Positions 1-57,813 of a DNA stretch of 57,813 bases are shown here, piece after piece. Position 1 is the stretch's first letter. Each line of letters begins with the position of its first letter. A model generated the notes under the pieces. It made no database searches and was not told the DNA's origin. It saw only the letters and a program-made list of their open reading frames with translations. The DNA comes from Candidatus Rokuibacteriota bacterium (GTDB lineage: Bacteria; Methylomirabilota; Methylomirabilia; Rokubacteriales; CSP1-6). The translations under genes were made by a program, and so were the position numbers. Location: the NCBI GenBank assembly GCA_003220495.1, contig QHSP01000040.1, positions 1-57,813 of the forward strand. The letters are read 5' to 3'.

Positions 1-1095
1 CTGGGTGGGATTCCCGGACTCGTCGAGCTTGATCGGCCCGCGCGGATCCTCGACGGTCTCGGTCGCTTTCCTGATGGCGGCCAGAAAACGCTCGCGGTCC
101 TCGACTTTCCCGTCCACGATCTTCGCCGCTTCGGCGACCCAGCGACCGGCGCTGTACATGACGGCGGTGAAGTAAGCCGGCGTCTTGCCCACTTTGGCCT
201 CGGCGAGCTTCATGTACGTGCGGTTGGCCGGCGTCGCCAGGGTCGGCGCCCAGATGAGCGCGCCGACGGCGCCGACCGCCTCGTCGCCCAGGCTGCGGAT
301 CACGTGCTCGTCGGTCATGACGCCGCTCCCGATGAGGGGCAGCTTTCCTCTCAAGCCGTACTCGGCGTACTGCTTGATGAACCGCACACCCTGCGCGGCG
401 ACGAAGACGGCGCAGACCGCATCGACGTTGCGGTTGATCTGGGTCAGGTAGGGCGCGAAATCGAGCACGTTGAGCGGCGCCCAGATCTTCTGCACGACGC
501 GGCCGCCCTGGTCCTCGAACACCCGCTGGAAGCCGCCGATCTGCTCGTGGCCGAACGGGTTGTCCATCGCGATCGTGACCACCCGCTTGTACTTCAGCAC
601 CCGCGCGGCGTAGTCGCCGAGGGGATGCATCGGCTGGCTCGCGGCGAAGTTCGTGCGCAGGATGAACTTCGACACGTTCTTTTTGGTCAGATCGTCGGGC
701 GTCGTCAGGTAGAGCGTCGGGAGCTGGTCGCGCTCGATCGGCGGGATCAGCCCATAGCCGATGTTCGACAGGAGTACGCCGGTGAGCACGTGGACGTGGT
801 CCTGGGTGACGAGCTTTCTGTACTTGGCCTGAGCGACCGCCGGGTTGCCCTCGTCGTCCTCGTCGATCAGCTCGATCTTCCGGCCCGCGGTCTGATAGCC
901 GATCTGCTCGAAGGCCAGCTTGAGGCCCTCGAGCATGTCCTTGCCCGCCTGGGCGAAGATCCCGCTCAGCGGCGCCATGAACCCGACCTTGATCGTCTCC
1001 GCAGCCGAGGCGACGCCGGCGCCACCCGCCACGCACGAGGCCAGCACGAGCGCCGCGAGCGTCTTGCCGAGCCTCGTCCCTGTCGGGTCAGCCAT
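1..1095 (-). CDS. Branched-chain amino acid-type ABC solute-binding protein (3' end beyond window)
   Basis: An open frame of 365 codons runs from an ATG at 1095 to the window edge with no stop, so the C-terminus is missing. The N-terminus is a signal peptide (Lys/Arg, then ALVLASCVAG and an Ala-rich cleavage area). The mature part begins ETIKVGFMAPLSGIFAQAGKD, typical of the Peripla_BP_6/LivJ family of periplasmic binding proteins that deliver amino acids, aromatics or short acids to LivHMGF permeases. The motif HPLGDYAARVLKYKRVV followed by GHEQIGGF matches the protein at 40479-41711, so the two are paralogues. No Liv permease is visible beside this copy; it follows the CoxL gene with a 38-base gap and may share its transcript. 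The ligand cannot be told from sequence. Confidence 0.9.
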   Translation of the reverse strand, partial: MADPTGTRLGKTLAALVLASCVAGGAGVASAAETIKVGFMAPLSGIFAQAGKDMLEGLKLAFEQIGYQTAGRKIELIDEDDEGNPAVAQAKYRKLVTQDHVHVLTGVLLSNIGYGLIPPIERDQLPTLYLTTPDDLTKKNVSKFILRTNFAASQPMHPLGDYAARVLKYKRVVTIAMDNPFGHEQIGGFQRVFEDQGGRVVQKIWAPLNVLDFAPYLTQINRNVDAVCAVFVAAQGVRFIKQYAEYGLRGKLPLIGSGVMTDEHVIRSLGDEAVGAVGALIWAPTLATPANRTYMKLAEAKVGKTPAYFTAVMYSAGRWVAEAAKIVDGKVEDRERFLAAIRKATETVEDPRGPIKLDESGNPTQ

Positions 1096-1133
1096 GAAAG
1101 ATCTCCTGGGTCGTCCTGAGTCCGTCGCCCCGG

Positions 1134-3488
1134 TCATGCGCGCGCGCCGCGCTCGCGCACGAGGCGGGCGAGCCGGTCGGGTGAGAGCGGCAGCTCGGTG
1201 ATGGACACGCCGAGCGGCGCGAGCGCGTCGGCGACCGCGTTGGCGATGGCGGCGCCCGCTCCCGAGCTGCCGCCCTCGCCTACCCCCTTCACGCCCAGCG
1301 GATTCAAGGGCGTGGGTGTCTCCTCGAGAATCTTCACGATCGTGTCCTCGGGCATCTCCATCGCCGTGGGCACCAGGTAGTCCATGAACGTCGTCGTGAG
1401 CGGCTGCGCCTGATCGTCGTACACGAGCTCCTCGAGCAGCGCGCCGCCGAGGCCCTGGGCGAGCCCGCCCTCGATCTGGCCCCGGACGATCATCGGATTG
1501 ATCGCGCGGCCGACGTCGTAGGTCACGACGTACTTCTGGAGGGTCACGCGGCCGGTCCCGGGATCGACCTCGACACCGGCGACGTGCGTCCCGTAGGGAT
1601 AGGTCATCTTCGGCGCCTCGAAGAAGTGGGCGGCGTAGAGGCCGGGCTCCATACCCGGCGGACCGGGCACCGCCGCGCGGGCGAGCTGTCTGAGCGTGAC
1701 GGAACGCTCGGGCATCCCACGCACGTGGACCTTGCCCGCGTCGAGCACGAGGTCGCCGGCGTGAGCCTCCAGGAGCGAGGCCGCCACCCGAAAGATCTTC
1801 TCCCGCACCTTGCGCGCCGCCTCGAGCGCGGCCGGCAGCGCGACGGCGGCGCCACGGCTCGCGAAGCCGCCGATCCCGAACGGCACCCGGGCGCTGTCAC
1901 CGTGCACGACCGTGACGTCCTCGGCTTCGACGGCCAGCTCCTCGGCGACGACCTGCGCAAGCGTCGTCTCGATTCCCTGCCCGACCGAGGCGACACCCGA
2001 GTAAACGACCACACTGCCCGAGCCGTCCACCTCGACGCGCGCGTACTCCCAGGGGCCGAGCCCCGCCTTCTCCAGCACGCAGCCGAAGCCGATCCCGAGA
2101 TAGCGGCCGCGAGTGCGGGCTTGCTTCTGCTCCTCGCGCATCGCCGCGTAGTCCGCCGCCGCCAGCGCCTGCTCGAACGCGGAGCGGTAATCGCCGCAGT
2201 CGTAGACCGTGCGCTGCCCCAGCGAGACGCCGCCGACCTCGTACGGCATCTCGCTGGCGTCGATGAAGTTGCGGCGCCGGACGTCGGCGGGATCCAGCCC
2301 GAGCTCGGTCGCGACGCGATCGAGCAGGCGCTCGCGGACGAACGTGCCCTCGTACCGCCCGGGACCGCGATAGGTGCCCGTCGGCGTCTTGTTGGTGAGC
2401 ACGCACAGCCCCTCGCACTCGTAGTTCGGGATCCGGTAGGGGCCGGGCAGCAGCGCGATCGTCAGCTCGGGGACGACCACGCCGTGCGTGCGGATATAGG
2501 CGCCGAGATCGACCATGAACCGGTCGCGCAGCGCGACGATCGTGCCGTCGCGGCGCACGCCGATCTCGACCTCGTGGTACTGCTGCCGCGAGTGGTTCGT
2601 CGCCATCAGGTGCTCGCGACGGTCCTCGACCCACTGCACCGGTCGACCCAGACGCATCGCCGCCCAGGGCACCACGAAGTCCTCGGGGTAGAACTCGCCG
2701 CGCACGCCGAAGCCGCCGCCCACCTCGAGCTCGATGAAGTGGATCAGGTGCTCGGGATGACCGAGCAGGTCGGCGAGGACGCGCCGGTTGAAGTGCGGCA
2801 CCTTCGCCACGCCCCACAGGGTCAGCATGCCCGTTCCGGGGTCGTGGGCCGCCGTGAGCCCACGTGTCTCCATCGGGACGCCGGTGTGGCGCTGGACCGC
2901 GAAGCGCTCGGTGAGGCGCCGCTCGGCGGACGCGAGCGCGGTCGTCGGATCGCCGGCGCGCGTCACCAGACGCTCGACGATATTGCCGCCCGCAGCCGGA
3001 TGGAGAATCGGCACGCCCGGGTCGCTCGCGCGTCGCGCGTCGGCGACAACGGGCAGCGGCTCCCAGGCGATGTCGATGCGCTCGAGCGCGTCCTCGGCGA
3101 GGTAGCGGCTGGCGGCGACCACGAAGGCGATCGGCTCGCCGACGTAGCGGACCACGCCGGTGGCGAGCGGCGGCTGCAGGCACGCGGCCGGGCCGGCGCC
3201 CGAGCGCTGTCCGAGCCGCACCGGAATGCGCGGGACCGTCCCGAAGTCGGCCGCGGTGATCACCGCGGCGACACCGGGGATCGCGCGCGCCGCGTCGGCA
3301 CGAATGGCCGCGAGGCGAGCGTGAGGATGCGGCGAGCGCAGGACCGCCGCATGCAGCAAACCCGGCCGCCGCACGTCGGCAGCGTACGTGCCGCGTCCGG
3401 TCAGGAGGCGAAAATCCTCCTTGCGCTTCATGGGAACGCCGATCACGCGATAGTCCACCGCGTTCTCGAGCCGGGTCGCTGGGGCCAT
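1134..3488 (-). CDS. CoxL/XdhB-type molybdopterin-binding hydroxylase large subunit
   Basis: This 784-residue protein has the two-domain layout of xanthine dehydrogenase/CO dehydrogenase large subunits. The N-terminal aldehyde oxidase 'hammerhead' domain starts near DFRLLTGRGTYAADV; the molybdopterin domain carries GGGFGVRGEFYPED, the active-site loop TGTYRGPGR and the C-terminal GVKGVGEGG with the catalytic Glu. The loop is unlike the AYRCSFR of form I CO dehydrogenase and closer to form II/hydroxylase loops, so CO oxidation should not be assumed. These enzymes hydroxylate heterocycles or aldehydes with Mo-cofactor. The ATG at 3488 shares one base with the upstream TGA (TGATG), which favours it over a TTG one codon earlier and suggests translational coupling. 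The FAD (CoxM) and 2Fe-2S (CoxS) partner genes are not in the visible neighbourhood. Confidence 0.92.
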   Translation of the reverse strand: MAPATRLENAVDYRVIGVPMKRKEDFRLLTGRGTYAADVRRPGLLHAAVLRSPHPHARLAAIRADAARAIPGVAAVITAADFGTVPRIPVRLGQRSGAGPAACLQPPLATGVVRYVGEPIAFVVAASRYLAEDALERIDIAWEPLPVVADARRASDPGVPILHPAAGGNIVERLVTRAGDPTTALASAERRLTERFAVQRHTGVPMETRGLTAAHDPGTGMLTLWGVAKVPHFNRRVLADLLGHPEHLIHFIELEVGGGFGVRGEFYPEDFVVPWAAMRLGRPVQWVEDRREHLMATNHSRQQYHEVEIGVRRDGTIVALRDRFMVDLGAYIRTHGVVVPELTIALLPGPYRIPNYECEGLCVLTNKTPTGTYRGPGRYEGTFVRERLLDRVATELGLDPADVRRRNFIDASEMPYEVGGVSLGQRTVYDCGDYRSAFEQALAAADYAAMREEQKQARTRGRYLGIGFGCVLEKAGLGPWEYARVEVDGSGSVVVYSGVASVGQGIETTLAQVVAEELAVEAEDVTVVHGDSARVPFGIGGFASRGAAVALPAALEAARKVREKIFRVAASLLEAHAGDLVLDAGKVHVRGMPERSVTLRQLARAAVPGPPGMEPGLYAAHFFEAPKMTYPYGTHVAGVEVDPGTGRVTLQKYVVTYDVGRAINPMIVRGQIEGGLAQGLGGALLEELVYDDQAQPLTTTFMDYLVPTAMEMPEDTIVKILEETPTPLNPLGVKGVGEGGSSGAGAAIANAVADALAPLGVSITELPLSPDRLARLVRERGARA

Positions 3489-4477
3489 CAACCCAGATGG
3501 AAGATGCGCGCCGCGTTCTCGCCGAAGATCGCGGCCCGCGTGGCCGGATCGAGATCGGCCTCGCGGACGACACGGAGCGGATCGGGATCCCCCATCCAGA
3601 ACGGATGATCGCTACCGAGCATGACGCGATCGTGGCCGACGAGCTGGACGAGGTATCGCAGCGCCTCGGGCCGCTGGACGAGCGTGTCGTAGAGAAAGCG
3701 GCGGAGATAGCGGCTGGGCAGTCCGGCGTCGTTCACGCGCGCCTCCGGCCGCGTCTCGTGCGCGCGGTCGAAGCGGCCGATGTGATAGGGCAGGAAGCCG
3801 CCGCCGTGAACCAGCACGACCGCGAGCCCGGGGAACCGGTCGAGCGTGCCGCCGAGGATCAGGCTCGCGGCCGCCAGGGTCGTCTCGAACGGATAGCCGA
3901 CCAGGTTGTGCAGGTAGTGGCGCCCGAATCGCTCGACGGCCTCGAGGAGAAACGGATGCAGCACGACCGGCGCGGCGAGGTCCGCGGCCGCCTTCCAGAA
4001 CGGATCGAACGCGGCGTCGCCGAGCGGCTGGCCGAGCGCGTTCGGATCGACCATCGCGCCGAGAAGCCCGAGGTCGCGCACGGCGAAGGAGAGCTCCGCG
4101 GCGGCCGTCGCCGGGTCTTGCAGCGGCACCGTCGCGAGACCGCGGTGCGCGCCCGGCGCCTCGTCGCGGAGCGCGGCGGCGAGCGCCTCGTTCTGGAGGC
4201 GGCTCCACGCGGCCCCCTGCGCCGGCGGCAGCGAGTAGCCCGCGATGTCCATCAGCGGCCCGAACACGGCGGTGTCGATGCCTTGCTCGGCGAAGAACTT
4301 CGCGTGGAGGTCGAGCGTGTAGAGGGCCGGCAGCAGCGGGCGCGTCGGCGGCTCGTCCCCCACCTGCAGGCAGACGCCGTCGCCCGGCAACAGCCGCACG
4401 CCATAGGTGTCCGGTCGGCGCCGAACCGTGTCGAAGGCGCCCGGCGAGACGTAATGGATGTGGACGTCGACGATCAC
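3488..4477 (-). CDS. Amidohydrolase-2 / ACMSD-like metal-dependent hydrolase or decarboxylase
   Basis: A 329-residue TIM-barrel enzyme of the Amidohydro_2 family. Metal ligands are visible as HIH (residues 6-8) in MIVDVHIHYVSPG, a mid-barrel His in VVLHPF, LVHGGGFLPYHIGRFDRAHE, and the C-terminal Asp in GSDHPFW. This set is shared with aminocarboxymuconate-semialdehyde decarboxylase and the gamma-resorcylate and 5-carboxyvanillate decarboxylases, which act on carboxylated aromatics or ring-cleavage products. Its stop overlaps the start of the CoxL gene, and the SDR gene precedes it by 7 bases, so the three probably form one catabolic operon: dehydrogenation, hydrolysis/decarboxylation and Mo-dependent hydroxylation. 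Substrate unknown. Confidence 0.88.
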   Translation of the reverse strand: MIVDVHIHYVSPGAFDTVRRRPDTYGVRLLPGDGVCLQVGDEPPTRPLLPALYTLDLHAKFFAEQGIDTAVFGPLMDIAGYSLPPAQGAAWSRLQNEALAAALRDEAPGAHRGLATVPLQDPATAAAELSFAVRDLGLLGAMVDPNALGQPLGDAAFDPFWKAAADLAAPVVLHPFLLEAVERFGRHYLHNLVGYPFETTLAAASLILGGTLDRFPGLAVVLVHGGGFLPYHIGRFDRAHETRPEARVNDAGLPSRYLRRFLYDTLVQRPEALRYLVQLVGHDRVMLGSDHPFWMGDPDPLRVVREADLDPATRAAIFGENAARIFHLG

Positions 4478-4484
4478 GCGACTG

Positions 4485-5279
4485 TCAGTCGAGCAAGGCC
4501 TTCCGCTGGCCGCCGTCGAGCGTGATGATGGCTCCGTTCATGAAGCTGGCGCGCGGCGAGGCGACGAACACCGCCACGTTCGCGACTTCCTCGGGCGTGC
4601 AGATCCGGCCGAGCGGGATGCTGCGCTCGGCCCGACTCTGCGCCTCGTCGACGCTGATCTTTCGCATCCGGGCGATCCCGCTGATGAGCTGGCCCCACCG
4701 CTCGGTGGCCACCGGCCCCGGGTTGATCGCGTTCACGAGGATGTTCTTCCGCCCGTACTGCTCGGCGAGCGCCACCGTCATGGCCAGGTCGGCGGCGTTG
4801 GCCGCGCTCGGCGAGAGCTCGATCCCGATCGGCTTGACCCCGTCGTTCCCCACGATGTTCACGATGCGGCCGCCGCCCTGGCGCAGCATGTGCGGGATCA
4901 CCGCCTTGATGCACCGCACGTAGCCCATGAACTTCAGCTGGAGCGCCTTCTGCCAGTCCTCCTCGGTCAGGTCGAGGATCTCGCCGCCGGGCGCCGCGCC
5001 CGCGTTGTTGACGAGCACGTCGATCCGCCCGAAGCGCGAGGCCGTCGCGTCGACGATGCGCTGGACGTCGTCGGGCCGCGTGAGGTCTCCGGCCACGGCG
5101 AAGACCTCCGCGCCGGTCGCCCGCGCCAGCTCCTGGGCCGAGGCTTCGAGCGAGGCCTTGTCCCGGGCGCAGACCGCCACCCTGACGCCTTCCTGGGCGA
5201 GCCCGAGCGCGACCGCCTTGCCGATGCCCTTGCTGCCGCCGGTGACCAGCGCCGCCTGTCCCTTCAAGCCGAGGTCCAT
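4485..5279 (-). CDS. SDR-fold oxidoreductase lacking the catalytic Tyr and Lys
   Basis: 264 residues of classical short-chain dehydrogenase length. The NAD(P) motif TGGSKGIG (13-20), the NNAG motif (91-94) and the C-terminal NAINPGPV and DGGQ segments are intact. In the catalytic strand the usual ISS...YxxxK reads NIVGNDGVKP...SPSAANAAD: Ser becomes Gly/Asn, Tyr becomes Pro157 and Lys becomes Asn161 by alignment. The cofactor site is therefore kept and the proton-relay residues are gone. I believe a subfamily of SDRs with an AANA-type segment exists, so this looks like divergence and not decay. It starts at ATG 5279 and is the first gene of the leftward operon; the 75 bases before it hold a palindrome shared with the divergent RidA gene. 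Confidence 0.88.
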   Translation of the reverse strand: MDLGLKGQAALVTGGSKGIGKAVALGLAQEGVRVAVCARDKASLEASAQELARATGAEVFAVAGDLTRPDDVQRIVDATASRFGRIDVLVNNAGAAPGGEILDLTEEDWQKALQLKFMGYVRCIKAVIPHMLRQGGGRIVNIVGNDGVKPIGIELSPSAANAADLAMTVALAEQYGRKNILVNAINPGPVATERWGQLISGIARMRKISVDEAQSRAERSIPLGRICTPEEVANVAVFVASPRASFMNGAIITLDGGQRKALLD

Positions 5280-5318
5280 GTGAGGCTCCTTCGTCGCGCG
5301 GGATTGACGCCCGCGAGT

Positions 5319-5335
5319 CTATCAAATATTGATAG
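5319..5335. promoter_or_regulatory. Candidate operator palindrome between divergent SDR and RidA genes
   Basis: CTATCAA-ATA-TTGATAG is a perfect 7-base inverted repeat around a 3-base centre. It is an AT-rich island in GC-rich DNA, in the 75-base gap between genes starting at 5279 (minus) and 5355 (plus). A TTGACG hexamer at 5304-5309 followed after 17 bases by TATTGA (5327-5332) could be a plus-strand promoter whose -10 lies inside the palindrome. A bound TetR-, MarR- or GntR-type repressor would then block transcription. No regulator gene is adjacent. Confidence 0.45.
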
Positions 5336-5354
5336 GCGCGCAGGAGGAGCCTCC

Positions 5355-5753
5355 ATGGCGAAGTATCTCGAGGGGACCGACGCTCAGAAGAGCCGCGCGT
5401 ACTCGCCGGCCGTCATCACCGAGGGCGGGCGTATCGTCTGGCTGGCCGGACAGACCGCGACGGTGGACAGCGAGGGCAAGGACATCGCCGGCAACTTCGA
5501 GGCGCAGACCCACCGGGTCTTCGCGCTGATCGACCAGACCTTGCGACGAGCCGGCGGCACGCTGGCAAACCTCGTCACGATGACGGTGTTCATCAAGGAG
5601 CCGCGCTATGGCGACCGCTTCGTCGAGCTGCGCCGCCAGAAGTTCCCGGACGGCAACTATCCGGGCAGCGCCCTCATCACCGTGACCAACTTCGCGCGCC
5701 CGGGGATGGAGATCGAGATCCAGGCGATCGCGGTGATCGGCGACCGCGCCTGA
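5355..5753 (+). CDS. RidA (YjgF/YER057c/UK114) family enamine/imine deaminase
   Basis: 132 residues, the usual RidA length. The start is the ATG at 5355, placed 7 bases after AGGAGG. Family features include the N-terminal AYSPAVITEGGRIVWLAGQT strand, the middle NLVTMTVFIKEPRYGDRF and the C-terminal PGSALITVTNFARPGMEIEIQAIAVI. RidA proteins hydrolyse reactive imines from PLP enzymes, while many RidA-like subgroups in catabolic operons act on pathway enamines. The usual substrate Arg in the PxR segment appears replaced by S-A (GSALITV), so this is probably a non-canonical subgroup and not housekeeping RidA. It diverges from the SDR-amidohydrolase-CoxL operon and likely serves the same pathway. 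Confidence 0.85.
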   Translation: MAKYLEGTDAQKSRAYSPAVITEGGRIVWLAGQTATVDSEGKDIAGNFEAQTHRVFALIDQTLRRAGGTLANLVTMTVFIKEPRYGDRFVELRRQKFPDGNYPGSALITVTNFARPGMEIEIQAIAVIGDRA

Positions 5754-5880
5754 GCGCGGTGCCGGCCGCCGGCCGAGGCGCGGCGCCGACCGTGCGCTAC
5801 TTCACGGTCTTCTGCAGCTGTCGCGCGTGTTCGAGGTAGGCCGCGGCCGCCGTGCTGACTCGCCTGGTCGGCGAGCCGAT

Positions 5881-6843
5881 CTAGGGCACCAGCACGATCT
5901 TGCCGAAGTGGCCGTTCTCCATGACCACCTCGTGCGAGCGCGGCGCCTGGGCGAGCGGGATCTCCTGCTGAACGACCGGCCGCAAGGTGCCGTTACGTAG
6001 CCCTTCGACGAGCGCCGCGTGGATGCCGGCGAGCTGGACGGGTGTGGCGTGGAAGAGCGCGACGCCGAGGATCGCGGCGTTCTTGTTCATGGCCAGGCGC
6101 GCGTTGAACTCGACGGAGCCGCGGTTGCCGATCACCGCGATGCGCCCGCGCATCGCGAGCGCGCCGAAGTCGTTCTGGAGATTCACGTTGGCGAGCATCT
6201 CGAGGATGACGTCGACCCCCTGCCCACCCGTGAGCTTCACCACCTCGTCGAGATAACCCGGAGCGTTGTGGTCGAGGACGTGGTGGGCGCCCCGCTCCGC
6301 CACCATCCGCCGGCCCTTCTCGGTCCCGGCGGTGCCGATGACGGTGAGGCCGCGGGCCCGGGCCAGCTGGACGGCGGCGATGCCGACACCGCCGCTGGCT
6401 CCGTGCACGAGCACCGACTCGCCGGCCTCGCCGTGCGCCCGGTGGAACAACGCGTGGAACGCGGTGGCGTACGGGACGTTGATCGCCGCGCCCTGCGCGT
6501 AGCTGACGCTCCCCGGCAGCTCGTGGACCTGGGTCTGCTCGCAGAGCGTCATCTCGGCGTACGCGCCGGAGAGCGAGCCGCCCACGTAGACGCGATCGCC
6601 CTTCTTGACGCGGGTGACCGAATCTCCGACGGCCTCGACCACGCCGGCGGAGTCCGAGCCCGGCGTGTACGGAAGCTTCGGGCCGCGGTTGTCGGTGTTG
6701 GAGCGCAGGTACGTGTCGACGGGATTCACGCCGACGGCGTGGTTGCGGACGAGCACCTGCGTGGCCCCCGGCTGCGGCGCGGGGACCTCCTCCAGCTTCA
6801 GTACCGACGGGCCGCCGTACGCTGAGACGCGGATCGCTTTCAT
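5881..6843 (-). CDS. NADPH:quinone oxidoreductase-like (zinc-free MDR family)
   Basis: 320 residues of the medium-chain dehydrogenase superfamily, quinone reductase/zeta-crystallin branch. The GroES-like N-terminal half contains VNPVDTYLRSN and YTPGSDSAGVVEAVGDSV. The Rossmann half contains VLVHGASGGVGIAAVQLARARG, the dinucleotide-binding signature. No structural or catalytic zinc cysteines are present, which fits NADPH-dependent reduction of quinones or enones. The start is the ATG at 6843, overlapping the upstream propeller gene by 4 bases (ATGA). Downstream, 5754-5880 holds no gene I recognise. Confidence 0.93.
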   Translation of the reverse strand: MKAIRVSAYGGPSVLKLEEVPAPQPGATQVLVRNHAVGVNPVDTYLRSNTDNRGPKLPYTPGSDSAGVVEAVGDSVTRVKKGDRVYVGGSLSGAYAEMTLCEQTQVHELPGSVSYAQGAAINVPYATAFHALFHRAHGEAGESVLVHGASGGVGIAAVQLARARGLTVIGTAGTEKGRRMVAERGAHHVLDHNAPGYLDEVVKLTGGQGVDVILEMLANVNLQNDFGALAMRGRIAVIGNRGSVEFNARLAMNKNAAILGVALFHATPVQLAGIHAALVEGLRNGTLRPVVQQEIPLAQAPRSHEVVMENGHFGKIVLVP

Positions 6844-7826
6844 CGCGGCACCCACTGGATCGACGAGACCTCGCCGAACTCCCGCCAGAGCTTGCGCCAC
6901 GAGTCGCCCCCGTCGTCGCTGCGATAGAGATAGCCGTAGCGGCTGGCCGCGAACATCGTGTCGGGCGCCGCGTCCGAGATCGCCACGGTCCAGATCGCCG
7001 AGTTCGGCTGCACCGGGAACTTCAGGGGCTCCCACGTGACACCGGCGTCGCGCGAGCGCATCACCGTCCCGATGCGCCCGGGCGTGGAATCGCCGAGGGT
7101 CAGGAAGACCGTACGCGGATCGCCCGGCCTGACCGCGATGCCGCGCGGATAGTGCCAGGGGAACACCTCGCGGGCGCGCGCGGCCTGCCAGCTCTTGCCG
7201 TCGTCCGTGCTGCGCCAGATATCGTCGTTGACCACGGTGAACACGGTCTTCGGCGGGCCCTCGACGACGAGCACGTTGTGAACGTCCTGGTTCGGGATCT
7301 GGCCGTTCACCTTGGACCACGTCTCACCGCCGTCGGTGCTGTAGCGGACGCCGTCGACCTCGAGCCCAACCCACACGTTTCGGTCGTTGGTGGGATCGAC
7401 CGCGATCCCGGTCGGCCGCGGGACGCCGACGTTCGGGCAGTCGTCGGCGATCTCGACGGAGAGCCGCGCCCAGCTCTTGCCTTCGTCGGTCGATCGGAAG
7501 ATGCCGGGCCTGCTCGGCGTGCCGGTGCCGGCGAACATCACCGCGCGGTCGATCGGATCGATGGCCATGCTCCAGACCACGGATCCCTTCATCGGATTCT
7601 CGAGCAGCCGCCACTTCCCGCCCCCGTCGTCGCTCCGGTAGAGGCCGAAGTCCGTCCCGGCGTAGACGACCTCGGGGCTGCGAGAATCCGCGCGCAGCAT
7701 GCGGACGATGCAGTCCGAATGCATGCCCTGGCGCACGCTGGCCCGCGTCCAGCTTTCGCCGTCGTCGGCGCTCATCATGACGCCCTGACCAACGGTCCCG
7801 ACCAGGATGTTCCCCTTACTCGTCAT
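6840..7826 (-). CDS. Asp-box (BNR) beta-propeller protein
   Basis: 328 residues made almost wholly of repeats. Seven Asp-box motifs (S/T-x-D-x-G-x-x-W) are visible: SADDGESW, RSDDGGGKW, RSTDEGKSW, STDGGETW, RSTDDGKSW, RSRDAGVTW and RSDDGGDSW, spaced as expected for a seven-bladed propeller of the sialidase/VPS10 type. No signal peptide or glycosidase catalytic residues are evident, so it is not called a sialidase. Such proteins in environmental bacteria are often labelled 'exo-alpha-sialidase' or 'glycosyl hydrolase' purely from Asp boxes. Function is unknown; a binding or scaffolding role is inference. It is coupled to the downstream oxidoreductase by a 4-base overlap. Confidence 0.9.
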   Translation of the reverse strand: MTSKGNILVGTVGQGVMMSADDGESWTRASVRQGMHSDCIVRMLRADSRSPEVVYAGTDFGLYRSDDGGGKWRLLENPMKGSVVWSMAIDPIDRAVMFAGTGTPSRPGIFRSTDEGKSWARLSVEIADDCPNVGVPRPTGIAVDPTNDRNVWVGLEVDGVRYSTDGGETWSKVNGQIPNQDVHNVLVVEGPPKTVFTVVNDDIWRSTDDGKSWQAARAREVFPWHYPRGIAVRPGDPRTVFLTLGDSTPGRIGTVMRSRDAGVTWEPLKFPVQPNSAIWTVAISDAAPDTMFAASRYGYLYRSDDGGDSWRKLWREFGEVSSIQWVPR

Positions 7827-7887
7827 GGTCTGCCCTCCTCGGTCGTGCGCCGATCAATTCGAATACTCGGGTCGCAAGCCGCCCCGA

Positions 7888-8133
7888 CTATACACTGCTC
7901 GCCACCGCTCGGCGTGCCGCGGCGATTTCCGATGCCGCCGCCTCCGCGCCGGGGAACTCGCGCTCGGCGCGCTTGTACCAGCCGCGCGCGTTGTCGAGAT
8001 CACCCTCGAGGATGTGCACGATGCCGTGAATCCACGCCGCCACCGTCGACTTCTCTTTCTGGACGATCTCGTGCGCCTTCTTCCAATCGCCCGCCGCCAA
8101 GAGCTCCACCGCCTGGCCGAGAGACTCGCTCAT
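7888..8133 (-). CDS. Small helical TPR-like protein, function unknown
   Basis: 81 residues. MSESLGQAVELLAAGDWKKAHEIVQKE, then AWIHGIVHILEGDLDNARGWYKRAEREFP, reads as two helix-turn-helix pairs of TPR character (conserved AxDW, GDxxxAxxWYxxA). The start at 8133 is preceded by AGGAGG (GGAGGACGACATG on the minus strand), which supports expression. It lies between the amidase and the propeller gene in the same orientation. I do not recognise a named family; an adaptor or interaction role is inference. Confidence 0.75.
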   Translation of the reverse strand: MSESLGQAVELLAAGDWKKAHEIVQKEKSTVAAWIHGIVHILEGDLDNARGWYKRAEREFPGAEAAASEIAAARRAVASSV

Positions 8134-8155
8134 GTCGTCCTCCTGGTTTCTCGTT

Positions 8156-9496
8156 CTAGAGGCTCGGCGCCGACCCCCGGCCGAGAATATCCTCGCACCA
8201 CGCCGCCACCGAGAGAAGCGGGGCTTCGGTGAAGGCGCCGCTCACGAGCTGCATGCCCAGCGGCAGACCGGACGTCGTCGATCCGCAGGGCACCGTGATC
8301 GACGGCAAGCCCGAGATCGACCACGGGAGCTGGAAGCGCGCGTCGCCCGTCGCCATGCCCTCCGGAGCTTCTCCGGGCGTGGTCGGCGTCAGCAGCACGT
8401 CGTAGCGCTCGAGCAGCGGGCTCATCTCGCGGCGGAACTGGCGTCGGATCCTGAGCGCGCGCACGTAGAGATCGCCCGGAATCAGCATCCCCATCTCGAT
8501 CGAGCTCCGGATTCCGGGTCGATAGAGATCCGCATTCAGCGCGAAGCGTTCGGCGTGGACGCTCGCCGTCTCACTGCGCGTGATCACGTACGCCGCGGCG
8601 GCGACGGCGCGGAACGTCGGCGGCAGCTTGGCCTCTTCGACATCGGCGCCGGCCCGCGCGAGCCGATTGACCGCCTGCGCGGTAACGTCCGCGACCTCCG
8701 GGGTGGCGCGCTCGAAGAACTCGCGCAGGAGACCGACGCGCGGCGCGCGCCGGCGGGCCAGCGCCGCCAGATAGTCGGGCACCGGCACCCGCGAGGAGCT
8801 TGGATCCTCGGGATCGTGGCCGGCCGCGATCGAGAGGCCGAGGGCGATGTCCTCCACGCTCCGGGCCATGAGCCCGACGTGGTCCTGGGTGTAGCTCAGT
8901 GCCATCACGCCGCGTGTGCTGATCCGGCCGAACGTCGGCTTCAGACCCACCAGGCCGCAGTACGACGCAGGGCGGACGTTCGAGCCGATCGTCTGGGTGC
9001 CGAACGCCAGCGGAATCATGCGCGCCGCCACCGCCGCGGCCGAGCCACTCGACGAGCCGCCGGGCGTGCAGGCAAGGTTCCACGGATTGCGCGTGGGCGC
9101 CGGATCGGTGGTCGCGAACTCCGTGGTGTGTAGTTTGCCGAGCAGGATCGCGCCAGCGGCCTTGAATCGCGCCACCGAGGTCGCGTCGTAGTCGGGAACG
9201 AAGCCGGCCATCACCTTCGACCCGGCCTCGGTCCGCAGCCCGGCGCTGTAGAAGATGTCCTTGGCGCCGAAGGGCACCCCGTGGAGCAGGCCGCGGAACG
9301 AGCCCCGCGCGGCCTCGTCGGCCGCCTGCCGCGCCGCGCGGCGCGCGCCCTCACGGTCCACGAGCGCCCACGCCTGCACCCGCCCGTCGATCCGCTCGAT
9401 GCGCTCGAGCAGCGCCTCGACCAGGTCGACGGGCGACAGCACCTTCTCGCGGATCGCCCGCGCCGCGTCGATGGCGTCCAGCGTGTGCAGGCTCAC
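8156..9496 (-). CDS. Amidase signature hydrolase, AtzE-like
   Basis: 446 residues starting at a GTG (9496) that overlaps the TGA of the upstream small gene (GTGA). The Ser-cisSer-Lys apparatus is readable: Lys79 in PFGAKD, the Gly/Ser loop GGSSSGSAAA (146-154) and the nucleophile Ser172 in FGTQTIGSNVRPASYCGLVGLKPT. The usual GTDTGGS is altered to GTQTIGS, yet Ser and the following RPA are kept. Amidase-family enzymes hydrolyse amides, ureas and carboxybiuret-like compounds. Pairing with a GatC/AtzG-like small subunit directly upstream points to the AtzE-type heteromeric arrangement of cyanuric acid/biuret catabolism or a relative. Substrate unproven. An alternative upstream start would overlap most of the small gene and is unlikely. 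Confidence 0.9.
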   Translation of the reverse strand: MSLHTLDAIDAARAIREKVLSPVDLVEALLERIERIDGRVQAWALVDREGARRAARQAADEAARGSFRGLLHGVPFGAKDIFYSAGLRTEAGSKVMAGFVPDYDATSVARFKAAGAILLGKLHTTEFATTDPAPTRNPWNLACTPGGSSSGSAAAVAARMIPLAFGTQTIGSNVRPASYCGLVGLKPTFGRISTRGVMALSYTQDHVGLMARSVEDIALGLSIAAGHDPEDPSSSRVPVPDYLAALARRRAPRVGLLREFFERATPEVADVTAQAVNRLARAGADVEEAKLPPTFRAVAAAAYVITRSETASVHAERFALNADLYRPGIRSSIEMGMLIPGDLYVRALRIRRQFRREMSPLLERYDVLLTPTTPGEAPEGMATGDARFQLPWSISGLPSITVPCGSTTSGLPLGMQLVSGAFTEAPLLSVAAWCEDILGRGSAPSL

Positions 9497-9684
9497 GGGT
9501 CCGCCTCGAGGTAGAAGGCGGGCGGCTCGTCCGCCCCGACGGGAAAGGTCGCCACCTCGGTCATCCAGCCCGCGACGTCTTCGATGGTCTGCGCGAGCTC
9601 CTGGGCGCGCGCAGCCCCGAATCGTCGCTCGGCGGCGGCCCGGAGCCACGCGGCGTACTCGGCGCGCTGACCCTCACAGTCCAT
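9493..9684 (-). CDS. AtzG/GatC-like small amidase subunit
   Basis: A 63-residue protein. The C-terminal half, LAQTIEDVAGWMTEVATFPVGADEPPAFYLEADP, has the pattern of AtzG-like (formerly DUF4089) proteins: a helix followed by an extended [F]PxxxEPAxxF tail that wraps around the partner amidase as GatC does around GatA. It overlaps the amidase GTG by four bases, so the two are probably made in equal amounts. Known AtzG binds AtzE and is needed for its stability. The assignment rests on motif resemblance plus gene order; another GatC-like relative is possible. Confidence 0.7.
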   Translation of the reverse strand: MDCEGQRAEYAAWLRAAAERRFGAARAQELAQTIEDVAGWMTEVATFPVGADEPPAFYLEADP

Positions 9685-9712
9685 GGCTGAGGATCATCTC
9701 ACGCCCGACCAG

Positions 9713-11278
9713 TCACCGGCGCTTGAGCTTCACGTCCTCGTAGGGCGCCGAGAACCCGTAGCTCCCGAGCAGGCCGAGCCCTGATTCCTCCACGCGCGGC
9801 CCCACGCCGTGGAGGAAGGCGAAGTCCCAGACCGGCGCGAACATCGCCCGCTCGTGAATCAGCTGCTGGATCTTGTGAAGCGTCGCCTCCCGCTTCGCGC
9901 GATCCAGCTCGACCGCCTGCTCGCGGAAGAGGCCGTCGATGTCGGGGTAGCCTCCGTACGCGTAGGTCCCCCCGGAAATGGCGAGAGGTTCGAGCCACGT
10001 GGCGGCGTTGCCCGAGGCGCCGATGAACAGATAGACGAGGTTCTTGTACTTCTTGTCGGCCACGCCCTTGAAGAAGGCCGCCCGCTCGAGCGGACGCAGC
10101 TTGAGCTGGATCCCCACCGCCTTCATGTCGGTGAGCATCGCTTCGCCCCAGGAGCACACCTGGAGGTCACAGAAGAACTCGCCGGCGTCGAATCCGTTCG
10201 GGTAGCCCGCCTCGGCGAGCAGCCGCCGCGCCCGGGCAGGATCGTGAGGGTACGGGGGCGCGGGCCAGTAGAAGTCGAAGCTCGAGGGCACGATGCTCCC
10301 GGTGATCTTGGAAAGCCCGAGAGTTGCCGCTTCGTTTAACGTGTTGCGATCTATCGCGAGGTTCGCGGCCAGGCGTACGCGCTTGTCGTGCCAGGGCGAT
10401 TTTGGATCGAATTGATCGGCGAAGATGAGCCAGTGATTGGAGGGGAAGACGGCCTTCAACGTGAGGCCTTGTGTGCGCCGGACCTCTCCGGCCAGCTCAC
10501 CGCTGATCAGGTAGACGACGTCGACGTCGCCACGCTTGAGCGCCGCCAGCCGCGTGGCGTGGTCGGGCATCACCTTGAAGACCAGCCGCTTGACGCTGGG
10601 AACTTTTCGCCAGTACTGCTCGTAGGCCTCGACCACCAGCTCCACGCCGGGGTTGAAGGAGACGAAGCGATAGGGACCGGCGCCGATGGGCGCCTTCTTG
10701 AAGCCGTCGTCACCCACTCTCTCGACGTACTTCTTCGGCACAATCCACCCGGCACCCGACACGCGGCTTCCGTAGATCGTCATGAAATCGGGCCAGGGCT
10801 GCTTGAGCCGGAAGCGGACGCGGCTGGGATCCGGAATCTCGACCGCGACGACCCGCTCCTTGAGGGTCTTCGCGAAGGTGCCTCGATAGCGCTCGAAGGA
10901 GAACCTCACGTCCTCGGCGGTGACCGGTTCGCCGTTGTGGAACCGGACTCCCTTGCGCAGCACGAACTCGTAGACGAGCCCATCGGGCGAGGCGTTCCAC
11001 GATTCGGCGAGGCTGGGCGCGACGCTCCTCCCGGGCAGCGGCTTCACGAGAGCGTCGTGCAACGCCAGCTGGACCATGAACGGCGTCTGCTGGATGTTGT
11101 CCGCCGGGTCGAGCCACGCCGGCACGAGCGTCGTGTGCACGGCCCACGTCATCTGGCCTGCGGGCGCTTCCGAGCGCCCCTCGGGCGCGGCTCCCGCCGT
11201 CCCCGACGTGACGAGCAACATCGAGACAAGAGCGACAAGAAAAACCAGACGACCGGGCCGTGCCGCGACTCGGCTCAT
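9713..11278 (-). CDS. Family-5 (peptide/nickel-type) ABC solute-binding protein, paralogue 1
   Basis: 521 residues from the ATG at 11278. A frame extension to an ATG at 11320 is open but puts 14 polar residues before a clean signal peptide (MSRVAARPGRLVFLVALVSMLLVTSGTAGA). The SBP_bac_5 hallmarks follow: DPADNIQQTPFMVQLALHDALVKPLPG, then PSLAESWNASPDGLVYEFVLRKGVRFHNGEPVTAEDV, and a C-terminal SAPYEDVKLKRR. The mature protein is periplasmic and should bind an oligopeptide or other medium-size ligand. It is the last of four paralogues in this stretch; no DppBCDF-type permease or ATPase is encoded in the window. The start is preceded by a seven-codon leader frame (separate entry). Confidence 0.92.
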   Translation of the reverse strand: MSRVAARPGRLVFLVALVSMLLVTSGTAGAAPEGRSEAPAGQMTWAVHTTLVPAWLDPADNIQQTPFMVQLALHDALVKPLPGRSVAPSLAESWNASPDGLVYEFVLRKGVRFHNGEPVTAEDVRFSFERYRGTFAKTLKERVVAVEIPDPSRVRFRLKQPWPDFMTIYGSRVSGAGWIVPKKYVERVGDDGFKKAPIGAGPYRFVSFNPGVELVVEAYEQYWRKVPSVKRLVFKVMPDHATRLAALKRGDVDVVYLISGELAGEVRRTQGLTLKAVFPSNHWLIFADQFDPKSPWHDKRVRLAANLAIDRNTLNEAATLGLSKITGSIVPSSFDFYWPAPPYPHDPARARRLLAEAGYPNGFDAGEFFCDLQVCSWGEAMLTDMKAVGIQLKLRPLERAAFFKGVADKKYKNLVYLFIGASGNAATWLEPLAISGGTYAYGGYPDIDGLFREQAVELDRAKREATLHKIQQLIHERAMFAPVWDFAFLHGVGPRVEESGLGLLGSYGFSAPYEDVKLKRR

Positions 11279-11298
11279 ACGGGCCGGACCACTCTCAT
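11275..11298 (-). other. Seven-codon leader frame coupled to the binding-protein start
   Basis: On the minus strand AGGGGG-CTTCC-ATG begins a tiny frame reading MRVVRPV followed by TGA; the TGA overlaps the ATG at 11278 (ATGA). The neighbouring paralogue at 12877 starts with the same AGGAGG-CTTCC-ATG layout but there it begins the real protein. So the ribosome site here seems to be the ancestral one, with the reading frame broken after seven codons and translation re-initiating at 11278. Whether it regulates anything is unknown. Confidence 0.35.
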
Positions 11299-11329
11299 GG
11301 AAGCCCCCTTGTTTGTCCATCTTGTTTTC

Positions 11330-12877
11330 TTATTTTCGTTTCAGCTTCACATCCTCGTACGGCGCGGAGAAGGCGTATCCGGTGATGACCCCGATTCCCG
11401 ACTCTTCCACGTTCGGCCCGAACCCGTTCAGGCCGGCGTTCAGCCAGATCGGCGCGATCATCGCCTTTTCGTGGATCAGCTGCTGGATACGATGCAGGGT
11501 CGCCTCGCGGCGCTTGGGATCGAGCTCGGTCGCTTGCTCCAGGAAGAGCCCGTCGATGTCGTTGTAGCTGCCGTAGACGTAGGTGCCGCCGGTGGCGACG
11601 AACGCCTCGATTCTCGTGGCGGCGTTGCCGAAGGCGCCGCTGCCGCCCTGGATGAGCCCCTTGAGCTTCTTCTCCGCCCATCCCCTGAAGAAGGCCGCGC
11701 GCTCGATCGGCCGGAGCTTCACCCGGATGCCGGACGAATTGAGATAGTTGACCACCGGCTCGCCGACGTACGCGATCGCGGCGTCGCAGAAGTAGTCCCC
11801 GGCGTCGAAGCCATTGGGATAGCCGGCCTCGGTCAGAAGCTGCTTGGCCTTGGCGGGATCGTACGACTGGCCCGGCGGCTGCCAGTAGAACTCGAAGCTA
11901 CTCGGAATGATGCTCCACGTGATCTTGGAATGTCCGAGAGCGTCCGCCTGGTTCATCGCGTTCCGATCGATTGCGTAGTTGGTGGCCAGGCGTACGCGTC
12001 GATCATGCCACGGCGACTTCGGATCCCACTGATCGGGAAAGTTGACCCAGAATGTGGCCTGGCCGACGTTGGGCTTCAGGGTCAGCCCCGGGCTTCGCCG
12101 GAGCTCCTCGGCCAGCGCGCCCCGAATCCCGTATGCGACGTCGACCTCACCGCGCTTGAGCGCGGCCAGCCGCGTCGCCTCGTCCGGGATCGATCTCAAG
12201 ATAAGGCGCTTGACGTTCGGCACCTTGCGCCAGTACTGCTCGAACGCCTCCACGACGAGCTCGATGCCGGGGCTGTACGAGACGAATTTGTACGGTCCCG
12301 CCCCGATCGGCGCCTTCTTGAAACCCTCGTCCCCGACCTTCTCGACGTACTTCTTCGGCACGATCCAGCTGGCGCCGGTGGCGCCGATGTAGAAGGTCAT
12401 GAAGTCGGGCCACGGCCGCTTGAGCCGGAAGCGCACGCGTCCGGGGTCCGGCGTCTCGATCGCCGCCACGCTGTCCTTGAGCGGCTTGGCGGAGGCGCCG
12501 CGGTAGCGCTCGAACGAGAACTTCACGTCCTCGGCGGTCACCGCGTCGCCGTTGTGGAACCGGGCGCTCTTCCGAAGCACGAACTCGTAGACGAGCCCGT
12601 CCGGCGACATGCTCCACGACTCGGCCAGGCTCGGGGCCATCGGATTGCCCGGCAAGGGCTTCAGCACAGCGTCGTGCAAGGCGTAGAGCACCATGAACGG
12701 CGTGATGATCCCGGATGTCTCGGCCGGGTCGAACCACGTGGGAGCGAGCGAGATGTGAACTGCCCAGGTCATCTGACCGGTGGGCGCGTCAGGCGCCGCG
12801 GCGGCGCTCGGTGAGACGCCGGCGGTCAGGGCCGCGAAGACGAACAACGAAGCGAAGAGGCCTCGAACGGGTCGCAT
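11330..12877 (-). CDS. Family-5 ABC solute-binding protein, paralogue 2
   Basis: 515 residues, ATG at 12877 behind a strong AGGAGG. A signal peptide (RGLFASLFVFAALTAGVSPSAAAA) is followed by the duplicated-gene signature APDAPTGQMTWAVHISLAPTWFDPAE. The periplasmic fold continues through PSLAESWSMSPDGLVYEFVLRKSARFHNGDAVTAEDVKFSFERYRG and ends SAPYEDVKLKRK. It is closest in the visible motifs to paralogues 1 and 3. The 51 bases to paralogue 1 hold only its leader. Ligand contacts differ mainly in the second domain (residues 270-400), so the copies may have different specificities; this is inference. Confidence 0.93.
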   Translation of the reverse strand: MRPVRGLFASLFVFAALTAGVSPSAAAAPDAPTGQMTWAVHISLAPTWFDPAETSGIITPFMVLYALHDAVLKPLPGNPMAPSLAESWSMSPDGLVYEFVLRKSARFHNGDAVTAEDVKFSFERYRGASAKPLKDSVAAIETPDPGRVRFRLKRPWPDFMTFYIGATGASWIVPKKYVEKVGDEGFKKAPIGAGPYKFVSYSPGIELVVEAFEQYWRKVPNVKRLILRSIPDEATRLAALKRGEVDVAYGIRGALAEELRRSPGLTLKPNVGQATFWVNFPDQWDPKSPWHDRRVRLATNYAIDRNAMNQADALGHSKITWSIIPSSFEFYWQPPGQSYDPAKAKQLLTEAGYPNGFDAGDYFCDAAIAYVGEPVVNYLNSSGIRVKLRPIERAAFFRGWAEKKLKGLIQGGSGAFGNAATRIEAFVATGGTYVYGSYNDIDGLFLEQATELDPKRREATLHRIQQLIHEKAMIAPIWLNAGLNGFGPNVEESGIGVITGYAFSAPYEDVKLKRK

Positions 12878-12935
12878 GGAAGCCTCCTGTTCTCGCGTGA
12901 GCTGTTACGTCAGGTGTTTGGCGTGATGAGCCTCG

Positions 12936-14471
12936 TTACTTGTTTTTGAGTCGCACGTCTTCGTAGGGCGCAGAGAACGCCCAGCCGGTGATGAGGCCGA
13001 GACCCGACTCGGCCACGCGCGGACCGTGCGCGTGGATGAAGCCGAGCTCCCAGACCGGCGCGTACATCGCCTTGTCGTGGATGAGCTGCTGGATCCGGTG
13101 CAGCGCGGCTTCGCGGCGCTTGCGGTCGAGCTCGGCGGCCTGCTCGCGAAAGAGCCCGTCGATGTCGGGGTAGCTTCCATAGACGTACGGTCCGCCGCCG
13201 ACCGTGAACACCTCGAGCCGCGTGGCCGCGTTGCCGAAGGCGCCGCTGATGCTGTAGGCCAGATTCTTCAGCTTCTTTTCCTGGTAGGCCTTGAAGAAGG
13301 CGGCACGCTCGAGCGGGCGGAGCTTCACGCGGATGCCGACCGCCTGCAGATAGCCTATGAGCGCCTCGCTCATCGTGGCGGTCGGGGGCTCGCACCAGAG
13401 ATCACCCGCGTCGAACCCGTTGGGATAGCCCGCCTCGGCGAGTAGCTGCTTGGCCCGGGCCGGGTCGAACGAATAGGCCGGCGGCTGCCAGAAGAAATCG
13501 AAGCTCGCGGGAATGATGCTCCAGGTGATCCGCGAGAACCCGAGCGTGAGGGCCTCGTTGACGGCCTGGCGATTCATCGCGTAGTTCGCCGCCAGGCGCA
13601 CCCGCCGGTCGGCCCACGGTGACTTCGGATCCCACTGGTCGAGGAACACGAGCCAGTGCGTCGACACGATCGGCGTCGGCTTGAGCGTGAGGCCGGGCGT
13701 CCGTCGCACTTCTTCGGCGAGCTCGCCCTGGAGCAGGTAGATGACGTCGGCCTCACCGCGCTTGAGCATCGCCAGGCGCGTGGCCTCGTCCTGGACGGAC
13801 TTGATGACCAGGCGCTTCACGCTCGGGACTTTCCGCCAGTACTGCTCGTGAGCCTCGAGCACCAGCTCGATTCCCGGGTTGAACGTAACGAAGCGATAGG
13901 GGCCGGCGCCGATCGGCGCCTTCTTGAAGCCGTCGTCGCCCACCTTCTCGAGGTATTTCTTGGGGACGACCCAGCCGGCGCCCGTGGTGAGGCTCCCGTA
14001 GTAGGTCATGAAGTCGGGCCACGGCTCCTTGAGCTTGAAGCGAACCCGGTGCGGGTCCACGACCTCCACGACCGGCACGCGCTCCCGCAAGAGCTTGGAC
14101 GCGGCGCCTCGATACCGCTCGAACGAGAACTTCACGTCCTCGGCCGTGACGGGATCGCCGTTGTGGAACTTGGCCCCCTGACGCAGCACGAACTCGTAGG
14201 TGAGGCCGTCCTTCGAGAGGCTCCAGGACTCGGCCAGGCTCGGGGCCATGGGGTTGCCGGGCATCGGCTTGACCAGCGCGTCGTGGAGCGCGTAGAGGAT
14301 CATGAACGGCGTGCCGATCCCGGGTGTCTCGGCCGGGTCGAACCACGTGGGGGCCAGCGTGATGTGCGCCGCCCACGTCAGCTGCCCTGTCGGCGCGTCC
14401 GGCGCCGCGCCGGCCGGCGGCGTGTCGGCCAGCACGAGGGCCAGCACGAGCAACGAGGCCAGACGGCTCAT
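12936..14471 (-). CDS. Family-5 ABC solute-binding protein, paralogue 3
   Basis: 511 residues, ATG at 14471, only 10 bases after the bicupin stop and with AGGGGTG as ribosome site, so co-transcription with the bicupin is likely. The short signal peptide MSRLASLLVLALVLADTPPAGA leads into APDAPTGQLTWAAHITLAPTWFDPAE. The C-terminus is SAPYEDVRLKNK. It shares the SFERYRG, GWVVPKKYLEKVGDDGFKKAPIGAGPYRF and EQYWRKVPSVKRL segments with the other copies, showing recent duplication. Confidence 0.93.
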   Translation of the reverse strand: MSRLASLLVLALVLADTPPAGAAPDAPTGQLTWAAHITLAPTWFDPAETPGIGTPFMILYALHDALVKPMPGNPMAPSLAESWSLSKDGLTYEFVLRQGAKFHNGDPVTAEDVKFSFERYRGAASKLLRERVPVVEVVDPHRVRFKLKEPWPDFMTYYGSLTTGAGWVVPKKYLEKVGDDGFKKAPIGAGPYRFVTFNPGIELVLEAHEQYWRKVPSVKRLVIKSVQDEATRLAMLKRGEADVIYLLQGELAEEVRRTPGLTLKPTPIVSTHWLVFLDQWDPKSPWADRRVRLAANYAMNRQAVNEALTLGFSRITWSIIPASFDFFWQPPAYSFDPARAKQLLAEAGYPNGFDAGDLWCEPPTATMSEALIGYLQAVGIRVKLRPLERAAFFKAYQEKKLKNLAYSISGAFGNAATRLEVFTVGGGPYVYGSYPDIDGLFREQAAELDRKRREAALHRIQQLIHDKAMYAPVWELGFIHAHGPRVAESGLGLITGWAFSAPYEDVRLKNK

Positions 14472-14481
14472 CGCCGCACCC

Positions 14482-15162
14482 CTAGACCGGCTCCGTTCGG
14501 CCCCACACGACCGCCAGGACCGTGGCGCCGTTCTTCGTCGTCACGGTGTGCACGCAGCCGTTCGGTCGATAGTTCATGTTGCCGGTGGTCACGGGACCGG
14601 ATTCGTCCGCGTTAGCCCCTTCGAGGACGAAAATGAGCTCGTCGCCGACGTGCCGGTGGGCCGCCAAGGTGGCGCCCGGCTCGAATTGCGCGAGGATCGC
14701 GCGCCGCTCTTGTGTCCCGGTCTTGTCCTCCCAGATCCTCTTCTGGCGCACACCCGGCCGCGCCTCGATCCACGGCAGATCGCTCAGCGCGAAGATCTGC
14801 GACGGGAGCCCGCTGGTCCGCTGCGCCAGCGGCTCCACCCCGCCGGTGAGGATCGCCAGGACCGTCGCGCCGTTGGGCGCCGACACCGTGTGGACACAGC
14901 CATTCGGCCGGTAGCCCATGTTCCCCGAGGTGATCGTGCCGAACTCGTCGTGAATGGCGCCCTCGACGACGAAGACCAGCTCATCGCCGACGTGCCGATG
15001 CAGCGGCAGCTTGGCGCCCGGCGCGATCCGGGTCATGACAGCCCGTCGATTGCTCTCCGGATGCTCCCAGATGTTCTTGCCGCGCACCCCGGGCTGGCGC
15101 TCCTGCCACGGGAGATCGGCGAGCGAGATGATCTGCGAGGGCGGCGTTTTCGTCGTGCTCAT
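14482..15162 (-). CDS. Bicupin protein (two ChrR-like cupin domains in tandem)
   Basis: 226 residues formed by an internal duplication. Residues 10-110 (ISLADLPWQERQPGVRGKNIWE ... HRHVGDELVFVVEG ... NMGYRPNGCVHTV) repeat as residues 120-222 (FALSDLPWIEARPGVRQKRIWE ... HRHVGDELIFVLEG ... NMNYRPNGCVHTV). Each half has the cupin metal ligands HxHxxxE and a later His. Similar single domains occur in ChrR anti-sigma factors and in dioxygenase-like cupins. There is no zinc-finger ASD domain, so it is not an anti-sigma factor. A metal-dependent enzyme or binding role beside the solute-binding genes is inference. Confidence 0.85.
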   Translation of the reverse strand: MSTTKTPPSQIISLADLPWQERQPGVRGKNIWEHPESNRRAVMTRIAPGAKLPLHRHVGDELVFVVEGAIHDEFGTITSGNMGYRPNGCVHTVSAPNGATVLAILTGGVEPLAQRTSGLPSQIFALSDLPWIEARPGVRQKRIWEDKTGTQERRAILAQFEPGATLAAHRHVGDELIFVLEGANADESGPVTTGNMNYRPNGCVHTVTTKNGATVLAVVWGRTEPV

Positions 15163-15235
15163 CGTGTCTTCTCCTGGCTCACGGGGCGTCGTGCGGCAGA
15201 GTAGCGCGCGCCGTGGGCGGGGGTCAACGAGGGCG

Positions 15236-16753
15236 CTATTTTGCCTTGAGCTTCAGATCCTCGTAGGGGGCCGAAAAGGCGTAGCCGGCGATGAGCCCGA
15301 GCCCGGGCTCGTCCACGCGCCGGCCGACGCCGTTGACGAAGGCCAGCTCGTACATCGGCGCGACCATCGCCTTGTCGGTCACGAGCTGCTGGACGCGATG
15401 GAGGATCGCCTCGCGCTTGGCGCGGTCGAGCTCGGTCGCCTGCTCGCGAAAGAGCCCGTCGACGTCCGGGTATCCGCCGTAGGCGAACTGCCCGCCCGAG
15501 ATCATGTAGGCCTCGAGACGCGTGGCGGCATTGCCGAAGGAGCCGCCGATGATCTGGACGAGGTTCTTCAGCTTCTTGTCCGCGATGCTCTTGTTGAAGG
15601 CGGCGCGCTCGAGCGGGCGGAGCTTGGCGCGTATTCCCACGGATTGTAGATAACCGATCATCGCCTCGGCCGCGTCGGCCGACGTCATGTCGCAGAAGTA
15701 CTCGCCGGCGTCGAAGCCGCCCGCGTAGCCGGCCTCGGCCAGGAGCCGCTTGGCGCCGGCGGGATCGAAGGCGTAGGCCGGGGGTTGCCAGAAGAAATCG
15801 AACGAGGTCGGAACGATGCTGAACGTGATCCGCGAGAGACCGGACGTCCTCGCCTGGTCGATGGCCTTCCGGTCGATCGCGAGATTCGCCGCGAGCCGGA
15901 CGCGGCGATCGTGCCACGGCGACTTCGCGTCCCACTGGTCGACGAAGTAGAGCCAGTGCGTGGACGGATAGACGGCCTTCAGGGTGAGCCCCGGCGTGCG
16001 CCGCACCTCGTCGCCGAGCTCGCCGATCATGGAGAAGGCGATGTCCGCTTCGCCGCGCTTGAGCGCGGCCAGCCGCGTCGACGGATCGGGGATCGTGCGC
16101 AGCACGAGCCGCTTCACGCTCGGGCTCTTGCGCCAGTAGCCCTCGAACGCCTCCAGCACGAGCTCGATCCCCGGCGTGAAAGAGACGAAGCGATAGGGGC
16201 CGGCGCCGATCGGCGCCTTGCGAAACCCGTCTTCGCCAACTCGCTCGACGTACTTCTTCGGCACGACCCAGCCGGCGCCCGTGGCGAGGGTGCCGTAAAA
16301 GGTCATGAAGTCGGGCCACGGCTGCTTGAGCCGGAAGCGCACGCGCCCCGCGTCCGGCGTCTCGAGCGCGGCGACTCGGTCCTTGAGGGCGCGCGCGAAG
16401 ATGCCGCGATAGCGCTCGAAGGAAAATTTCACGTCCTCGGCGGTGACCGGCTCGCCGTGGTGGAATTTCACGCCCCGGCGCAGCACGAAGTCGTAGACGA
16501 GCCCGTCCGGCGAGACGGACCACGATTCGGCCAGGCTGGGGGCGAGCGTCTTGCCGGGCATCGGCTTCACGAGCCCGTCGTGGAGCGCGTACAGCACCAT
16601 GAACGACGTGATGATCGTCGTCTCCGCGGGATCGAAGTAGGTCGGCACCAGGGTCGTGTGCACCGCCCACGTGATCTGCTCGGCGGGCGCGTCCGCGCGC
16701 CCCGCGGGCGCCAGGAGGAGCAGCAGGGCAACGACGGGCGCGAGGAGTTTCAT
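15236..16753 (-). CDS. Family-5 ABC solute-binding protein, paralogue 4
   Basis: 505 residues. The start ATG at 16753 overlaps the TGA of the upstream esterase (ATGA), which settles the start over longer frames. The signal peptide is MKLLAPVVALLLLLAPAGRADA. The mature protein begins EQITWAVHTTLVPTYFDPAETTIITSFMVLYALHDGLVKPMPGKTLAPSLAESW and ends SAPYEDLKLKAK. Coupling to an esterase suggests an ester-containing ligand, but this is only context. It is separated from the other three copies by the bicupin. Confidence 0.93.
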   Translation of the reverse strand: MKLLAPVVALLLLLAPAGRADAPAEQITWAVHTTLVPTYFDPAETTIITSFMVLYALHDGLVKPMPGKTLAPSLAESWSVSPDGLVYDFVLRRGVKFHHGEPVTAEDVKFSFERYRGIFARALKDRVAALETPDAGRVRFRLKQPWPDFMTFYGTLATGAGWVVPKKYVERVGEDGFRKAPIGAGPYRFVSFTPGIELVLEAFEGYWRKSPSVKRLVLRTIPDPSTRLAALKRGEADIAFSMIGELGDEVRRTPGLTLKAVYPSTHWLYFVDQWDAKSPWHDRRVRLAANLAIDRKAIDQARTSGLSRITFSIVPTSFDFFWQPPAYAFDPAGAKRLLAEAGYAGGFDAGEYFCDMTSADAAEAMIGYLQSVGIRAKLRPLERAAFNKSIADKKLKNLVQIIGGSFGNAATRLEAYMISGGQFAYGGYPDVDGLFREQATELDRAKREAILHRVQQLVTDKAMVAPMYELAFVNGVGRRVDEPGLGLIAGYAFSAPYEDLKLKAK

Positions 16754-17643
16754 CGCGCGAGCTGGCGGCCGATGAAGTCCCGCATCATCGCGATCGCCTT
16801 GTCCGCGTCGGCGCCGGGCTGGCCGATGAAGCCGTGACGCGCACCGGGGAAGTGGACGCGCTCGATCGCGCCGCCCGCCTGCTGATAGGCGTGGACGAAG
16901 GCGTCGGTGATCGCCGCCGGCACGTTGTCGTCGAGCTCCGGGTGCGCGAGCCATACCGGCGGCAGCGCCCGGGTCTCACGGGCGGTCACGATGCGCGTGA
17001 CGCTCGCCTCGGCCATCTGCGCTTCGCTCAGAAAGTAGCCGTGGTGGGCGGCGATCAACCGCTTGGCGTCGAAGCCCGACCCGTCGTCCCGGCGTCCGAT
17101 CGCGTAGCGGAACCGCGCGAGCGGATCGGCGACCGGATAGAGCGCCAGGACGAACGCGACCGACTCGTCCCCTCGCGCGCCGTCGAGCGCGCCGTCGGGC
17201 GACACGATCGGCGTTCCCGCAAGCTCGGGCGCGCCGGGCCTGAGCCCGGCGAGCAGCGCCAGCTGACCTCCGCTCGAGCTTCCCACGATCCCGACGCGCC
17301 GGGGATCGACACCCAGGCGTCGCGCGTGGGCGCGCACATAGCGGATGCCCGCCGCCACGTCGGCGCTCGCCGCCGGATGCTTCGCCTCCGAGCCCTGCCG
17401 GAAGTCGAGCGAGACGACCACCAATCCGGACGCGGCCAGCGCGCGGCCGTGGAGCGCGCCCACCAGCCGATCGCCCCGGCTCCACGCTCCGCCATGGACG
17501 TCGACCAGCGCCGCCAGCGGCGCCTCGACTTCGCCGCGCGGCCGGTAGGTCCGGGCCAGGAGCTCCTTGCCCTCCGGCTTCGCGAACGGCGCGTCCGCTT
17601 CCTCGACTTCGTACGGCGCGGCCTGGTCGAATCGAACTTTCAT
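16750..17643 (-). CDS. Alpha/beta hydrolase, HSL-like esterase
   Basis: 297 residues. The oxyanion-hole motif HGGAW (50-54) and the nucleophile elbow GSSSGG with Ser123 place it in the hormone-sensitive-lipase-like (Abhydrolase_3) group; the acid and base are visible late in the protein as ELDDNVP and the His of GARHGFIG. No signal peptide, so it acts in the cytoplasm on short-chain esters or carbamates. It begins a three-gene minus-strand run with solute-binding paralogue 4 and the bicupin. The substrate is unknown. Confidence 0.9.
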   Translation of the reverse strand: MKVRFDQAAPYEVEEADAPFAKPEGKELLARTYRPRGEVEAPLAALVDVHGGAWSRGDRLVGALHGRALAASGLVVVSLDFRQGSEAKHPAASADVAAGIRYVRAHARRLGVDPRRVGIVGSSSGGQLALLAGLRPGAPELAGTPIVSPDGALDGARGDESVAFVLALYPVADPLARFRYAIGRRDDGSGFDAKRLIAAHHGYFLSEAQMAEASVTRIVTARETRALPPVWLAHPELDDNVPAAITDAFVHAYQQAGGAIERVHFPGARHGFIGQPGADADKAIAMMRDFIGRQLAR

Positions 17644-17674
17644 CGGTGCCCTCCTTGATGCCCGGGGCCTTCGA

Positions 17675-18628
17675 TCAGTCTCGAAGGGCGGGCAAGACCT
17701 CGGCGGTGAATCGCTCGAGCTGGGCGAGCTGATCGTCGCCCACGAACCGGATGCAGAGATCGCTGACCCCGGCCGCGGCGTACCGTCGGAGCGCGGTGAT
17801 CACCACGTCGGCGGGGCCGAGCCCCATCGTGCCGCGCGAGTGGACGCCTCCGCCGTAGTAGGTCGCCAGGAACTCCGTGGTGACCCGCTCGGCGGTGCGC
17901 GGATCGTTCTCCATGCGGACGGTCGTATAAACGCAGAGCTCGAAGCTCGCCTTCGCGCGACCGTGTCGGGCCAGCGCTTCCTCGGCCCGCTCGCGCACCA
18001 GGCGGCACTCTTCGGCGTGAACATAGGTCGTGATGATCCCGTCGCCGAGCCGGCCGAAGCGGTCGAACTGCGCGTCGAGCATCTCGCCGCGGTTCGCCGC
18101 CGTGATGAGGACCGGGGGCCCGGCCGGGTTCCACGGCAGTGGACCGAGCGTGTGATCGGTCAGCTCCACGTCGCCGTTGCGATGGGTGACCGGCTCGCCG
18201 CGCCAGAGCATCCGCCAGATCTCGACGTGCTCTTCCAGGCGGCGGACGCGCCGCTTGTGGTCGGCGCCGCACGCCGCCCACTCGCGCTCGGCCGACGGCA
18301 GGCTCCAGCCCACGCCGAGCCCCATGACCACGCGGCCGCGCGAGATCTGGTCGACGTTGGCGATCTGGTGGGCGAGCACGACCGGGTGCCGCAGCGCCGG
18401 CAGGAGCACGGCCGTCCCGAGCCTCACGCGAGTCGTGATTCCTGCCAGATAGGCCAGGGTCGTGAGCGGCTCGAGCCGCGGCTTGGCGACGATGCTGTCG
18501 CCGACCCACACGGCGTCGTAACCGGCGCGGTCGGCGTGCCGCGCCATCGTCCAGCATTCCTCCACGGGAGGTCGATGCGCGGACCGCATGACCACACCGC
18601 GGGTCGGAATGAGGACGCCGAGACGCAT
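17675..18628 (-). CDS. Luciferase-like (LLM) flavin/F420-dependent oxidoreductase
   Basis: 317 residues of the bacterial luciferase TIM-barrel superfamily. MRLGVLIPTRGVVMRS opens the first strand; DRAGYDAVWVGDSIVAKPRLEPLTTLAYLAGITTRVRLGTAVLLPALRHPVVLAHQIANVDQISRGRVVMGLGVGW is the classic core, where the PALRHP and GLGVGW segments contact the flavin or F420. Members either reduce F420 substrates or oxygenate small organics with FMNH2. The start ATG at 18628 is the first residue of the barrel strand. It is one of four LLM proteins in the window (others at 41748, 42746 and 50871). Confidence 0.9.
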   Translation of the reverse strand: MRLGVLIPTRGVVMRSAHRPPVEECWTMARHADRAGYDAVWVGDSIVAKPRLEPLTTLAYLAGITTRVRLGTAVLLPALRHPVVLAHQIANVDQISRGRVVMGLGVGWSLPSAEREWAACGADHKRRVRRLEEHVEIWRMLWRGEPVTHRNGDVELTDHTLGPLPWNPAGPPVLITAANRGEMLDAQFDRFGRLGDGIITTYVHAEECRLVRERAEEALARHGRAKASFELCVYTTVRMENDPRTAERVTTEFLATYYGGGVHSRGTMGLGPADVVITALRRYAAAGVSDLCIRFVGDDQLAQLERFTAEVLPALRD

Positions 18629-18654
18629 GCCGGCCGCTAGTGTACTCCGGCTCC

Positions 18655-19197
18655 TCAGCCCAGGAGCTTGCGAAGCGAGCCGAGCAGCCGGTCGGGGTCG
18701 AGCTCGAGGTCGGTGCGCCGCTCGGCGATCCGGCCCTTCTCGTCGACCAGCACCACGAGGCTCCCGTGCACGATGCGCTCGCGCGCGGTGGCGTTGGGGC
18801 CGAAGGCGCGGACCACGCGGCCCACGTCGTCCGACGCACCGGTCAGGAGATGCCAGCTCGCCAGATCGAGACCGTAGGCGTCCGCGTAGCGGCGAAGGAC
18901 CTCGGGACGGTCGGTGGCCGGATCGAGCGTGATCGAGACGAAATTCACGCGCCCGTCGAGCTTCTCGGTGCGGACCCGGCTCTGGGTCCGGGCGAGCTGC
19001 GCCGTGATGAGCGGGCACGCCTCCGCGCACGTCGTGAAGACGAAGCTGACGACGAGGACGCGGCCACGGAGGGTCTCCGACTTGACCACCGCGCCGGTCT
19101 GATCCACCAGCTCGAACGTCGGCATCATCTCCGCCTGTCCCCTCGAGCAGGCGGACAGGAGCAGAAGCCCGGCGAGCGCCGCCGCCAGCGCTCTCAC
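18655..19197 (-). CDS. SCO1/SenC family copper chaperone-like lipoprotein
   Basis: 180 residues from a GTG at 19197 that overlaps the upstream TGA (GTGA). The leader ALAGLLLLSAC is a lipobox, so the protein should be anchored outside the inner membrane. The thioredoxin-like SCO fold shows FTTCAEACP with Cys57 and Cys61 (CxxxC) and His144 in RIVHGSLVVLVDEKGRI, the three copper ligands of Sco1. Sco proteins metallate or reduce CuA in cytochrome c oxidase and related enzymes. No oxidase gene is in the window. Its position as the last gene of an ABC operon whose binding protein carries a NosL-like domain gives two independent hints of copper. Confidence 0.9.
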   Translation of the reverse strand: MRALAAALAGLLLLSACSRGQAEMMPTFELVDQTGAVVKSETLRGRVLVVSFVFTTCAEACPLITAQLARTQSRVRTEKLDGRVNFVSITLDPATDRPEVLRRYADAYGLDLASWHLLTGASDDVGRVVRAFGPNATARERIVHGSLVVLVDEKGRIAERRTDLELDPDRLLGSLRKLLG

Positions 19198-19820
19198 GTC
19201 GCCGCCACCGGCCACGCCGGGACGAGCCCCCTCGCGCGGGCGAGAATCGCGAGCATGACCAGCGCGTATCCCACCGGGATCAGCACGGGCTCGAGCCGCT
19301 GGAACCACTGGAGCGTCGTCGTCGACACACCCGACACCGCGAGGAGCACCCCGAAGGAGCCGAGACCGCAGTGCGTGAGCGAGGACACGCTGGCGCCGAG
19401 CAGGCCGACGATGCCGGCTCCGCTCAGCGAGCCGACCGCGCCCCAGCGCGTCGCCAACCCGCCGATGCCGAGGTACAACCCGACGAGCGCGGAGAACGAG
19501 ACAAAGAAGACCAGGTTCGACCACGTCAGCTCGTAGCTCCACACGGCGACACCGAAGGCAGGGTGCCGGCGCCCGTACTCGACCAGCGGCTCGCGCGCGA
19601 TCAGCGCGGCGGCGTCCGCCGCCGACGGGGTGAGCCTGACGATGCGGCGCGCGTTCTCCCACGCCGGATAGAGCCGCAGATAGTTCGGCGCACCGCCCAG
19701 ACCGGCCACGAGGATACCGAGGATCAGCGCGTGATAGACGACGAAGACGGCCAGGGTCGACGCCGCCACGGTCCAGCGCCGCGCGCGGACGCCTGTCCGC
19801 AGCGCGCGCAGCGCGGTCAC
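19194..19820 (-). CDS. Five-helix integral membrane protein, function unknown
   Basis: 208 residues, start GTG 19820 overlapping the ATPase stop (GTGA). Hydrophobic segments: about 18-42 (VAASTLAVFVVYHALILGILVAGL), then an outside loop of about 55 residues, then four helices packed from about 95 to 200. A His-Cys pair sits inside a helix (SSVSSLTHCGLGSFG), which could hold a metal or thiol. I do not recognise a named family. By operon position between ATPase and Sco-like protein it may help hand the imported solute to the chaperone; that is inference. Confidence 0.8.
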   Translation of the reverse strand: MTALRALRTGVRARRWTVAASTLAVFVVYHALILGILVAGLGGAPNYLRLYPAWENARRIVRLTPSAADAAALIAREPLVEYGRRHPAFGVAVWSYELTWSNLVFFVSFSALVGLYLGIGGLATRWGAVGSLSGAGIVGLLGASVSSLTHCGLGSFGVLLAVSGVSTTTLQWFQRLEPVLIPVGYALVMLAILARARGLVPAWPVAAT

Positions 19821-20626
19821 GGGCGCGGCTCCACCCAGGCGCGCCCGCTCTCCTCGCGCACCTGGGCGAGCACGCGCGCCTTGAGGGCCATGAACTCGGG
19901 GGTCGTGATGACCTCGGCGGGCCGCGGCCGCGGGAGCTTTACCGGCATCAGGTCGCGGATCTGGCCGGGCCGGGCCGTCATGACGGCCACGCGATCGGCC
20001 AGGAAGATCGCCTCGTCGATGTCGTGGGTGACGAACAGCACCGTCGTCTTCACCTCGCGCCAGACACCGAGCAGCAGCTCCTGCATCGCCAGCCGCGTCT
20101 GGGCGTCGACGGCCCCGAACGGCTCGTCCATGAGCATCACGCGCGGCCGGTTGACGAGAACGCGGGCGATTCCGACGCGCTGCTGCATGCCGCCGCTGAG
20201 CTCGCCCGGGTACGCGCGCTCGAAACCCGCGAGCCCGACCAGATTCAGATAGGACCGGGCCTGGGCCGACCGCTCCGTCGGTCCGATCCCGCGCATCTTG
20301 AGGCCGAACTCGACGTTGGCGAGCACGGTCTTCCACGGGAACAGCGAGTGCTGCTGGAAGACCACCCCGCGATCCGCGCCGGGTTCACGGACGGGCTCGC
20401 CGTCCACCACCACCCGCCCGACCGTCGGCTGCACGAAGCCCGCCACCGCGTTGAGCACGGTGGTCTTGCCGCAGCCGGACGGGCCCAGCAGCGCCACGAA
20501 CTCGCCCGGCGTCGTCATCAACGTGAACCGCCGGACCGCTTCCACCCGCCGGTCGTCGCGGCTGAAGGCGACACCGAGGTCGGTGATCTCGATGCGTCCG
20601 GTGGGCCTGTCGGGCGCCACGACCAT
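19817..20626 (-). CDS. TauB/SsuB-type ABC transporter ATPase
   Basis: 269 residues with a full ABC cassette: Walker A GPSGCGKTT (48-56), Q-loop at VVFQQHSLFPW (88-98), signature LSGGMQQR (143-150), Walker B VMLMDE (163-168) and the switch His in FVTHDIDEA. The FPW after the Q-loop and the DEPFGAVDAQTR segment are typical of nitrate/sulfonate/taurine-class ATPases. Start ATG 20626 shares a base with the permease stop (TGATG). It energises the permease encoded immediately upstream. Confidence 0.95.
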   Translation of the reverse strand: MVVAPDRPTGRIEITDLGVAFSRDDRRVEAVRRFTLMTTPGEFVALLGPSGCGKTTVLNAVAGFVQPTVGRVVVDGEPVREPGADRGVVFQQHSLFPWKTVLANVEFGLKMRGIGPTERSAQARSYLNLVGLAGFERAYPGELSGGMQQRVGIARVLVNRPRVMLMDEPFGAVDAQTRLAMQELLLGVWREVKTTVLFVTHDIDEAIFLADRVAVMTARPGQIRDLMPVKLPRPRPAEVITTPEFMALKARVLAQVREESGRAWVEPRP

Positions 20627-21471
20627 CAGGCTCCGTCCTTCTCGCGGCGAGGCAGCCACGGCATGCAGCGCGCGCCGACCAGCCGGACGACCAGGCTCGA
20701 CAGCATGCCGAGCACGCCGATCGTGAGCATGCCGACGACGATCTGGGCGTACTTCACGATCCCGTAGGCGACCCAGGTGAAGTACCCGACACCGAATTGC
20801 CCGGAAATCATCTCGGCCGAGATCAGGCAGATCCACGAGACGCCCATGCCGACCGATAGGCCCGTCACGATCGACGGCAGCGCCCCGGGAAGCACCACCT
20901 CGCGGAAGATCGCGGCGCGGCCCGCGCCCAGGCTCGTGGCGGCGCGCACGAGCTGCCGGTCGATGCCCTCGACGCCGTGGATCGTGTTCAGCACGATCGG
21001 AAAGAACGCGCCGAGCGTGGTGATGAACACGATGCTCGACCGCTCGGTGGGCCAGAGCATGATGCTGATCGGCACCCACGCCACCGCCGGGATCGGCCGG
21101 AACAGCTCGATCGGTGGGAGCAGGGTGTCCTCGGCGAACGCGAACCATCCGATGAGCAGCCCGAGCGCGACGCCGAGCACGGTGGCGATGGCGAAGCCGA
21201 GCCAGATGCGCTCGAGGCTCGCGAGGATGTGGCCGTAGAAGCTCCAGCTGCTGAACAGCTCGATCGCCTCCGCGAGGACGTCGCCGGGCGAGGGGATGTT
21301 CTGGAAGCGCACGTAGAAATCGAGGTCCCACAGGGTCGCCGCGTGCCACGCGAGGAGGAAGAGCCCGATGGACAGCGCGCGGAGGGCCGGCCGCCGCCAG
21401 CTCGTCAGTCCCAGGGGCGCGGCGGCCGCGGCCCGCGCGGCCGTCGCGCGGACGAGCTGCGCGGTGGCCAT
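20626..21471 (-). CDS. TauC/SsuC-type ABC transporter permease
   Basis: 281 residues, about six membrane helices. The cytoplasmic coupling loop with the EAA motif reads LVRAATSLGAGRAAIFREVVLPGALPSIVTGLSVGMGVSW. Preceding it, LPPIELFRPIPAVAWVPISIMLW is the standard signature of the nitrate/sulfonate/taurine permeases. The N-terminal 30 residues are Ala/Arg-rich and cytoplasmic. The gene abuts the binding-protein stop directly, without a gap, in the order binding protein, permease, ATPase. Confidence 0.95.
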   Translation of the reverse strand: MATAQLVRATAARAAAAAPLGLTSWRRPALRALSIGLFLLAWHAATLWDLDFYVRFQNIPSPGDVLAEAIELFSSWSFYGHILASLERIWLGFAIATVLGVALGLLIGWFAFAEDTLLPPIELFRPIPAVAWVPISIMLWPTERSSIVFITTLGAFFPIVLNTIHGVEGIDRQLVRAATSLGAGRAAIFREVVLPGALPSIVTGLSVGMGVSWICLISAEMISGQFGVGYFTWVAYGIVKYAQIVVGMLTIGVLGMLSSLVVRLVGARCMPWLPRREKDGA

Positions 21472-22905
21472 CTACCTCGCGGCCCCCAGCTTCTTCGCCT
21501 CCTCGAGCGAGAGGACCCTGCCGCCGTTCTTGCTCGCGAACGCCTCGGCCTCGTCCTTCCACGCGAAGGCGACGAGCGACGCGGTCGCGGCCTTGCCGCT
21601 GCCGCCCGCCACGTAGAAGGCGCGATGGGCGAAGAGCTTGAGGCCCGTCGGATAGTCGAACACGTAGGCCGCGTTGACCGCCCGGCCCCCCTGCTCCGCC
21701 TCCCGCAAGGCCCCCATCAAGCTCGCCAGCGAGGCGTAGGGCCTGATGGGCTCGCCCTTGAGCCACATCTCGGCCGCTGCGCGCGGGTCCTTGATCGACG
21801 CGCCCGTCGCATCTTTGCCTTCGAAAGGCGAGGTGCCGGCGACCATGGCGCGCTGATCGCGCGCGTAGTCGCGGCCGAGCTCACGGTACGCCTGTTTGAT
21901 GAAGCGGTCATCGATGAAGCCCTCGACGTCCGCGCCCTTGATGATTCCCATCTTCTGGAGCACCGACGCGTCGTACTTCAGCACCTCCACCCACTTGGGC
22001 TTCACGGTCGCGTCGAGCGTGAGGAAGCCGCCGCGCCCGAAGTAGAGGTAGAGCACCTCCTTGGGAATCGACGTCCACTGCTCCTGCTTCGTGGTCGCCT
22101 CCTCGGGATTCTTCGTGATCCACTCGTTGGCCTCGACGACGGCCTTGAGATAGGCCACGACGATCTCCGGGTGCTTCTCGAGGAAGTCCTTGCGGACGAC
22201 GGGACCGTGCAGGTAGGCGACCGACGCCTGGCTCCCGTCGAAGATCTTCCGCCCGAAGCCCTTGAACTCCATCAGCTCGCCCCACGGACAGAAGTCGGCG
22301 TGGGCGTCGATCTTCTTCTCCTGGATGCTGGTCGCCCCGATGGGCGGCGCCTGGTTGATCAGGGCGAAGTAGTCGGACGTGAGCCCGCGGTCCACCAGGG
22401 CCTTGAGCAGCATCCCGTGCGCGGCGGAGCCGAACGGCACCGAGACTCTCTTGCCCTTGAGATCCTCGAACCGGTAGATCGGCGCGTCGGCCGGCACCAC
22501 GATCGAGTTGCCGGAGCCGTGCATGTTGTACCCGGTCATCGAGACGATCACCGAGCGGAGGCTATTCGTCTCCTGGAAGCGGGCGATGTTGACGAGCAGC
22601 GGGTAGTCGCCCATGACCCCGATGTCGAGCTTGCCGGCCAGCATCTGGCTCGTGATCGGCGGCCCGGAGGTGTAGTCCTCCCAGACGACGTCGTATTTCG
22701 CGCCGGCGTATTTTCCGGTGTGCGGAAGATGTTTCTCGAGGAGCCCGAGCTGCTTGACCGTGATGCCGCCCGAATAGGTGTCCGTGCACAGGCTCTGATG
22801 GCCGATCCCGATGCGAATTGCTTCCTGCGCCGCGCCGGGCGCGGATACGAGCACGAGCGCGGCCACGAGGCCAACGCGCGAGGCGAGTGTTCCTGGCTTG
22901 ATCAT
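21472..22905 (-). CDS. TauA/SsuA-type ABC binding protein with C-terminal NosL-like domain
   Basis: 477 residues, far longer than the 320-340 usual for this binding-protein class. Residues 1-27 are a signal peptide ending APGAAQ. About 28-345 form the NMT1/SsuA-type fold (RIGIGHQSLC, AGKLDIGVMGDYPLLVN, LKGKRVSVPFGSAAHGMLLKAL). About 375-475 match the NosL fold: AAEMWLKGEPIRPYAS, AYVFDYPTG, AHRAFYVAGG, VAFAWKDEAEAFASKNGGRVLSLEEA. NosL is the copper-binding lipoprotein of nitrous-oxide reductase maturation; here the N-terminal Cys/Met copper ligands of classical NosL are absent, though His427 is kept. It is the first gene of the operon, and a 28-base repeated element lies about 110 bases upstream of the start. 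Ligand: a sulfonate by class, a metal or metal complex by context. Confidence 0.88.
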   Translation of the reverse strand: MIKPGTLASRVGLVAALVLVSAPGAAQEAIRIGIGHQSLCTDTYSGGITVKQLGLLEKHLPHTGKYAGAKYDVVWEDYTSGPPITSQMLAGKLDIGVMGDYPLLVNIARFQETNSLRSVIVSMTGYNMHGSGNSIVVPADAPIYRFEDLKGKRVSVPFGSAAHGMLLKALVDRGLTSDYFALINQAPPIGATSIQEKKIDAHADFCPWGELMEFKGFGRKIFDGSQASVAYLHGPVVRKDFLEKHPEIVVAYLKAVVEANEWITKNPEEATTKQEQWTSIPKEVLYLYFGRGGFLTLDATVKPKWVEVLKYDASVLQKMGIIKGADVEGFIDDRFIKQAYRELGRDYARDQRAMVAGTSPFEGKDATGASIKDPRAAAEMWLKGEPIRPYASLASLMGALREAEQGGRAVNAAYVFDYPTGLKLFAHRAFYVAGGSGKAATASLVAFAWKDEAEAFASKNGGRVLSLEEAKKLGAAR

Positions 22906-23018
22906 GCGCCTTTTTCTCCCGAGCTCTTTCTCTCCGCGGGCTCACGAGCGGACGGACGATGCCTCTGCCGTCTGCCGGTGCGCGGGTGGGCCAACAGTCG
23001 GAGACCTGGCTCCGCCAG

Positions 23019-23046
23019 TCAATGTCCAGGACTGTGGAATTTCTGT
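23019..23046 (-). promoter_or_regulatory. Repeated regulatory element upstream of the ABC operon (copy 1)
   Basis: Read toward the ABC operon, the element is ACAGAAATTCCACAGTCC followed by TGGACATTGA. It matches copy 2 at 24349-24376 with a few substitutions or gaps. It lies 114 bases upstream of the binding-protein start and 35 bases before the divergent response-regulator start. A short palindrome, CTGGC-TCC-GCCAG (23006-23018), follows on the operon side. The likely binder is the AraC-type regulator encoded between the two copies. Confidence 0.55.
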
Positions 23047-23080
23047 AGGTGACTGCGGCCTCCTGTGACAGGCTCGGGGC

Positions 23081-24298
23081 GTGAAAGCTCGGCGTGGTCA
23101 TGCGCAAGTGCCCGTCGTGCCAGGGGAAGCGGGCGAAATCCTGGAGGATCGAGCGCCCGCGCACTCGGACACTCGCCCCGTCGTGCTCATCGTCGACGAC
23201 GACGCCGGAATCCGAGACGCTCTGCGCTTCGCGCTGGATGAGAGCTATGCCGTCCTCGACGCGCCGCACGGACGGAGCGCCTTGGACATCGTGCGGACCG
23301 AGCGCGTGGATCTCGTCCTCCTCGACATCCTGATGCCCGAGGTGGACGGGCTCGAGATACTGCAGGAGCTCAAGGCGCTCGAGCCGGATCTTCCGGTCAT
23401 CATGTTGACCGCGGTGAAGACGGTGCGGACCACGGTCGCCGCCATGAAGCTCGGCGCCTCGGACTACGTCACGAAGCCGTTTCAGGAAGACGAGCTGCTC
23501 GCCGCGATTCGCCAGGCACTCGAGCAGCGCGCCCGGCGGCTCGGCGTGCCCGCGGAGCGAGACCGCGCCGACCGTGACGCGCGGCTGCCGCGGACGTACC
23601 GGCTTCTCCTCGTGGGAGGCGATCCCGGCTGGCGCGCGACGCTCGCCGTCGTGCTGGCGCGCGCGACCAGCGTGGAGACGAGCGCCACGCTCATGGACGG
23701 GCTGAACGACATGCTCAGACTTCGGCCGACCTGCGTCGTGCTGAACGTCAAGCGCTCCACGGCCGAGGCTGGGCGCTTCCTTGGCGCGCTGAACGCGCAG
23801 CTCCCCGCCTGCCCGGTGCTCGTGGTGTGCGACGACGTCTACCTCGGCACCCCGTCGGTGTGGGAGAGCCTGAACATCCGCGGCGTGCTTCGCCCGCCCG
23901 TCAGGTTCGACGATCTGCTGAGCCGGATCGGCGCGCTGCTCCCGCCCGGCAACGGCCTGAACGGCCCGTGGCCGCGGCTCGGCGAGTTCGTGGGTCGCAC
24001 CATCGCTCATCTGAGCCAGCACTACGATCAGGAGCTGACGGTCGAGAGCATCGCGGAGCTCACCGACATCTCGGCGAGCCACCTGGCCCATCTCTTTCGC
24101 TCGGAGATCGGGATGAGCGTCCGCGACTATCTCACCCGAGTCCGGGTGACGATCGCCCAGGACCTTCTGGCGCACACCGACGACAAGCTCGAGGCGATCG
24201 CCACGAGTCTGGGCTTCGCGGACACCTCTCATCTCGCGCACGTTTTCCAGCGGATCACCGGCAGGCCGCCGAGCGCCTATCGGCGCTCGACCCGCTGA
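23081..24298 (+). CDS. Response regulator with two receiver-like domains and AraC-type DNA-binding domain
   Basis: 405 residues from GTG 23081. Residues 34-147 are a complete receiver: acidic DDD at 39-41, phospho-acceptor Asp82 in LLDILMPEVDG, and Lys132 in VTKPF. About 172-285 look like a second, degenerate receiver (YRLLLVGGDPGWRATLAVVLARA ... CVVLNVKRSTA) with no phosphorylatable Asp. Residues 300-403 hold two AraC helix-turn-helices (VESIAELTDISASHLAHLFRSEIGMS and LEAIATSLGFADTSHLAHVFQRITGRPPSAYR). It sits between two copies of a repeated DNA element and between the ABC operon and the TauE gene it probably controls. No kinase is adjacent; the nearest is the hybrid kinase at 28772. Confidence 0.9.
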   Translation: MKARRGHAQVPVVPGEAGEILEDRAPAHSDTRPVVLIVDDDAGIRDALRFALDESYAVLDAPHGRSALDIVRTERVDLVLLDILMPEVDGLEILQELKALEPDLPVIMLTAVKTVRTTVAAMKLGASDYVTKPFQEDELLAAIRQALEQRARRLGVPAERDRADRDARLPRTYRLLLVGGDPGWRATLAVVLARATSVETSATLMDGLNDMLRLRPTCVVLNVKRSTAEAGRFLGALNAQLPACPVLVVCDDVYLGTPSVWESLNIRGVLRPPVRFDDLLSRIGALLPPGNGLNGPWPRLGEFVGRTIAHLSQHYDQELTVESIAELTDISASHLAHLFRSEIGMSVRDYLTRVRVTIAQDLLAHTDDKLEAIATSLGFADTSHLAHVFQRITGRPPSAYRRSTR

Positions 24299-24318
24299 TC
24301 GCCCGCCTTCTCTGCCCT

Positions 24319-24333
24319 GCCCGCTCCGCGGGC
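24319..24333. terminator. Short GC hairpin after the response regulator
   Basis: GCCCGC-TCC-GCGGGC is a perfect 6-base stem with a 3-base loop, 21 bases after the regulator stop and before regulatory copy 2. There is no T-run, so intrinsic termination is uncertain; it may only mark the transcript end. Confidence 0.3.
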
Positions 24334-24348
24334 GGCTAGCAACCCGAG

Positions 24349-24376
24349 ACACAGATTCCGCAGTCCTGGACATTGA
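24349..24376 (+). promoter_or_regulatory. Repeated regulatory element upstream of the TauE/SafE gene (copy 2)
   Basis: Reads ACACAGATTCCGCAGTCC then TGGACATTGA toward the TauE/SafE gene, whose GTG start is 66 bases downstream. It is inverted relative to copy 1 on the chromosome, but in the same orientation with respect to its target gene. That is the arrangement expected of an activator site or a shared promoter element and not of a transposon end. Confidence 0.55.
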
Positions 24377-24441
24377 TTCAGCTCTCCCGACGGGCGAAGT
24401 TCGCGGATACTCGCACATCGGCTCACGCCAGGGAGAAACGC

Positions 24442-25239
24442 GTGGATCATTGGCTGCTCGCATACGTGGCTATCGGCGCTTTCATCGGGTTCTTCGCCGG
24501 CATGCTGGGCATGGGCGGCGGCGGCATCCAGGTGCCGCTGACGACGATGGCCTTCGCGGCGCAGGGTTTTCCCCACGAGCACATGCTGCACGTCGCGCTC
24601 GGGACGGCGATGGCGACCGTGATCTTCACCTCGGTCTCGAGCCTGCGCGCTCACGACCGCCACGGCGCGGTCAACTGGGCCGTCCTGCGGCGCCTGCTCC
24701 CGGGGATCGTCATCGGCACGGGCCTCGGGACCTTACTCGCGCGCCACATTCCGACGTTTCCGCTGGCGGTGATCTTCGTCGTGTTCGTCCTCTACATGGC
24801 CTCGAGCATGCTCTTCAGCTGGAAGCCGAAACCGACGCGCCAGCTGCCGGGAACGGCTGGTCTTCTCGTCGCCGGCACCGTGATCGGCGTCTGCTCGGCG
24901 CTAGCGGCCATGGGCGGCGCCACGCTGACGATTCCGTTCCTGGTGTTCTGTAACGTGCCCTTTCACACGGCGATCGGCACGGCCTCGGCCGTCGGCTTTC
25001 CGATCGCCGTCGTGGGCACGCTGGGCTACCTCGTGAACGGCTGGGGCGCCGCCGGGCTCCCGGCGCACAGCGTGGGCTATATCTACGTGCCGGCGCTGAT
25101 CGGATTCACCCTGGGGAGCATGGTGCTGGCGCCCTTCGGCGCGCGGCTGGCGCACCGCACTTCCGAGCGCTCACTCAAGCGCATCTTTGCGATCGTCATC
25201 GGCGCGCTCGGGCTCAAGATGCTGGTCGCGCTGGCCTGA
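24442..25239 (+). CDS. TauE/SafE family membrane permease
   Basis: 265 residues from GTG 24442, six bases after GGGAG; a longer TTG-start frame is open but would begin inside the regulatory element. Eight or so hydrophobic segments; the two halves each start with the family motif: GAFIGFFAGMLGMGGGGIQVPL and GTVIGVCSALAAMGGATLTIPFLVF. TauE/SafE proteins export sulfite, sulfoacetate or other small organic anions, and many homologues are uncharacterised. It shares a regulatory element with the sulfonate-class ABC operon, fitting an uptake/export pair; a role tied to copper is also possible. Confidence 0.9.
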   Translation: MDHWLLAYVAIGAFIGFFAGMLGMGGGGIQVPLTTMAFAAQGFPHEHMLHVALGTAMATVIFTSVSSLRAHDRHGAVNWAVLRRLLPGIVIGTGLGTLLARHIPTFPLAVIFVVFVLYMASSMLFSWKPKPTRQLPGTAGLLVAGTVIGVCSALAAMGGATLTIPFLVFCNVPFHTAIGTASAVGFPIAVVGTLGYLVNGWGAAGLPAHSVGYIYVPALIGFTLGSMVLAPFGARLAHRTSERSLKRIFAIVIGALGLKMLVALA

Positions 25240-25282
25240 GAGCGCGGCGCGCCGCGCCGACGCGCGCCTGTAAATCTCTGAT

Positions 25283-28200
25283 ATGGGAGAAGCGATTTTG
25301 CACCAGAAGATTGGACGCCTCCTCGTCGCCAACCGCGGCGAGATCGCCATCCGCATCGTGCGCGCCGCGCGCGAGCTCCAGATGCGCACGGTCGCGATCT
25401 TCTCCGAGGAAGATCGCGGCGCGCGGCATCGCTTCACCGCCGACGAGAGCTATCTCGTCGGCAAGGGCCGCACGCCGGTCGATGCCTACCTCGATCTGGA
25501 CGACGTGCTCCGGGTGGCGCGCCGGGCGCGCGTCGACGCGATTCATCCGGGCTACGGATTTCTCGCGGCCAAGCCCGCGCTGGCCGCCGCGTGCGCGCAG
25601 GCCGGCATCACCTTCGTCGGTCCCCGGGAAGACGTGCTCCGGGTCCTGGGCGACAAGGTCGCGGCGCGATCCCTCGCGCAGGCGGCCGGCGTGCCGGTCC
25701 TTCCCGCCACCGGCCTCCTGCCGCGAGAGGTCGGCCACGCGACGGACCGGGCGGCGGCCATCGGCTTCCCGCTCATGATCAAAGCCAGCCGGGGCGGCGG
25801 CGGGCGCGGCTTGCGTGTGGCGAAGGCGGCGGCGGAGCTTCCGGCCCTCATCGAGGCGGCGCGGCGCGAGGCACGCGGCGCCTTCGGCGAGGGCGACGTG
25901 TACGCCGAGAAGCTCCTGTGCCGGGCGCGCCACATCGAGGTCCAGATCCTGGGCGACCTCCACGGCACGCTCGTGCATCTGTTCGAGCGCGATTGCTCGG
26001 TGCAGCGGCGGCATCAGAAGGTCGTCGAGTGGGCGCCGGCGCGGTGCCTGACCGAGGCCGAGCGCGAGAGGCTCTGCGCGGCCGCGCTCACCGTGGCGCG
26101 GGCCGCCGGCTACACCAACGCGGGGACCGTGGAGTTCATCCTGGATGCCGACACCGGAGCCTTCTACTTCATCGAGGTCAACCCGCGCCTGCAGGTCGAG
26201 CATACGGTCACCGAGGAAGTCACCGGGATCGACATCGTCAAGGCGCAGCTCCGGATCGCCGCCGGAGCCCGCATCGGCGACCCCGACTCCGGCGTGCCCT
26301 CGCAGGAGGCGATCACGCTGGCCGGGCATGCGCTCCAATGCCGGGTGACGACCGAGGACCCGACGCGCGGCTTCGCGCCCGCCCACGGGCGCCTCACCAC
26401 CTGCCAGGTCCCGGCAGGCTTCGGCATCCGCGTCGACGCCGGCAGCGCACACACGGGCGCGAGCGTGTCGCCGTCCTACGACTCCCTGCTCATGAAGATC
26501 GTGGCCCGCGGCGACTCGCCGGAGGAGACGATCGGACGCATGGCGCGGGCGCTCGGAGAGTCGCGCGTCGAGGGCGTGGCGTCGAATCTGGAGTTCCTCG
26601 AGCACGTGATCGCGCACCCGGCGTTCGCCACTGGCGCCTACACGACGAAGTTCGTGGACGAGACGCCGGAGCTCCTCGAGTCGACGCCATCACCGGGTGG
26701 CGCGCTCGGTCTCCTCGAGTTCCTCGGCGAAGTCACCGTCAACGGTAACCCGGAGCTGCTGGGACACCCGCGGCCCGCGGCTCCGCTGCCGACGGCGCCG
26801 GTGCCCCGTTTCGACCTCGATCGGCCGATCCCACCGGGCAGCCGCGATCGGCTGCGGGAGCTCGGGCCCGAGCGCTTTCTGAGCTGGATGCGGCGTGAGC
26901 AGCGCATTCTCTTCACCGACACGACGATCCGCGACGCGCAGCAGTCGCTCCTGGCGACGCGGGTCCGGACGCACGACATCGTGGCCATCGCCCCGGCGTA
27001 CGCCCACCTGACGCCGCAGCTCTTCTCGCTCGAGTGCTGGGGCGGCGCGACGTTCGACGTGATGCTGCGGTTCCTGCGCGAGGACCCGTGGGAGCGGCTG
27101 GCGCGGCTGCGCGACGCGGTTCCCAACCTGATCCTCCAGATGATGGTGCGCGCCTCGAACGCGGTCGGCTACACGAGCTATCCCGACAACGTCGTGCAGC
27201 ACTTCATCACGCAGGCGAAGCTGGCGGGCATCGATCTGTTCCGCGTCTTCGACTCGTTGAACGGAGTCGACAACATGCGCGTCGCGATCGACGCCGTGCG
27301 CGGCACCGGAGCGCTGTGCGAGGCGGCGATGTGCTACACGGGCGATCTGTTCGACGCCGCCCGCCCGAAGTGGAACCTGCGCTACTACGTCGACCTGGCC
27401 CGGCAGCTCGAGAAGGCGGGCGCGCAGATCCTCGGCATCAAGGACATGGCGGGCGTGTGCCGGCCGCGCGCGGCCCGCGCGCTGGTGGAGGCGCTGCGAG
27501 GCGAGGTCGGGTTGCCCATCCACTTCGACACACACGACACCAGCGGCATCGGCGCCGCCAGTGTCCTGGCCGCGATCGACGCGGGCGCCGACGCGGTCTA
27601 CGGCGCCCTCGACGCGATGAGCGGCCTCACCGCGCAACCGAACCTGAGCGCCATGGCGTCGGCGCTGGCCGGGTCCGAGCTCGACCCGGAGCTCGACCCC
27701 GACGTCTTGCAGTCGCTGTCGCGCTACTGGGAGGTCGTCCGCCGCTATTACGCGCCGTTCGAAGCCGACATGCGCGCCGGGACGGCCGACGTCTATCGCC
27801 ACGAGATGCCGGGGCCCCAGTACACGAACCTCCGCGCTCAGGCGCGCGGGATGGGACTCGAGCATCGCTGGGACGAGATCTGCCAGCGCTACGCCGAGGT
27901 GAACTTGCTGTTCGGCGATCTCGTGAAGATCACCCCGACGTCGACGGCGGTCGCCGACATGGCGCTCTGCATGGTCGCCAACGCCCTGAGTCGCGACGAC
28001 GTGCTCGATCCGGCGCGCGACCTCGCGTTCCCGAAATCGGTCTTCGCCCTGTTCCGCGGCGAAGTCGGCGCGCCGCCGGAGGGCTTCCCGGCAGACCTGC
28101 AACGCAAAGTGCTCAAGGGGCAGCCCGTGATCAACGGACGCGCCGCCGCCCATCTGCCGCCGGCGGATCTGGCGGCGGAGCGCCAGGACCTCGAAGCCGC

Positions 28201-28744
28201 CCTGCGGCGCCCGGTGAGCGAGCGCGAGCTGTCGTCGTGGCTCCTGTTCCCCTCGCTCTTCCTCGAGTTTGCGCGACACCGCGACCGCTTCGGAGACGCG
28301 TCGGTGCTGCCGACCACGGCGTTCTTCTACGGGCTCAGGGAAGGCGAAGAAATCGAGGTCGAGGTCGCGCCGGGCAAGCGGCATGTGATCGGCCTCCTCG
28401 GCCGGACGGAGCCCGACGGCGACGGCTGCGTGACGCTCTTCGCGACCGTGGACAGCCAGCTGCAGCTCGTCCGGCTCGCCACGGCCGCCGCGACCGGGCA
28501 CGTGACACGTACGCAAGCTCAGGAGGGGAATTCCGCGCACGTCAGCGCCGGGCTGGCCGGCACGGTCGTCGCGGTGCCGGTGCGCCCCGGCCAGGTCGTC
28601 GCGCGCGGCGAGACACTCCTGGCGATCGAGGCGATGAAGATGGAGACGCACATCATCGCAGAGCGCGATGCGATGGTTGCCGAGGTGTACGTGGTGCCCG
28701 GTGACCCGGTGGGTCCGCGCGACCTGCTGATCCTGTTAGCGTAG
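25283..28744 (+). CDS. pyc: Pyruvate carboxylase (single-chain)
   Basis: 1153 residues. The biotin carboxylase domain (about 9-455) opens GRLLVANRGEIAIRIVRAA and has the ATP-grasp glycine loop KASRGGGGRGLRVA and EVNPRLQVEHTVTEEVTG. The carboxyltransferase domain (about 545-830) begins FTDTTIRDAQQSLLATRVRT, with FRVFDSLNGVDNM and the carboxy-lysine segment GIKDMAGVCRP. The biotinyl domain ends the chain with AMKMETH, biotinyl Lys1119. It makes oxaloacetate from pyruvate, bicarbonate and ATP. The order of domains and length are those of the alpha4 single-chain enzyme and not of oxaloacetate decarboxylase. It stands alone, followed by a convergent kinase operon. Confidence 0.97.
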   Translation: MGEAILHQKIGRLLVANRGEIAIRIVRAARELQMRTVAIFSEEDRGARHRFTADESYLVGKGRTPVDAYLDLDDVLRVARRARVDAIHPGYGFLAAKPALAAACAQAGITFVGPREDVLRVLGDKVAARSLAQAAGVPVLPATGLLPREVGHATDRAAAIGFPLMIKASRGGGGRGLRVAKAAAELPALIEAARREARGAFGEGDVYAEKLLCRARHIEVQILGDLHGTLVHLFERDCSVQRRHQKVVEWAPARCLTEAERERLCAAALTVARAAGYTNAGTVEFILDADTGAFYFIEVNPRLQVEHTVTEEVTGIDIVKAQLRIAAGARIGDPDSGVPSQEAITLAGHALQCRVTTEDPTRGFAPAHGRLTTCQVPAGFGIRVDAGSAHTGASVSPSYDSLLMKIVARGDSPEETIGRMARALGESRVEGVASNLEFLEHVIAHPAFATGAYTTKFVDETPELLESTPSPGGALGLLEFLGEVTVNGNPELLGHPRPAAPLPTAPVPRFDLDRPIPPGSRDRLRELGPERFLSWMRREQRILFTDTTIRDAQQSLLATRVRTHDIVAIAPAYAHLTPQLFSLECWGGATFDVMLRFLREDPWERLARLRDAVPNLILQMMVRASNAVGYTSYPDNVVQHFITQAKLAGIDLFRVFDSLNGVDNMRVAIDAVRGTGALCEAAMCYTGDLFDAARPKWNLRYYVDLARQLEKAGAQILGIKDMAGVCRPRAARALVEALRGEVGLPIHFDTHDTSGIGAASVLAAIDAGADAVYGALDAMSGLTAQPNLSAMASALAGSELDPELDPDVLQSLSRYWEVVRRYYAPFEADMRAGTADVYRHEMPGPQYTNLRAQARGMGLEHRWDEICQRYAEVNLLFGDLVKITPTSTAVADMALCMVANALSRDDVLDPARDLAFPKSVFALFRGEVGAPPEGFPADLQRKVLKGQPVINGRAAAHLPPADLAAERQDLEAALRRPVSERELSSWLLFPSLFLEFARHRDRFGDASVLPTTAFFYGLREGEEIEVEVAPGKRHVIGLLGRTEPDGDGCVTLFATVDSQLQLVRLATAAATGHVTRTQAQEGNSAHVSAGLAGTVVAVPVRPGQVVARGETLLAIEAMKMETHIIAERDAMVAEVYVVPGDPVGPRDLLILLA

Positions 28745-28771
28745 CCGAGCCGCCGCCACCGGGCGGCGATT

Positions 28772-31700
28772 TCACCCGCGCTTGGACGCCATCAAGGACT
28801 GCAGCAGCCGGTCCATCTCGCGCTCGAGCGCCACGGCGAGCTTGTCGGCCTCGCTCATGTTGCCGTCGCGCGCGAGCGCTTCAAGCCCCTGAGCCAGCCC
28901 CGCGGCCGTGGTGGCGCCGATCACCTTCAGCGCCCCTTTGATCGTGTGGGCCTCCCGCGTCAGCTCCGCGGCTTCGCGGCCGGCGATCGCGCGTCGAATC
29001 GCCTCCATCCGGATCGGCGCGTCCTCGACGAAGATCCCGAGCAGCTCGTCGAGGAGCTCGCGGTCTCCGCCGACATAGGTGAGCACGGCTGAGAAATCGA
29101 AGCCGGCCTCCGGCGCCGCGTCACCCGCCACCATCGGAACGGCCTCGCTCCGTACGGAAACGGCCTCGCTCCGCACCGGCGTGGCCTCGCTCCGCACCGG
29201 AGCGGCCTCGCTCCGCTTCGGCGCGGCTTTCTTGCGCCCCGGAGCGGGAGCCTGCTGCGGAGCGCTCGTGTCGAGGAGCCGGGTCAGGGCGGCCGACAGC
29301 TCTGCGGGCTTGACCGGCTTCGTCAGGTACTCGTCCATCCCGGCCGCGAGGCATCGCTCGCGATCTCCGCGCATCGCATACGCGGTCAGCGCCATGATCG
29401 GGAGCCGGCGGCGGCCCGGATTCCTGGCCTCGCTCTCACGGATCATCTTGGTGGCCGTCAGCCCATCCATTACCGGCATCTGCACGTCCATCAGGGCCAC
29501 GTCGAATGGACGGCTCTCGTACGCGTCGACGGCTTCTTGCCCGTTGTAGGCGACGATCGGGATGTGGCCCATCTTCTCCAGGAGCCGCACGATCACGCGC
29601 TGATTGACCGCGTTGTCTTCCGCGACCAGCACGTGCAAGCGCCTCGCCGCGGCGTCGCGTGCGGGAGACGACGGCGCAGCGGTCTCGATCGACTGCCCGA
29701 GGGCCAGGAGGACGGCGTCGAGAAGCTCGGACGGAGTGAACGGCTTCACCAGATGACGGGCGACGCCGAGCGCCCGGCAGCGCGCCAGATCACCGCTCAT
29801 CACGTCCGACGTGAGCAGCATGACCGTCACGCCGGCCAGCGCCGGCTCCTGACGGATGCGCTCGGCGACGGCGAAGCCGTCGAGGTCGGGCATGCGGGCG
29901 TCGAGGAGCACCAGATCGAACGTGCGGCCCGCGGCCCGCGCCCGCTCGAGCTCCGCCAGCGCCGCCCGTCCGTCCTCCACGATCGTCGTGGCGACGCCCC
30001 ACGCGCCGAGCATCGCCTCGAGCAGCCGACGGTTGGTCGCGTTGTCGTCGGCCGCCAGGACGGGAAGCCCCTGCAAGGCATGAGACGGCGCCGCCACGCG
30101 CCGGGGAACCGGCACCTGCGCCCGCTCGAGCACCAAGGTGAAGTGGAACGTGCTGCCATGGTCGAGCTCGCTGTCGAGCCAGATGCGTCCGCCCATCCGC
30201 TCGACGAGGCGGCGGCAGATGGCGAGGCCCAGCCCGGTCCCGCCGAACCGGCGCGTGGTCGACGCATCGGCCTGCGCAAAGGCGTCGAAAATGAGGCGGC
30301 TCTTCTCGGCGGCGATCCCGATGCCCGTGTCCTGGACCGACACTCGCAAGGTGACGGTGTCGGCGGTCACGGTCTCGGCGTCGACGCGAACCGCAACTTC
30401 GCCCCGCTCCGTGAACTTGATCGCGTTGCCGACCAGGTTGACGAGGATCTGGCCGATCCGTCCGGTGTCGCCCACGAGGTCGTCGGGGACTCCTGGACGA
30501 ATCTCATACGCCAGCTCGAGCGACTTGGCGTGGGCGAGCGACGCGAGCGTCTTGATCGCCTCCGCCAGGGTCTCGCGCAAGGCGAAGGGCACCGGCTCCA
30601 GCTCGAGTCGACCCGCCTCGATCTTCGAGAAGTCGAGGATGTCGTTGATGATGGCCAGCAACGCCTCGCCCGAGCGGTGGACGGTGTCGGCGTAGTCCCG
30701 CTGCTCGCGCGTCAGCTCGGTGTCGAGCAGCAGCGAGGTCATGCCGATCACGCCGTTCATCGGCGTCCGGATCTCGTGGCTCATGGTGGCCAGGAACTCC
30801 GACTTCGCGCGGTTCGCGGCCTCCGCGGCGGCTTCCTTCTGTTTCAGCGCGCTGATGTCGCGGACGATCGTGAGCTCGCCCATCGGTCGGCCGGCCTCGT
30901 CGCGGAACGGGGTCGCCACGACCGAGACCTCGACGAGCTGGCCGGACCTGGTCTTGGCGCACGTCTCGAACGACGCCGGCAGCGCGCGCTGGCCGCCGGA
31001 TCCCGCGAGATCGGCGCTCGCGGCGCGCCCGTCCCAGAGGTCGAGCGTGCGCAGCGGCCGCCCGATCGTCTCGACGGCGCTGTAGCCGTAGAGTCGCGCG
31101 GCGCCCCGGTTCCAGGAGGTCACGACGCCGCGCTGGTCGTGGGTGAAGATGGCGTCGCTCGACTGCTCGACCTGCAGCGCGAGCAGCCGATTCTTCTCCT
31201 CGCTGCGGCGCAGCGAGGCCACCAGCGATTCGATGTTCTCCGCCATGCTGTTGAAGGCCTGGATGCACAGCGCGGTCTCGGGCGGCCCCTGGAGCGAGAT
31301 TCGCACGCCGTACTCGCCCTGCCCGAAGCGTTGCGCGCTGGCGGCCAGGGCGCGAAGCGGCCGCACGCCGCTGCGGAGCACCACCAGGGTCACGCCGAGC
31401 GAGAGCGCGGTGCCCAGGATGAGAATGCCGAGCTTCACCCAGAAGCCGTGCCAGAGCTTGTTGACGGACACCGCGGGGTTGAGCCGCAGGGAGACCGTGC
31501 CGTACCGTTCTCCGCCGACGACGACGGCCTGAGAATCCTCCAGGACCGGGAGGCGGAGTCGCGCGACGAACCACCCCGGCGCTTCGATCCGGATCGCCGG
31601 CCCGAGGGCCGCCACCGGGTGGCCGGAGTTGTCGGTCCACGCGAATCGGGCGATCGTCGGCTGGCGTGCGCGCGCCTTCACCATCTGCTCGATCACCGAG

Positions 31701-31921
31701 TAGTCGCCCACGACGGCGGGGCCGCTCATCGCCGGCAGCGCGAAGCTCATCTCTTCGCGGAGCTGCTCGCTCAGGGTGGTGCGCTGATCGGCGATCTCTC
31801 CGCGGAGGATGGAGTACAGCAGCGCCGCTCCGCAGCCCATCAGGGCCAGACCACTGCCGAGCACGAGTCGGGCCGTGAGGGAAAGATTGCCTCGCCCGAG
31901 CCCGGCGAGCGAAAAATTCAC
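28772..31921 (-). CDS. Hybrid sensor histidine kinase (HAMP-PAS-HisKA-HATPase-REC-REC-HPt)
   Basis: 1049 residues from a GTG at 31921 that shares its G with the TAG of the upstream PhnD-like gene. Helix 1 about 18-40, periplasmic domain about 41-165, helix 2 about 167-192, HAMP, PAS ([21 protein letters not shown]), HisKA with His382 in [11 protein letters not shown], ATPase boxes [18 protein letters not shown] and GGTGLGLAI. Two receivers follow ([12 protein letters not shown] and [12 protein letters not shown], both with Asp) and an HPt with His992 in AHTIKGAL, a BarA/TorS-style phosphorelay. The linker before HPt is a 7-residue tandem repeat (xRSEAxP four times, DNA about 29138-29221). Tight coupling to a binding protein suggests a ligand-loaded periplasmic sensor like TorT-TorS. 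Confidence 0.95.
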
Positions 31922-32775
31922 TACTGGAGCTCGACCTTCACCAGGGTGGTTCGGTAGAACTTCCGCATGTTGTCGAACTCGCTGTCTTTCGAGGCGACGA
32001 ATCGCATCGGCGTCGCCTGCTTGAGGACGTTCGCGCTCGAGGCGAGCACCTTCGCGCCCTCCGGCTCATCGGCCATCTTGAGAAACGCCTCGCGGACGGC
32101 CTTGACGGCGTCGGCCGGAACCGACGGGAGGGCCGAGAGGGCGAGGCTCAGGTACTTGTCCGAGCTCCACAGCGTGCGGTAGGCGAGGTTCTCGCGCTGG
32201 GCGAAGGCCCGCATCACCTCGGCGTTCACGCCGGCGGCGACCACGCGGCCAGCCTTGAGCTGTCCCATGGCGCCTTCCTGGTTGCCGGCGAAGTGGACCT
32301 TGACCTGGATCCCTTTGCGCATCAGGGCATCCATCGGAAGGTGATAGCCGAAGAACGCGGCGGTGTGAGGGAACGCAACCTCCTGCCCTTCGAGGTCGGC
32401 CAGCGTGCGAATGGGAGAGTCCTTCAGCACCACGATCTCCCCGGTCCCGGCGTCCTCCTTCGGGCGCGCGAAGACTCGGTAACCGCTCTCTTCGTTCTCC
32501 TTGATGAAGTTGTGGTTGGAGTAGAGGAAATGGTACTCGCCGCGACGGACCATGGCCGTGTGCTCGGGACCGGTCTGGGCCACCTTCAGCTGGAGCGGGA
32601 CGCCGCTTCGCTCGGAGACGTACCGCAGAATCGGATTCCAGAACTGCGCGGTCAGCGTCGGGCTTCGCCAGATGATGACCCCGAACAAGAGGGGCTGATT
32701 CTGAGACCAGCCCGGCGTTCCGAGCGCGACGACTGACGCAGCGCCGAGCCACGCGGCGACAACCCACTTCTTCAT
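31921..32775 (-). CDS. PhnD-like periplasmic binding protein, probable sensor partner of the kinase
   Basis: 284 residues from ATG 32775, behind GGGGAGG. Longer in-frame starts add residues with no signal-peptide character, whereas MKKWVVAAWLGAASVVALGTPGWSQ is a clean signal. The fold is that of phosphate/phosphite/phosphonate binding proteins: RYVSERSGVPLQLKV, MVRRGEYHFLYSNHNFI, DLEGQEVAFPHTAAFFGYHLPMDALMRKGIQV. No PhnC/PhnE transporter genes accompany it; instead its stop overlaps the kinase start. PhnD-like proteins without permeases commonly serve as ligand sensors for hybrid kinases. Ligand unknown. Confidence 0.88.
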   Translation of the reverse strand: MKKWVVAAWLGAASVVALGTPGWSQNQPLLFGVIIWRSPTLTAQFWNPILRYVSERSGVPLQLKVAQTGPEHTAMVRRGEYHFLYSNHNFIKENEESGYRVFARPKEDAGTGEIVVLKDSPIRTLADLEGQEVAFPHTAAFFGYHLPMDALMRKGIQVKVHFAGNQEGAMGQLKAGRVVAAGVNAEVMRAFAQRENLAYRTLWSSDKYLSLALSALPSVPADAVKAVREAFLKMADEPEGAKVLASSANVLKQATPMRFVASKDSEFDNMRKFYRTTLVKVELQ

Positions 32776-32961
32776 GAGCCTCCCCTGATCTCTCTGGATG
32801 ACGTGGAAGTCCAATCGGGAATCAAGCAAGGGTCGAGCCAAGGACTTACGCGTGAAGAGACAGCTACTTGCGAAGCCTTTTACGCTCGCCGGTACGCAGC
32901 GCGGTCACGCGGATTGTCATCTTTGTCAGTCGCTGCCGGGGACCGGCGAGAGTGCCTTCGC

Positions 32962-33870
32962 TCAGACCTGGCCGTCCCACGACGAGCCGGCGACCTCGGC
33001 CCAGCGGGCGCGGATCCGCGCGAACTCGGCGGCCGAGAGCGCGCCGACCTCGAGCAGCGCCGCGTTCTGCTGCCAGCGCTCCGGCTTCGTGGTCCCGACG
33101 ATCGCGGTGTGCACGCCGGGCACGCGCAAGGTGAAACGCAGCGCCGTGCTCACGGCCGTGTCGGGCGCCGCCTTCAAGAACGGATAGTCGAGCTTCCGGA
33201 GGCGTGACCAGTAGGCCTGGTAGTACGGCTCCGACGGCTTGCGCTCGTAGCTCCAGACGACGTTGGCGAGCGGGCGCTTCGCGATCACGCCCATCTTCCG
33301 GGCGATCGCCAGCGGCACGGTGCGGTCGACCGCGTCCTGGTCCGCGATGCTGACCGACGTCTGGAGCGTGTCGAAGCGCCCGCATTCGACGGCATAGCGC
33401 GCCGCCTCGCCGTCACCGCTGTAGCCGATGTACCGCGCCCAGCCGCGCTCGCGCGCGCGCTCCAGCGCCTCGATGGCCTCGCCGCGGCGCAGCTCGCCGA
33501 GCGAGCAGCTGTGCAGCTGGATCAGATCGACGTGGTCGGTCGCGAGGCGGCGCAGGCTGCGCTCGATGCTGGCCAGGAGTGGCGCGCGCCGCCAGTCGGC
33601 GCTCGACCAGCCGCCGGCGTGCCCGCACTTCGTGAACAGCGCGACGTCCCGGCGTCGGGCTCCGAGCGCCTTGCCGATCAGGCTCTCGCTGTCGTCGTAG
33701 CACTCCGCGGTGTCGATCACGTTCAACCCGGCATCGAGCGCGCTCCCGAGCAGCCGCGCGACCGTGCGGGCGCTCACGCTCTGATACCCGATCTCCGAGC
33801 CGCCGAAGCCGAGCACGCTCGCCACGATGTCGGTGCGGCCGAGCCTACGCTGCTCCATCGCAGACGTCAT
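32962..33870 (-). CDS. Aldo/keto reductase
   Basis: 302 residues. The catalytic tetrad is complete: Asp53 and Tyr58 in VIDTAECYDDSE, Lys81 in LFTKCGH, His120 in LIQLHSC. C-terminal ALRFTLRVPGVHTAIVGTTKPERW is the NADPH-binding region typical of the AKR family of bacterial oxidoreductases. It probably reduces aldehydes or ketones with NADPH. It diverges from the selenoprotein gene with about 75 bases between. A start two residues later (MEQRRLG) would also be plausible. Confidence 0.93.
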   Translation of the reverse strand: MTSAMEQRRLGRTDIVASVLGFGGSEIGYQSVSARTVARLLGSALDAGLNVIDTAECYDDSESLIGKALGARRRDVALFTKCGHAGGWSSADWRRAPLLASIERSLRRLATDHVDLIQLHSCSLGELRRGEAIEALERARERGWARYIGYSGDGEAARYAVECGRFDTLQTSVSIADQDAVDRTVPLAIARKMGVIAKRPLANVVWSYERKPSEPYYQAYWSRLRKLDYPFLKAAPDTAVSTALRFTLRVPGVHTAIVGTTKPERWQQNAALLEVGALSAAEFARIRARWAEVAGSSWDGQV

Positions 33871-33945
33871 GGACCGTCACGGTACCATGGCGCTGTGGCG
33901 AGGGTGACGCGCTGAGACAACCGCAGACGAGTGAGGAGGATGCCC

Positions 33946-34473
33946 ATGACGACAATCAGCGAAGTCGAACGTCCGGGGCTGGCGGTCCGCGCCTTCTATC
34001 GGATCGGGCGGGCGCTGTACGGCCGGGTGCCGACGCCGGAGCGGCTCATGGCCCACCGTGTGCCGCTCATGATGGGGCTCGGCGGCCTCTACGTCGCGCT
34101 CGAATGGTTCGGTCGGATCGAGTCGACGCTTCGCGCGCTCCTCAACGTGCAGGTCGCGGCGCTGTACGGCAGCGCCTATTGAATGGACATCCGCCGCGCC
34201 GTCGGCGCGAAGGCGGGGATCCCGAGCGAGAAGCTCGACGATCTGCTGCGCTACCGAGAGAGCGATCGATTCACGGCGCGAGAGCACGCCGCGCTCGAGT
34301 ACGCCGAACGCATCACGCGCGACGAGCTCGAGGTGACCGACGCCTGCATGGCCCGGGTCCGGGAGCACTTCTCGGAGGCCGAGGTCATCGAGCTGACCTT
34401 CATCGTGGGCTTTCAGACCTTCGCCAGCAAGTTCGCGAAGGCGCTCAACCTCGCCCCGCAGGGATTCGCGTAG
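33946..34473 (+). CDS. Probable selenoprotein, AhpD/carboxymuconolactone decarboxylase-like, in-frame TGA read as Sec79
   Basis: The frame has TGA at 34180-34182 followed directly by ATG in the same frame, with the rest of the domain intact: 175 residues in all. Start ATG 33946 follows GAGGAGG by six bases. The segment before the TGA, LRALLNVQVAALYGSAY, and after it, MDIRRAVGAKAG ... FTAREHAALEYAERITRD, match the AhpD/CMD core where the family has GCxYC-xDxx. The TGA lies at the second Cys of CxxC, and the first Cys is Ser76, giving S-x-x-U. A hairpin 6-38 bases after the TGA fits bacterial SECIS rules. AhpD-like selenoproteins are known. Alternatives are a nonsense mutation of TGC, or two separate half-genes. 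Likely a thiol/selenol peroxidase or redox enzyme. Confidence 0.75.
34189..34220 (+). promoter_or_regulatory. Candidate bacterial SECIS hairpin
   Basis: Downstream of the in-frame TGA, ATCC-GCC-GCGCC pairs with GGCGC-(GAA)-GGC-(GG)-GGAT around the loop GTC (34201-34203). The loop begins with G, has 18 bases between it and the TGA, and the upper stem is 5-6 G-C pairs. These values fall inside the known bacterial SECIS limits. The region is GC-rich, so a chance hairpin is possible. Confidence 0.6.
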
Positions 34474-34485
34474 CCGTCGCTCGCG

Positions 34486-34521
34486 GCGCCGCGACCCGGA
34501 AGGCGCCCCGGGTCGCGGCGC
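34486..34521. terminator. Strong hairpin between convergent genes
   Basis: GCGCCGCGACCCGG pairs perfectly (14 bases) with CCGGGTCGCGGCGC across an 8-base loop. It sits in the 76-base gap between the selenoprotein (plus) and the diiron protein (minus), so it can end transcription from both sides. No T-run follows on either strand. Confidence 0.65.
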
Positions 34522-34549
34522 GGCCGCGGAGCCCTCATAAGTCCTGTCG

Positions 34550-35470
34550 CTACGGGCGCGGGGTGCAGTACGACGGCGCCCAGCTCACGCTGAGGACGTC
34601 CGGCCCGATCGTGCTGTAGTCGAACGCCTCGGCGTCCTTCCGCATCTGTCGCGTGTCGAACAGCAGCCGCGCCTCCGGGATCCCGCCGAAGAACGCGCGA
34701 AACATCGGCCGCACCATCAGCCGGGCCGCGCGAAGCCCGATCGGCCCCATGAAGTTGCGCCGCTCGCCGACGTGCGAGAGCTCGTCCGTCATGATCGCAC
34801 GCAGGAGCTCGCGGATCCGGTCCCGGACCTCGGGCTCGTCGCCGACGATACCGTCGAGCATCGTGTCGAGCTGGAGGTACACGGTGAGCCCCATCAGCTC
34901 GCTCACGAAGGCCGGCGGCGCCACGACCGGGCCGGGCAAGCGGGCGAACGCGCCGTAGAGCTGCCGGGTCCGCTTCGGCAGCGGCCCCCACTCGACGCCC
35001 TCCAGACCGAAGGTCCGGAACATCTCCTGGAACAGGCGCATGTGACAGAACTCCTCGGCAAGGTGGTACCGGCTGATCTTGTCGATCAGGTACGCCGCGC
35101 GGGCCACCGTCGGCGTCTCGTCCCAGGCCGCCGAGATCCCGATCCACTCGTGACGCGCGAACTTGTAGAGGAAGGTCAGCAGCAGGGTCCGCCGGTCGAG
35201 GCTCCGCGGAGCGTCCCGCATCGTGAGGTAGTTGCGGTGGAACGCGTCGCCGACCGGCCGGCGTGTTCGAACCGGGTTCGCCTGAAAGCGGACGAGACTC
35301 TTCCGCTTCTCCGACAGGTCCTTCGCGTCCTCGAGAATCTCGCCGTCGCGGCGCTGCTGATAGCGCCAATAGCTCTCGAAGTTCTCCTCTCGCTCGCGCG
35401 CCGTGGCGGGAGAGAAGATCGACACGCGGGCGGGTCGATGGACGGATGACGGGCTCGGTCTCACAGACAC
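34550..35470 (-). CDS. Ferritin-like diiron protein, AurF-like
   Basis: 306 residues, GTG start at 35470. Helical protein with two clear metal motifs: RYHLAEEFCHMRLFQEMF (ExxH) and RAIMTDELSHVGERRNF (DExxHxxE), plus an earlier helix Glu in LYKFARHEWIGIS. This pattern matches the AurF p-aminobenzoate N-oxygenase class of non-heme diiron enzymes better than ferritins. Such enzymes oxidise amines or C-H bonds with O2; many homologues lack known substrates. It ends beside the selenoprotein, convergent to it. Later in-frame starts cannot be excluded because the first 20 residues look disordered. Confidence 0.75.
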   Translation of the reverse strand: MSVRPSPSSVHRPARVSIFSPATAREREENFESYWRYQQRRDGEILEDAKDLSEKRKSLVRFQANPVRTRRPVGDAFHRNYLTMRDAPRSLDRRTLLLTFLYKFARHEWIGISAAWDETPTVARAAYLIDKISRYHLAEEFCHMRLFQEMFRTFGLEGVEWGPLPKRTRQLYGAFARLPGPVVAPPAFVSELMGLTVYLQLDTMLDGIVGDEPEVRDRIRELLRAIMTDELSHVGERRNFMGPIGLRAARLMVRPMFRAFFGGIPEARLLFDTRQMRKDAEAFDYSTIGPDVLSVSWAPSYCTPRP

Positions 35471-35491
35471 GAGAGTACACGCTCCGCGTCC

Positions 35492-35590
35492 TTACGCGAG
35501 GGCGGCCGCGCCGGCGCTGGCGATCTGCTCGTCCTCGTGCGACTGGACTCCGGACACGCCGATGGCTCCGAACGAGGGCGCTCCTAGTGC
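35492..35590 (-). pseudogene. Remnant of a GlcG/HbpS-like (DUF336) gene, C-terminal end only
   Basis: Ending at a TAA (35492-35494), about 30 codons read PSFGAIGVSGVQSHEDEQ then IASAGAAALA. This is the characteristic C-terminal tail of GlcG/HbpS heme-binding family proteins (GAIGVSG...QDExxAxAG). The frame extends upstream to 35689 but loses resemblance there, and the 140-residue body is missing. It is therefore a stub left by deletion, lying between the diiron gene and the hydrolase gene. The rest of 35481-35703 shows nothing else. Confidence 0.5.
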
Positions 35591-35703
35591 AGCGGCCGAC
35601 TCGGTGTCATCGCGGGAGGCGGCGTTGACACGCCGGACGGCGCCGCCTAGCATTCGGTTGCCGCGCGGGCGAGCGCAAATCCTCTTCATCAGGAGTCACG
35701 GCG

Positions 35704-37152
35704 ATGCGAACACTGATCCAGGGCGGATGGGTGGTCGGCTACGACGGCCGCGGCCACGAGCTGATTCCGAACGGCTGCGTCGTGTTCGAGGACGATCGCA
35801 TCGTCCACGTCGGAGCTCGATTCGACGGACCGGTCGATCGCCGCGTGGACGCCGCCGGCAAGCTGGTGTCGCCCGGCTTGATCAACTGCCACCTGCACGC
35901 CGCCACGAACGCGGGGCAGGCGGTCTTCCTCGATGGGCTCAAGGCCGACTACTTCGGGAGCAACTTCGTCGGCTACGTGGCGCCGCGCCGGGGCACCACG
36001 GTGCCCCGCGCGGGTGACCGGGCGGACGTGGCGGGAACCTACGGCCTCTGGTCCGCGCTTCGCGCCGGCGCGACGACGATCATGGACGTCGGCACGATGC
36101 CGGGCGGCCCGGCGGCGTTCACCAAGATCGCCGGCGAGCTCGGCGTCCGCGCCTACGTGGGGCCCGCCTTTCGCTCCGCGAGCTACGCCTTCGACGGGAG
36201 CCGTATCGTCTGGGACTGGGACGAGGCCGCCGGCGTGGCCGGTCTGGAGCGCGCCGTCGCGTACATCAAGGAGCACGACGGCGCGTACAACGGGCGGATC
36301 AAGGCCATGCTCTATCCCGGCCAGCTCGACACCTGCACCCTGGATCTCCTGAAGCAGGCGCGACGGTGGGCCGACGACCTGGGCGTCCCGATGCAGCTCC
36401 ACGCCGCGATGAACCAGCGCGAGTTCCACCACATCCTCGAGCAGCACGGCCAGACGCCGATCCAGCTCCTGCACTCGATCGGCTTCCTGAAGCCGCGCAC
36501 GGGCCTCGGCCACTGCGTGTTCCACAACGATCACTCCTGGTGCCACTATCCGTACGCGGACGACCTGAAGCTCCTGGCCGACAGCGGGGTGACGGTGGTT
36601 CACGCGCCGTACAAGTACGCCAAGATGGGCGTGAAGTTCGAGTCGTTCGAGCGCTATCGCGCGCTCGGGATCAACCTCGCGCTCGGCACCGACACGTACC
36701 CGCAAGACCTCATCCACGAGATGCGCTGGGCCGCTTTGATGTGCCGCATGGCCGACGGAAGCTTCAGGGTCGGTCGACCGCAGGACGTCTTCGACGCCGC
36801 CACGCTGGGCGGGGCGCGCCATCTCGGGCGCGACGATCTCGGGCGTCTGGCGCCGGGCGCCAAGGCCGACATCATCGTCGTCGACCTCCGTCACCTGCAC
36901 TACGGCGCCGTGCACGATCCGATCAAGGCGCTGGTCGACTGCGGCAGCGGGCGTGACGTCGAGACCGTCATCGTCGACGGCCAGGTGCTCGTGGAAAACG
37001 GGCGGGCCGTCCGCATCGACGAGCAGGCCCTACTGCGGGACGTCCAGGCCGAAGGCGAGCGGCTCTGGACGGCGATCCCGCAGTGGCACTGGACCGCGAG
37101 ACCGCTCGACGAGATCGCGCCGCCGAGCTATCCGGTGCGCGGCGAGCACTGA
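35704..37152 (+). CDS. Amidohydrolase-1 family deaminase/hydrolase (AtzA/TrzN/MTA deaminase type)
   Basis: 482 residues, ATG preceded by CAGGAG. Metal-dependent hydrolase fold: an N-terminal beta-sandwich (IQGGWVVGYDGRGHELIPNGCVVFEDDRIVHVG), zinc/iron ligands His63 and His65 in NCHLHAATN, a His in MQLHAAMN, and Asp in LALGTDTYPQDL. The C-terminal sandwich ends with DIIVVDLRHLHYG ... VIVDGQVLVENG. Relatives deaminate adenosine derivatives or guanine, or dechlorinate s-triazines. Together with the AtzE/AtzG-like pair at 8156-9684 this might point to N-heterocycle catabolism, but the genes are 26 kb apart and the link is weak. Confidence 0.9.
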   Translation: MRTLIQGGWVVGYDGRGHELIPNGCVVFEDDRIVHVGARFDGPVDRRVDAAGKLVSPGLINCHLHAATNAGQAVFLDGLKADYFGSNFVGYVAPRRGTTVPRAGDRADVAGTYGLWSALRAGATTIMDVGTMPGGPAAFTKIAGELGVRAYVGPAFRSASYAFDGSRIVWDWDEAAGVAGLERAVAYIKEHDGAYNGRIKAMLYPGQLDTCTLDLLKQARRWADDLGVPMQLHAAMNQREFHHILEQHGQTPIQLLHSIGFLKPRTGLGHCVFHNDHSWCHYPYADDLKLLADSGVTVVHAPYKYAKMGVKFESFERYRALGINLALGTDTYPQDLIHEMRWAALMCRMADGSFRVGRPQDVFDAATLGGARHLGRDDLGRLAPGAKADIIVVDLRHLHYGAVHDPIKALVDCGSGRDVETVIVDGQVLVENGRAVRIDEQALLRDVQAEGERLWTAIPQWHWTARPLDEIAPPSYPVRGEH

Positions 37153-37172
37153 GGTTCTGGGGGCCGAAGCGC

Positions 37173-38462
37173 TCACCAGAGGCGGAGCGAGTCGCGCAGG
37201 ATCGCGGCGATCTCCGCGGAGCCGACGGCCCGGGGCGCGCCGCTCAAGAGCCGAGGCTGCTTCAATGTGCCTTCGACCAGCGCGGGAATGTCGCTCTCGC
37301 CGTAGCCGAGGGCGGTGAGGCCGTTCGGGATCCCGACGTCGCGCATCAGCGCCAGCAGAGCGCCGGGCAGCGCCTCGCGCGCCTCCCGCTCCGAGAGGCG
37401 AGCCGTCGGGACGCCCATCAGCTCGGCCGCGCGCAGGTGCCGCTCGGGCGACGTCGCGTACGTGAAGCGAAACGTGGCCGCCGCCGTGACGACGACCGAG
37501 ATGCCATGAGGGACGAGCGCGTGAGTCGTCCGATAGCCGCTCGGAACGTACTCGCGCACGAGTCCGGCGATCGGATAGGCGAGCGCGTGCGGGATGTGAA
37601 CTCCGGCGTTGCCGAAGCCGACGCCGGCGTAGTTGGCGGCCAGCGCCAGGTTCACCCGCGCGTCGAGGTCGAGCGGGCTCAGCACCGCGCGCCGCAGGTA
37701 TTTGCCGACGTACTCGATCGCCTTCTCGCACCAGATGTCGCTGGCCGGGTTTGCGCCGATGTAGGCCGGGCGGTCGGGCGGATGATGCTTCGCGCGCGCG
37801 TTGTACGGACGCGTCGTGTACGACTCGATCGCGTGCGTCAGGATGTCGCAACCCGCCGCGGCCGTCACCTCGGGGGGCGCGCTGAGCGTGTTGAGCGGGT
37901 CGACGATGCCGAGCGCCGGACGCAGGAGCCGGTTCGACACGCCCGCTTTCACGTGCTGAGCCAGGACGTGGGTCACCGCCACCGCCGTCGTCTCGCTGCC
38001 GGTGCCCGCCGTCGTCGGCACGGCGATCAGGGGCTTGAGCGGACCGGGCACGGGGCGGCCGCGTCCGACGGGCTGGTTGATGTAGTCGAGCAGCGGCGCC
38101 GGGTACGTCGTGAGCAGATTGACCGCCTTGCACGTGTCGAGCGCGCTCCCGCCACCCACGGCGATGAGCCCGTCCAGCTCACGCTGACGCGCGTACTCGG
38201 CGGCCTCTTCCATCGAACGGTCGGTGGGCTCGATCTCGACGCCGTCGTAGACGTCGGCCTTGATGCCTTCCTCTTCGAGAAGGGCGCGGACGCGATCCGG
38301 CAACCCGAGCTCGCCGATGTGGCGGTCGGTGACGATCAGCACCCGCTTGAGCCCGAGCCGGCGGGCGTCGTACGCGATCTCGTCCATCGCGCCGAGCCCG
38401 AATTTGATCGGCGAGGCTTCCATCACGAATACGGTCTCGGTCGGCAGGGTCACGCCCTTCAT
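37173..38462 (-). CDS. Iron-containing alcohol dehydrogenase, ADHFE1/HOT-like
   Basis: 429 residues, longer than the 380-390 usual for type III alcohol dehydrogenases. The NAD motif GGGSALDTCKAV and the substrate loop PTTAGTGSETTAVAV are clear, and the iron-binding region HAIESYTTRPYNAR and HGISVV are present. The insertion KHHPPDRPAYIGANPASDIWCEKAIEYVGKYLRRAV matches hydroxyacid-oxoacid transhydrogenase (ADHFE1), which transfers hydride between 4-hydroxybutyrate and 2-oxoglutarate. Maleylacetate reductase is a more distant alternative. It shares a 95-base divergent promoter region with the MFS gene; ribosome site GAGAGGAAG. Confidence 0.92.
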   Translation of the reverse strand: MKGVTLPTETVFVMEASPIKFGLGAMDEIAYDARRLGLKRVLIVTDRHIGELGLPDRVRALLEEEGIKADVYDGVEIEPTDRSMEEAAEYARQRELDGLIAVGGGSALDTCKAVNLLTTYPAPLLDYINQPVGRGRPVPGPLKPLIAVPTTAGTGSETTAVAVTHVLAQHVKAGVSNRLLRPALGIVDPLNTLSAPPEVTAAAGCDILTHAIESYTTRPYNARAKHHPPDRPAYIGANPASDIWCEKAIEYVGKYLRRAVLSPLDLDARVNLALAANYAGVGFGNAGVHIPHALAYPIAGLVREYVPSGYRTTHALVPHGISVVVTAAATFRFTYATSPERHLRAAELMGVPTARLSEREAREALPGALLALMRDVGIPNGLTALGYGESDIPALVEGTLKQPRLLSGAPRAVGSAEIAAILRDSLRLW

Positions 38463-38483
38463 CGGCTTCCTCTCTTGATAACG

Positions 38484-38523
38484 GCGCCTCGGCCGGCGGG
38501 GCCCCAGCCCCGCGGCGGCCTGC
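38484..38523 (-). repeat. 40-base dispersed palindromic repeat, copy A
   Basis: On the minus strand this matches 49127-49166 on the plus strand at 39 of 40 positions. It folds on itself: GCGGGGC-TGGG-GCCCCGC with an outer GGCCG...CGGCC pairing. It lies between the alcohol dehydrogenase and MFS starts, outside coding sequence. REP-like behaviour (transcript end, nucleoid binding or a mobile mini-element) is inference. Confidence 0.6.
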
Positions 38524-38541
38524 GGCGGCCGACTTCCGTCA

Positions 38542-38551
38542 GATTATAATC
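38542..38551. promoter_or_regulatory. Palindromic -10 element, possible leaderless start of the MFS gene
   Basis: GATTATAATC is a perfect palindrome carrying a consensus TATAAT on each strand (plus 38545-38550). The plus-strand transcript would begin near 38557-38558, exactly at the GTG of the MFS gene, so the mRNA may be leaderless; no ribosome site is seen. The minus copy could serve the alcohol dehydrogenase 80 bases away. No good -35 hexamer is visible. Confidence 0.5.
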
Positions 38552-38557
38552 GTCACG

Positions 38558-39826
38558 GTGACTCGATCGCCGGTTCCCGCCCCTGGCCCCCCGCCGGGCA
38601 CGAAGTTCGGGGCGCTCCAGCATCGCGACTACCGTCGCTACTTCGCCCTCGTGCTCCTCAGCGCGACCGCCGATAACATCGAGCACGTCATCAGCTACTG
38701 GGTCATCTTTCAGGCGTTCCATTCCGCGATGCTCGCCGGGTTCGCCGTGATCAGCCACTGGGTGCCGTTCCTGCTCTTCTCAGTCTACGCGGGCTCGCTG
38801 GCCGACCGCTTCGACTGCCGCAAGCTCATCCAGATCTCGCAGGGGCTGTTCGCGCTCGCCTCGCTCGCATGGGCCGTCCTGTTCCTGACCGGGACGTTGC
38901 GCGTGTGGCACGCCGCGGCGATCCTGCTCATTCACGGCGCGGCGGGCGTGATCGGCCTGCCGGCCTCCCAGCTGATCGTCTACGACATCGTGGGCCCGGA
39001 GCGGCTGCCAAGCGCGATCCGACTGAACGCGACGAGCCGCTACCTGGCGATCCTGTTCGGCCCCGCGGTCGGCGGCGGGCTCATGCTCCTGTTGGGCCCG
39101 GGCCAGGGGCTCCTCGCCAACATCCTCATCTATCTGCCCTTCACCCTCTTCCTGCTGCGGATGCCGTACACGGGCCACCGGCGCGACCCCGGAGCGCGAC
39201 GCGCGACGCGCTTCAGCTTCGTCGAAATCCGCCGACTCCTGGGCGAGGCGCGCGCCGATCCACGGCTGCTCACGATGATCGTCCTCGGCGGGACCACGTC
39301 CTTCCTCGTCGGCAACGCGTTCCAGGCCCAGATGCCCGAGTACGCCCACCACCTGGGCGCCGACGAGGCCGGCGCCTGGTACAGCGTGCTGCTCGCCGCC
39401 AACGCCGTCGGCGCGATCATCGGCGCGGTGCTCCTCGAGAGCGTGGCGTTCGTCGCGCTCAGCGCGCGGGCCGCGATCACGTGCGCCCTGGTGTGGGGCG
39501 TGCTGATGGCGGTCTTTCCCGCGGCGCAGAGCTATCCGGCGGCGGTCGCCGTGCTCGTGCTGGCGGGCATCTTCAACGTTGCGTTCACCTCGATGGCGCA
39601 GACGATCGTACAACTGCTGGCGCCACCCCACCTGCGGGGCAGCATGGTCGGACTGTTCAACACCTCGATGCTCGGACTGCGCGCCGGCAGCGGCCTGACG
39701 GTCGGAGTCCTCGGAGCCGTGATCGGGGTGCAGTGGTCGCTGTCTTTCAGCTCGGCGGCGGTCGTGCTGGTCGCGCTCGGCCTGCTCGCGGTCGAAGCCC
39801 GCGGGCGGCCGCGGCTACCGGTCTAG
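38558..39826 (+). CDS. MFS transporter (MFS_3/EntS-like)
   Basis: 422 residues with about twelve hydrophobic segments. FGALQHRDYRRYFALVLLSATADNIEHVISYWVIFQ opens helix 1 and the loop 2-3 signature GSLADRFDCRKLIQIS is the GxxxDRxxRR-type motif. Resemblance to the MFS_3 group (enterobactin exporter EntS, macrolide exporters) suggests efflux and not uptake. GTG start at 38558 directly follows the -10 element. It is monocistronic; substrate unknown. Confidence 0.92.
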   Translation: MTRSPVPAPGPPPGTKFGALQHRDYRRYFALVLLSATADNIEHVISYWVIFQAFHSAMLAGFAVISHWVPFLLFSVYAGSLADRFDCRKLIQISQGLFALASLAWAVLFLTGTLRVWHAAAILLIHGAAGVIGLPASQLIVYDIVGPERLPSAIRLNATSRYLAILFGPAVGGGLMLLLGPGQGLLANILIYLPFTLFLLRMPYTGHRRDPGARRATRFSFVEIRRLLGEARADPRLLTMIVLGGTTSFLVGNAFQAQMPEYAHHLGADEAGAWYSVLLAANAVGAIIGAVLLESVAFVALSARAAITCALVWGVLMAVFPAAQSYPAAVAVLVLAGIFNVAFTSMAQTIVQLLAPPHLRGSMVGLFNTSMLGLRAGSGLTVGVLGAVIGVQWSLSFSSAAVVLVALGLLAVEARGRPRLPV

Positions 39827-39858
39827 CCGCGGCCGCGCGCAGTAGGGGTGCCGGCCGC

Positions 39859-40335
39859 TCAGGCGCCGATGGCCGCGCGAATGCTCTTGAGGTGCTCCTC
39901 GACGTGATTGAGGAGGATCACGTTGATGATCTGCTCCACGCTCATCGGCGGCATCCCCGTGAGAACGGTGCCGTTCTTGCTCAGGTCGGCGTCGCTCAGG
40001 CCGCGCACGACCGCGGCGGCCGCGGCCGCGTTCTTCTTGTGCAACGCGATCGTCTCGGCCTTGGACACGTTTGCGAACTCCTTGGCGTGCTTGGCGTTCA
40101 TGTCGTGGAGCATGTCCATCGTGAAGCCCGGAACGGACTTTCCGCCGGCCACGGTCTTGATGATGCCGCTGATCCCTTCGTGGCCTCCGGCGACGTGGTG
40201 GGCGACGACGCCGACCGTCCACTTCTCCGACGTGGTCTTTTTCCAGTCGGCGTCGCTCAGCCGATCGAATACCCCCGTCGCCTCCTGCACCTTCGCCTCG
40301 AACTGCTTCGCAAGCCCTTCAGCCTTGGCTGCCAT
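39859..40335 (-). CDS. DinB-like four-helix protein
   Basis: 158 residues. The DinB/maleylpyruvate-isomerase fold is indicated by an N-terminal helix ending WKKTTSEKWTVGVVAHHVAGGHEG and the last helix NVILLNHVEEHLKSIRAAI; His in AHHVAGGH and in NHVEEHL could form the three-His metal site. Family members are metal-dependent S-transferases using mycothiol, bacillithiol or glutathione, and many are of unknown role. It is convergent with the MFS gene, with 32 bases between. Ribosome site GGAGGA lies just before the ATG. Confidence 0.8.
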   Translation of the reverse strand: MAAKAEGLAKQFEAKVQEATGVFDRLSDADWKKTTSEKWTVGVVAHHVAGGHEGISGIIKTVAGGKSVPGFTMDMLHDMNAKHAKEFANVSKAETIALHKKNAAAAAAVVRGLSDADLSKNGTVLTGMPPMSVEQIINVILLNHVEEHLKSIRAAIGA

Positions 40336-40414
40336 GGTGTCCTCCTCCGTGAGGGTGGGTCGTGGCGTGATCGGATCATCCAGATGATACCGCCGCGCTC
40401 AAGGATCGGCGTCC

Positions 40415-40443
40415 TTGACAGCAGTCGAAAGCTCCACGATCTT
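40415..40443 (+). promoter_or_regulatory. Candidate sigma-70 promoter of the Liv/LLM operon
   Basis: TTGACA (40415-40420) is a perfect -35; after 17 bases GATCTT (40438-40443) is a weak -10. The binding-protein ATG is 36 bases further on. It is the only good -35 hexamer noticed ahead of this seven-gene operon. Confidence 0.4.
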
Positions 40444-40478
40444 CGTCCACATGCGTGGAAAGGCTGGGAGGAGAGCCG

Positions 40479-41711
40479 ATGAGACACCGGTCGCTTCGCT
40501 GGACGGCGCTCGCGCTGGCACTCTCGTTCGTGGGTTTCGGCGTCGAGAGCCAGGAGCGAGAACCCGTGAGGATCGGCATCATCTACACGAATACCGGGCC
40601 CCTCGCCCAGCTCGGCATCGACATGCGCGACGGCGCGCTTCTCTTCTGGAGCCAGGCCGGTCAGCGCGCCGGCGGGCGGCGCGTCGAGATCCTGACCGAG
40701 AGCACGGGCAGTAACAAGCCGGACGAGGGCCTGACGAAGGCGCGCAAGCTCGTGGAGCGCGACCGCGCGCACATCCTCGGCGGGATCATCGAGACGCCGG
40801 TGGCCTACGCGCTACGCCCGTACGTGATCGAGAAGAAGACTCCGCTCATGATCATGAACGCGGGGGCCGACGGGCTCACGCAGAGGCAGCGGAGCGACTA
40901 CGTCTTCCGCTGCTCGTTCTCCAACAGCCAGGCCTCGCATCCGCTGGGCGAGTGGGCGTACAAGCAGGGCTATCGGCGTCTGGTCCTCGTCGCCTCCGAC
41001 TTCGCGGCGGGCCACGAGCACATCGGCGGCGTGGCGCGAACGTTCGTCGCGGCCGGCGGCCAGGTCGTCCAGGAGCTCTATCCGCCGCTGGGCGTCCCGG
41101 ATTTCGTGCCGTACCTGACGCAGATCCGGCGCGACGCGGACGCGGTGGCGGTCGCCATCTTCGGGTCGGATGCGATGCGGTTCGTCGCTCAGTATGCCGA
41201 GGTCGGTCTCAAGGGCAAGATCCCGCTCATCGGCAAGGGCGGGCTGACCGACGAGAGCTTCCTGGACAAGCTCGGCGATCCCGCGCTCGGCATCATCGTG
41301 GCCTACCACTGGACCGCCGCGCTCGACCTTCCGGCGAACCGTCGCGTGCGCGAGGCCTTCGAGAGCCGCCACCGGCGCCCGATGAACGCGCCCGCCGAGC
41401 AGGGCTACGTCGGATCCCAGATGATCGCCCGGGCGCTCGACGCGGTCAGGGGCGACATCGAGAATCTCGACGGATTCCTGGCCGCCATGAGAAAGGTCGA
41501 GGTCGACGCGCCGCGGGGCTCGGTCAAGCTCGACGCGTTCCACAATCCGATTCAGGCCGTCTACCTGGAACGGACCGAGCGGAGGAACGGCGTGCTCCAG
41601 AACGTGCCCATCGCGACCTACCCCAGCGTGGGCCAGTTCTGGACCTGGTCGCCGGAGGAGTACATGGCGATGCCGTCCTACGTCGACCTCAAGGGCAAGT
41701 GGACCCGGTGA
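40479..41711 (+). CDS. Branched-chain amino acid-type ABC solute-binding protein
   Basis: 410 residues from ATG 40479 behind GGGAGGAGAG; an upstream GTG frame lacks signal character. The signal peptide is RWTALALALSFVGFGVESQ. The Peripla_BP_6 fold begins VRIGIIYTNTGPLAQLGIDMRDGALLFW and includes HPLGEWAYKQGYRRLVLVASDFAAGHEHIGG. It is the extracytoplasmic component of the LivHMGF-type importer encoded from 43869. The two flavin monooxygenases between suggest that the ligand is their substrate or a precursor. Confidence 0.94.
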   Translation: MRHRSLRWTALALALSFVGFGVESQEREPVRIGIIYTNTGPLAQLGIDMRDGALLFWSQAGQRAGGRRVEILTESTGSNKPDEGLTKARKLVERDRAHILGGIIETPVAYALRPYVIEKKTPLMIMNAGADGLTQRQRSDYVFRCSFSNSQASHPLGEWAYKQGYRRLVLVASDFAAGHEHIGGVARTFVAAGGQVVQELYPPLGVPDFVPYLTQIRRDADAVAVAIFGSDAMRFVAQYAEVGLKGKIPLIGKGGLTDESFLDKLGDPALGIIVAYHWTAALDLPANRRVREAFESRHRRPMNAPAEQGYVGSQMIARALDAVRGDIENLDGFLAAMRKVEVDAPRGSVKLDAFHNPIQAVYLERTERRNGVLQNVPIATYPSVGQFWTWSPEEYMAMPSYVDLKGKWTR

Positions 41712-41747
41712 GTTGTCAATCGCCGCGCCCTGCGCGATAGTGCGGCC

Positions 41748-42749
41748 GTGAAATTCGGCGCCGGTTTCTGGGGACCATTTCCGCTCGGCCGGTATGTCGA
41801 GTACGCCGTCGCCGCCGAGCGCCTGGGCTTCGATTCGCTCTGGATCGGCGACACCCAGCTCCTGACCCCCGATCTCTACTCGGCGATGGCCCTCTGCGCC
41901 AACGCCACCTCGCGCATCACGATCGGAAGCGGCGTCACCAACACGGTGACGCGCGACCTGACCGTGACCGCGGGTGGCGCGCTGGCGCTCAGCGAGTTCA
42001 GCGGCGGGCGGTGCGTGCTGGGCATCGGCGTCGGCGGCTCCGCGGTGGGCACGGTCGGGCTCACGGCCGATGGCGCCGCGGAATTCCGTCGCAAGCTGGC
42101 GCTGCTCAAGGCGCTCGTGGCGGGACAGCCGGTGAGCCTGAACGGGGTCGAGGTTCGAGGAAAGATCCTGGCCCCGCGCGTGCCGGTCTACGCCGCCAGC
42201 TCGAGCCCTCGGGTGCTCCAGATCGCCGGCGAGCTGGCGGATGGCGTCATCCTCAACGTCGGCGTGGCGCCGGAGCTGGTTCGCGAAGCCCTGGACCACG
42301 TGCGGGAGGGAGCGCGCCGGGCCGGCCGGGACCCGCTATCGCTCGACGTCGTCGTGATCGCGGGCTCCGCCATCGGCCCCGACGGGGCGAAGGCGATCGA
42401 CGAAGCCCGCGCGTGGGCCGCCATCACGCTGACACGCGTGGGCGCCTGGATGGCCGCCGGCGGAGACGCGATGCGCTCGCTGGGGGCGACGATCCGCGCG
42501 CGCTATCGCTGGGACGAGCACATCAGCGCGGGCGCCGCCCACGCGCGTCCGATCCCCGACGAGATCGCCCGGCGCTTCGTCTTCGCCGGAACGGCCGCCG
42601 AGGTGGCGCAGACGGTCCGGCGACTCGAGGGCTGCGGCGTGACACACGTGCTCGCCCTGCTCATGGGATCGAACATCGCGGGCACGCTCGAGGCCTGGAG
42701 CCGCGAGATCATGCCCGCCTGGCGCACGCCGTCGATGGCGGGGAGATGA
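41748..42749 (+). CDS. Luciferase-like flavin/F420-dependent oxidoreductase (first of pair)
   Basis: 333 residues, GTG start at 41748. LLM barrel: MKFGAGFWGPFPLGRYVEYAVAAERLGFDSLWIGDTQLL, then ITIGSGVTNTVTRDLTVTAGGALALSEFSGGRCVLGIGVGGSAVGTVGL, the pattern of F420-dependent methylene-H4MPT reductase-like enzymes. The Ser/Gly-rich AASSSPRVLQIAGELADGVILNVG contacts the cofactor phosphate. Its TGA overlaps the next gene's ATG, so both enzymes are co-translated. Confidence 0.9.
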   Translation: MKFGAGFWGPFPLGRYVEYAVAAERLGFDSLWIGDTQLLTPDLYSAMALCANATSRITIGSGVTNTVTRDLTVTAGGALALSEFSGGRCVLGIGVGGSAVGTVGLTADGAAEFRRKLALLKALVAGQPVSLNGVEVRGKILAPRVPVYAASSSPRVLQIAGELADGVILNVGVAPELVREALDHVREGARRAGRDPLSLDVVVIAGSAIGPDGAKAIDEARAWAAITLTRVGAWMAAGGDAMRSLGATIRARYRWDEHISAGAAHARPIPDEIARRFVFAGTAAEVAQTVRRLEGCGVTHVLALLMGSNIAGTLEAWSREIMPAWRTPSMAGR

Positions 42750-43861
42750 GCATGCAGGTCTACGCGTTCGATCTGATGCCCTGGCCGCATCTCGCGCAAC
42801 CGTCCTACTACCCCGACTCCAACCGGCTCTACGACCCGGCGCTCGGCCGCCAGGTCTACGACGAGCACTTCCGGCAGATGGAGCTCTACGAGGAGTGCGG
42901 CTACGACGCGATCTGCATCAACGAGCACCACGCGAAGCCCTACGGGCTGATGCCCTCGCCGAACCTCATCGCCGCCGTGCTCACCCAGCGGACCACGCAC
43001 ATCAAGATCGGCATCTTCGGGAATCTCCCCGCGCTCCACGCCCACCCGCTGCGGCTCGCCGAAGAAGTCGCGATGCTCGACGTGATGTCGGGCGGACGCG
43101 TCATCTCGGGCTTCGTGCGGGGCGTGCCGCAGGAGTTTCTCGCGTACAGCCTCCCGCTCGCCGACGCGCGCTCCCGACTGACCGAAGCGTGGGATCTCGT
43201 GGTCAAGGCGTGGACGGAGCGGGAGCCGTTCGCGTGGCAGGGCAAGTACTTCAGCTACGAGCGCGTCTCGATCTGGCCGCGGCCGCTCCAGCAGCCGCAT
43301 CCGCCGATTCTCCTGCCCGCCGACAGCGACGAGGGGCTCGAGATCGCGGCCAGCCGCCGGGTGCCGACGGGCTCCGCCTACCGGTCGGTCGCTCGCGTGC
43401 GCGGCGTGTTCGATCGCTATCGCGAGCTGGCCAAGAAGCACGGCTGGACCCCCGGCCCCGAGCACTGCCACCTCGTGCGCCACGTCTACGTGGCCGAGAC
43501 GAACGCGCGGGCCCGCGAGGAGGCCGAGCCGCATCTCGACTACTTCTGGCAGAAGCTCCTGAGCTATCACCGCGGCTCGATGGCCCTCATGGGACAGTCG
43601 GCGCCGCCGCGACCAGCGCGGATCGAGAAGGCCGAGGACCTGCCGCTCTACGAGTTCGACTTCGATCTGTGTCAGAAGGAGGGGTTGTCGATCGTGGGCG
43701 ATCCGGACTACGTCGTCCGCGAGATCCGCGCCCAGACCCGCGAGCTCGGCGTCGGCGTCCTGGTCGGGCTCTTCCAGTTCGGCTCGATGCCGCACGCGCT
43801 GGCCGTGAAGAACATCCGGCTCTTCGGCGAGAAGGTCCTGCCGGCGCTCAAGCGCGACTGA
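42746..43861 (+). CDS. Luciferase-like flavin monooxygenase (second of pair)
   Basis: 371 residues, ATG 42746 within ATGA. It opens MSMQVYAFDLMPWPHL and has the long LuxA-like active-site insert YDEHFRQMELYEECGYDAICINEHHAKPYGLMPSPNLIAAVLTQRTTHIKIGIFGNLPALHAHPLRLAEEVAMLDVMSGGRVISGFVRG, in which INEHH is the luciferase-family catalytic His region. It is therefore closer to FMNH2-dependent alkanal or sulfonate-type monooxygenases than its upstream partner, which lacks EHH. The division of labour (one reductase-like, one monooxygenase-like) is inference. Confidence 0.92.
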   Translation: MSMQVYAFDLMPWPHLAQPSYYPDSNRLYDPALGRQVYDEHFRQMELYEECGYDAICINEHHAKPYGLMPSPNLIAAVLTQRTTHIKIGIFGNLPALHAHPLRLAEEVAMLDVMSGGRVISGFVRGVPQEFLAYSLPLADARSRLTEAWDLVVKAWTEREPFAWQGKYFSYERVSIWPRPLQQPHPPILLPADSDEGLEIAASRRVPTGSAYRSVARVRGVFDRYRELAKKHGWTPGPEHCHLVRHVYVAETNARAREEAEPHLDYFWQKLLSYHRGSMALMGQSAPPRPARIEKAEDLPLYEFDFDLCQKEGLSIVGDPDYVVREIRAQTRELGVGVLVGLFQFGSMPHALAVKNIRLFGEKVLPALKRD

Positions 43862-43868
43862 GCGGGCC

Positions 43869-44723
43869 GTGACGTTCTGGATCACGCAAGCCCTCAACGG
43901 GATCTCGTTCGGCATGCTGCTGTTCCTGCTCGCCGCGGGACTCTCGCTGATCTACGGCCTCATGCGCGTGTTGAACCTGGCCCACGGCTCTTACTACATC
44001 CTCGGCGGGTACGTCGGGCTCGCGGCGATGCGCGCGACCGGCAGCTTCGTGCTCGCCACCGTGGCCGCCACGGCGACCGTCACGCTGGTCGGGATCGTGA
44101 TGGAGCGCTTCTTTCTGCGCCGGTTCCCCGAGCAAGAGCTGCCGCAGGCACTTCTGACGTTTGGATTTCTCCTCATCTTCGCCGACCTCTCGCTGTGGCT
44201 CTGGGGCGGCACGCCGCAGACCTTACCGAAGCCCGCGATGTTCGAGCGGTCGATCCGGATCGGCGCGATCGTCTTTCCGACCTATCGCCTCTTCGTCATC
44301 GGCATCGGGCTCGTCATCGGCCTCGGACTCTGGTGGCTTCAGGAAGGCACGCGCCTGGGCGCCATGATCCGCGCCGGCGTGGACGACGCCGAGATGGCGC
44401 GGGGCACCGGCGTGAACGTCGGCCTGCTGTCCACCGCGGTGTTCGCGTTCGGCGCGTTCCTGGCCGGGCTCGGCGGCATCATCGGCGGGCCGTTCGTCGG
44501 CGTCTATCCCGGCGCCGACTTCGAGATCCTCGAGATGGCGCTGGTCGTCGTCATCATCGGCGGGCTCGGCAGCCTCAAGGGCGCCTTCGTCGGCGGCCTC
44601 GTGGTCGGCCTCCTCGACAACTTCGGCAAGGCGCTCTTTCCCGAGCTCGCCCTGTTCACGGTGTTCGCGCCGATGGCCGTGATCCTCGCCGTCCGGCCCA
44701 CGGGTCTGTTCGGCGCCCGGTGA
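43869..44723 (+). CDS. Branched-chain-type ABC permease, LivH family
   Basis: 284 residues, GTG start seven bases after the preceding stop. LivH signature: ALNGISFGMLLFLLAAGLSLIYGLMRVLNLAHGSYYILGGYVG, and the coupling segment GTRLGAMIRAGVDDAEMARGTGVNVGLLSTAVFAFGAFLAGLGG. About eight membrane helices. It pairs with the LivM-type gene that overlaps its stop. Confidence 0.95.
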   Translation: MTFWITQALNGISFGMLLFLLAAGLSLIYGLMRVLNLAHGSYYILGGYVGLAAMRATGSFVLATVAATATVTLVGIVMERFFLRRFPEQELPQALLTFGFLLIFADLSLWLWGGTPQTLPKPAMFERSIRIGAIVFPTYRLFVIGIGLVIGLGLWWLQEGTRLGAMIRAGVDDAEMARGTGVNVGLLSTAVFAFGAFLAGLGGIIGGPFVGVYPGADFEILEMALVVVIIGGLGSLKGAFVGGLVVGLLDNFGKALFPELALFTVFAPMAVILAVRPTGLFGAR

Positions 44724-45651
44724 ACGCGCGCGTCGCGAGTGGCGCGGTGGCGCTCGCGGTCCTCATCGGGCTGCCCGCCGTCCTCTCGTCCTACCAGCTC
44801 AGCCTGCTGACGAAGATGCTCATCTTCGGCATCTTCGCGATGAGCCTCGATCTCCTCCTCGGTTACGCGGGGCTGCCGTCGCTCGGCCACGCCGCCTACT
44901 TCGGCGTCGCCGCGTACACCGTCGGCCTGCTGGCGCTCCGGGTCGCCAACAACTTCTGGATCGATTTCCCGGCGGGTCTCTTGATGGCGGCCGCCGTGAG
45001 CGCGCTCTTCGGGCTCTTCGCCCTCCGGACCCGCGGAAGCTACTTCCTGATGATCACGCTCGCCCTCGGCCAGGTCCTGTGGGGCATCGCGTTCGGGTGG
45101 CGCTCGCTCACCGGCGGCGACGACGGGCTGCCGAGCGTCCCGCGGCCCCGGCTGCCGCTCCCGTGGGCGCTGACCGAGGGCGTCCCGTTCTATTATTTCG
45201 TGCTGATCTGCTTCGCGCTGGCGACCGGCCTGCTGGCGCTCGTCGTGAGCTCGCCGTTCGGTCAGGCCCTGATCGGCATTCGCGAGAGCGAGCGGCGGAT
45301 GGAGGTGCTCGGCTACGACGTGTGGCGCTACAAGTACGTCGCGTTCGTCCTGGCCGGGCTCTTCGCCGGGCTCGCGGGCAATCTCTTCGTCTACTTCAAC
45401 GGCTTCGTGAGCCCGAGCTATCTCAACATCGTGTTCTCGGCCTCGGCGCTCCTGATGGTGATCCTGGGCGGCGCCGGCACCCTGGTCGGCCCCGCGATCG
45501 GCGCCGCCGTCATCGTCGGCCTCGAGAACCTCATCAGCGCCTACATGGAGCGCTGGGTGCTGGTCCTCGGCGTCATCTACGTCCTCGTCACGCTCTTCGC
45601 GCCCAGCGGGCTCGTCGGTCTCGTGAGGCAGCGGCTGGGGAGGTCCAGGGC

Positions 45652-45655
<4 letters not shown>
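44720..45655 (+). CDS. Branched-chain-type ABC permease, LivM family
   Basis: 311 residues from GTG 44720 (GTGA overlap). The LivM motif SLDLLLGYAGLPSLGHAAYFGVAAYTVGLLAL and the coupling loop SPFGQALIGIRESERRMEVLGYDVWRYKYVAFVLAGLFAGLAG are present, with RTRGSYFLMITLALGQ in between. Forms the heterodimeric membrane channel with the LivH-type protein. Confidence 0.95.
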
Positions 45656-46390
<735 letters not shown>

Positions 46391-46398
<8 letters not shown>

Positions 46399-47086
46399 CG
46401 TCGAGGACATCCACACCAACTACGGCGAGAGCTACGTCCTGCAGGGCGTCTCCCTGCGCGTCGGCCGGGGTCAGGTCGTCGCCGTTCTCGGGCGCAACGG
46501 CGTCGGCAAGACCACGCTCATCCGCTCGATCGTCGGCTTCACGCCCCCCCGCCGCGGCCGCATTCTGCTGCGCGGCGAGGACATCACGCGCCTGCCCGCG
46601 CACCAGATCGCTCGCCGCGGGGTGGGCCTGGTGCCGCAAGGCCGCCGCATCTTCCCGTCGCTCGCGGTCGGCGAGCATCTCGAGATCGGCGAGCGAGCCG
46701 GGAACGGCACGGGCTGGAGCTTCGCGCGGGTGCTCGACCTCTTTCCCCGACTGCGGGAGCGGCTCCGCAATCGCGGTAACCACCTCTCGGGCGGTGAGCA
46801 GCAGATGCTGGCCTGCGGGCGAGCGCTGGTCGGCAATCCCGACATTCTTCTGATGGACGAGCCCTCGGAGGGTCTGGCTCCCCTCCTGGTGCGCGAGCTC
46901 GGACGCATCCTTGGCCGACTCAAGGCCGGGGGCGCGTCCATCCTCATCGTCGAACAGAACCTCGCCTTCGCGCTCCGTATCGCCGACCACGTCTACCTCA
47001 TGAGCAAGGGCAAGATCGTCCACGAGTCTCCGCCGGACGCGCTCCTGCGCAACGAAGAGATCAAGGCGCGATACCTGGGGGTCTGA
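46391..47086 (+). CDS. Branched-chain-type ABC ATPase, LivF family
   Basis: 231 residues overlapping the LivG gene by 8 bases. Walker A GRNGVGKTT (34-42), the LivF hallmark GLVPQGRRIFPSLAVGEHL, signature LSGGEQQML, Walker B ILLMDEPSEGLAP, and IVEQNLAFAL in place of the switch His. It completes the importer; the 87 bases that follow include TTGACA but no convincing promoter. Confidence 0.95.
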
Positions 47087-47173
47087 GCCAGCCCCCGAGA
47101 TCCGCTTGACAGCGGAGCAATCTCCTTCGACCCTCGATGAGGAGCGGAACACCCCGGCCCCGCTCTGCGAGCG

Positions 47174-49111
47174 ATGATTGACGCAACGGTGCAGCGCGAG
47201 CAGCGCCTGGAGGAAGCTCGCGTGCTCGTCGAGCTCGGCGAGCTGACCCAGGCCGAGGCGGAGGTCGCGGCGATCCTCGAGGAAAGCGCGGACGACCTCG
47301 AGGCCCTGCGCCTGTATTCCAAGATCAAGCACATGCGGGGCCAGCTCTCGCTGGCGCTGGCGTGCCACGCCCAGCTCCAGGCTCGCGGCAGCGCGCCCGG
47401 AGAGTCGGCCCGGATGCACCTCGAGTCGATGCTCCGCATGGCTCAGGACCCCGAGAGGGGCGCCGGGGAATTCCTCGCCGTGGGGCAGCGGCTGGTGCAG
47501 AAGCCCACCGCCTACCTCGCCCTCGAGGAGGCGTTCCAGCTTTACGTCGCCCGCCACCCACACGAGGCGCGCGCGCTGTGCCGGCGGGCGGCGGCGCGCT
47601 ATCGCGAGCGCAACGCCGAAGTGTACAAGCTGTCGGTGCTCGCCGAAGCCTGGATCAGCGAGCTCAGCGGGGATCTCGAGGCGGCCTGCGCCGCGCTCGA
47701 ACGCCTCGGGCAGGAGCGCGGGTTCGAGGCCGACCACGACCGCGTCATGGCGCTCGTCGGCCTCTACGAGCTCATCGGCACGCGGGGCAAGCTCGAGGCG
47801 GCTGTCAACATCTACCGCTTTCTCGAGCGCACCTTCGGCCCCCGGTTTGTCGCGGGGCGCCTGGCCCTGCTGCACCGACGGCTCGGGAGCGAGGCCGAAG
47901 CAACCCGGTACGAGGAGCGCCACCTCGTGGCGTACCGGCGGTGGATGCACCGGCCGACCTTCGGCGAGGTTGTGCGTGTGGCCGCCCGTCGCCTTCTCCC
48001 GTTCGAACGGCTGCGAGCGTTGAGCTTCGTCGAACACGACCTGCCCGAGGACAGCTCTCCCGAAGAGCGCGCCATCGCAAGGACGCTCGTAGGCAGTCCG
48101 GCCGAGGCTGGTCAGATCCTGGCCGCGAGCGACGAGGCGCTCGATCTCAAATGCCGAGCGAGCCTGGTGGCGCTGATGGCCGGCGAGGGCGAGCAGGCGG
48201 TTTCACTCGGCGTCCGCGCGTTGCGGGCCGACCCGAGTGATCCGCATCTGGCCTGGTGGCTCCTCGACGTGCAGGCGCAGACCCCCCGCAAGGAGATCGC
48301 CGAGGCGTTCCGCGAGCGGACGGTCGCTCAGCGCGTGCTCGCCGAGCTCGAGGTTGCGGTGAAGACCGCGCCCGCCGATGCACGTGTCTGGCGCCGGCTG
48401 GCCATCTTCTTCGGGCTCCAGCCGGGCGGACGCGAGCAGCAGGCTCAGTTCGACGAGCGCGCAGTCGCGCTCGAGCTCGCGGCACAAGACCGCGCGCGGG
48501 CGAGCGGCAAGGTGCTGGCGGCGGCGATCTACCGCTTCTTCGGCCGCCCCTGCGGGCTCATCCACGAGGTGTGGGCCACGCGCGAGATGCCGCCGGCCGG
48601 GCAGGCCGGTGGCACGCTGCGGCGGGACGATATTCTCGGCGCCGTGACCGACGAGCTCAGGGACAACGTCCGCAACACCTTCCTGGCCGTCCGCGAGTAC
48701 GCGCGGGCGAAGTTCCCGCACCGGACGCGCGACATCCTGGACTACAACTACTGCTACAAGGTCACTAAAGAGGACGAGCCCTCGAGCGGGGTCTCGGCCG
48801 GGATCCCGACCGGGCTCGCGTTCTTGTCGCTTTTCCTGCAACAGCCGGTACCAGCCGATATGGTGTCCACGGGCACCCTGGTCGCCGACGCGCATGACGT
48901 GCTCACGGTCGGGCCCGTAGGAGATATCGAGCCCAAGGTCGATGCCGCGTTCCATCGCAACCTGAAAACGATCATCGTGCCCCGCGGCAATCGCGCGCAG
49001 CTCGAGCAGAGCGCGATCGTGCCCCGCGCCGTCACTCGAGAGATCGTTCGCTACGTGGCCGACCTCGACGAGGCGGCGCGGCTGGCGTTCGGAGACCCGC
49101 TTTTTGATTAG
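47174..49111 (+). CDS. TPR protein fused to a Lon-type (S16) proteolytic domain
   Basis: 645 residues. About 1-470 are helical repeats of TPR character (QREQRLEEARVLVELGELTQAEAEVAAILEE, ALACHAQLQARG, AAVNIYRFLERTFG). The last 130 residues align with the Lon peptidase domain: VSAGIPTGLAFLSLFLQQPVPADMVSTGTLVADAHDVLTVGPVGDIEPKVDAAFHRNLKTIIVPRGN. Ser541 is at the position of the Lon nucleophile in PSAG, and Lys588 at the position of the catalytic Lys, with a 4-residue insertion between. There is no AAA+ module (no Walker motifs) and no signal peptide. It may be a cytoplasmic protease recruited by TPR contacts. It stands alone after the Liv operon. Confidence 0.85.
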   Translation: MIDATVQREQRLEEARVLVELGELTQAEAEVAAILEESADDLEALRLYSKIKHMRGQLSLALACHAQLQARGSAPGESARMHLESMLRMAQDPERGAGEFLAVGQRLVQKPTAYLALEEAFQLYVARHPHEARALCRRAAARYRERNAEVYKLSVLAEAWISELSGDLEAACAALERLGQERGFEADHDRVMALVGLYELIGTRGKLEAAVNIYRFLERTFGPRFVAGRLALLHRRLGSEAEATRYEERHLVAYRRWMHRPTFGEVVRVAARRLLPFERLRALSFVEHDLPEDSSPEERAIARTLVGSPAEAGQILAASDEALDLKCRASLVALMAGEGEQAVSLGVRALRADPSDPHLAWWLLDVQAQTPRKEIAEAFRERTVAQRVLAELEVAVKTAPADARVWRRLAIFFGLQPGGREQQAQFDERAVALELAAQDRARASGKVLAAAIYRFFGRPCGLIHEVWATREMPPAGQAGGTLRRDDILGAVTDELRDNVRNTFLAVREYARAKFPHRTRDILDYNYCYKVTKEDEPSSGVSAGIPTGLAFLSLFLQQPVPADMVSTGTLVADAHDVLTVGPVGDIEPKVDAAFHRNLKTIIVPRGNRAQLEQSAIVPRAVTREIVRYVADLDEAARLAFGDPLFD

Positions 49112-49126
49112 ATGGCCGTGCGCGCT

Positions 49127-49166
49127 GCAGGCCGTCGCGGGGCTGGGGCCCCGCCGGCCGAGGCGC
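49127..49166 (+). repeat. 40-base dispersed palindromic repeat, copy B
   Basis: Starts GCAGGCCGTCGCGGGGC and ends CCGGCCGAGGCGC; one mismatch to the inverted copy at 38484-38523. It begins 15 bases after the TPR-Lon stop. A shorter similar stretch (CCGCCGGCCGAGGCGC) occurs near 5770 after the RidA gene. Confidence 0.6.
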
Positions 49167-49185
49167 GCCTATTACTGAAGAAAGA

Positions 49186-49217
49186 GAGAGGGCGGAAGCC
49201 CCGGCCTCCGCCCTCTC
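49186..49217. terminator. Hairpin between convergent genes
   Basis: GAGAGGGCGGA pairs perfectly with TCCGCCCTCTC over a 10-base loop. It follows repeat copy B and lies between the TPR-Lon gene (plus) and the Q-rich gene (minus). An A-rich stretch on its left gives the minus-strand transcript a short U-containing tail, so it could terminate both genes. Confidence 0.6.
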
Positions 49218-49279
49218 GAGGCGCCCTCAACTACTGGACGCCTGCCTCGCGGCTGCGGCGCGCGTTCGCCTTGAACCGC

Positions 49280-49825
49280 CTACCAGGGCGTCACCGAAGA
49301 CCCGTAGGCCAGACACAGAGGGAACGTCTGCAAGATTCGGTTTGGATCAGTGGCCCTCTGCTCGCCCAGCCGGAGCTCCATCAGCTCGGTGGGGCTGTGA
49401 TAGAGGCCGCCGCCGGAGGAAGAAGGCCAGCTCGGGAAACCGCTGCCCCAGCCCGCCTGGCCGATGCCTTGAATACCCTGGATCGCTTGCGGCTGGTACT
49501 GCGCATATGGGCTGTACGTCGCGTGCTGTAGACCGAAGCCGCCGAACATCGGCGACTGCATACCACCCCCTGGCCAGGCGAACTGTCCGATCGGGAGTCC
49601 GCCGTAGTACCCGCTCTGCTGGAACCCGAGGGGACTGGCGCCGTACGGGCCCTGCGGCTGGAAGCCCAGCTGCGGCTGTGGGAAACCGAACTGTGGCTGC
49701 TGCATGCCGAACGGCGCCTGCTGGAGTCCGTGGACCGAGAGACGCACCTGGTTCAGCGCGTCCGTCACCTGCGCGATGCGATCGTTCAAGAACTGCAGTT
49801 TTCTGATGTCGACCTTTGCTTCCAT
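49280..49825 (-). CDS. Low-complexity Q/G/P/F/Y-rich protein
   Basis: 181 residues, ATG 49825 behind GAGGGG. Residues 1-35 form an amphipathic helix (MEAKVDIRKLQFLNDRIAQVTDALNQVRLSVHGLQQ). About 36-150 are low complexity with repeats such as FGMQQPQFGFPQPQLGFQPQG and FAWPGGGMQSPMFGGFGLQ, rich in Gln, Gly, Pro and aromatics. There is no signal peptide or membrane helix. The composition resembles phase-separating or structural proteins. It follows the Hsp20 gene by 98 bases in the same direction. I do not recognise a family. Confidence 0.7.
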   Translation of the reverse strand: MEAKVDIRKLQFLNDRIAQVTDALNQVRLSVHGLQQAPFGMQQPQFGFPQPQLGFQPQGPYGASPLGFQQSGYYGGLPIGQFAWPGGGMQSPMFGGFGLQHATYSPYAQYQPQAIQGIQGIGQAGWGSGFPSWPSSSGGGLYHSPTELMELRLGEQRATDPNRILQTFPLCLAYGSSVTPW

Positions 49826-49923
49826 GTGTTGTCCCCTCTCGTAGCGCCCCGACGTGGCGGAGCTCTGAGCATGCCCCGGGGGCAGCCGGGGCTCTGCGAT
49901 CCCACCCGAGCCAGTGGGCGGGA

Positions 49924-50469
49924 TCAGTTAATGGGCACCGTGCGGACTTCTGACTCGGATGGTGAGCTCCGGGGCAGGCGAATCTCGAGCGTCCCATCCC
50001 GCAGACGAGCCTCGATGTGGTCGACTGCGACATTCGGCGGCAGCGAGATCACACGCCGCAACGAGCCGCGAGGTGCTTCGTCGTAGACCCGTCGAGTCCC
50101 TCCATTGAACCGAGGAGCCCGACGCTCACCGCTGACTTCCAGCATCCCGCGACTCAGTATCCGGATCTGAACCGCCTCGCGGGTCACTCCGGGCAGGTCG
50201 AGACAGATCCACATCTCTGAAGGCGTTTCCCACAGACTCATGGGCGGTATCCAGCCTGTGGCCGGCGCCGTTCCGGGCGAGAGATGTCCGAGGCTCGCGA
50301 GAAGCCGATCGACCTGCTCGGCGAGATGGCGCTCGGGATCCCGTTCGGGCGGAATAGGAGCGTAGGGTGCGTCACCACGTGTCGGAGGAGCGTCCTGGCC
50401 TGTGATTGACCGATAAAAGCTCTCGACCTGGCCGATGAGGTCGTCGATCCGCTCGGCGGTCTGTTCCAT
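49924..50469 (-). CDS. Hsp20/alpha-crystallin small heat shock protein
   Basis: 181 residues from ATG 50469; a frame extension to 50634 is open but its 55 residues look non-coding and AGGAG lies just before 50469. The N-terminal 75 residues are variable. The alpha-crystallin domain (about 80-170) runs PPMSLWETPSEMWICLDLPGVTREAVQIRILSRGMLEVSGERR ... RVISLPPNVAVDHIEARLRDGTLEIRLPR. An IxI-like tail (VRTVPIN) ends the protein. The ribosome-site region is duplicated: a 17-base unit CAACCAGGARACAACCA occurs twice in tandem at about 50467-50502. ATP-independent holdase; the adjacent low-complexity protein is a possible client. Confidence 0.92.
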   Translation of the reverse strand: MEQTAERIDDLIGQVESFYRSITGQDAPPTRGDAPYAPIPPERDPERHLAEQVDRLLASLGHLSPGTAPATGWIPPMSLWETPSEMWICLDLPGVTREAVQIRILSRGMLEVSGERRAPRFNGGTRRVYDEAPRGSLRRVISLPPNVAVDHIEARLRDGTLEIRLPRSSPSESEVRTVPIN

Positions 50470-50870
50470 GGTTGTCTCCTGGTTGTGGTTGTTTCCTGGT
50501 TGGCGATTGCGTTGCCGATTCATGATGGTCGCGCGTCCATGGTGCGATTGCCGGGGGTAGGGATAGCAACGTGCTTGCCACTCACCTGGATCATCGGCCG
50601 ACTCGCGCGAATCTCGGCGAAACCAGCCGCGCAAAGGGATCCAGCGTGGTCAGCACGAGTACCGCGCGCATGCCGGCGTCTGGGGCGTCCGCGCCCAGTG
50701 CATTGTCGCTGCTGCGGACGGACGTCCACAGTTACGGCGCGTTAGCGGCGTGTGGCCGTCACGGCGGGGCGTGAGACACTTCGTCTCACGCAGTCCTGGG
50801 AGCCTGCTCGACTCCGATTGTCTACGCCCCCGAGAGCCACTAGGATCACGAGAGTCTGAAAGGAGCGCCT
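50470..50870. other. 401-base non-coding region between Hsp20 and LLM genes, with an inverted repeat
   Basis: No gene is supported here; open frames on either strand lack family features. It should hold the divergent promoters of the Hsp20 gene (minus) and the LLM gene at 50871. A perfect 9-base inverted repeat, GCGTGAGAC-ACTTC-GTCTCACGC, lies at 50769-50791, about 80 bases before the LLM start, and is a candidate operator or hairpin. No CIRCE (HrcA) element was found. Confidence 0.5.
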
Positions 50871-51758
50871 ATGGACATTGGCTGCCAGCTTCCGATGCAA
50901 GGCCCCGTCGCCACCCGCGATGCGCTCGTGACCTTCGCCCGTCAAGCCGAGGGGCTCGGGATGGCCTCGCTCTGGGTGAGCGACCACGTCGTCTTCCCCT
51001 ACACGTCCGCCGGCTATCCGGGGGGCCGCTTTCCCCATCCCCCCGAGAAGCCGTACCTCGAGCCCGTCACCCTGCTCGCGGCGGCGGCGATGTGCACGAC
51101 CAAGGCGCGCCTCGGCGCCTCGGTGTTCGTCCTTGGTCACCGCCATCCCGTGCTCATGGCCAAGATGCTGACCACGATCGACACGCTCTCGAACGGGCGC
51201 TTGATCTGCGGGGTCGGCGTCGGCTGGTGGAAGCAGGAGCTCGAAATCCTCGGCGCGCCGTTCCATCTGCGCGGAAAGGAAGCGGACGAGATGCTGCGCG
51301 TCTTCAAGGAGCTGTGGACGTCGGATCGGCCGAGCTTCGACGGCGAGTTCTATCGCTTCAGCAACATCGGCTTCGCCCCCAAGCCCGTGCAGAAGCCGCA
51401 TCCGCCGATCTGGGTCGGCGGTGACAGCGACGGCGCCTTTCGCCGCGTCGTGACGTTGGGCGACGGCTGGCACGCGTCGGGCAAGACGCCGGCCGAGATG
51501 CGCGACCGCATCGCCCGCCTTCGTGCCGCCGCCGACGCTGCCGGGCGTCCCTGGAAGTCGATCGCGATCTCGCTGAGGCTCGCGCTCAGCGACGAGCTGG
51601 TCCTGCAGGGCGCTCAGGCGGTGACCGACCTCTTCGGCGAGTACAAGCGGCTCGGCCTCGCGCATCTGATGGTCGACTTCCGGCGCGACGACCTCGGGCG
51701 CATGCTCGAGCTGCTCGACCTGGTCGCCACCAAGGTGCGTCCGGCGGTGGCGGCGTAG
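50871..51758 (+). CDS. Luciferase-like F420-dependent oxidoreductase (fourth LLM protein)
   Basis: 295 residues, ATG behind AAAGGAG. MDIGCQLPMQGPVATRDALVTFARQAEGLGMASLWVSDHVVFPY is the common opening of the TIGR03619-type F420-dependent LLM group. Further motifs: ARLGASVFVLGHRHPVLMAKMLTTIDTLSNGRLICGVGVGWWKQELEILG and KPHPPIWVGGDSDGAFRRVVTLGDGWH. Followed after 9 bases by a DinB gene, so the two are co-transcribed. Substrate unknown. Confidence 0.92.
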   Translation: MDIGCQLPMQGPVATRDALVTFARQAEGLGMASLWVSDHVVFPYTSAGYPGGRFPHPPEKPYLEPVTLLAAAAMCTTKARLGASVFVLGHRHPVLMAKMLTTIDTLSNGRLICGVGVGWWKQELEILGAPFHLRGKEADEMLRVFKELWTSDRPSFDGEFYRFSNIGFAPKPVQKPHPPIWVGGDSDGAFRRVVTLGDGWHASGKTPAEMRDRIARLRAAADAAGRPWKSIAISLRLALSDELVLQGAQAVTDLFGEYKRLGLAHLMVDFRRDDLGRMLELLDLVATKVRPAVAA

Positions 51759-51767
51759 GCGGTCGTC

Positions 51768-52244
51768 ATGAGCGGCAGTAGCTCGCCTTCGAATGAAGCG
51801 CTCCTGACCGAGCTCGATCGCGTCGTCAAGGAGACCCTGGCGTATTTCGACGGCGCGGGCCGATCCACCAGCGCCCGGGTCGACCGCTGGCAGGCGCGCG
51901 ACATCTTGATGCACTTCCTCTATTTCCACGATGCGACCGCCTGGGGGATGCAGGCCGCGGCGCTCGGTGGTCCGCCGTGGCCCTTGCCGGCCGACGCCGA
52001 CACGATCAACGAGGTGTGCCGCCGGCTCCACGCGCACGAAAGCTTCGACGAGCTCGTGGCGCAGGTGCGGCAGGCGCACGCGCGGCTCGTGCAGGCGGCG
52101 CGCAATTCGACGCATCTCGACAAGCCGTGCTTCCGCCGCGCGAACGGCGAGACGATCACGGGACGGCAGCGGCTGGAGGTGCTGGCGCGTCACTGGGCCG
52201 AGCACGTGCGAGAGCTTCAGGCGGCGGCGAAGACCGGCGGGTGA
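51768..52244 (+). CDS. DinB-like / mycothiol-dependent isomerase-like protein
   Basis: 158 residues. SARVDRWQARDILMHFLYFHDATAWGMQAAALGG has the DinB-type first His cluster (MHFLYFHDA), and the last helix RLEVLARHWAEHVRELQAAA supplies further His residues. Only distant similarity to the DinB-like protein at 39859. Its TGA overlaps the next gene (GTGA). A thiol-cofactor transferase role is known for some members; here unproven. Confidence 0.8.
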   Translation: MSGSSSPSNEALLTELDRVVKETLAYFDGAGRSTSARVDRWQARDILMHFLYFHDATAWGMQAAALGGPPWPLPADADTINEVCRRLHAHESFDELVAQVRQAHARLVQAARNSTHLDKPCFRRANGETITGRQRLEVLARHWAEHVRELQAAAKTGG

Positions 52245-52435
52245 TCTCCTCGATCCTCCGCCTCGCGGCGCTCGCGAGCCTCGTCGCCGCGGCGCCGGCG
52301 GCGGCCGACCACGGCGGCCCGCTGCGGAACGCGCCGATGAGCCCCTTGACAGCCGCGGTGCTCTTCGCCGGGCTGGCGCTGCTGGTCGGCGCGGTCGTGA
52401 TCGTGGTGGTGCGCGTGCTGACGAAGGAGCGCTAG
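52241..52435 (+). CDS. Small single-pass membrane protein with signal-like N-terminus
   Basis: 64 residues from GTG 52241, overlapping the DinB stop by four bases. SILRLAALASLVAAAPAAADHGG is a signal-peptide-like segment; SPLTAAVLFAGLALLVGAVVIVVVRVLTKER is a transmembrane helix followed by a basic end. This layout (short exported N-terminus, HGGPxxNxPMSP linker, one helix) recurs in small proteins of environmental bacteria, without known function as far as I recall. The overlap and hydrophobic pattern support it as real. Confidence 0.65.
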   Translation: MISSILRLAALASLVAAAPAAADHGGPLRNAPMSPLTAAVLFAGLALLVGAVVIVVVRVLTKER

Positions 52436-52461
52436 CGCAGTAAAGCATGGAGCAAAACTGA

Positions 52462-52500
52462 TTTGACGCCCGGATGGCGCACGATCGGTCGGGCGTCAAA
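52462..52500. promoter_or_regulatory. Inverted repeat, candidate enhancer site of the sigma-54 promoter
   Basis: TTTGACGCCCG and CGGGCGTCAAA are perfect 11-base arms separated by 17 bases. The centre is about 118 bases upstream of the start predicted from the sigma-54 promoter at 52573, the usual distance for NtrC-type activator sites. It also follows the small membrane gene by 26 bases, so a terminator is the main alternative. Confidence 0.45.
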
Positions 52501-52572
52501 GCGAGTTTACAGTTCGGCGTTCGGCGGGCCCGGGGCTTCAGAGATGTCTTACGAATCAAGTCCTTCCGGAAA

Positions 52573-52588
52573 TGGCATTTCGCTTGCT
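52573..52588 (+). promoter_or_regulatory. Sigma-54 (RpoN) promoter of the PEP-CTERM gene
   Basis: TGGCATTTCGCTTGCT matches the RpoN consensus TGGCAC-N5-TTGCW with the invariant GG (52574-52575) and GC (52586-52587) exactly ten bases apart. The predicted start is near 52599, 75 bases before the PEP-CTERM ATG. Known PEP-CTERM/exopolysaccharide regulons use an RpoN-dependent regulator (PrsR), and two NtrC-like genes lie 2-5 kb downstream. Confidence 0.7.
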
Positions 52589-52673
52589 CCCTGAAGGATG
52601 CGGCAGCCTAGAAGGGTCGCTTTGTAAAGTGTTCCGACACTGGTGAGCATGAGGATCAGAAAAGGAGTCTAGG

Positions 52674-53327
52674 ATGCGCACAGCACGACTGGTCGCGATT
52701 CTTGGAGTAATCTTCCTCGCCTCGGGCGTGGGCGCGGCGGGGGCAGGCACCATCACTGGAACGGCCGTGGCGGGGCCAGGAGGTTTCGGGAGTGGCTCCA
52801 CAGTTACGGGCTTGCCCAACAATGATGACTCCGTTGGGTTTGGAAATACCAACAACATCATCCTCAGCGAGACGTTCGCCTCGATCGCCCCGATCGATGC
52901 GGTGTTCACGGTTGCGGACTCGACCCCTGCGGGAACCACTGAGTACTTCGCCACTAACGTCACAGTGAACAACAACACGGGTGTCACCTGGACAGACTTC
53001 CACTTTCAGCTGATACCGACAACTGCTGGCGACGGCCTGGACTTTGACTTTCCCACCCCGAATCCGACGCCCACTTCGAGCTCCTTCACAGTTCTCGTCC
53101 ACGGGGAAGACACCATCGATTGGTCGGGTGGTGCGGTCCCACCCGGCCCCACGTTCTTCAGCCTCTCCATCGATGTACCGGACGGCCTCGCTGGCGGGAC
53201 TTTCACTCTCCGCTCCGTCCCCACAGTCCCCGAGCCGTCGACCGCGGCAATTGTCGGCTCAGGTCTGCTCAGCCTGTTTGGCTACGGTTGGTGGCGCCGG
53301 AACCGGGCAAACCGCGCGGGAGACTGA
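52674..53327 (+). CDS. PEP-CTERM sorted exported protein 1
   Basis: 217 residues, ATG behind AAAGGAG. Signal peptide RTARLVAILGVIFLASGVGAAGA; the mature part is Thr/Asn/Gly-rich beta-type sequence without cysteines. The C-terminal sorting signal is complete: VPEPST (185-190), a hydrophobic helix AAIVGSGLLSLFGYGWW, then RRNRANR. Exosortase (EpsH) should cleave it and attach or export it to the extracellular matrix; no exosortase gene is in the window. Lower GC than the surrounding genes. Transcribed from the sigma-54 promoter at 52573. Confidence 0.93.
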   Translation: MRTARLVAILGVIFLASGVGAAGAGTITGTAVAGPGGFGSGSTVTGLPNNDDSVGFGNTNNIILSETFASIAPIDAVFTVADSTPAGTTEYFATNVTVNNNTGVTWTDFHFQLIPTTAGDGLDFDFPTPNPTPTSSSFTVLVHGEDTIDWSGGAVPPGPTFFSLSIDVPDGLAGGTFTLRSVPTVPEPSTAAIVGSGLLSLFGYGWWRRNRANRAGD

Positions 53328-53331
53328 TTCC

Positions 53332-54090
53332 TTGCTCCGAACCTGGGCGACGCTCGCCATTACCGTGATACTCGGGACCTTGGTAGTCGGGATTCCTCAT
53401 GCGGGCGCGATCCCACTAGGACAACAAATCTCAAATGGCGACTTCGGTAACGATGCAACGCCGTCGCTGACCAGCTGGACAACTTCGGGAACCGCAAATG
53501 CTCGCCCCAGCACAGATGCGCTAAATGCCAGCGGCGGGAATGCCGGATTCAACACATTTTTCGCTTCTTCGTTTGCCGCCTTGGGCGATACTGCCGGCGA
53601 TATTTCGGGTACCCCGTTCGCTGGGACCCACTCAATCAGCCAAACTTTTATTCTCCCGGCTATAAGCGGCACCTATAACCTGACAATCAGTTTTAGAACT
53701 GTCTTCGATGGCGAAGGCCAAAATAATCAGCTCGATACTTTTAAGGCATTCCTCTTCAATGCAACATCGCTCTTTTCGCAAGACCTTTTTTCGCAAAACT
53801 CTTTCACGCTTCCGACTTGTGGCCCGCTTGCCAGTTGCGCCAACATTCAGCTAGCTCAAAACGCGTTCAGCCAGACGCTCGTTGATCTCCTACCCGGGAC
53901 GTATACGCTGAGGTTCGAGCTTGTCGAGCAAAACGGCAATGCGAGTAACACTGCGGCCGGCATTGACAGTGTCTCGGTCATAGCGAACAGCAGTGTTCCG
54001 GAACCCAGTTCGCTGTTACTACTCATGGGGGCTGCTTTCGTAGGTGTGAGTCTGCTCGCCCGTCGCGCCAGAGGCAAAATGAGCCGGTAA
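53332..54090 (+). CDS. PEP-CTERM sorted exported protein 2
   Basis: 252 residues if started at TTG 53332, which follows GGGAG by about nine bases and starts the signal peptide LRTWATLAITVILGTLVVGIPHAGA; the frame is open further upstream but overlaps the first PEP-CTERM gene. The mature region begins NGDFGNDATPSLTSWTTSG, the 'NGDFE' opening of jelly-roll PEP-CTERM proteins, and has a Cys pair (CGPLASC). Sorting signal VPEPSS (222-227), helix LLLLMGAAFVGVSLLA, then RRARGK. The gap after gene 1 is 4 bases, so they share a transcript. Base composition is distinctly AT-richer than the window average. Confidence 0.88.
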   Translation: MLRTWATLAITVILGTLVVGIPHAGAIPLGQQISNGDFGNDATPSLTSWTTSGTANARPSTDALNASGGNAGFNTFFASSFAALGDTAGDISGTPFAGTHSISQTFILPAISGTYNLTISFRTVFDGEGQNNQLDTFKAFLFNATSLFSQDLFSQNSFTLPTCGPLASCANIQLAQNAFSQTLVDLLPGTYTLRFELVEQNGNASNTAAGIDSVSVIANSSVPEPSSLLLLMGAAFVGVSLLARRARGKMSR

Positions 54091-54190
54091 CATTTCGACG
54101 CGATTCGGTTAGGCACGCGTTCGTAACGGCCCTAGCTGCCAAGTTGCACAGCGGTTCAAAATCTATTCCGCGTTCACCCGGACGATACCC

Positions 54191-54810
54191 CTACGTCAGG
54201 AGGCGCCGAGCTCTCGCAGTACGCGACGCGATCGCGTCTTCCTTCCTTCCCAGCCGGTAGTACGTCATGCCCAGGTGATAGTGGATCGGCGCGATCCTGG
54301 CGCCCAACTCGGCCGCCTTTCTGAGGACCGGCTCGGCCTTCTGCGGCTCGGTGCGGACGACCGCCCTGAGAAAATCGGCCGCCTCGTCCGGCTTCCCGTC
54401 CTGGAGAAGCAGCACACCCAGGGCGAGGTTCGCCGAGCGCCCCCTTTAGTTCGACAACCTGCGAGGCAAGCAGCGCGTCGTCGAACTGCTTGATCGCCTC
54501 CCCGGTGTTGTACTTGCCGAGGTAGGCGAGGCCGAGCAGAATCCGTGGCTGCACAAAGCTCGGGTCCGCCGACACCATGGGAGAGAGCAGCGCCACGGCG
54601 TCGTCGCTTGTCGGCGAACAGCAGCCGGGCCCAGCGCGAAGCGGGCTGGGACGTATTTCTCGTCGGTCTGGATCGCACGCTTGAGCTCCTCTTCGGTCCT
54701 TTTTCTGTCGCCCTTTTTGTCGTACAGGGCCGCAAGGATCGTGATCAGGGTGGGAGTAGGTTGCGGACTGATGCGTCATTGTGCTTCACTTCAGGGACGT
54801 GGGTGGGGAT
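54191..54810 (-). pseudogene. Decayed TPR-repeat protein gene (several frameshifts)
   Basis: TPR sequence on the minus strand is spread over at least three frames. One reads PTLITILAALYDKKGDRKRTEEELKRAIQ (about 54650-54760), the next SDDAVALLSPMVSADPSFVQPRILLGLAYLGKYNTGEAIKQFDDALL (about 54450-54600), the last DEAADFLRAVVRTEPQKAEPVLRKAAELGARIAPIHYHLGMTYYRLGRKEDAI (about 54210-54400). Frame changes near 54425 and 54625 break the protein. TPR lipoproteins (PrsT) accompany PEP-CTERM systems, so this may be such a gene in decay; that is inference. The flanks 54091-54190 and 54811-54923 contain no recognisable gene. Confidence 0.6.
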
Positions 54811-54923
54811 CGACCACAAATCCCGGGCGCGGCGTCACCTCAGCACCAGCATTGACACCACCCCTCTAGCGCGCCTACGAGGGAAGTTAATAGAGGCTAT
54901 AAGTTAGTCGACCTAACCGCTTT

Positions 54924-54939
54924 GGGCATCTGACTTGCT
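54924..54939 (+). promoter_or_regulatory. Candidate sigma-54 promoter of the response-regulator gene
   Basis: GGGCATCTGACTTGCT keeps GG (54925-54926) and GC (54937-54938) ten bases apart and shares GGCAT and CTTGCT with the PEP-CTERM promoter. The predicted start, about 54950, is only two bases before the ATG at 54952, which would give a leaderless message; no later start codon is credible. Either that is real or the match is fortuitous. Confidence 0.45.
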
Positions 54940-54951
54940 TGGTGATTCCTG

Positions 54952-56238
54952 ATGCTGTCCCGGCGCGCGTTGATCATCGGTCCAGATTCGGCATCGAGGG
55001 CGCTCTTCAGCGAGGTCGTTCGACGACTGGGCCTCGAGGCCATCCACATCGACGAAGGTCCCGACGCGCTCAAACGCTTCAGCGAGATTGCGCCGAGCCT
55101 CATTGTCTTCGATCTGGCACTCCCCGACCTGCCGTCTCGACCGCTTCTCGGCCGCCTGGCGCGGAGCGGACCGGTCCCTGTCATTGCGGTCGCAGAGGCG
55201 GCGGATGTGCGAGCCACGGTCGAAGCGATGCGAGCGGGCGCCACCGACGTCCTGGACAAACTCGCCTCGGCCGACGAGGTCGAGCACGCCATCCGGACTG
55301 CAGTTCCGTGCGAGACAACAGCCGACGAGAAGCAAAACCCTTCGTCGAGCCGCTACGAAGACATCTTCGGGCACAGCCAGAAGATGCGCGCGCTCGAACG
55401 GGTGGTCGTGCGGCTGGCTGCCCTTTCGACGCCCGTACTCATCCGTGGCGAGAGCGGCGTCGGCAAGGAGTGCATCGCGGTCGCCATTCACCACCTATCG
55501 GGTAGATCGGATCGACCCTTTCTGAAGCTGCCGTGTGGCGCCTTGCCCTCTGATGTCCTCGAGGCGAAACTGCACGAAATCGAGCCGGCTGCCCGGGGTG
55601 GCATCCTGTTTCTCGACGAAGTCGGTGAGGCCCCGGCGGCCACCCAGGCCCGGCTACTGCGAATCGTCTCGGACGACAGTGCGGACATCCGAGTGCTGGC
55701 CGCCACGAGCGCCGACATGTACCGGCTCGTGGCAGCCGGCCTCTTCCGCAGCGATCTTTACGAGCGACTGGCGGTCGCGACCATCGACGTGCCCCCGCTC
55801 CGACATCGTCGCGAGGAGATCGCTGCGCGCGTTCAACGCTTCCTCGAACGCTTCGCCCGCGAGTTTCACCGGCCGGTCCCCCAGGTCTCGGAGGCCACGG
55901 CCGACTTGCTCAGGACTTACGCCTGGCCGGGCAACGTGCGGGAGCTCGAGCATATCGTCAAGCGTTGGGTTGTTCTCGGTGACGAGGATAGCGTTCGCGA
56001 GGAGATCGAATCGCGCCGTGTCGCCGAGCAGAGCGCCAACATGACGATGAGCGACAGCCTCGGCCTGCGGGACATCGCCCGACGCGCGGCCCGTGATGCG
56101 GAGCGGATGGCGCTCGAGGAGGCACTGAGACGTTTCCAGGGCAACCGAGCGGCGGTTGCTCGCTTTCTTAAGGTGAGCTACAAGACCATCCTCCAGAAAC
56201 TCGACGAGGCCGGGCTGTCGCGCAAGCGCACCGCCTGA
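54952..56238 (+). CDS. NtrC-like response regulator lacking the GAFTGA sigma-54 loop
   Basis: 428 residues. The receiver (5-115) has the phospho-acceptor Asp54 in IVFDLALPDL and Lys103 in DVLDKLAS. The AAA+ domain has Walker A GESGVGK (166-172), Walker B GILFLDE (217-223) and arginine-finger region FRSDLYERLAVATIDVPPLRHRREEI. Between them the L1 loop that should read G-H-x-x-GAFTGA is replaced by LEAKLHEIEPAARGG: about 20 residues are missing. A Fis-type HTH (ALRRFQGNRAAVARFLKVSYKTILQKLDEAGL) ends the protein. Without GAFTGA it should not remodel sigma-54 holoenzyme itself. Possible roles are a repressor, a phospho-switchable partner of the next protein, or a sigma-70 regulator. Confidence 0.9.
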   Translation: MLSRRALIIGPDSASRALFSEVVRRLGLEAIHIDEGPDALKRFSEIAPSLIVFDLALPDLPSRPLLGRLARSGPVPVIAVAEAADVRATVEAMRAGATDVLDKLASADEVEHAIRTAVPCETTADEKQNPSSSRYEDIFGHSQKMRALERVVVRLAALSTPVLIRGESGVGKECIAVAIHHLSGRSDRPFLKLPCGALPSDVLEAKLHEIEPAARGGILFLDEVGEAPAATQARLLRIVSDDSADIRVLAATSADMYRLVAAGLFRSDLYERLAVATIDVPPLRHRREEIAARVQRFLERFAREFHRPVPQVSEATADLLRTYAWPGNVRELEHIVKRWVVLGDEDSVREEIESRRVAEQSANMTMSDSLGLRDIARRAARDAERMALEEALRRFQGNRAAVARFLKVSYKTILQKLDEAGLSRKRTA

Positions 56239-56310
56239 GGTCTTGCATCGCTGATCTCAGCTTCGACGTTTCCCGGTTCGACATTATCCCCTTGTGCCAT
56301 CGCCCCCGCC

Positions 56311-56363
56311 ATGCAACCATACGGCGCCCGCATCGCACCCGCTATGGAACCATACGGAGCCCG
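56311..56363 (+). repeat. Two direct repeats before the second regulator
   Basis: ATGCAACCATACGGCGCCCG (56311-56330) recurs as ATGGAACCATACGGAGCCCG (56344-56363): 18 of 20 bases equal, start-to-start spacing 33 bases, about three helical turns. They may be operator half-sites; alternatively they are coding (MQPYGAR and MEPYGAR) if translation starts at 56311. Confidence 0.5.
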
Positions 56364-56373
56364 AAGGAGAGGA

Positions 56374-57744
56374 ATGCTCGTAACAGTAGCCGACGAGACG
56401 CTGTTGATTGCGCAGGCAGTGGATCAGGCGTTGCAGCCGATCGGCGCAAAGACGACATTTGCCGGCTCTCTACAAGAGTTGTCTCTCGTCTTCGCCGCGA
56501 ATGGTCAGCCCGATCTGCTGGTGATCAATGTCACGGGCGAGATCACCGGCTACGAGGTCGCAGCCCGAATCCAGCGCTGCGGATATCGTGGGCGAGTCTT
56601 GGCCCTTGTCCAAGATCTTGCCGACCCTGGCGTGCGGCACCTCGCCGAACTGCGGCAGGCGGAGTGCGTGGTTCGCCCTTCGTCCGCGAACCTCGTCGAG
56701 GAGATCCGGCGCTTGGCCCTCAGCTACGCGACCGCGCAAGCGGCGCCGCCGTCCCCGACGTTCGAACCGACACTGCCGGCGTTCCACGGCATCGTCGGCC
56801 GCTCGGCGAAGCTACAGGAGATCTTCTCGCGCATCGAAAAGGTCGCCTCCGGCGACGCCAACGTGTGCATCTGCGGTGAGAGCGGCACCGGCAAGGAGCT
56901 CGTCGCCCGCGCGATCCACTACGCCAGCCCGCGCCGCGACCGACCGCTCATCACGCTGGACTGCACGACGATCCCCGAGGGTCTGATGGAGAGCCACCTT
57001 CTCGGACACGTCAAGGGCTCCTTCACGGGGGCGGTGGAACACCGCGAGGGCGTTTTTTCGCTGGCCCATACCGGCACGCTCTTCATCGACGAGCTGTGTG
57101 AGCTCAAGCCTGCGCTGCAGGGCAAGCTGCTGCGAGTCATCCAGAACGGCGAATTTGTCAGGGTCGGCGGTACCAAGCCGATCAGCACTGACGTCCGCCT
57201 GATCACCGCGACGAACAAGGACCCCAAGCGCCAAGTCGAGCTTGGGGCCTTCCGCCAAGATCTCTACTACCGGATCGCCGTCTTCATGATTAACATGCCG
57301 CCCCTGCGCGAGCGGCGTGAGGACATCCCGCTGCTCGTCGAGCACTTCCTGGCGAAGTTCTCGCGGGTCTACAACAAGCCGCTCACCAGCGTCGACTCGC
57401 TCGCCCTGCGCCGGCTCATGGCCCTGCCGTGGCCGGGCAACGTCCGCCAGCTGGAGAACATGCTCGAGCAGGCCACCGTGCTGGCCGACACCGACATCCT
57501 GACCGAGCACGATCTCTTCACGCAGGAGGGCCTCGTCGATGCGTCTCTCAGCGCGGCGGCGACGTACGAGCCGGGGCTGCCGCTCCGCGAGGTCGAGCGC
57601 CGGCACATCATGCGCACGCTACAGAAGGTCAGGGGCAACCGCACCGAGGCCGCCCGGCTGCTTCGGATCAGTCTGAGGGGCTTGCAGTACAAGCTCAAGG
57701 ACTACGTAGCCGATCCGAACCCGTCGCACGAGGCTTTGATCTAG
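56374..57744 (+). CDS. Sigma-54 activator (NtrC/PrsR-like) with degenerate receiver
   Basis: 456 residues from ATG 56374, which follows AAGGAGAGG; an in-frame ATG at 56311 would add 21 residues covering two PYGAR repeats and has no ribosome site. The N-terminal receiver-like domain (1-118) has lost its phosphorylation site: the strand that should end in Asp reads DLLVINVTGE, with Asn at 52. The AAA+ domain is complete: Walker A GESGTGK (168-174), GSFTGA (215-220), Walker B GTLFIDE, and FRQDLYYRIAVFMINMPPLRERREDIP. The HTH is LQKVRGNRTEAARLLRISLRGLQYKL. It can drive sigma-54 promoters, plausibly that of the PEP-CTERM genes. The 69 bases to the window end hold nothing recognised. Confidence 0.93.
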   Translation: MLVTVADETLLIAQAVDQALQPIGAKTTFAGSLQELSLVFAANGQPDLLVINVTGEITGYEVAARIQRCGYRGRVLALVQDLADPGVRHLAELRQAECVVRPSSANLVEEIRRLALSYATAQAAPPSPTFEPTLPAFHGIVGRSAKLQEIFSRIEKVASGDANVCICGESGTGKELVARAIHYASPRRDRPLITLDCTTIPEGLMESHLLGHVKGSFTGAVEHREGVFSLAHTGTLFIDELCELKPALQGKLLRVIQNGEFVRVGGTKPISTDVRLITATNKDPKRQVELGAFRQDLYYRIAVFMINMPPLRERREDIPLLVEHFLAKFSRVYNKPLTSVDSLALRRLMALPWPGNVRQLENMLEQATVLADTDILTEHDLFTQEGLVDASLSAAATYEPGLPLREVERRHIMRTLQKVRGNRTEAARLLRISLRGLQYKLKDYVADPNPSHEALI

Positions 57745-57813
57745 TCTGAGATCAGGTCCTGGCAGCCGCGACGGGCTGGATGAAAAATTGAGATTGAGTA
57801 TCGCCGCGGCATC

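Follow-up and report, generated by a model that had tools for sequence, protein, structure and literature searches.

Selenoproteins of the AhpD/CMD family with a CxxU motif have been known since 2005, when they were reported from the Sargasso Sea (PMC1088965). The AhpD-like selenoprotein (COG2128/TIGR01926) was also recorded in GOS in 2008 (PMC2398784) and is listed as CxxU in reviews of 2022 (PMC9312934) and 2026 (PMC13188914). The protein described here is similar to it in belonging to the CMD/AhpD family, in having Sec at the position of the second Cys, and in having a bacterial SECIS-like element just downstream of the UGA, but the first position of the motif, Cys in the known protein, is Ser, Ala, Thr, or Val in the present clade, which has in addition an invariant Cys134. 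The 2026 review counts distinct Sec motifs as separate subfamilies and includes no AhpD/CMD entry without a Cys before Sec (PMC13188914). The present protein is a real selenoprotein and represents a new subfamily of the already known AhpD/CMD selenoproteins, one that is named by no NCBIfam model. Methylomirabilota is already known as rich in selenoproteins, with 63 selenoprotein genes attributed to one MAG (Deng 2026, as cited in PMC13188914), and the gene may already be among those 63.

Several other described proteins share individual features with this one. The nearest named model, NCBIfam NF053654 ("GroundWater_YciW", YciW-related (seleno)protein), is matched by all 46 aligned members, but the present protein, at 101.7 bits, is far below its cut-off of 310 and is not a member; the CxxU paralogues that were tested, at 146–153 bits, are also non-members. 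PA0269 of Pseudomonas aeruginosa (2o4d/2ijc) has the same fold (rmsd 1.1 Å over 139 columns, 27% identity) and a Tyr beside the reactive residue, but it has a complete Glu-Cys-Tyr-Cys-His relay of which the present protein keeps only the Tyr. TTHA0727 of Thermus (2cwq) is a CMD protein in which Ser replaces the first Cys (PMC3141380), but it is not described as a selenoprotein and its sequence match is weak (E 0.0005). The Sec-containing mercuric transport protein, listed with the motif C/SxxU (PMC13188914), is a precedent for a Ser replacing the Cys that precedes Sec but belongs to another protein family (PF02411).

The gene lies in a stretch of 57.8 kb (the window) that is part of a 6.0-Mb genome of 159 contigs. 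The features of the locus are collected in Table 1. The reading frame contains a single in-frame TGA and is translated around it as GSAY-U-MDIRRAVG; the start is immediately preceded by an RR(T/M)-x-M context that recurs across the genus. Mechanical ORF calling divides the gene into two pieces, 33931–34182 (83 amino acids) and 34183–34473 (96 amino acids). The joined protein matches Pfam CMD (PF02627) with 31.2 bits (cut-off, 23), whereas the first half gives no match and the second only 14.8 bits, below the cut-off. When both strands of the window were scanned for TGA codons with coding-like codon-position GC in frame on both flanks, this TGA was the only one found and, because it is also conserved in 19 of 19 orthologues, its presence is more than a matter of chance. 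The initial annotation, made from the window alone, had proposed an AhpD/CMD selenoprotein with Sec at the second-Cys position of the motif, in a gene that ordinary calling would split, with a GC hairpin of loop GTC 18 nt after the TGA; each of these proposals is borne out by the comparisons described here. Automatic annotation would report the family as two false genes across Methylomirabilota.

Table 1. Features of the selenoprotein locus, in coordinates of the window
Feature	Coordinates	Strand	Remarks
Aldo/keto reductase, divergent neighbour	32962–33870	-	Constant within the genus only
Shine-Dalgarno-like TGAGGAGG	33932–33939	+	Upstream of ATG at 33946; from the sequence
CMD/AhpD-fold selenoprotein gene	33946–34473	+	175 codons with Sec79, TAG stop; TGA kept in 19/19 orthologues; AlphaFold2 model
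Ser76 codon	34171–34173	+	First-Cys position of CxxC/CxxU; S/A/T/V variable within the clade
TGA read as selenocysteine, Sec79	34180–34182	+	Reading frame and conservation in orthologues
SECIS-like hairpin CGCGCC-GUC-GGCGCG	34195–34209	+	Stem 34195–34200/34204–34209; loop 34201–34203
Cys134 codon	34345–34347	+	Invariant in the clade; candidate partner of Sec79

A search of 95 genomes of the phylum identified 19 full-length orthologues, including that of the window, which form one score class: the profile search gave at least 293 bits for the orthologues and 137 bits for the next homologue. These sequences, from independent assemblies and with 58–91% identity, all have TGA at column 79, and neither TAA, TAG, Cys, nor any other sense codon occurs there among the 19. 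The core is free of gaps, with no indels in the 78 codons before and the 96 after the TGA. The genus-level dN/dS is 0.21 on the 5' side of the TGA and 0.28 on the 3' side, the latter in a half where scattered stops without purifying selection would, according to the initial annotation, have spoken against its reading; purifying selection on the two sides is about equal. Nine of the 19 orthologous genes have TGA as their terminal stop, and a global reassignment of TGA to a sense codon was rejected on this ground. The comparative evidence for decoding of UGA79 as selenocysteine is strong. The carriers span several genera and families. Most of the closest named records that contain the gene are soil MAGs of Candidatus Rokuibacteriota; one bears the label Actinobacteria, possibly wrongly, because both its gene and its neighbourhood agree with those of the genus-level group.

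The hairpin begins 12 nt 3' of the TGA. Published rules for bacterial SECIS elements ask for a loop of 3–9 nt, a stem of 4–16 bp, a G in the first two loop positions, a distance of 16–37 nt from the UGA, and a minimum free energy of -7.5 or lower (PMC13188914); with loop GUC, 6 bp, 18 nt, and -9.5 kcal/mol, the present hairpin agrees with all of them. This window is GC-rich, and an equally good hairpin is found at 6.5% of positions chosen at random, so that the evidence for the element lies in its conservation and not in its energy; the single-sequence energy has a z of -0.95 at 40 nt, which is not significant, and of -2.8 at 60 nt. Standard pairs are present in 114 of 114 stem cells in the 19 orthologues, with 18–54% in slid controls. 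The pair 34196–34208 covaries (A-U in 10, G-C in 7, and G-U in 2), so that an Arg/His codon changes in step with an Ala/Val codon, and the covariation rests on this single pair, the remaining five being invariant. Codons 84–88, which hold the hairpin, show less synonymous change than any others in the gene (0.08, compared with a mean of 0.37). In the CxxU paralogues the stem is of unrelated sequence (GCAUCC...GGAUGC), mostly at a spacing of exactly 18 nt. An Rfam search at the hairpin gave no match, and no sigma-70 promoter or terminator pattern was found near the gene.

The genome contains a complete selenocysteine machinery, the absence of which the initial annotation had also counted as contrary evidence. 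The tRNA-Sec gene, selC, is located at 34565–34658 of contig C152 (69.8 bits; cut-off, 47), an assignment with which ARAGORN agrees (anticodon tca), and is clustered on that contig with selA (591 bits) and selB (356 bits). The selD gene is on contig C1 and has an in-frame TGA of its own where selD usually encodes Sec (CAGUASK). The host's own SelA, SelB, SelC, and SelD thus probably decode UGA79. Among the phylum genomes 83 of 95 contain selA, as do 17 of the 19 that carry the gene; it was not detected in two carrier MAGs, G005 and G038, where assembly gaps are possible. The same genome has two further CMD-family places with an in-frame TGA, at 87068–87526 of contig C99 and 6826–6999 of contig C101, the former (L062) encoding a CxxU protein with the sequence NGCPFUIDINAS.

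The residue at column 76, the position of the first Cys, is Ser in 13 orthologues, Ala in three, Thr in two, and Val in one, and is Cys in all 27 homologues sampled outside the clade. The CxxC/CxxU motif by which AhpD peroxidases and AhpD-like CxxU selenoproteins are recognized is therefore absent, and the variation at this column indicates that the clade lost the cysteine of CxxU without adopting Ser. The initial annotation had suggested an S-x-x-U redox centre; this part of it is not supported, and SxxU was rejected as a conserved redox motif. The candidate partner of Sec79 is instead Cys134, which is invariant in the 19 orthologues and in two partial copies (L040 and L113); the paralogues have Leu (25), Val (1), or Ala (1) at this column. 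Tyr78 and Asp81 are also invariant in the clade. A tree recovers the subfamily as monophyletic (support, 100/100; stem branch, 1.07 changes per site). The group, found in Methylomirabilota, has lost the first Cys of CxxC/CxxU and shows that Sec can persist after loss of the neighbouring cysteine. The loss of Cys76 and the gain of Cys134 fall on the same stem branch; because this is a single branch, a link between the two changes is a hypothesis without statistical weight. A CxxU homologue from outside the phylum (L105, genome G231) has both Cys76 and a Cys at the position of Cys134 (DDACFARA).

The AlphaFold2 model (pLDDT 94.4) has as its best PDB matches the debrominase Bmp8 and AhpD-like proteins (TM 0.71–0.85), and this match to solved AhpD-like proteins identifies the fold as AhpD-like. 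Sec79 in the model is close to the start of the active-site helix, residues 77–89, and Cys134 is close to the start of the helix comprising residues 132–141. The proton relay of AhpD and PA0269 consists of Glu, Cys, His/Tyr, Cys, and His (PMC3141380). The corresponding residues in the clade are Ala64, Ser/Ala/Thr/Val76, Tyr78, Sec79, and Arg83, with a single exception at the Ala column and another at the Arg column; Tyr alone is retained. Most of the relay residues are gone, which makes an AhpD-type peroxidase doubtful; peroxidase activity as such is plausible, but the lost relay counts against the classical AhpD mechanism.

The explanation that we favour, with a probability of roughly 0.8 for the whole, is that the clade is a subfamily of the AhpD/CMD fold that decodes Sec and lacks the first Cys, in which Sec79 would provide selenolate chemistry and Cys134 or an external thiol would resolve the intermediate. 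The product would be an all-helical protein of 175 residues, probably cytoplasmic, in which UGA79 is read as Sec under the direction of the hairpin 18 nt downstream; from the fold, the Sec residue, and its conservation, we infer a role as a single-selenol oxidoreductase. The selenolate of Sec79, located near the N terminus of the active-site helix and beside Tyr78 and Asp81, would most likely attack an oxidised or electrophilic substrate, for example a peroxide. Resolution of the resulting selenenic acid or mixed selenide would then fall to Cys134, of the same or of another subunit, or to an external thiol.

Cys134 may be a relocated resolving cysteine. The more specific proposal, in which the resolving function moved from CxxU to a distant helix and Sec79 and Cys134 form a selenenylsulfide within or between subunits, is a tentative one to which we give less than even odds; if true, this pair would give the AhpD/CMD proteins a new layout of the active site. 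We give a comparable chance, again short of even, to a one-selenol enzyme in which Sec acts alone and is reduced directly by external thiols, Cys134 being structural or otherwise used. Such an enzyme is consistent with a clade that has no Cys at all at the CxxU position and with a neighbourhood that differs from genus to genus and supplies no constant protein partner, but a Cys near a helix N terminus with a purely structural role would not usually be invariant, as Cys134 is in all 19 orthologues and both partial copies. The clade is a concrete test case for how Sec without a neighbouring Cys is resolved.

A reductase that handles electrophiles or halides in the manner of Bmp8, and not a peroxidase, was also considered. 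Bmp8 is the top fold match in the PDB (6ohj, TM 0.84) with a profile match of 85 bits, and the loss of the AhpD proton relay points in the same direction; however, the identity to Bmp8 is just 17%, several AhpD-like proteins match equally well, and nothing in the genomic data pointed to halogenated compounds. We consider a Bmp8-like function unlikely.

Decoding of UGA79 as Sec was weighed against two readings in which the TGA is a true stop. An ATG directly follows the TGA in the window, and ORF callers report two ORFs, as would be expected for two translationally coupled genes with termination at the TGA and restart at the adjoining ATG. Directly after the TGA, 17 of the 19 orthologues have ATG, but L025 has ATC and L034 has ACG; a restart gene therefore does not explain the arrangement. 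Moreover, the junction would fall inside the active-site helix of one domain, only the joined protein reaches the CMD cut-off, the stop is never TAA or TAG, and homologues with Cys at column 79 are single genes. With the restart codon not conserved and the junction within a helix, this very improbable arrangement was rejected. A pseudogene or sequencing error, in which a former SxxC protein would have acquired a nonsense mutation, is scarcely credible, although one in-frame stop is the usual sign of it. It was rejected on selection and conservation: the stop is identical in 19 genomes, which belong to several genera and families, the dN/dS is about 0.2–0.3 without indels on either side of it, the hairpin is conserved with covariation, and the genome has the full Sec machinery.

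No operon is conserved beyond the genus, and no neighbour is common to all orthologues outside it. A 306-residue ORF on the minus strand of the window (34550–35470) is kept in most of the genus with about 58–89% identity and has no Pfam match at E 1e-5. In L031, L036, and the visible part of L030, the CMD gene is followed on its own strand by a second TGA-split gene, which encodes a TlpA/redoxin-like protein with the motif WTYG-U-INC (UxxC) and a likely signal peptide. This downstream TlpA/redoxin-type gene fits a redox theme and fixes no partner. A START/SRPBCC-like ORF lies between the two genes in L030 and L031 and is also found 3' of the CMD gene in L034. A gene recognized by eye as similar to methionine sulfoxide reductases of the MsrP/YedY type is situated 10 nt downstream in L026 and further downstream in L028.
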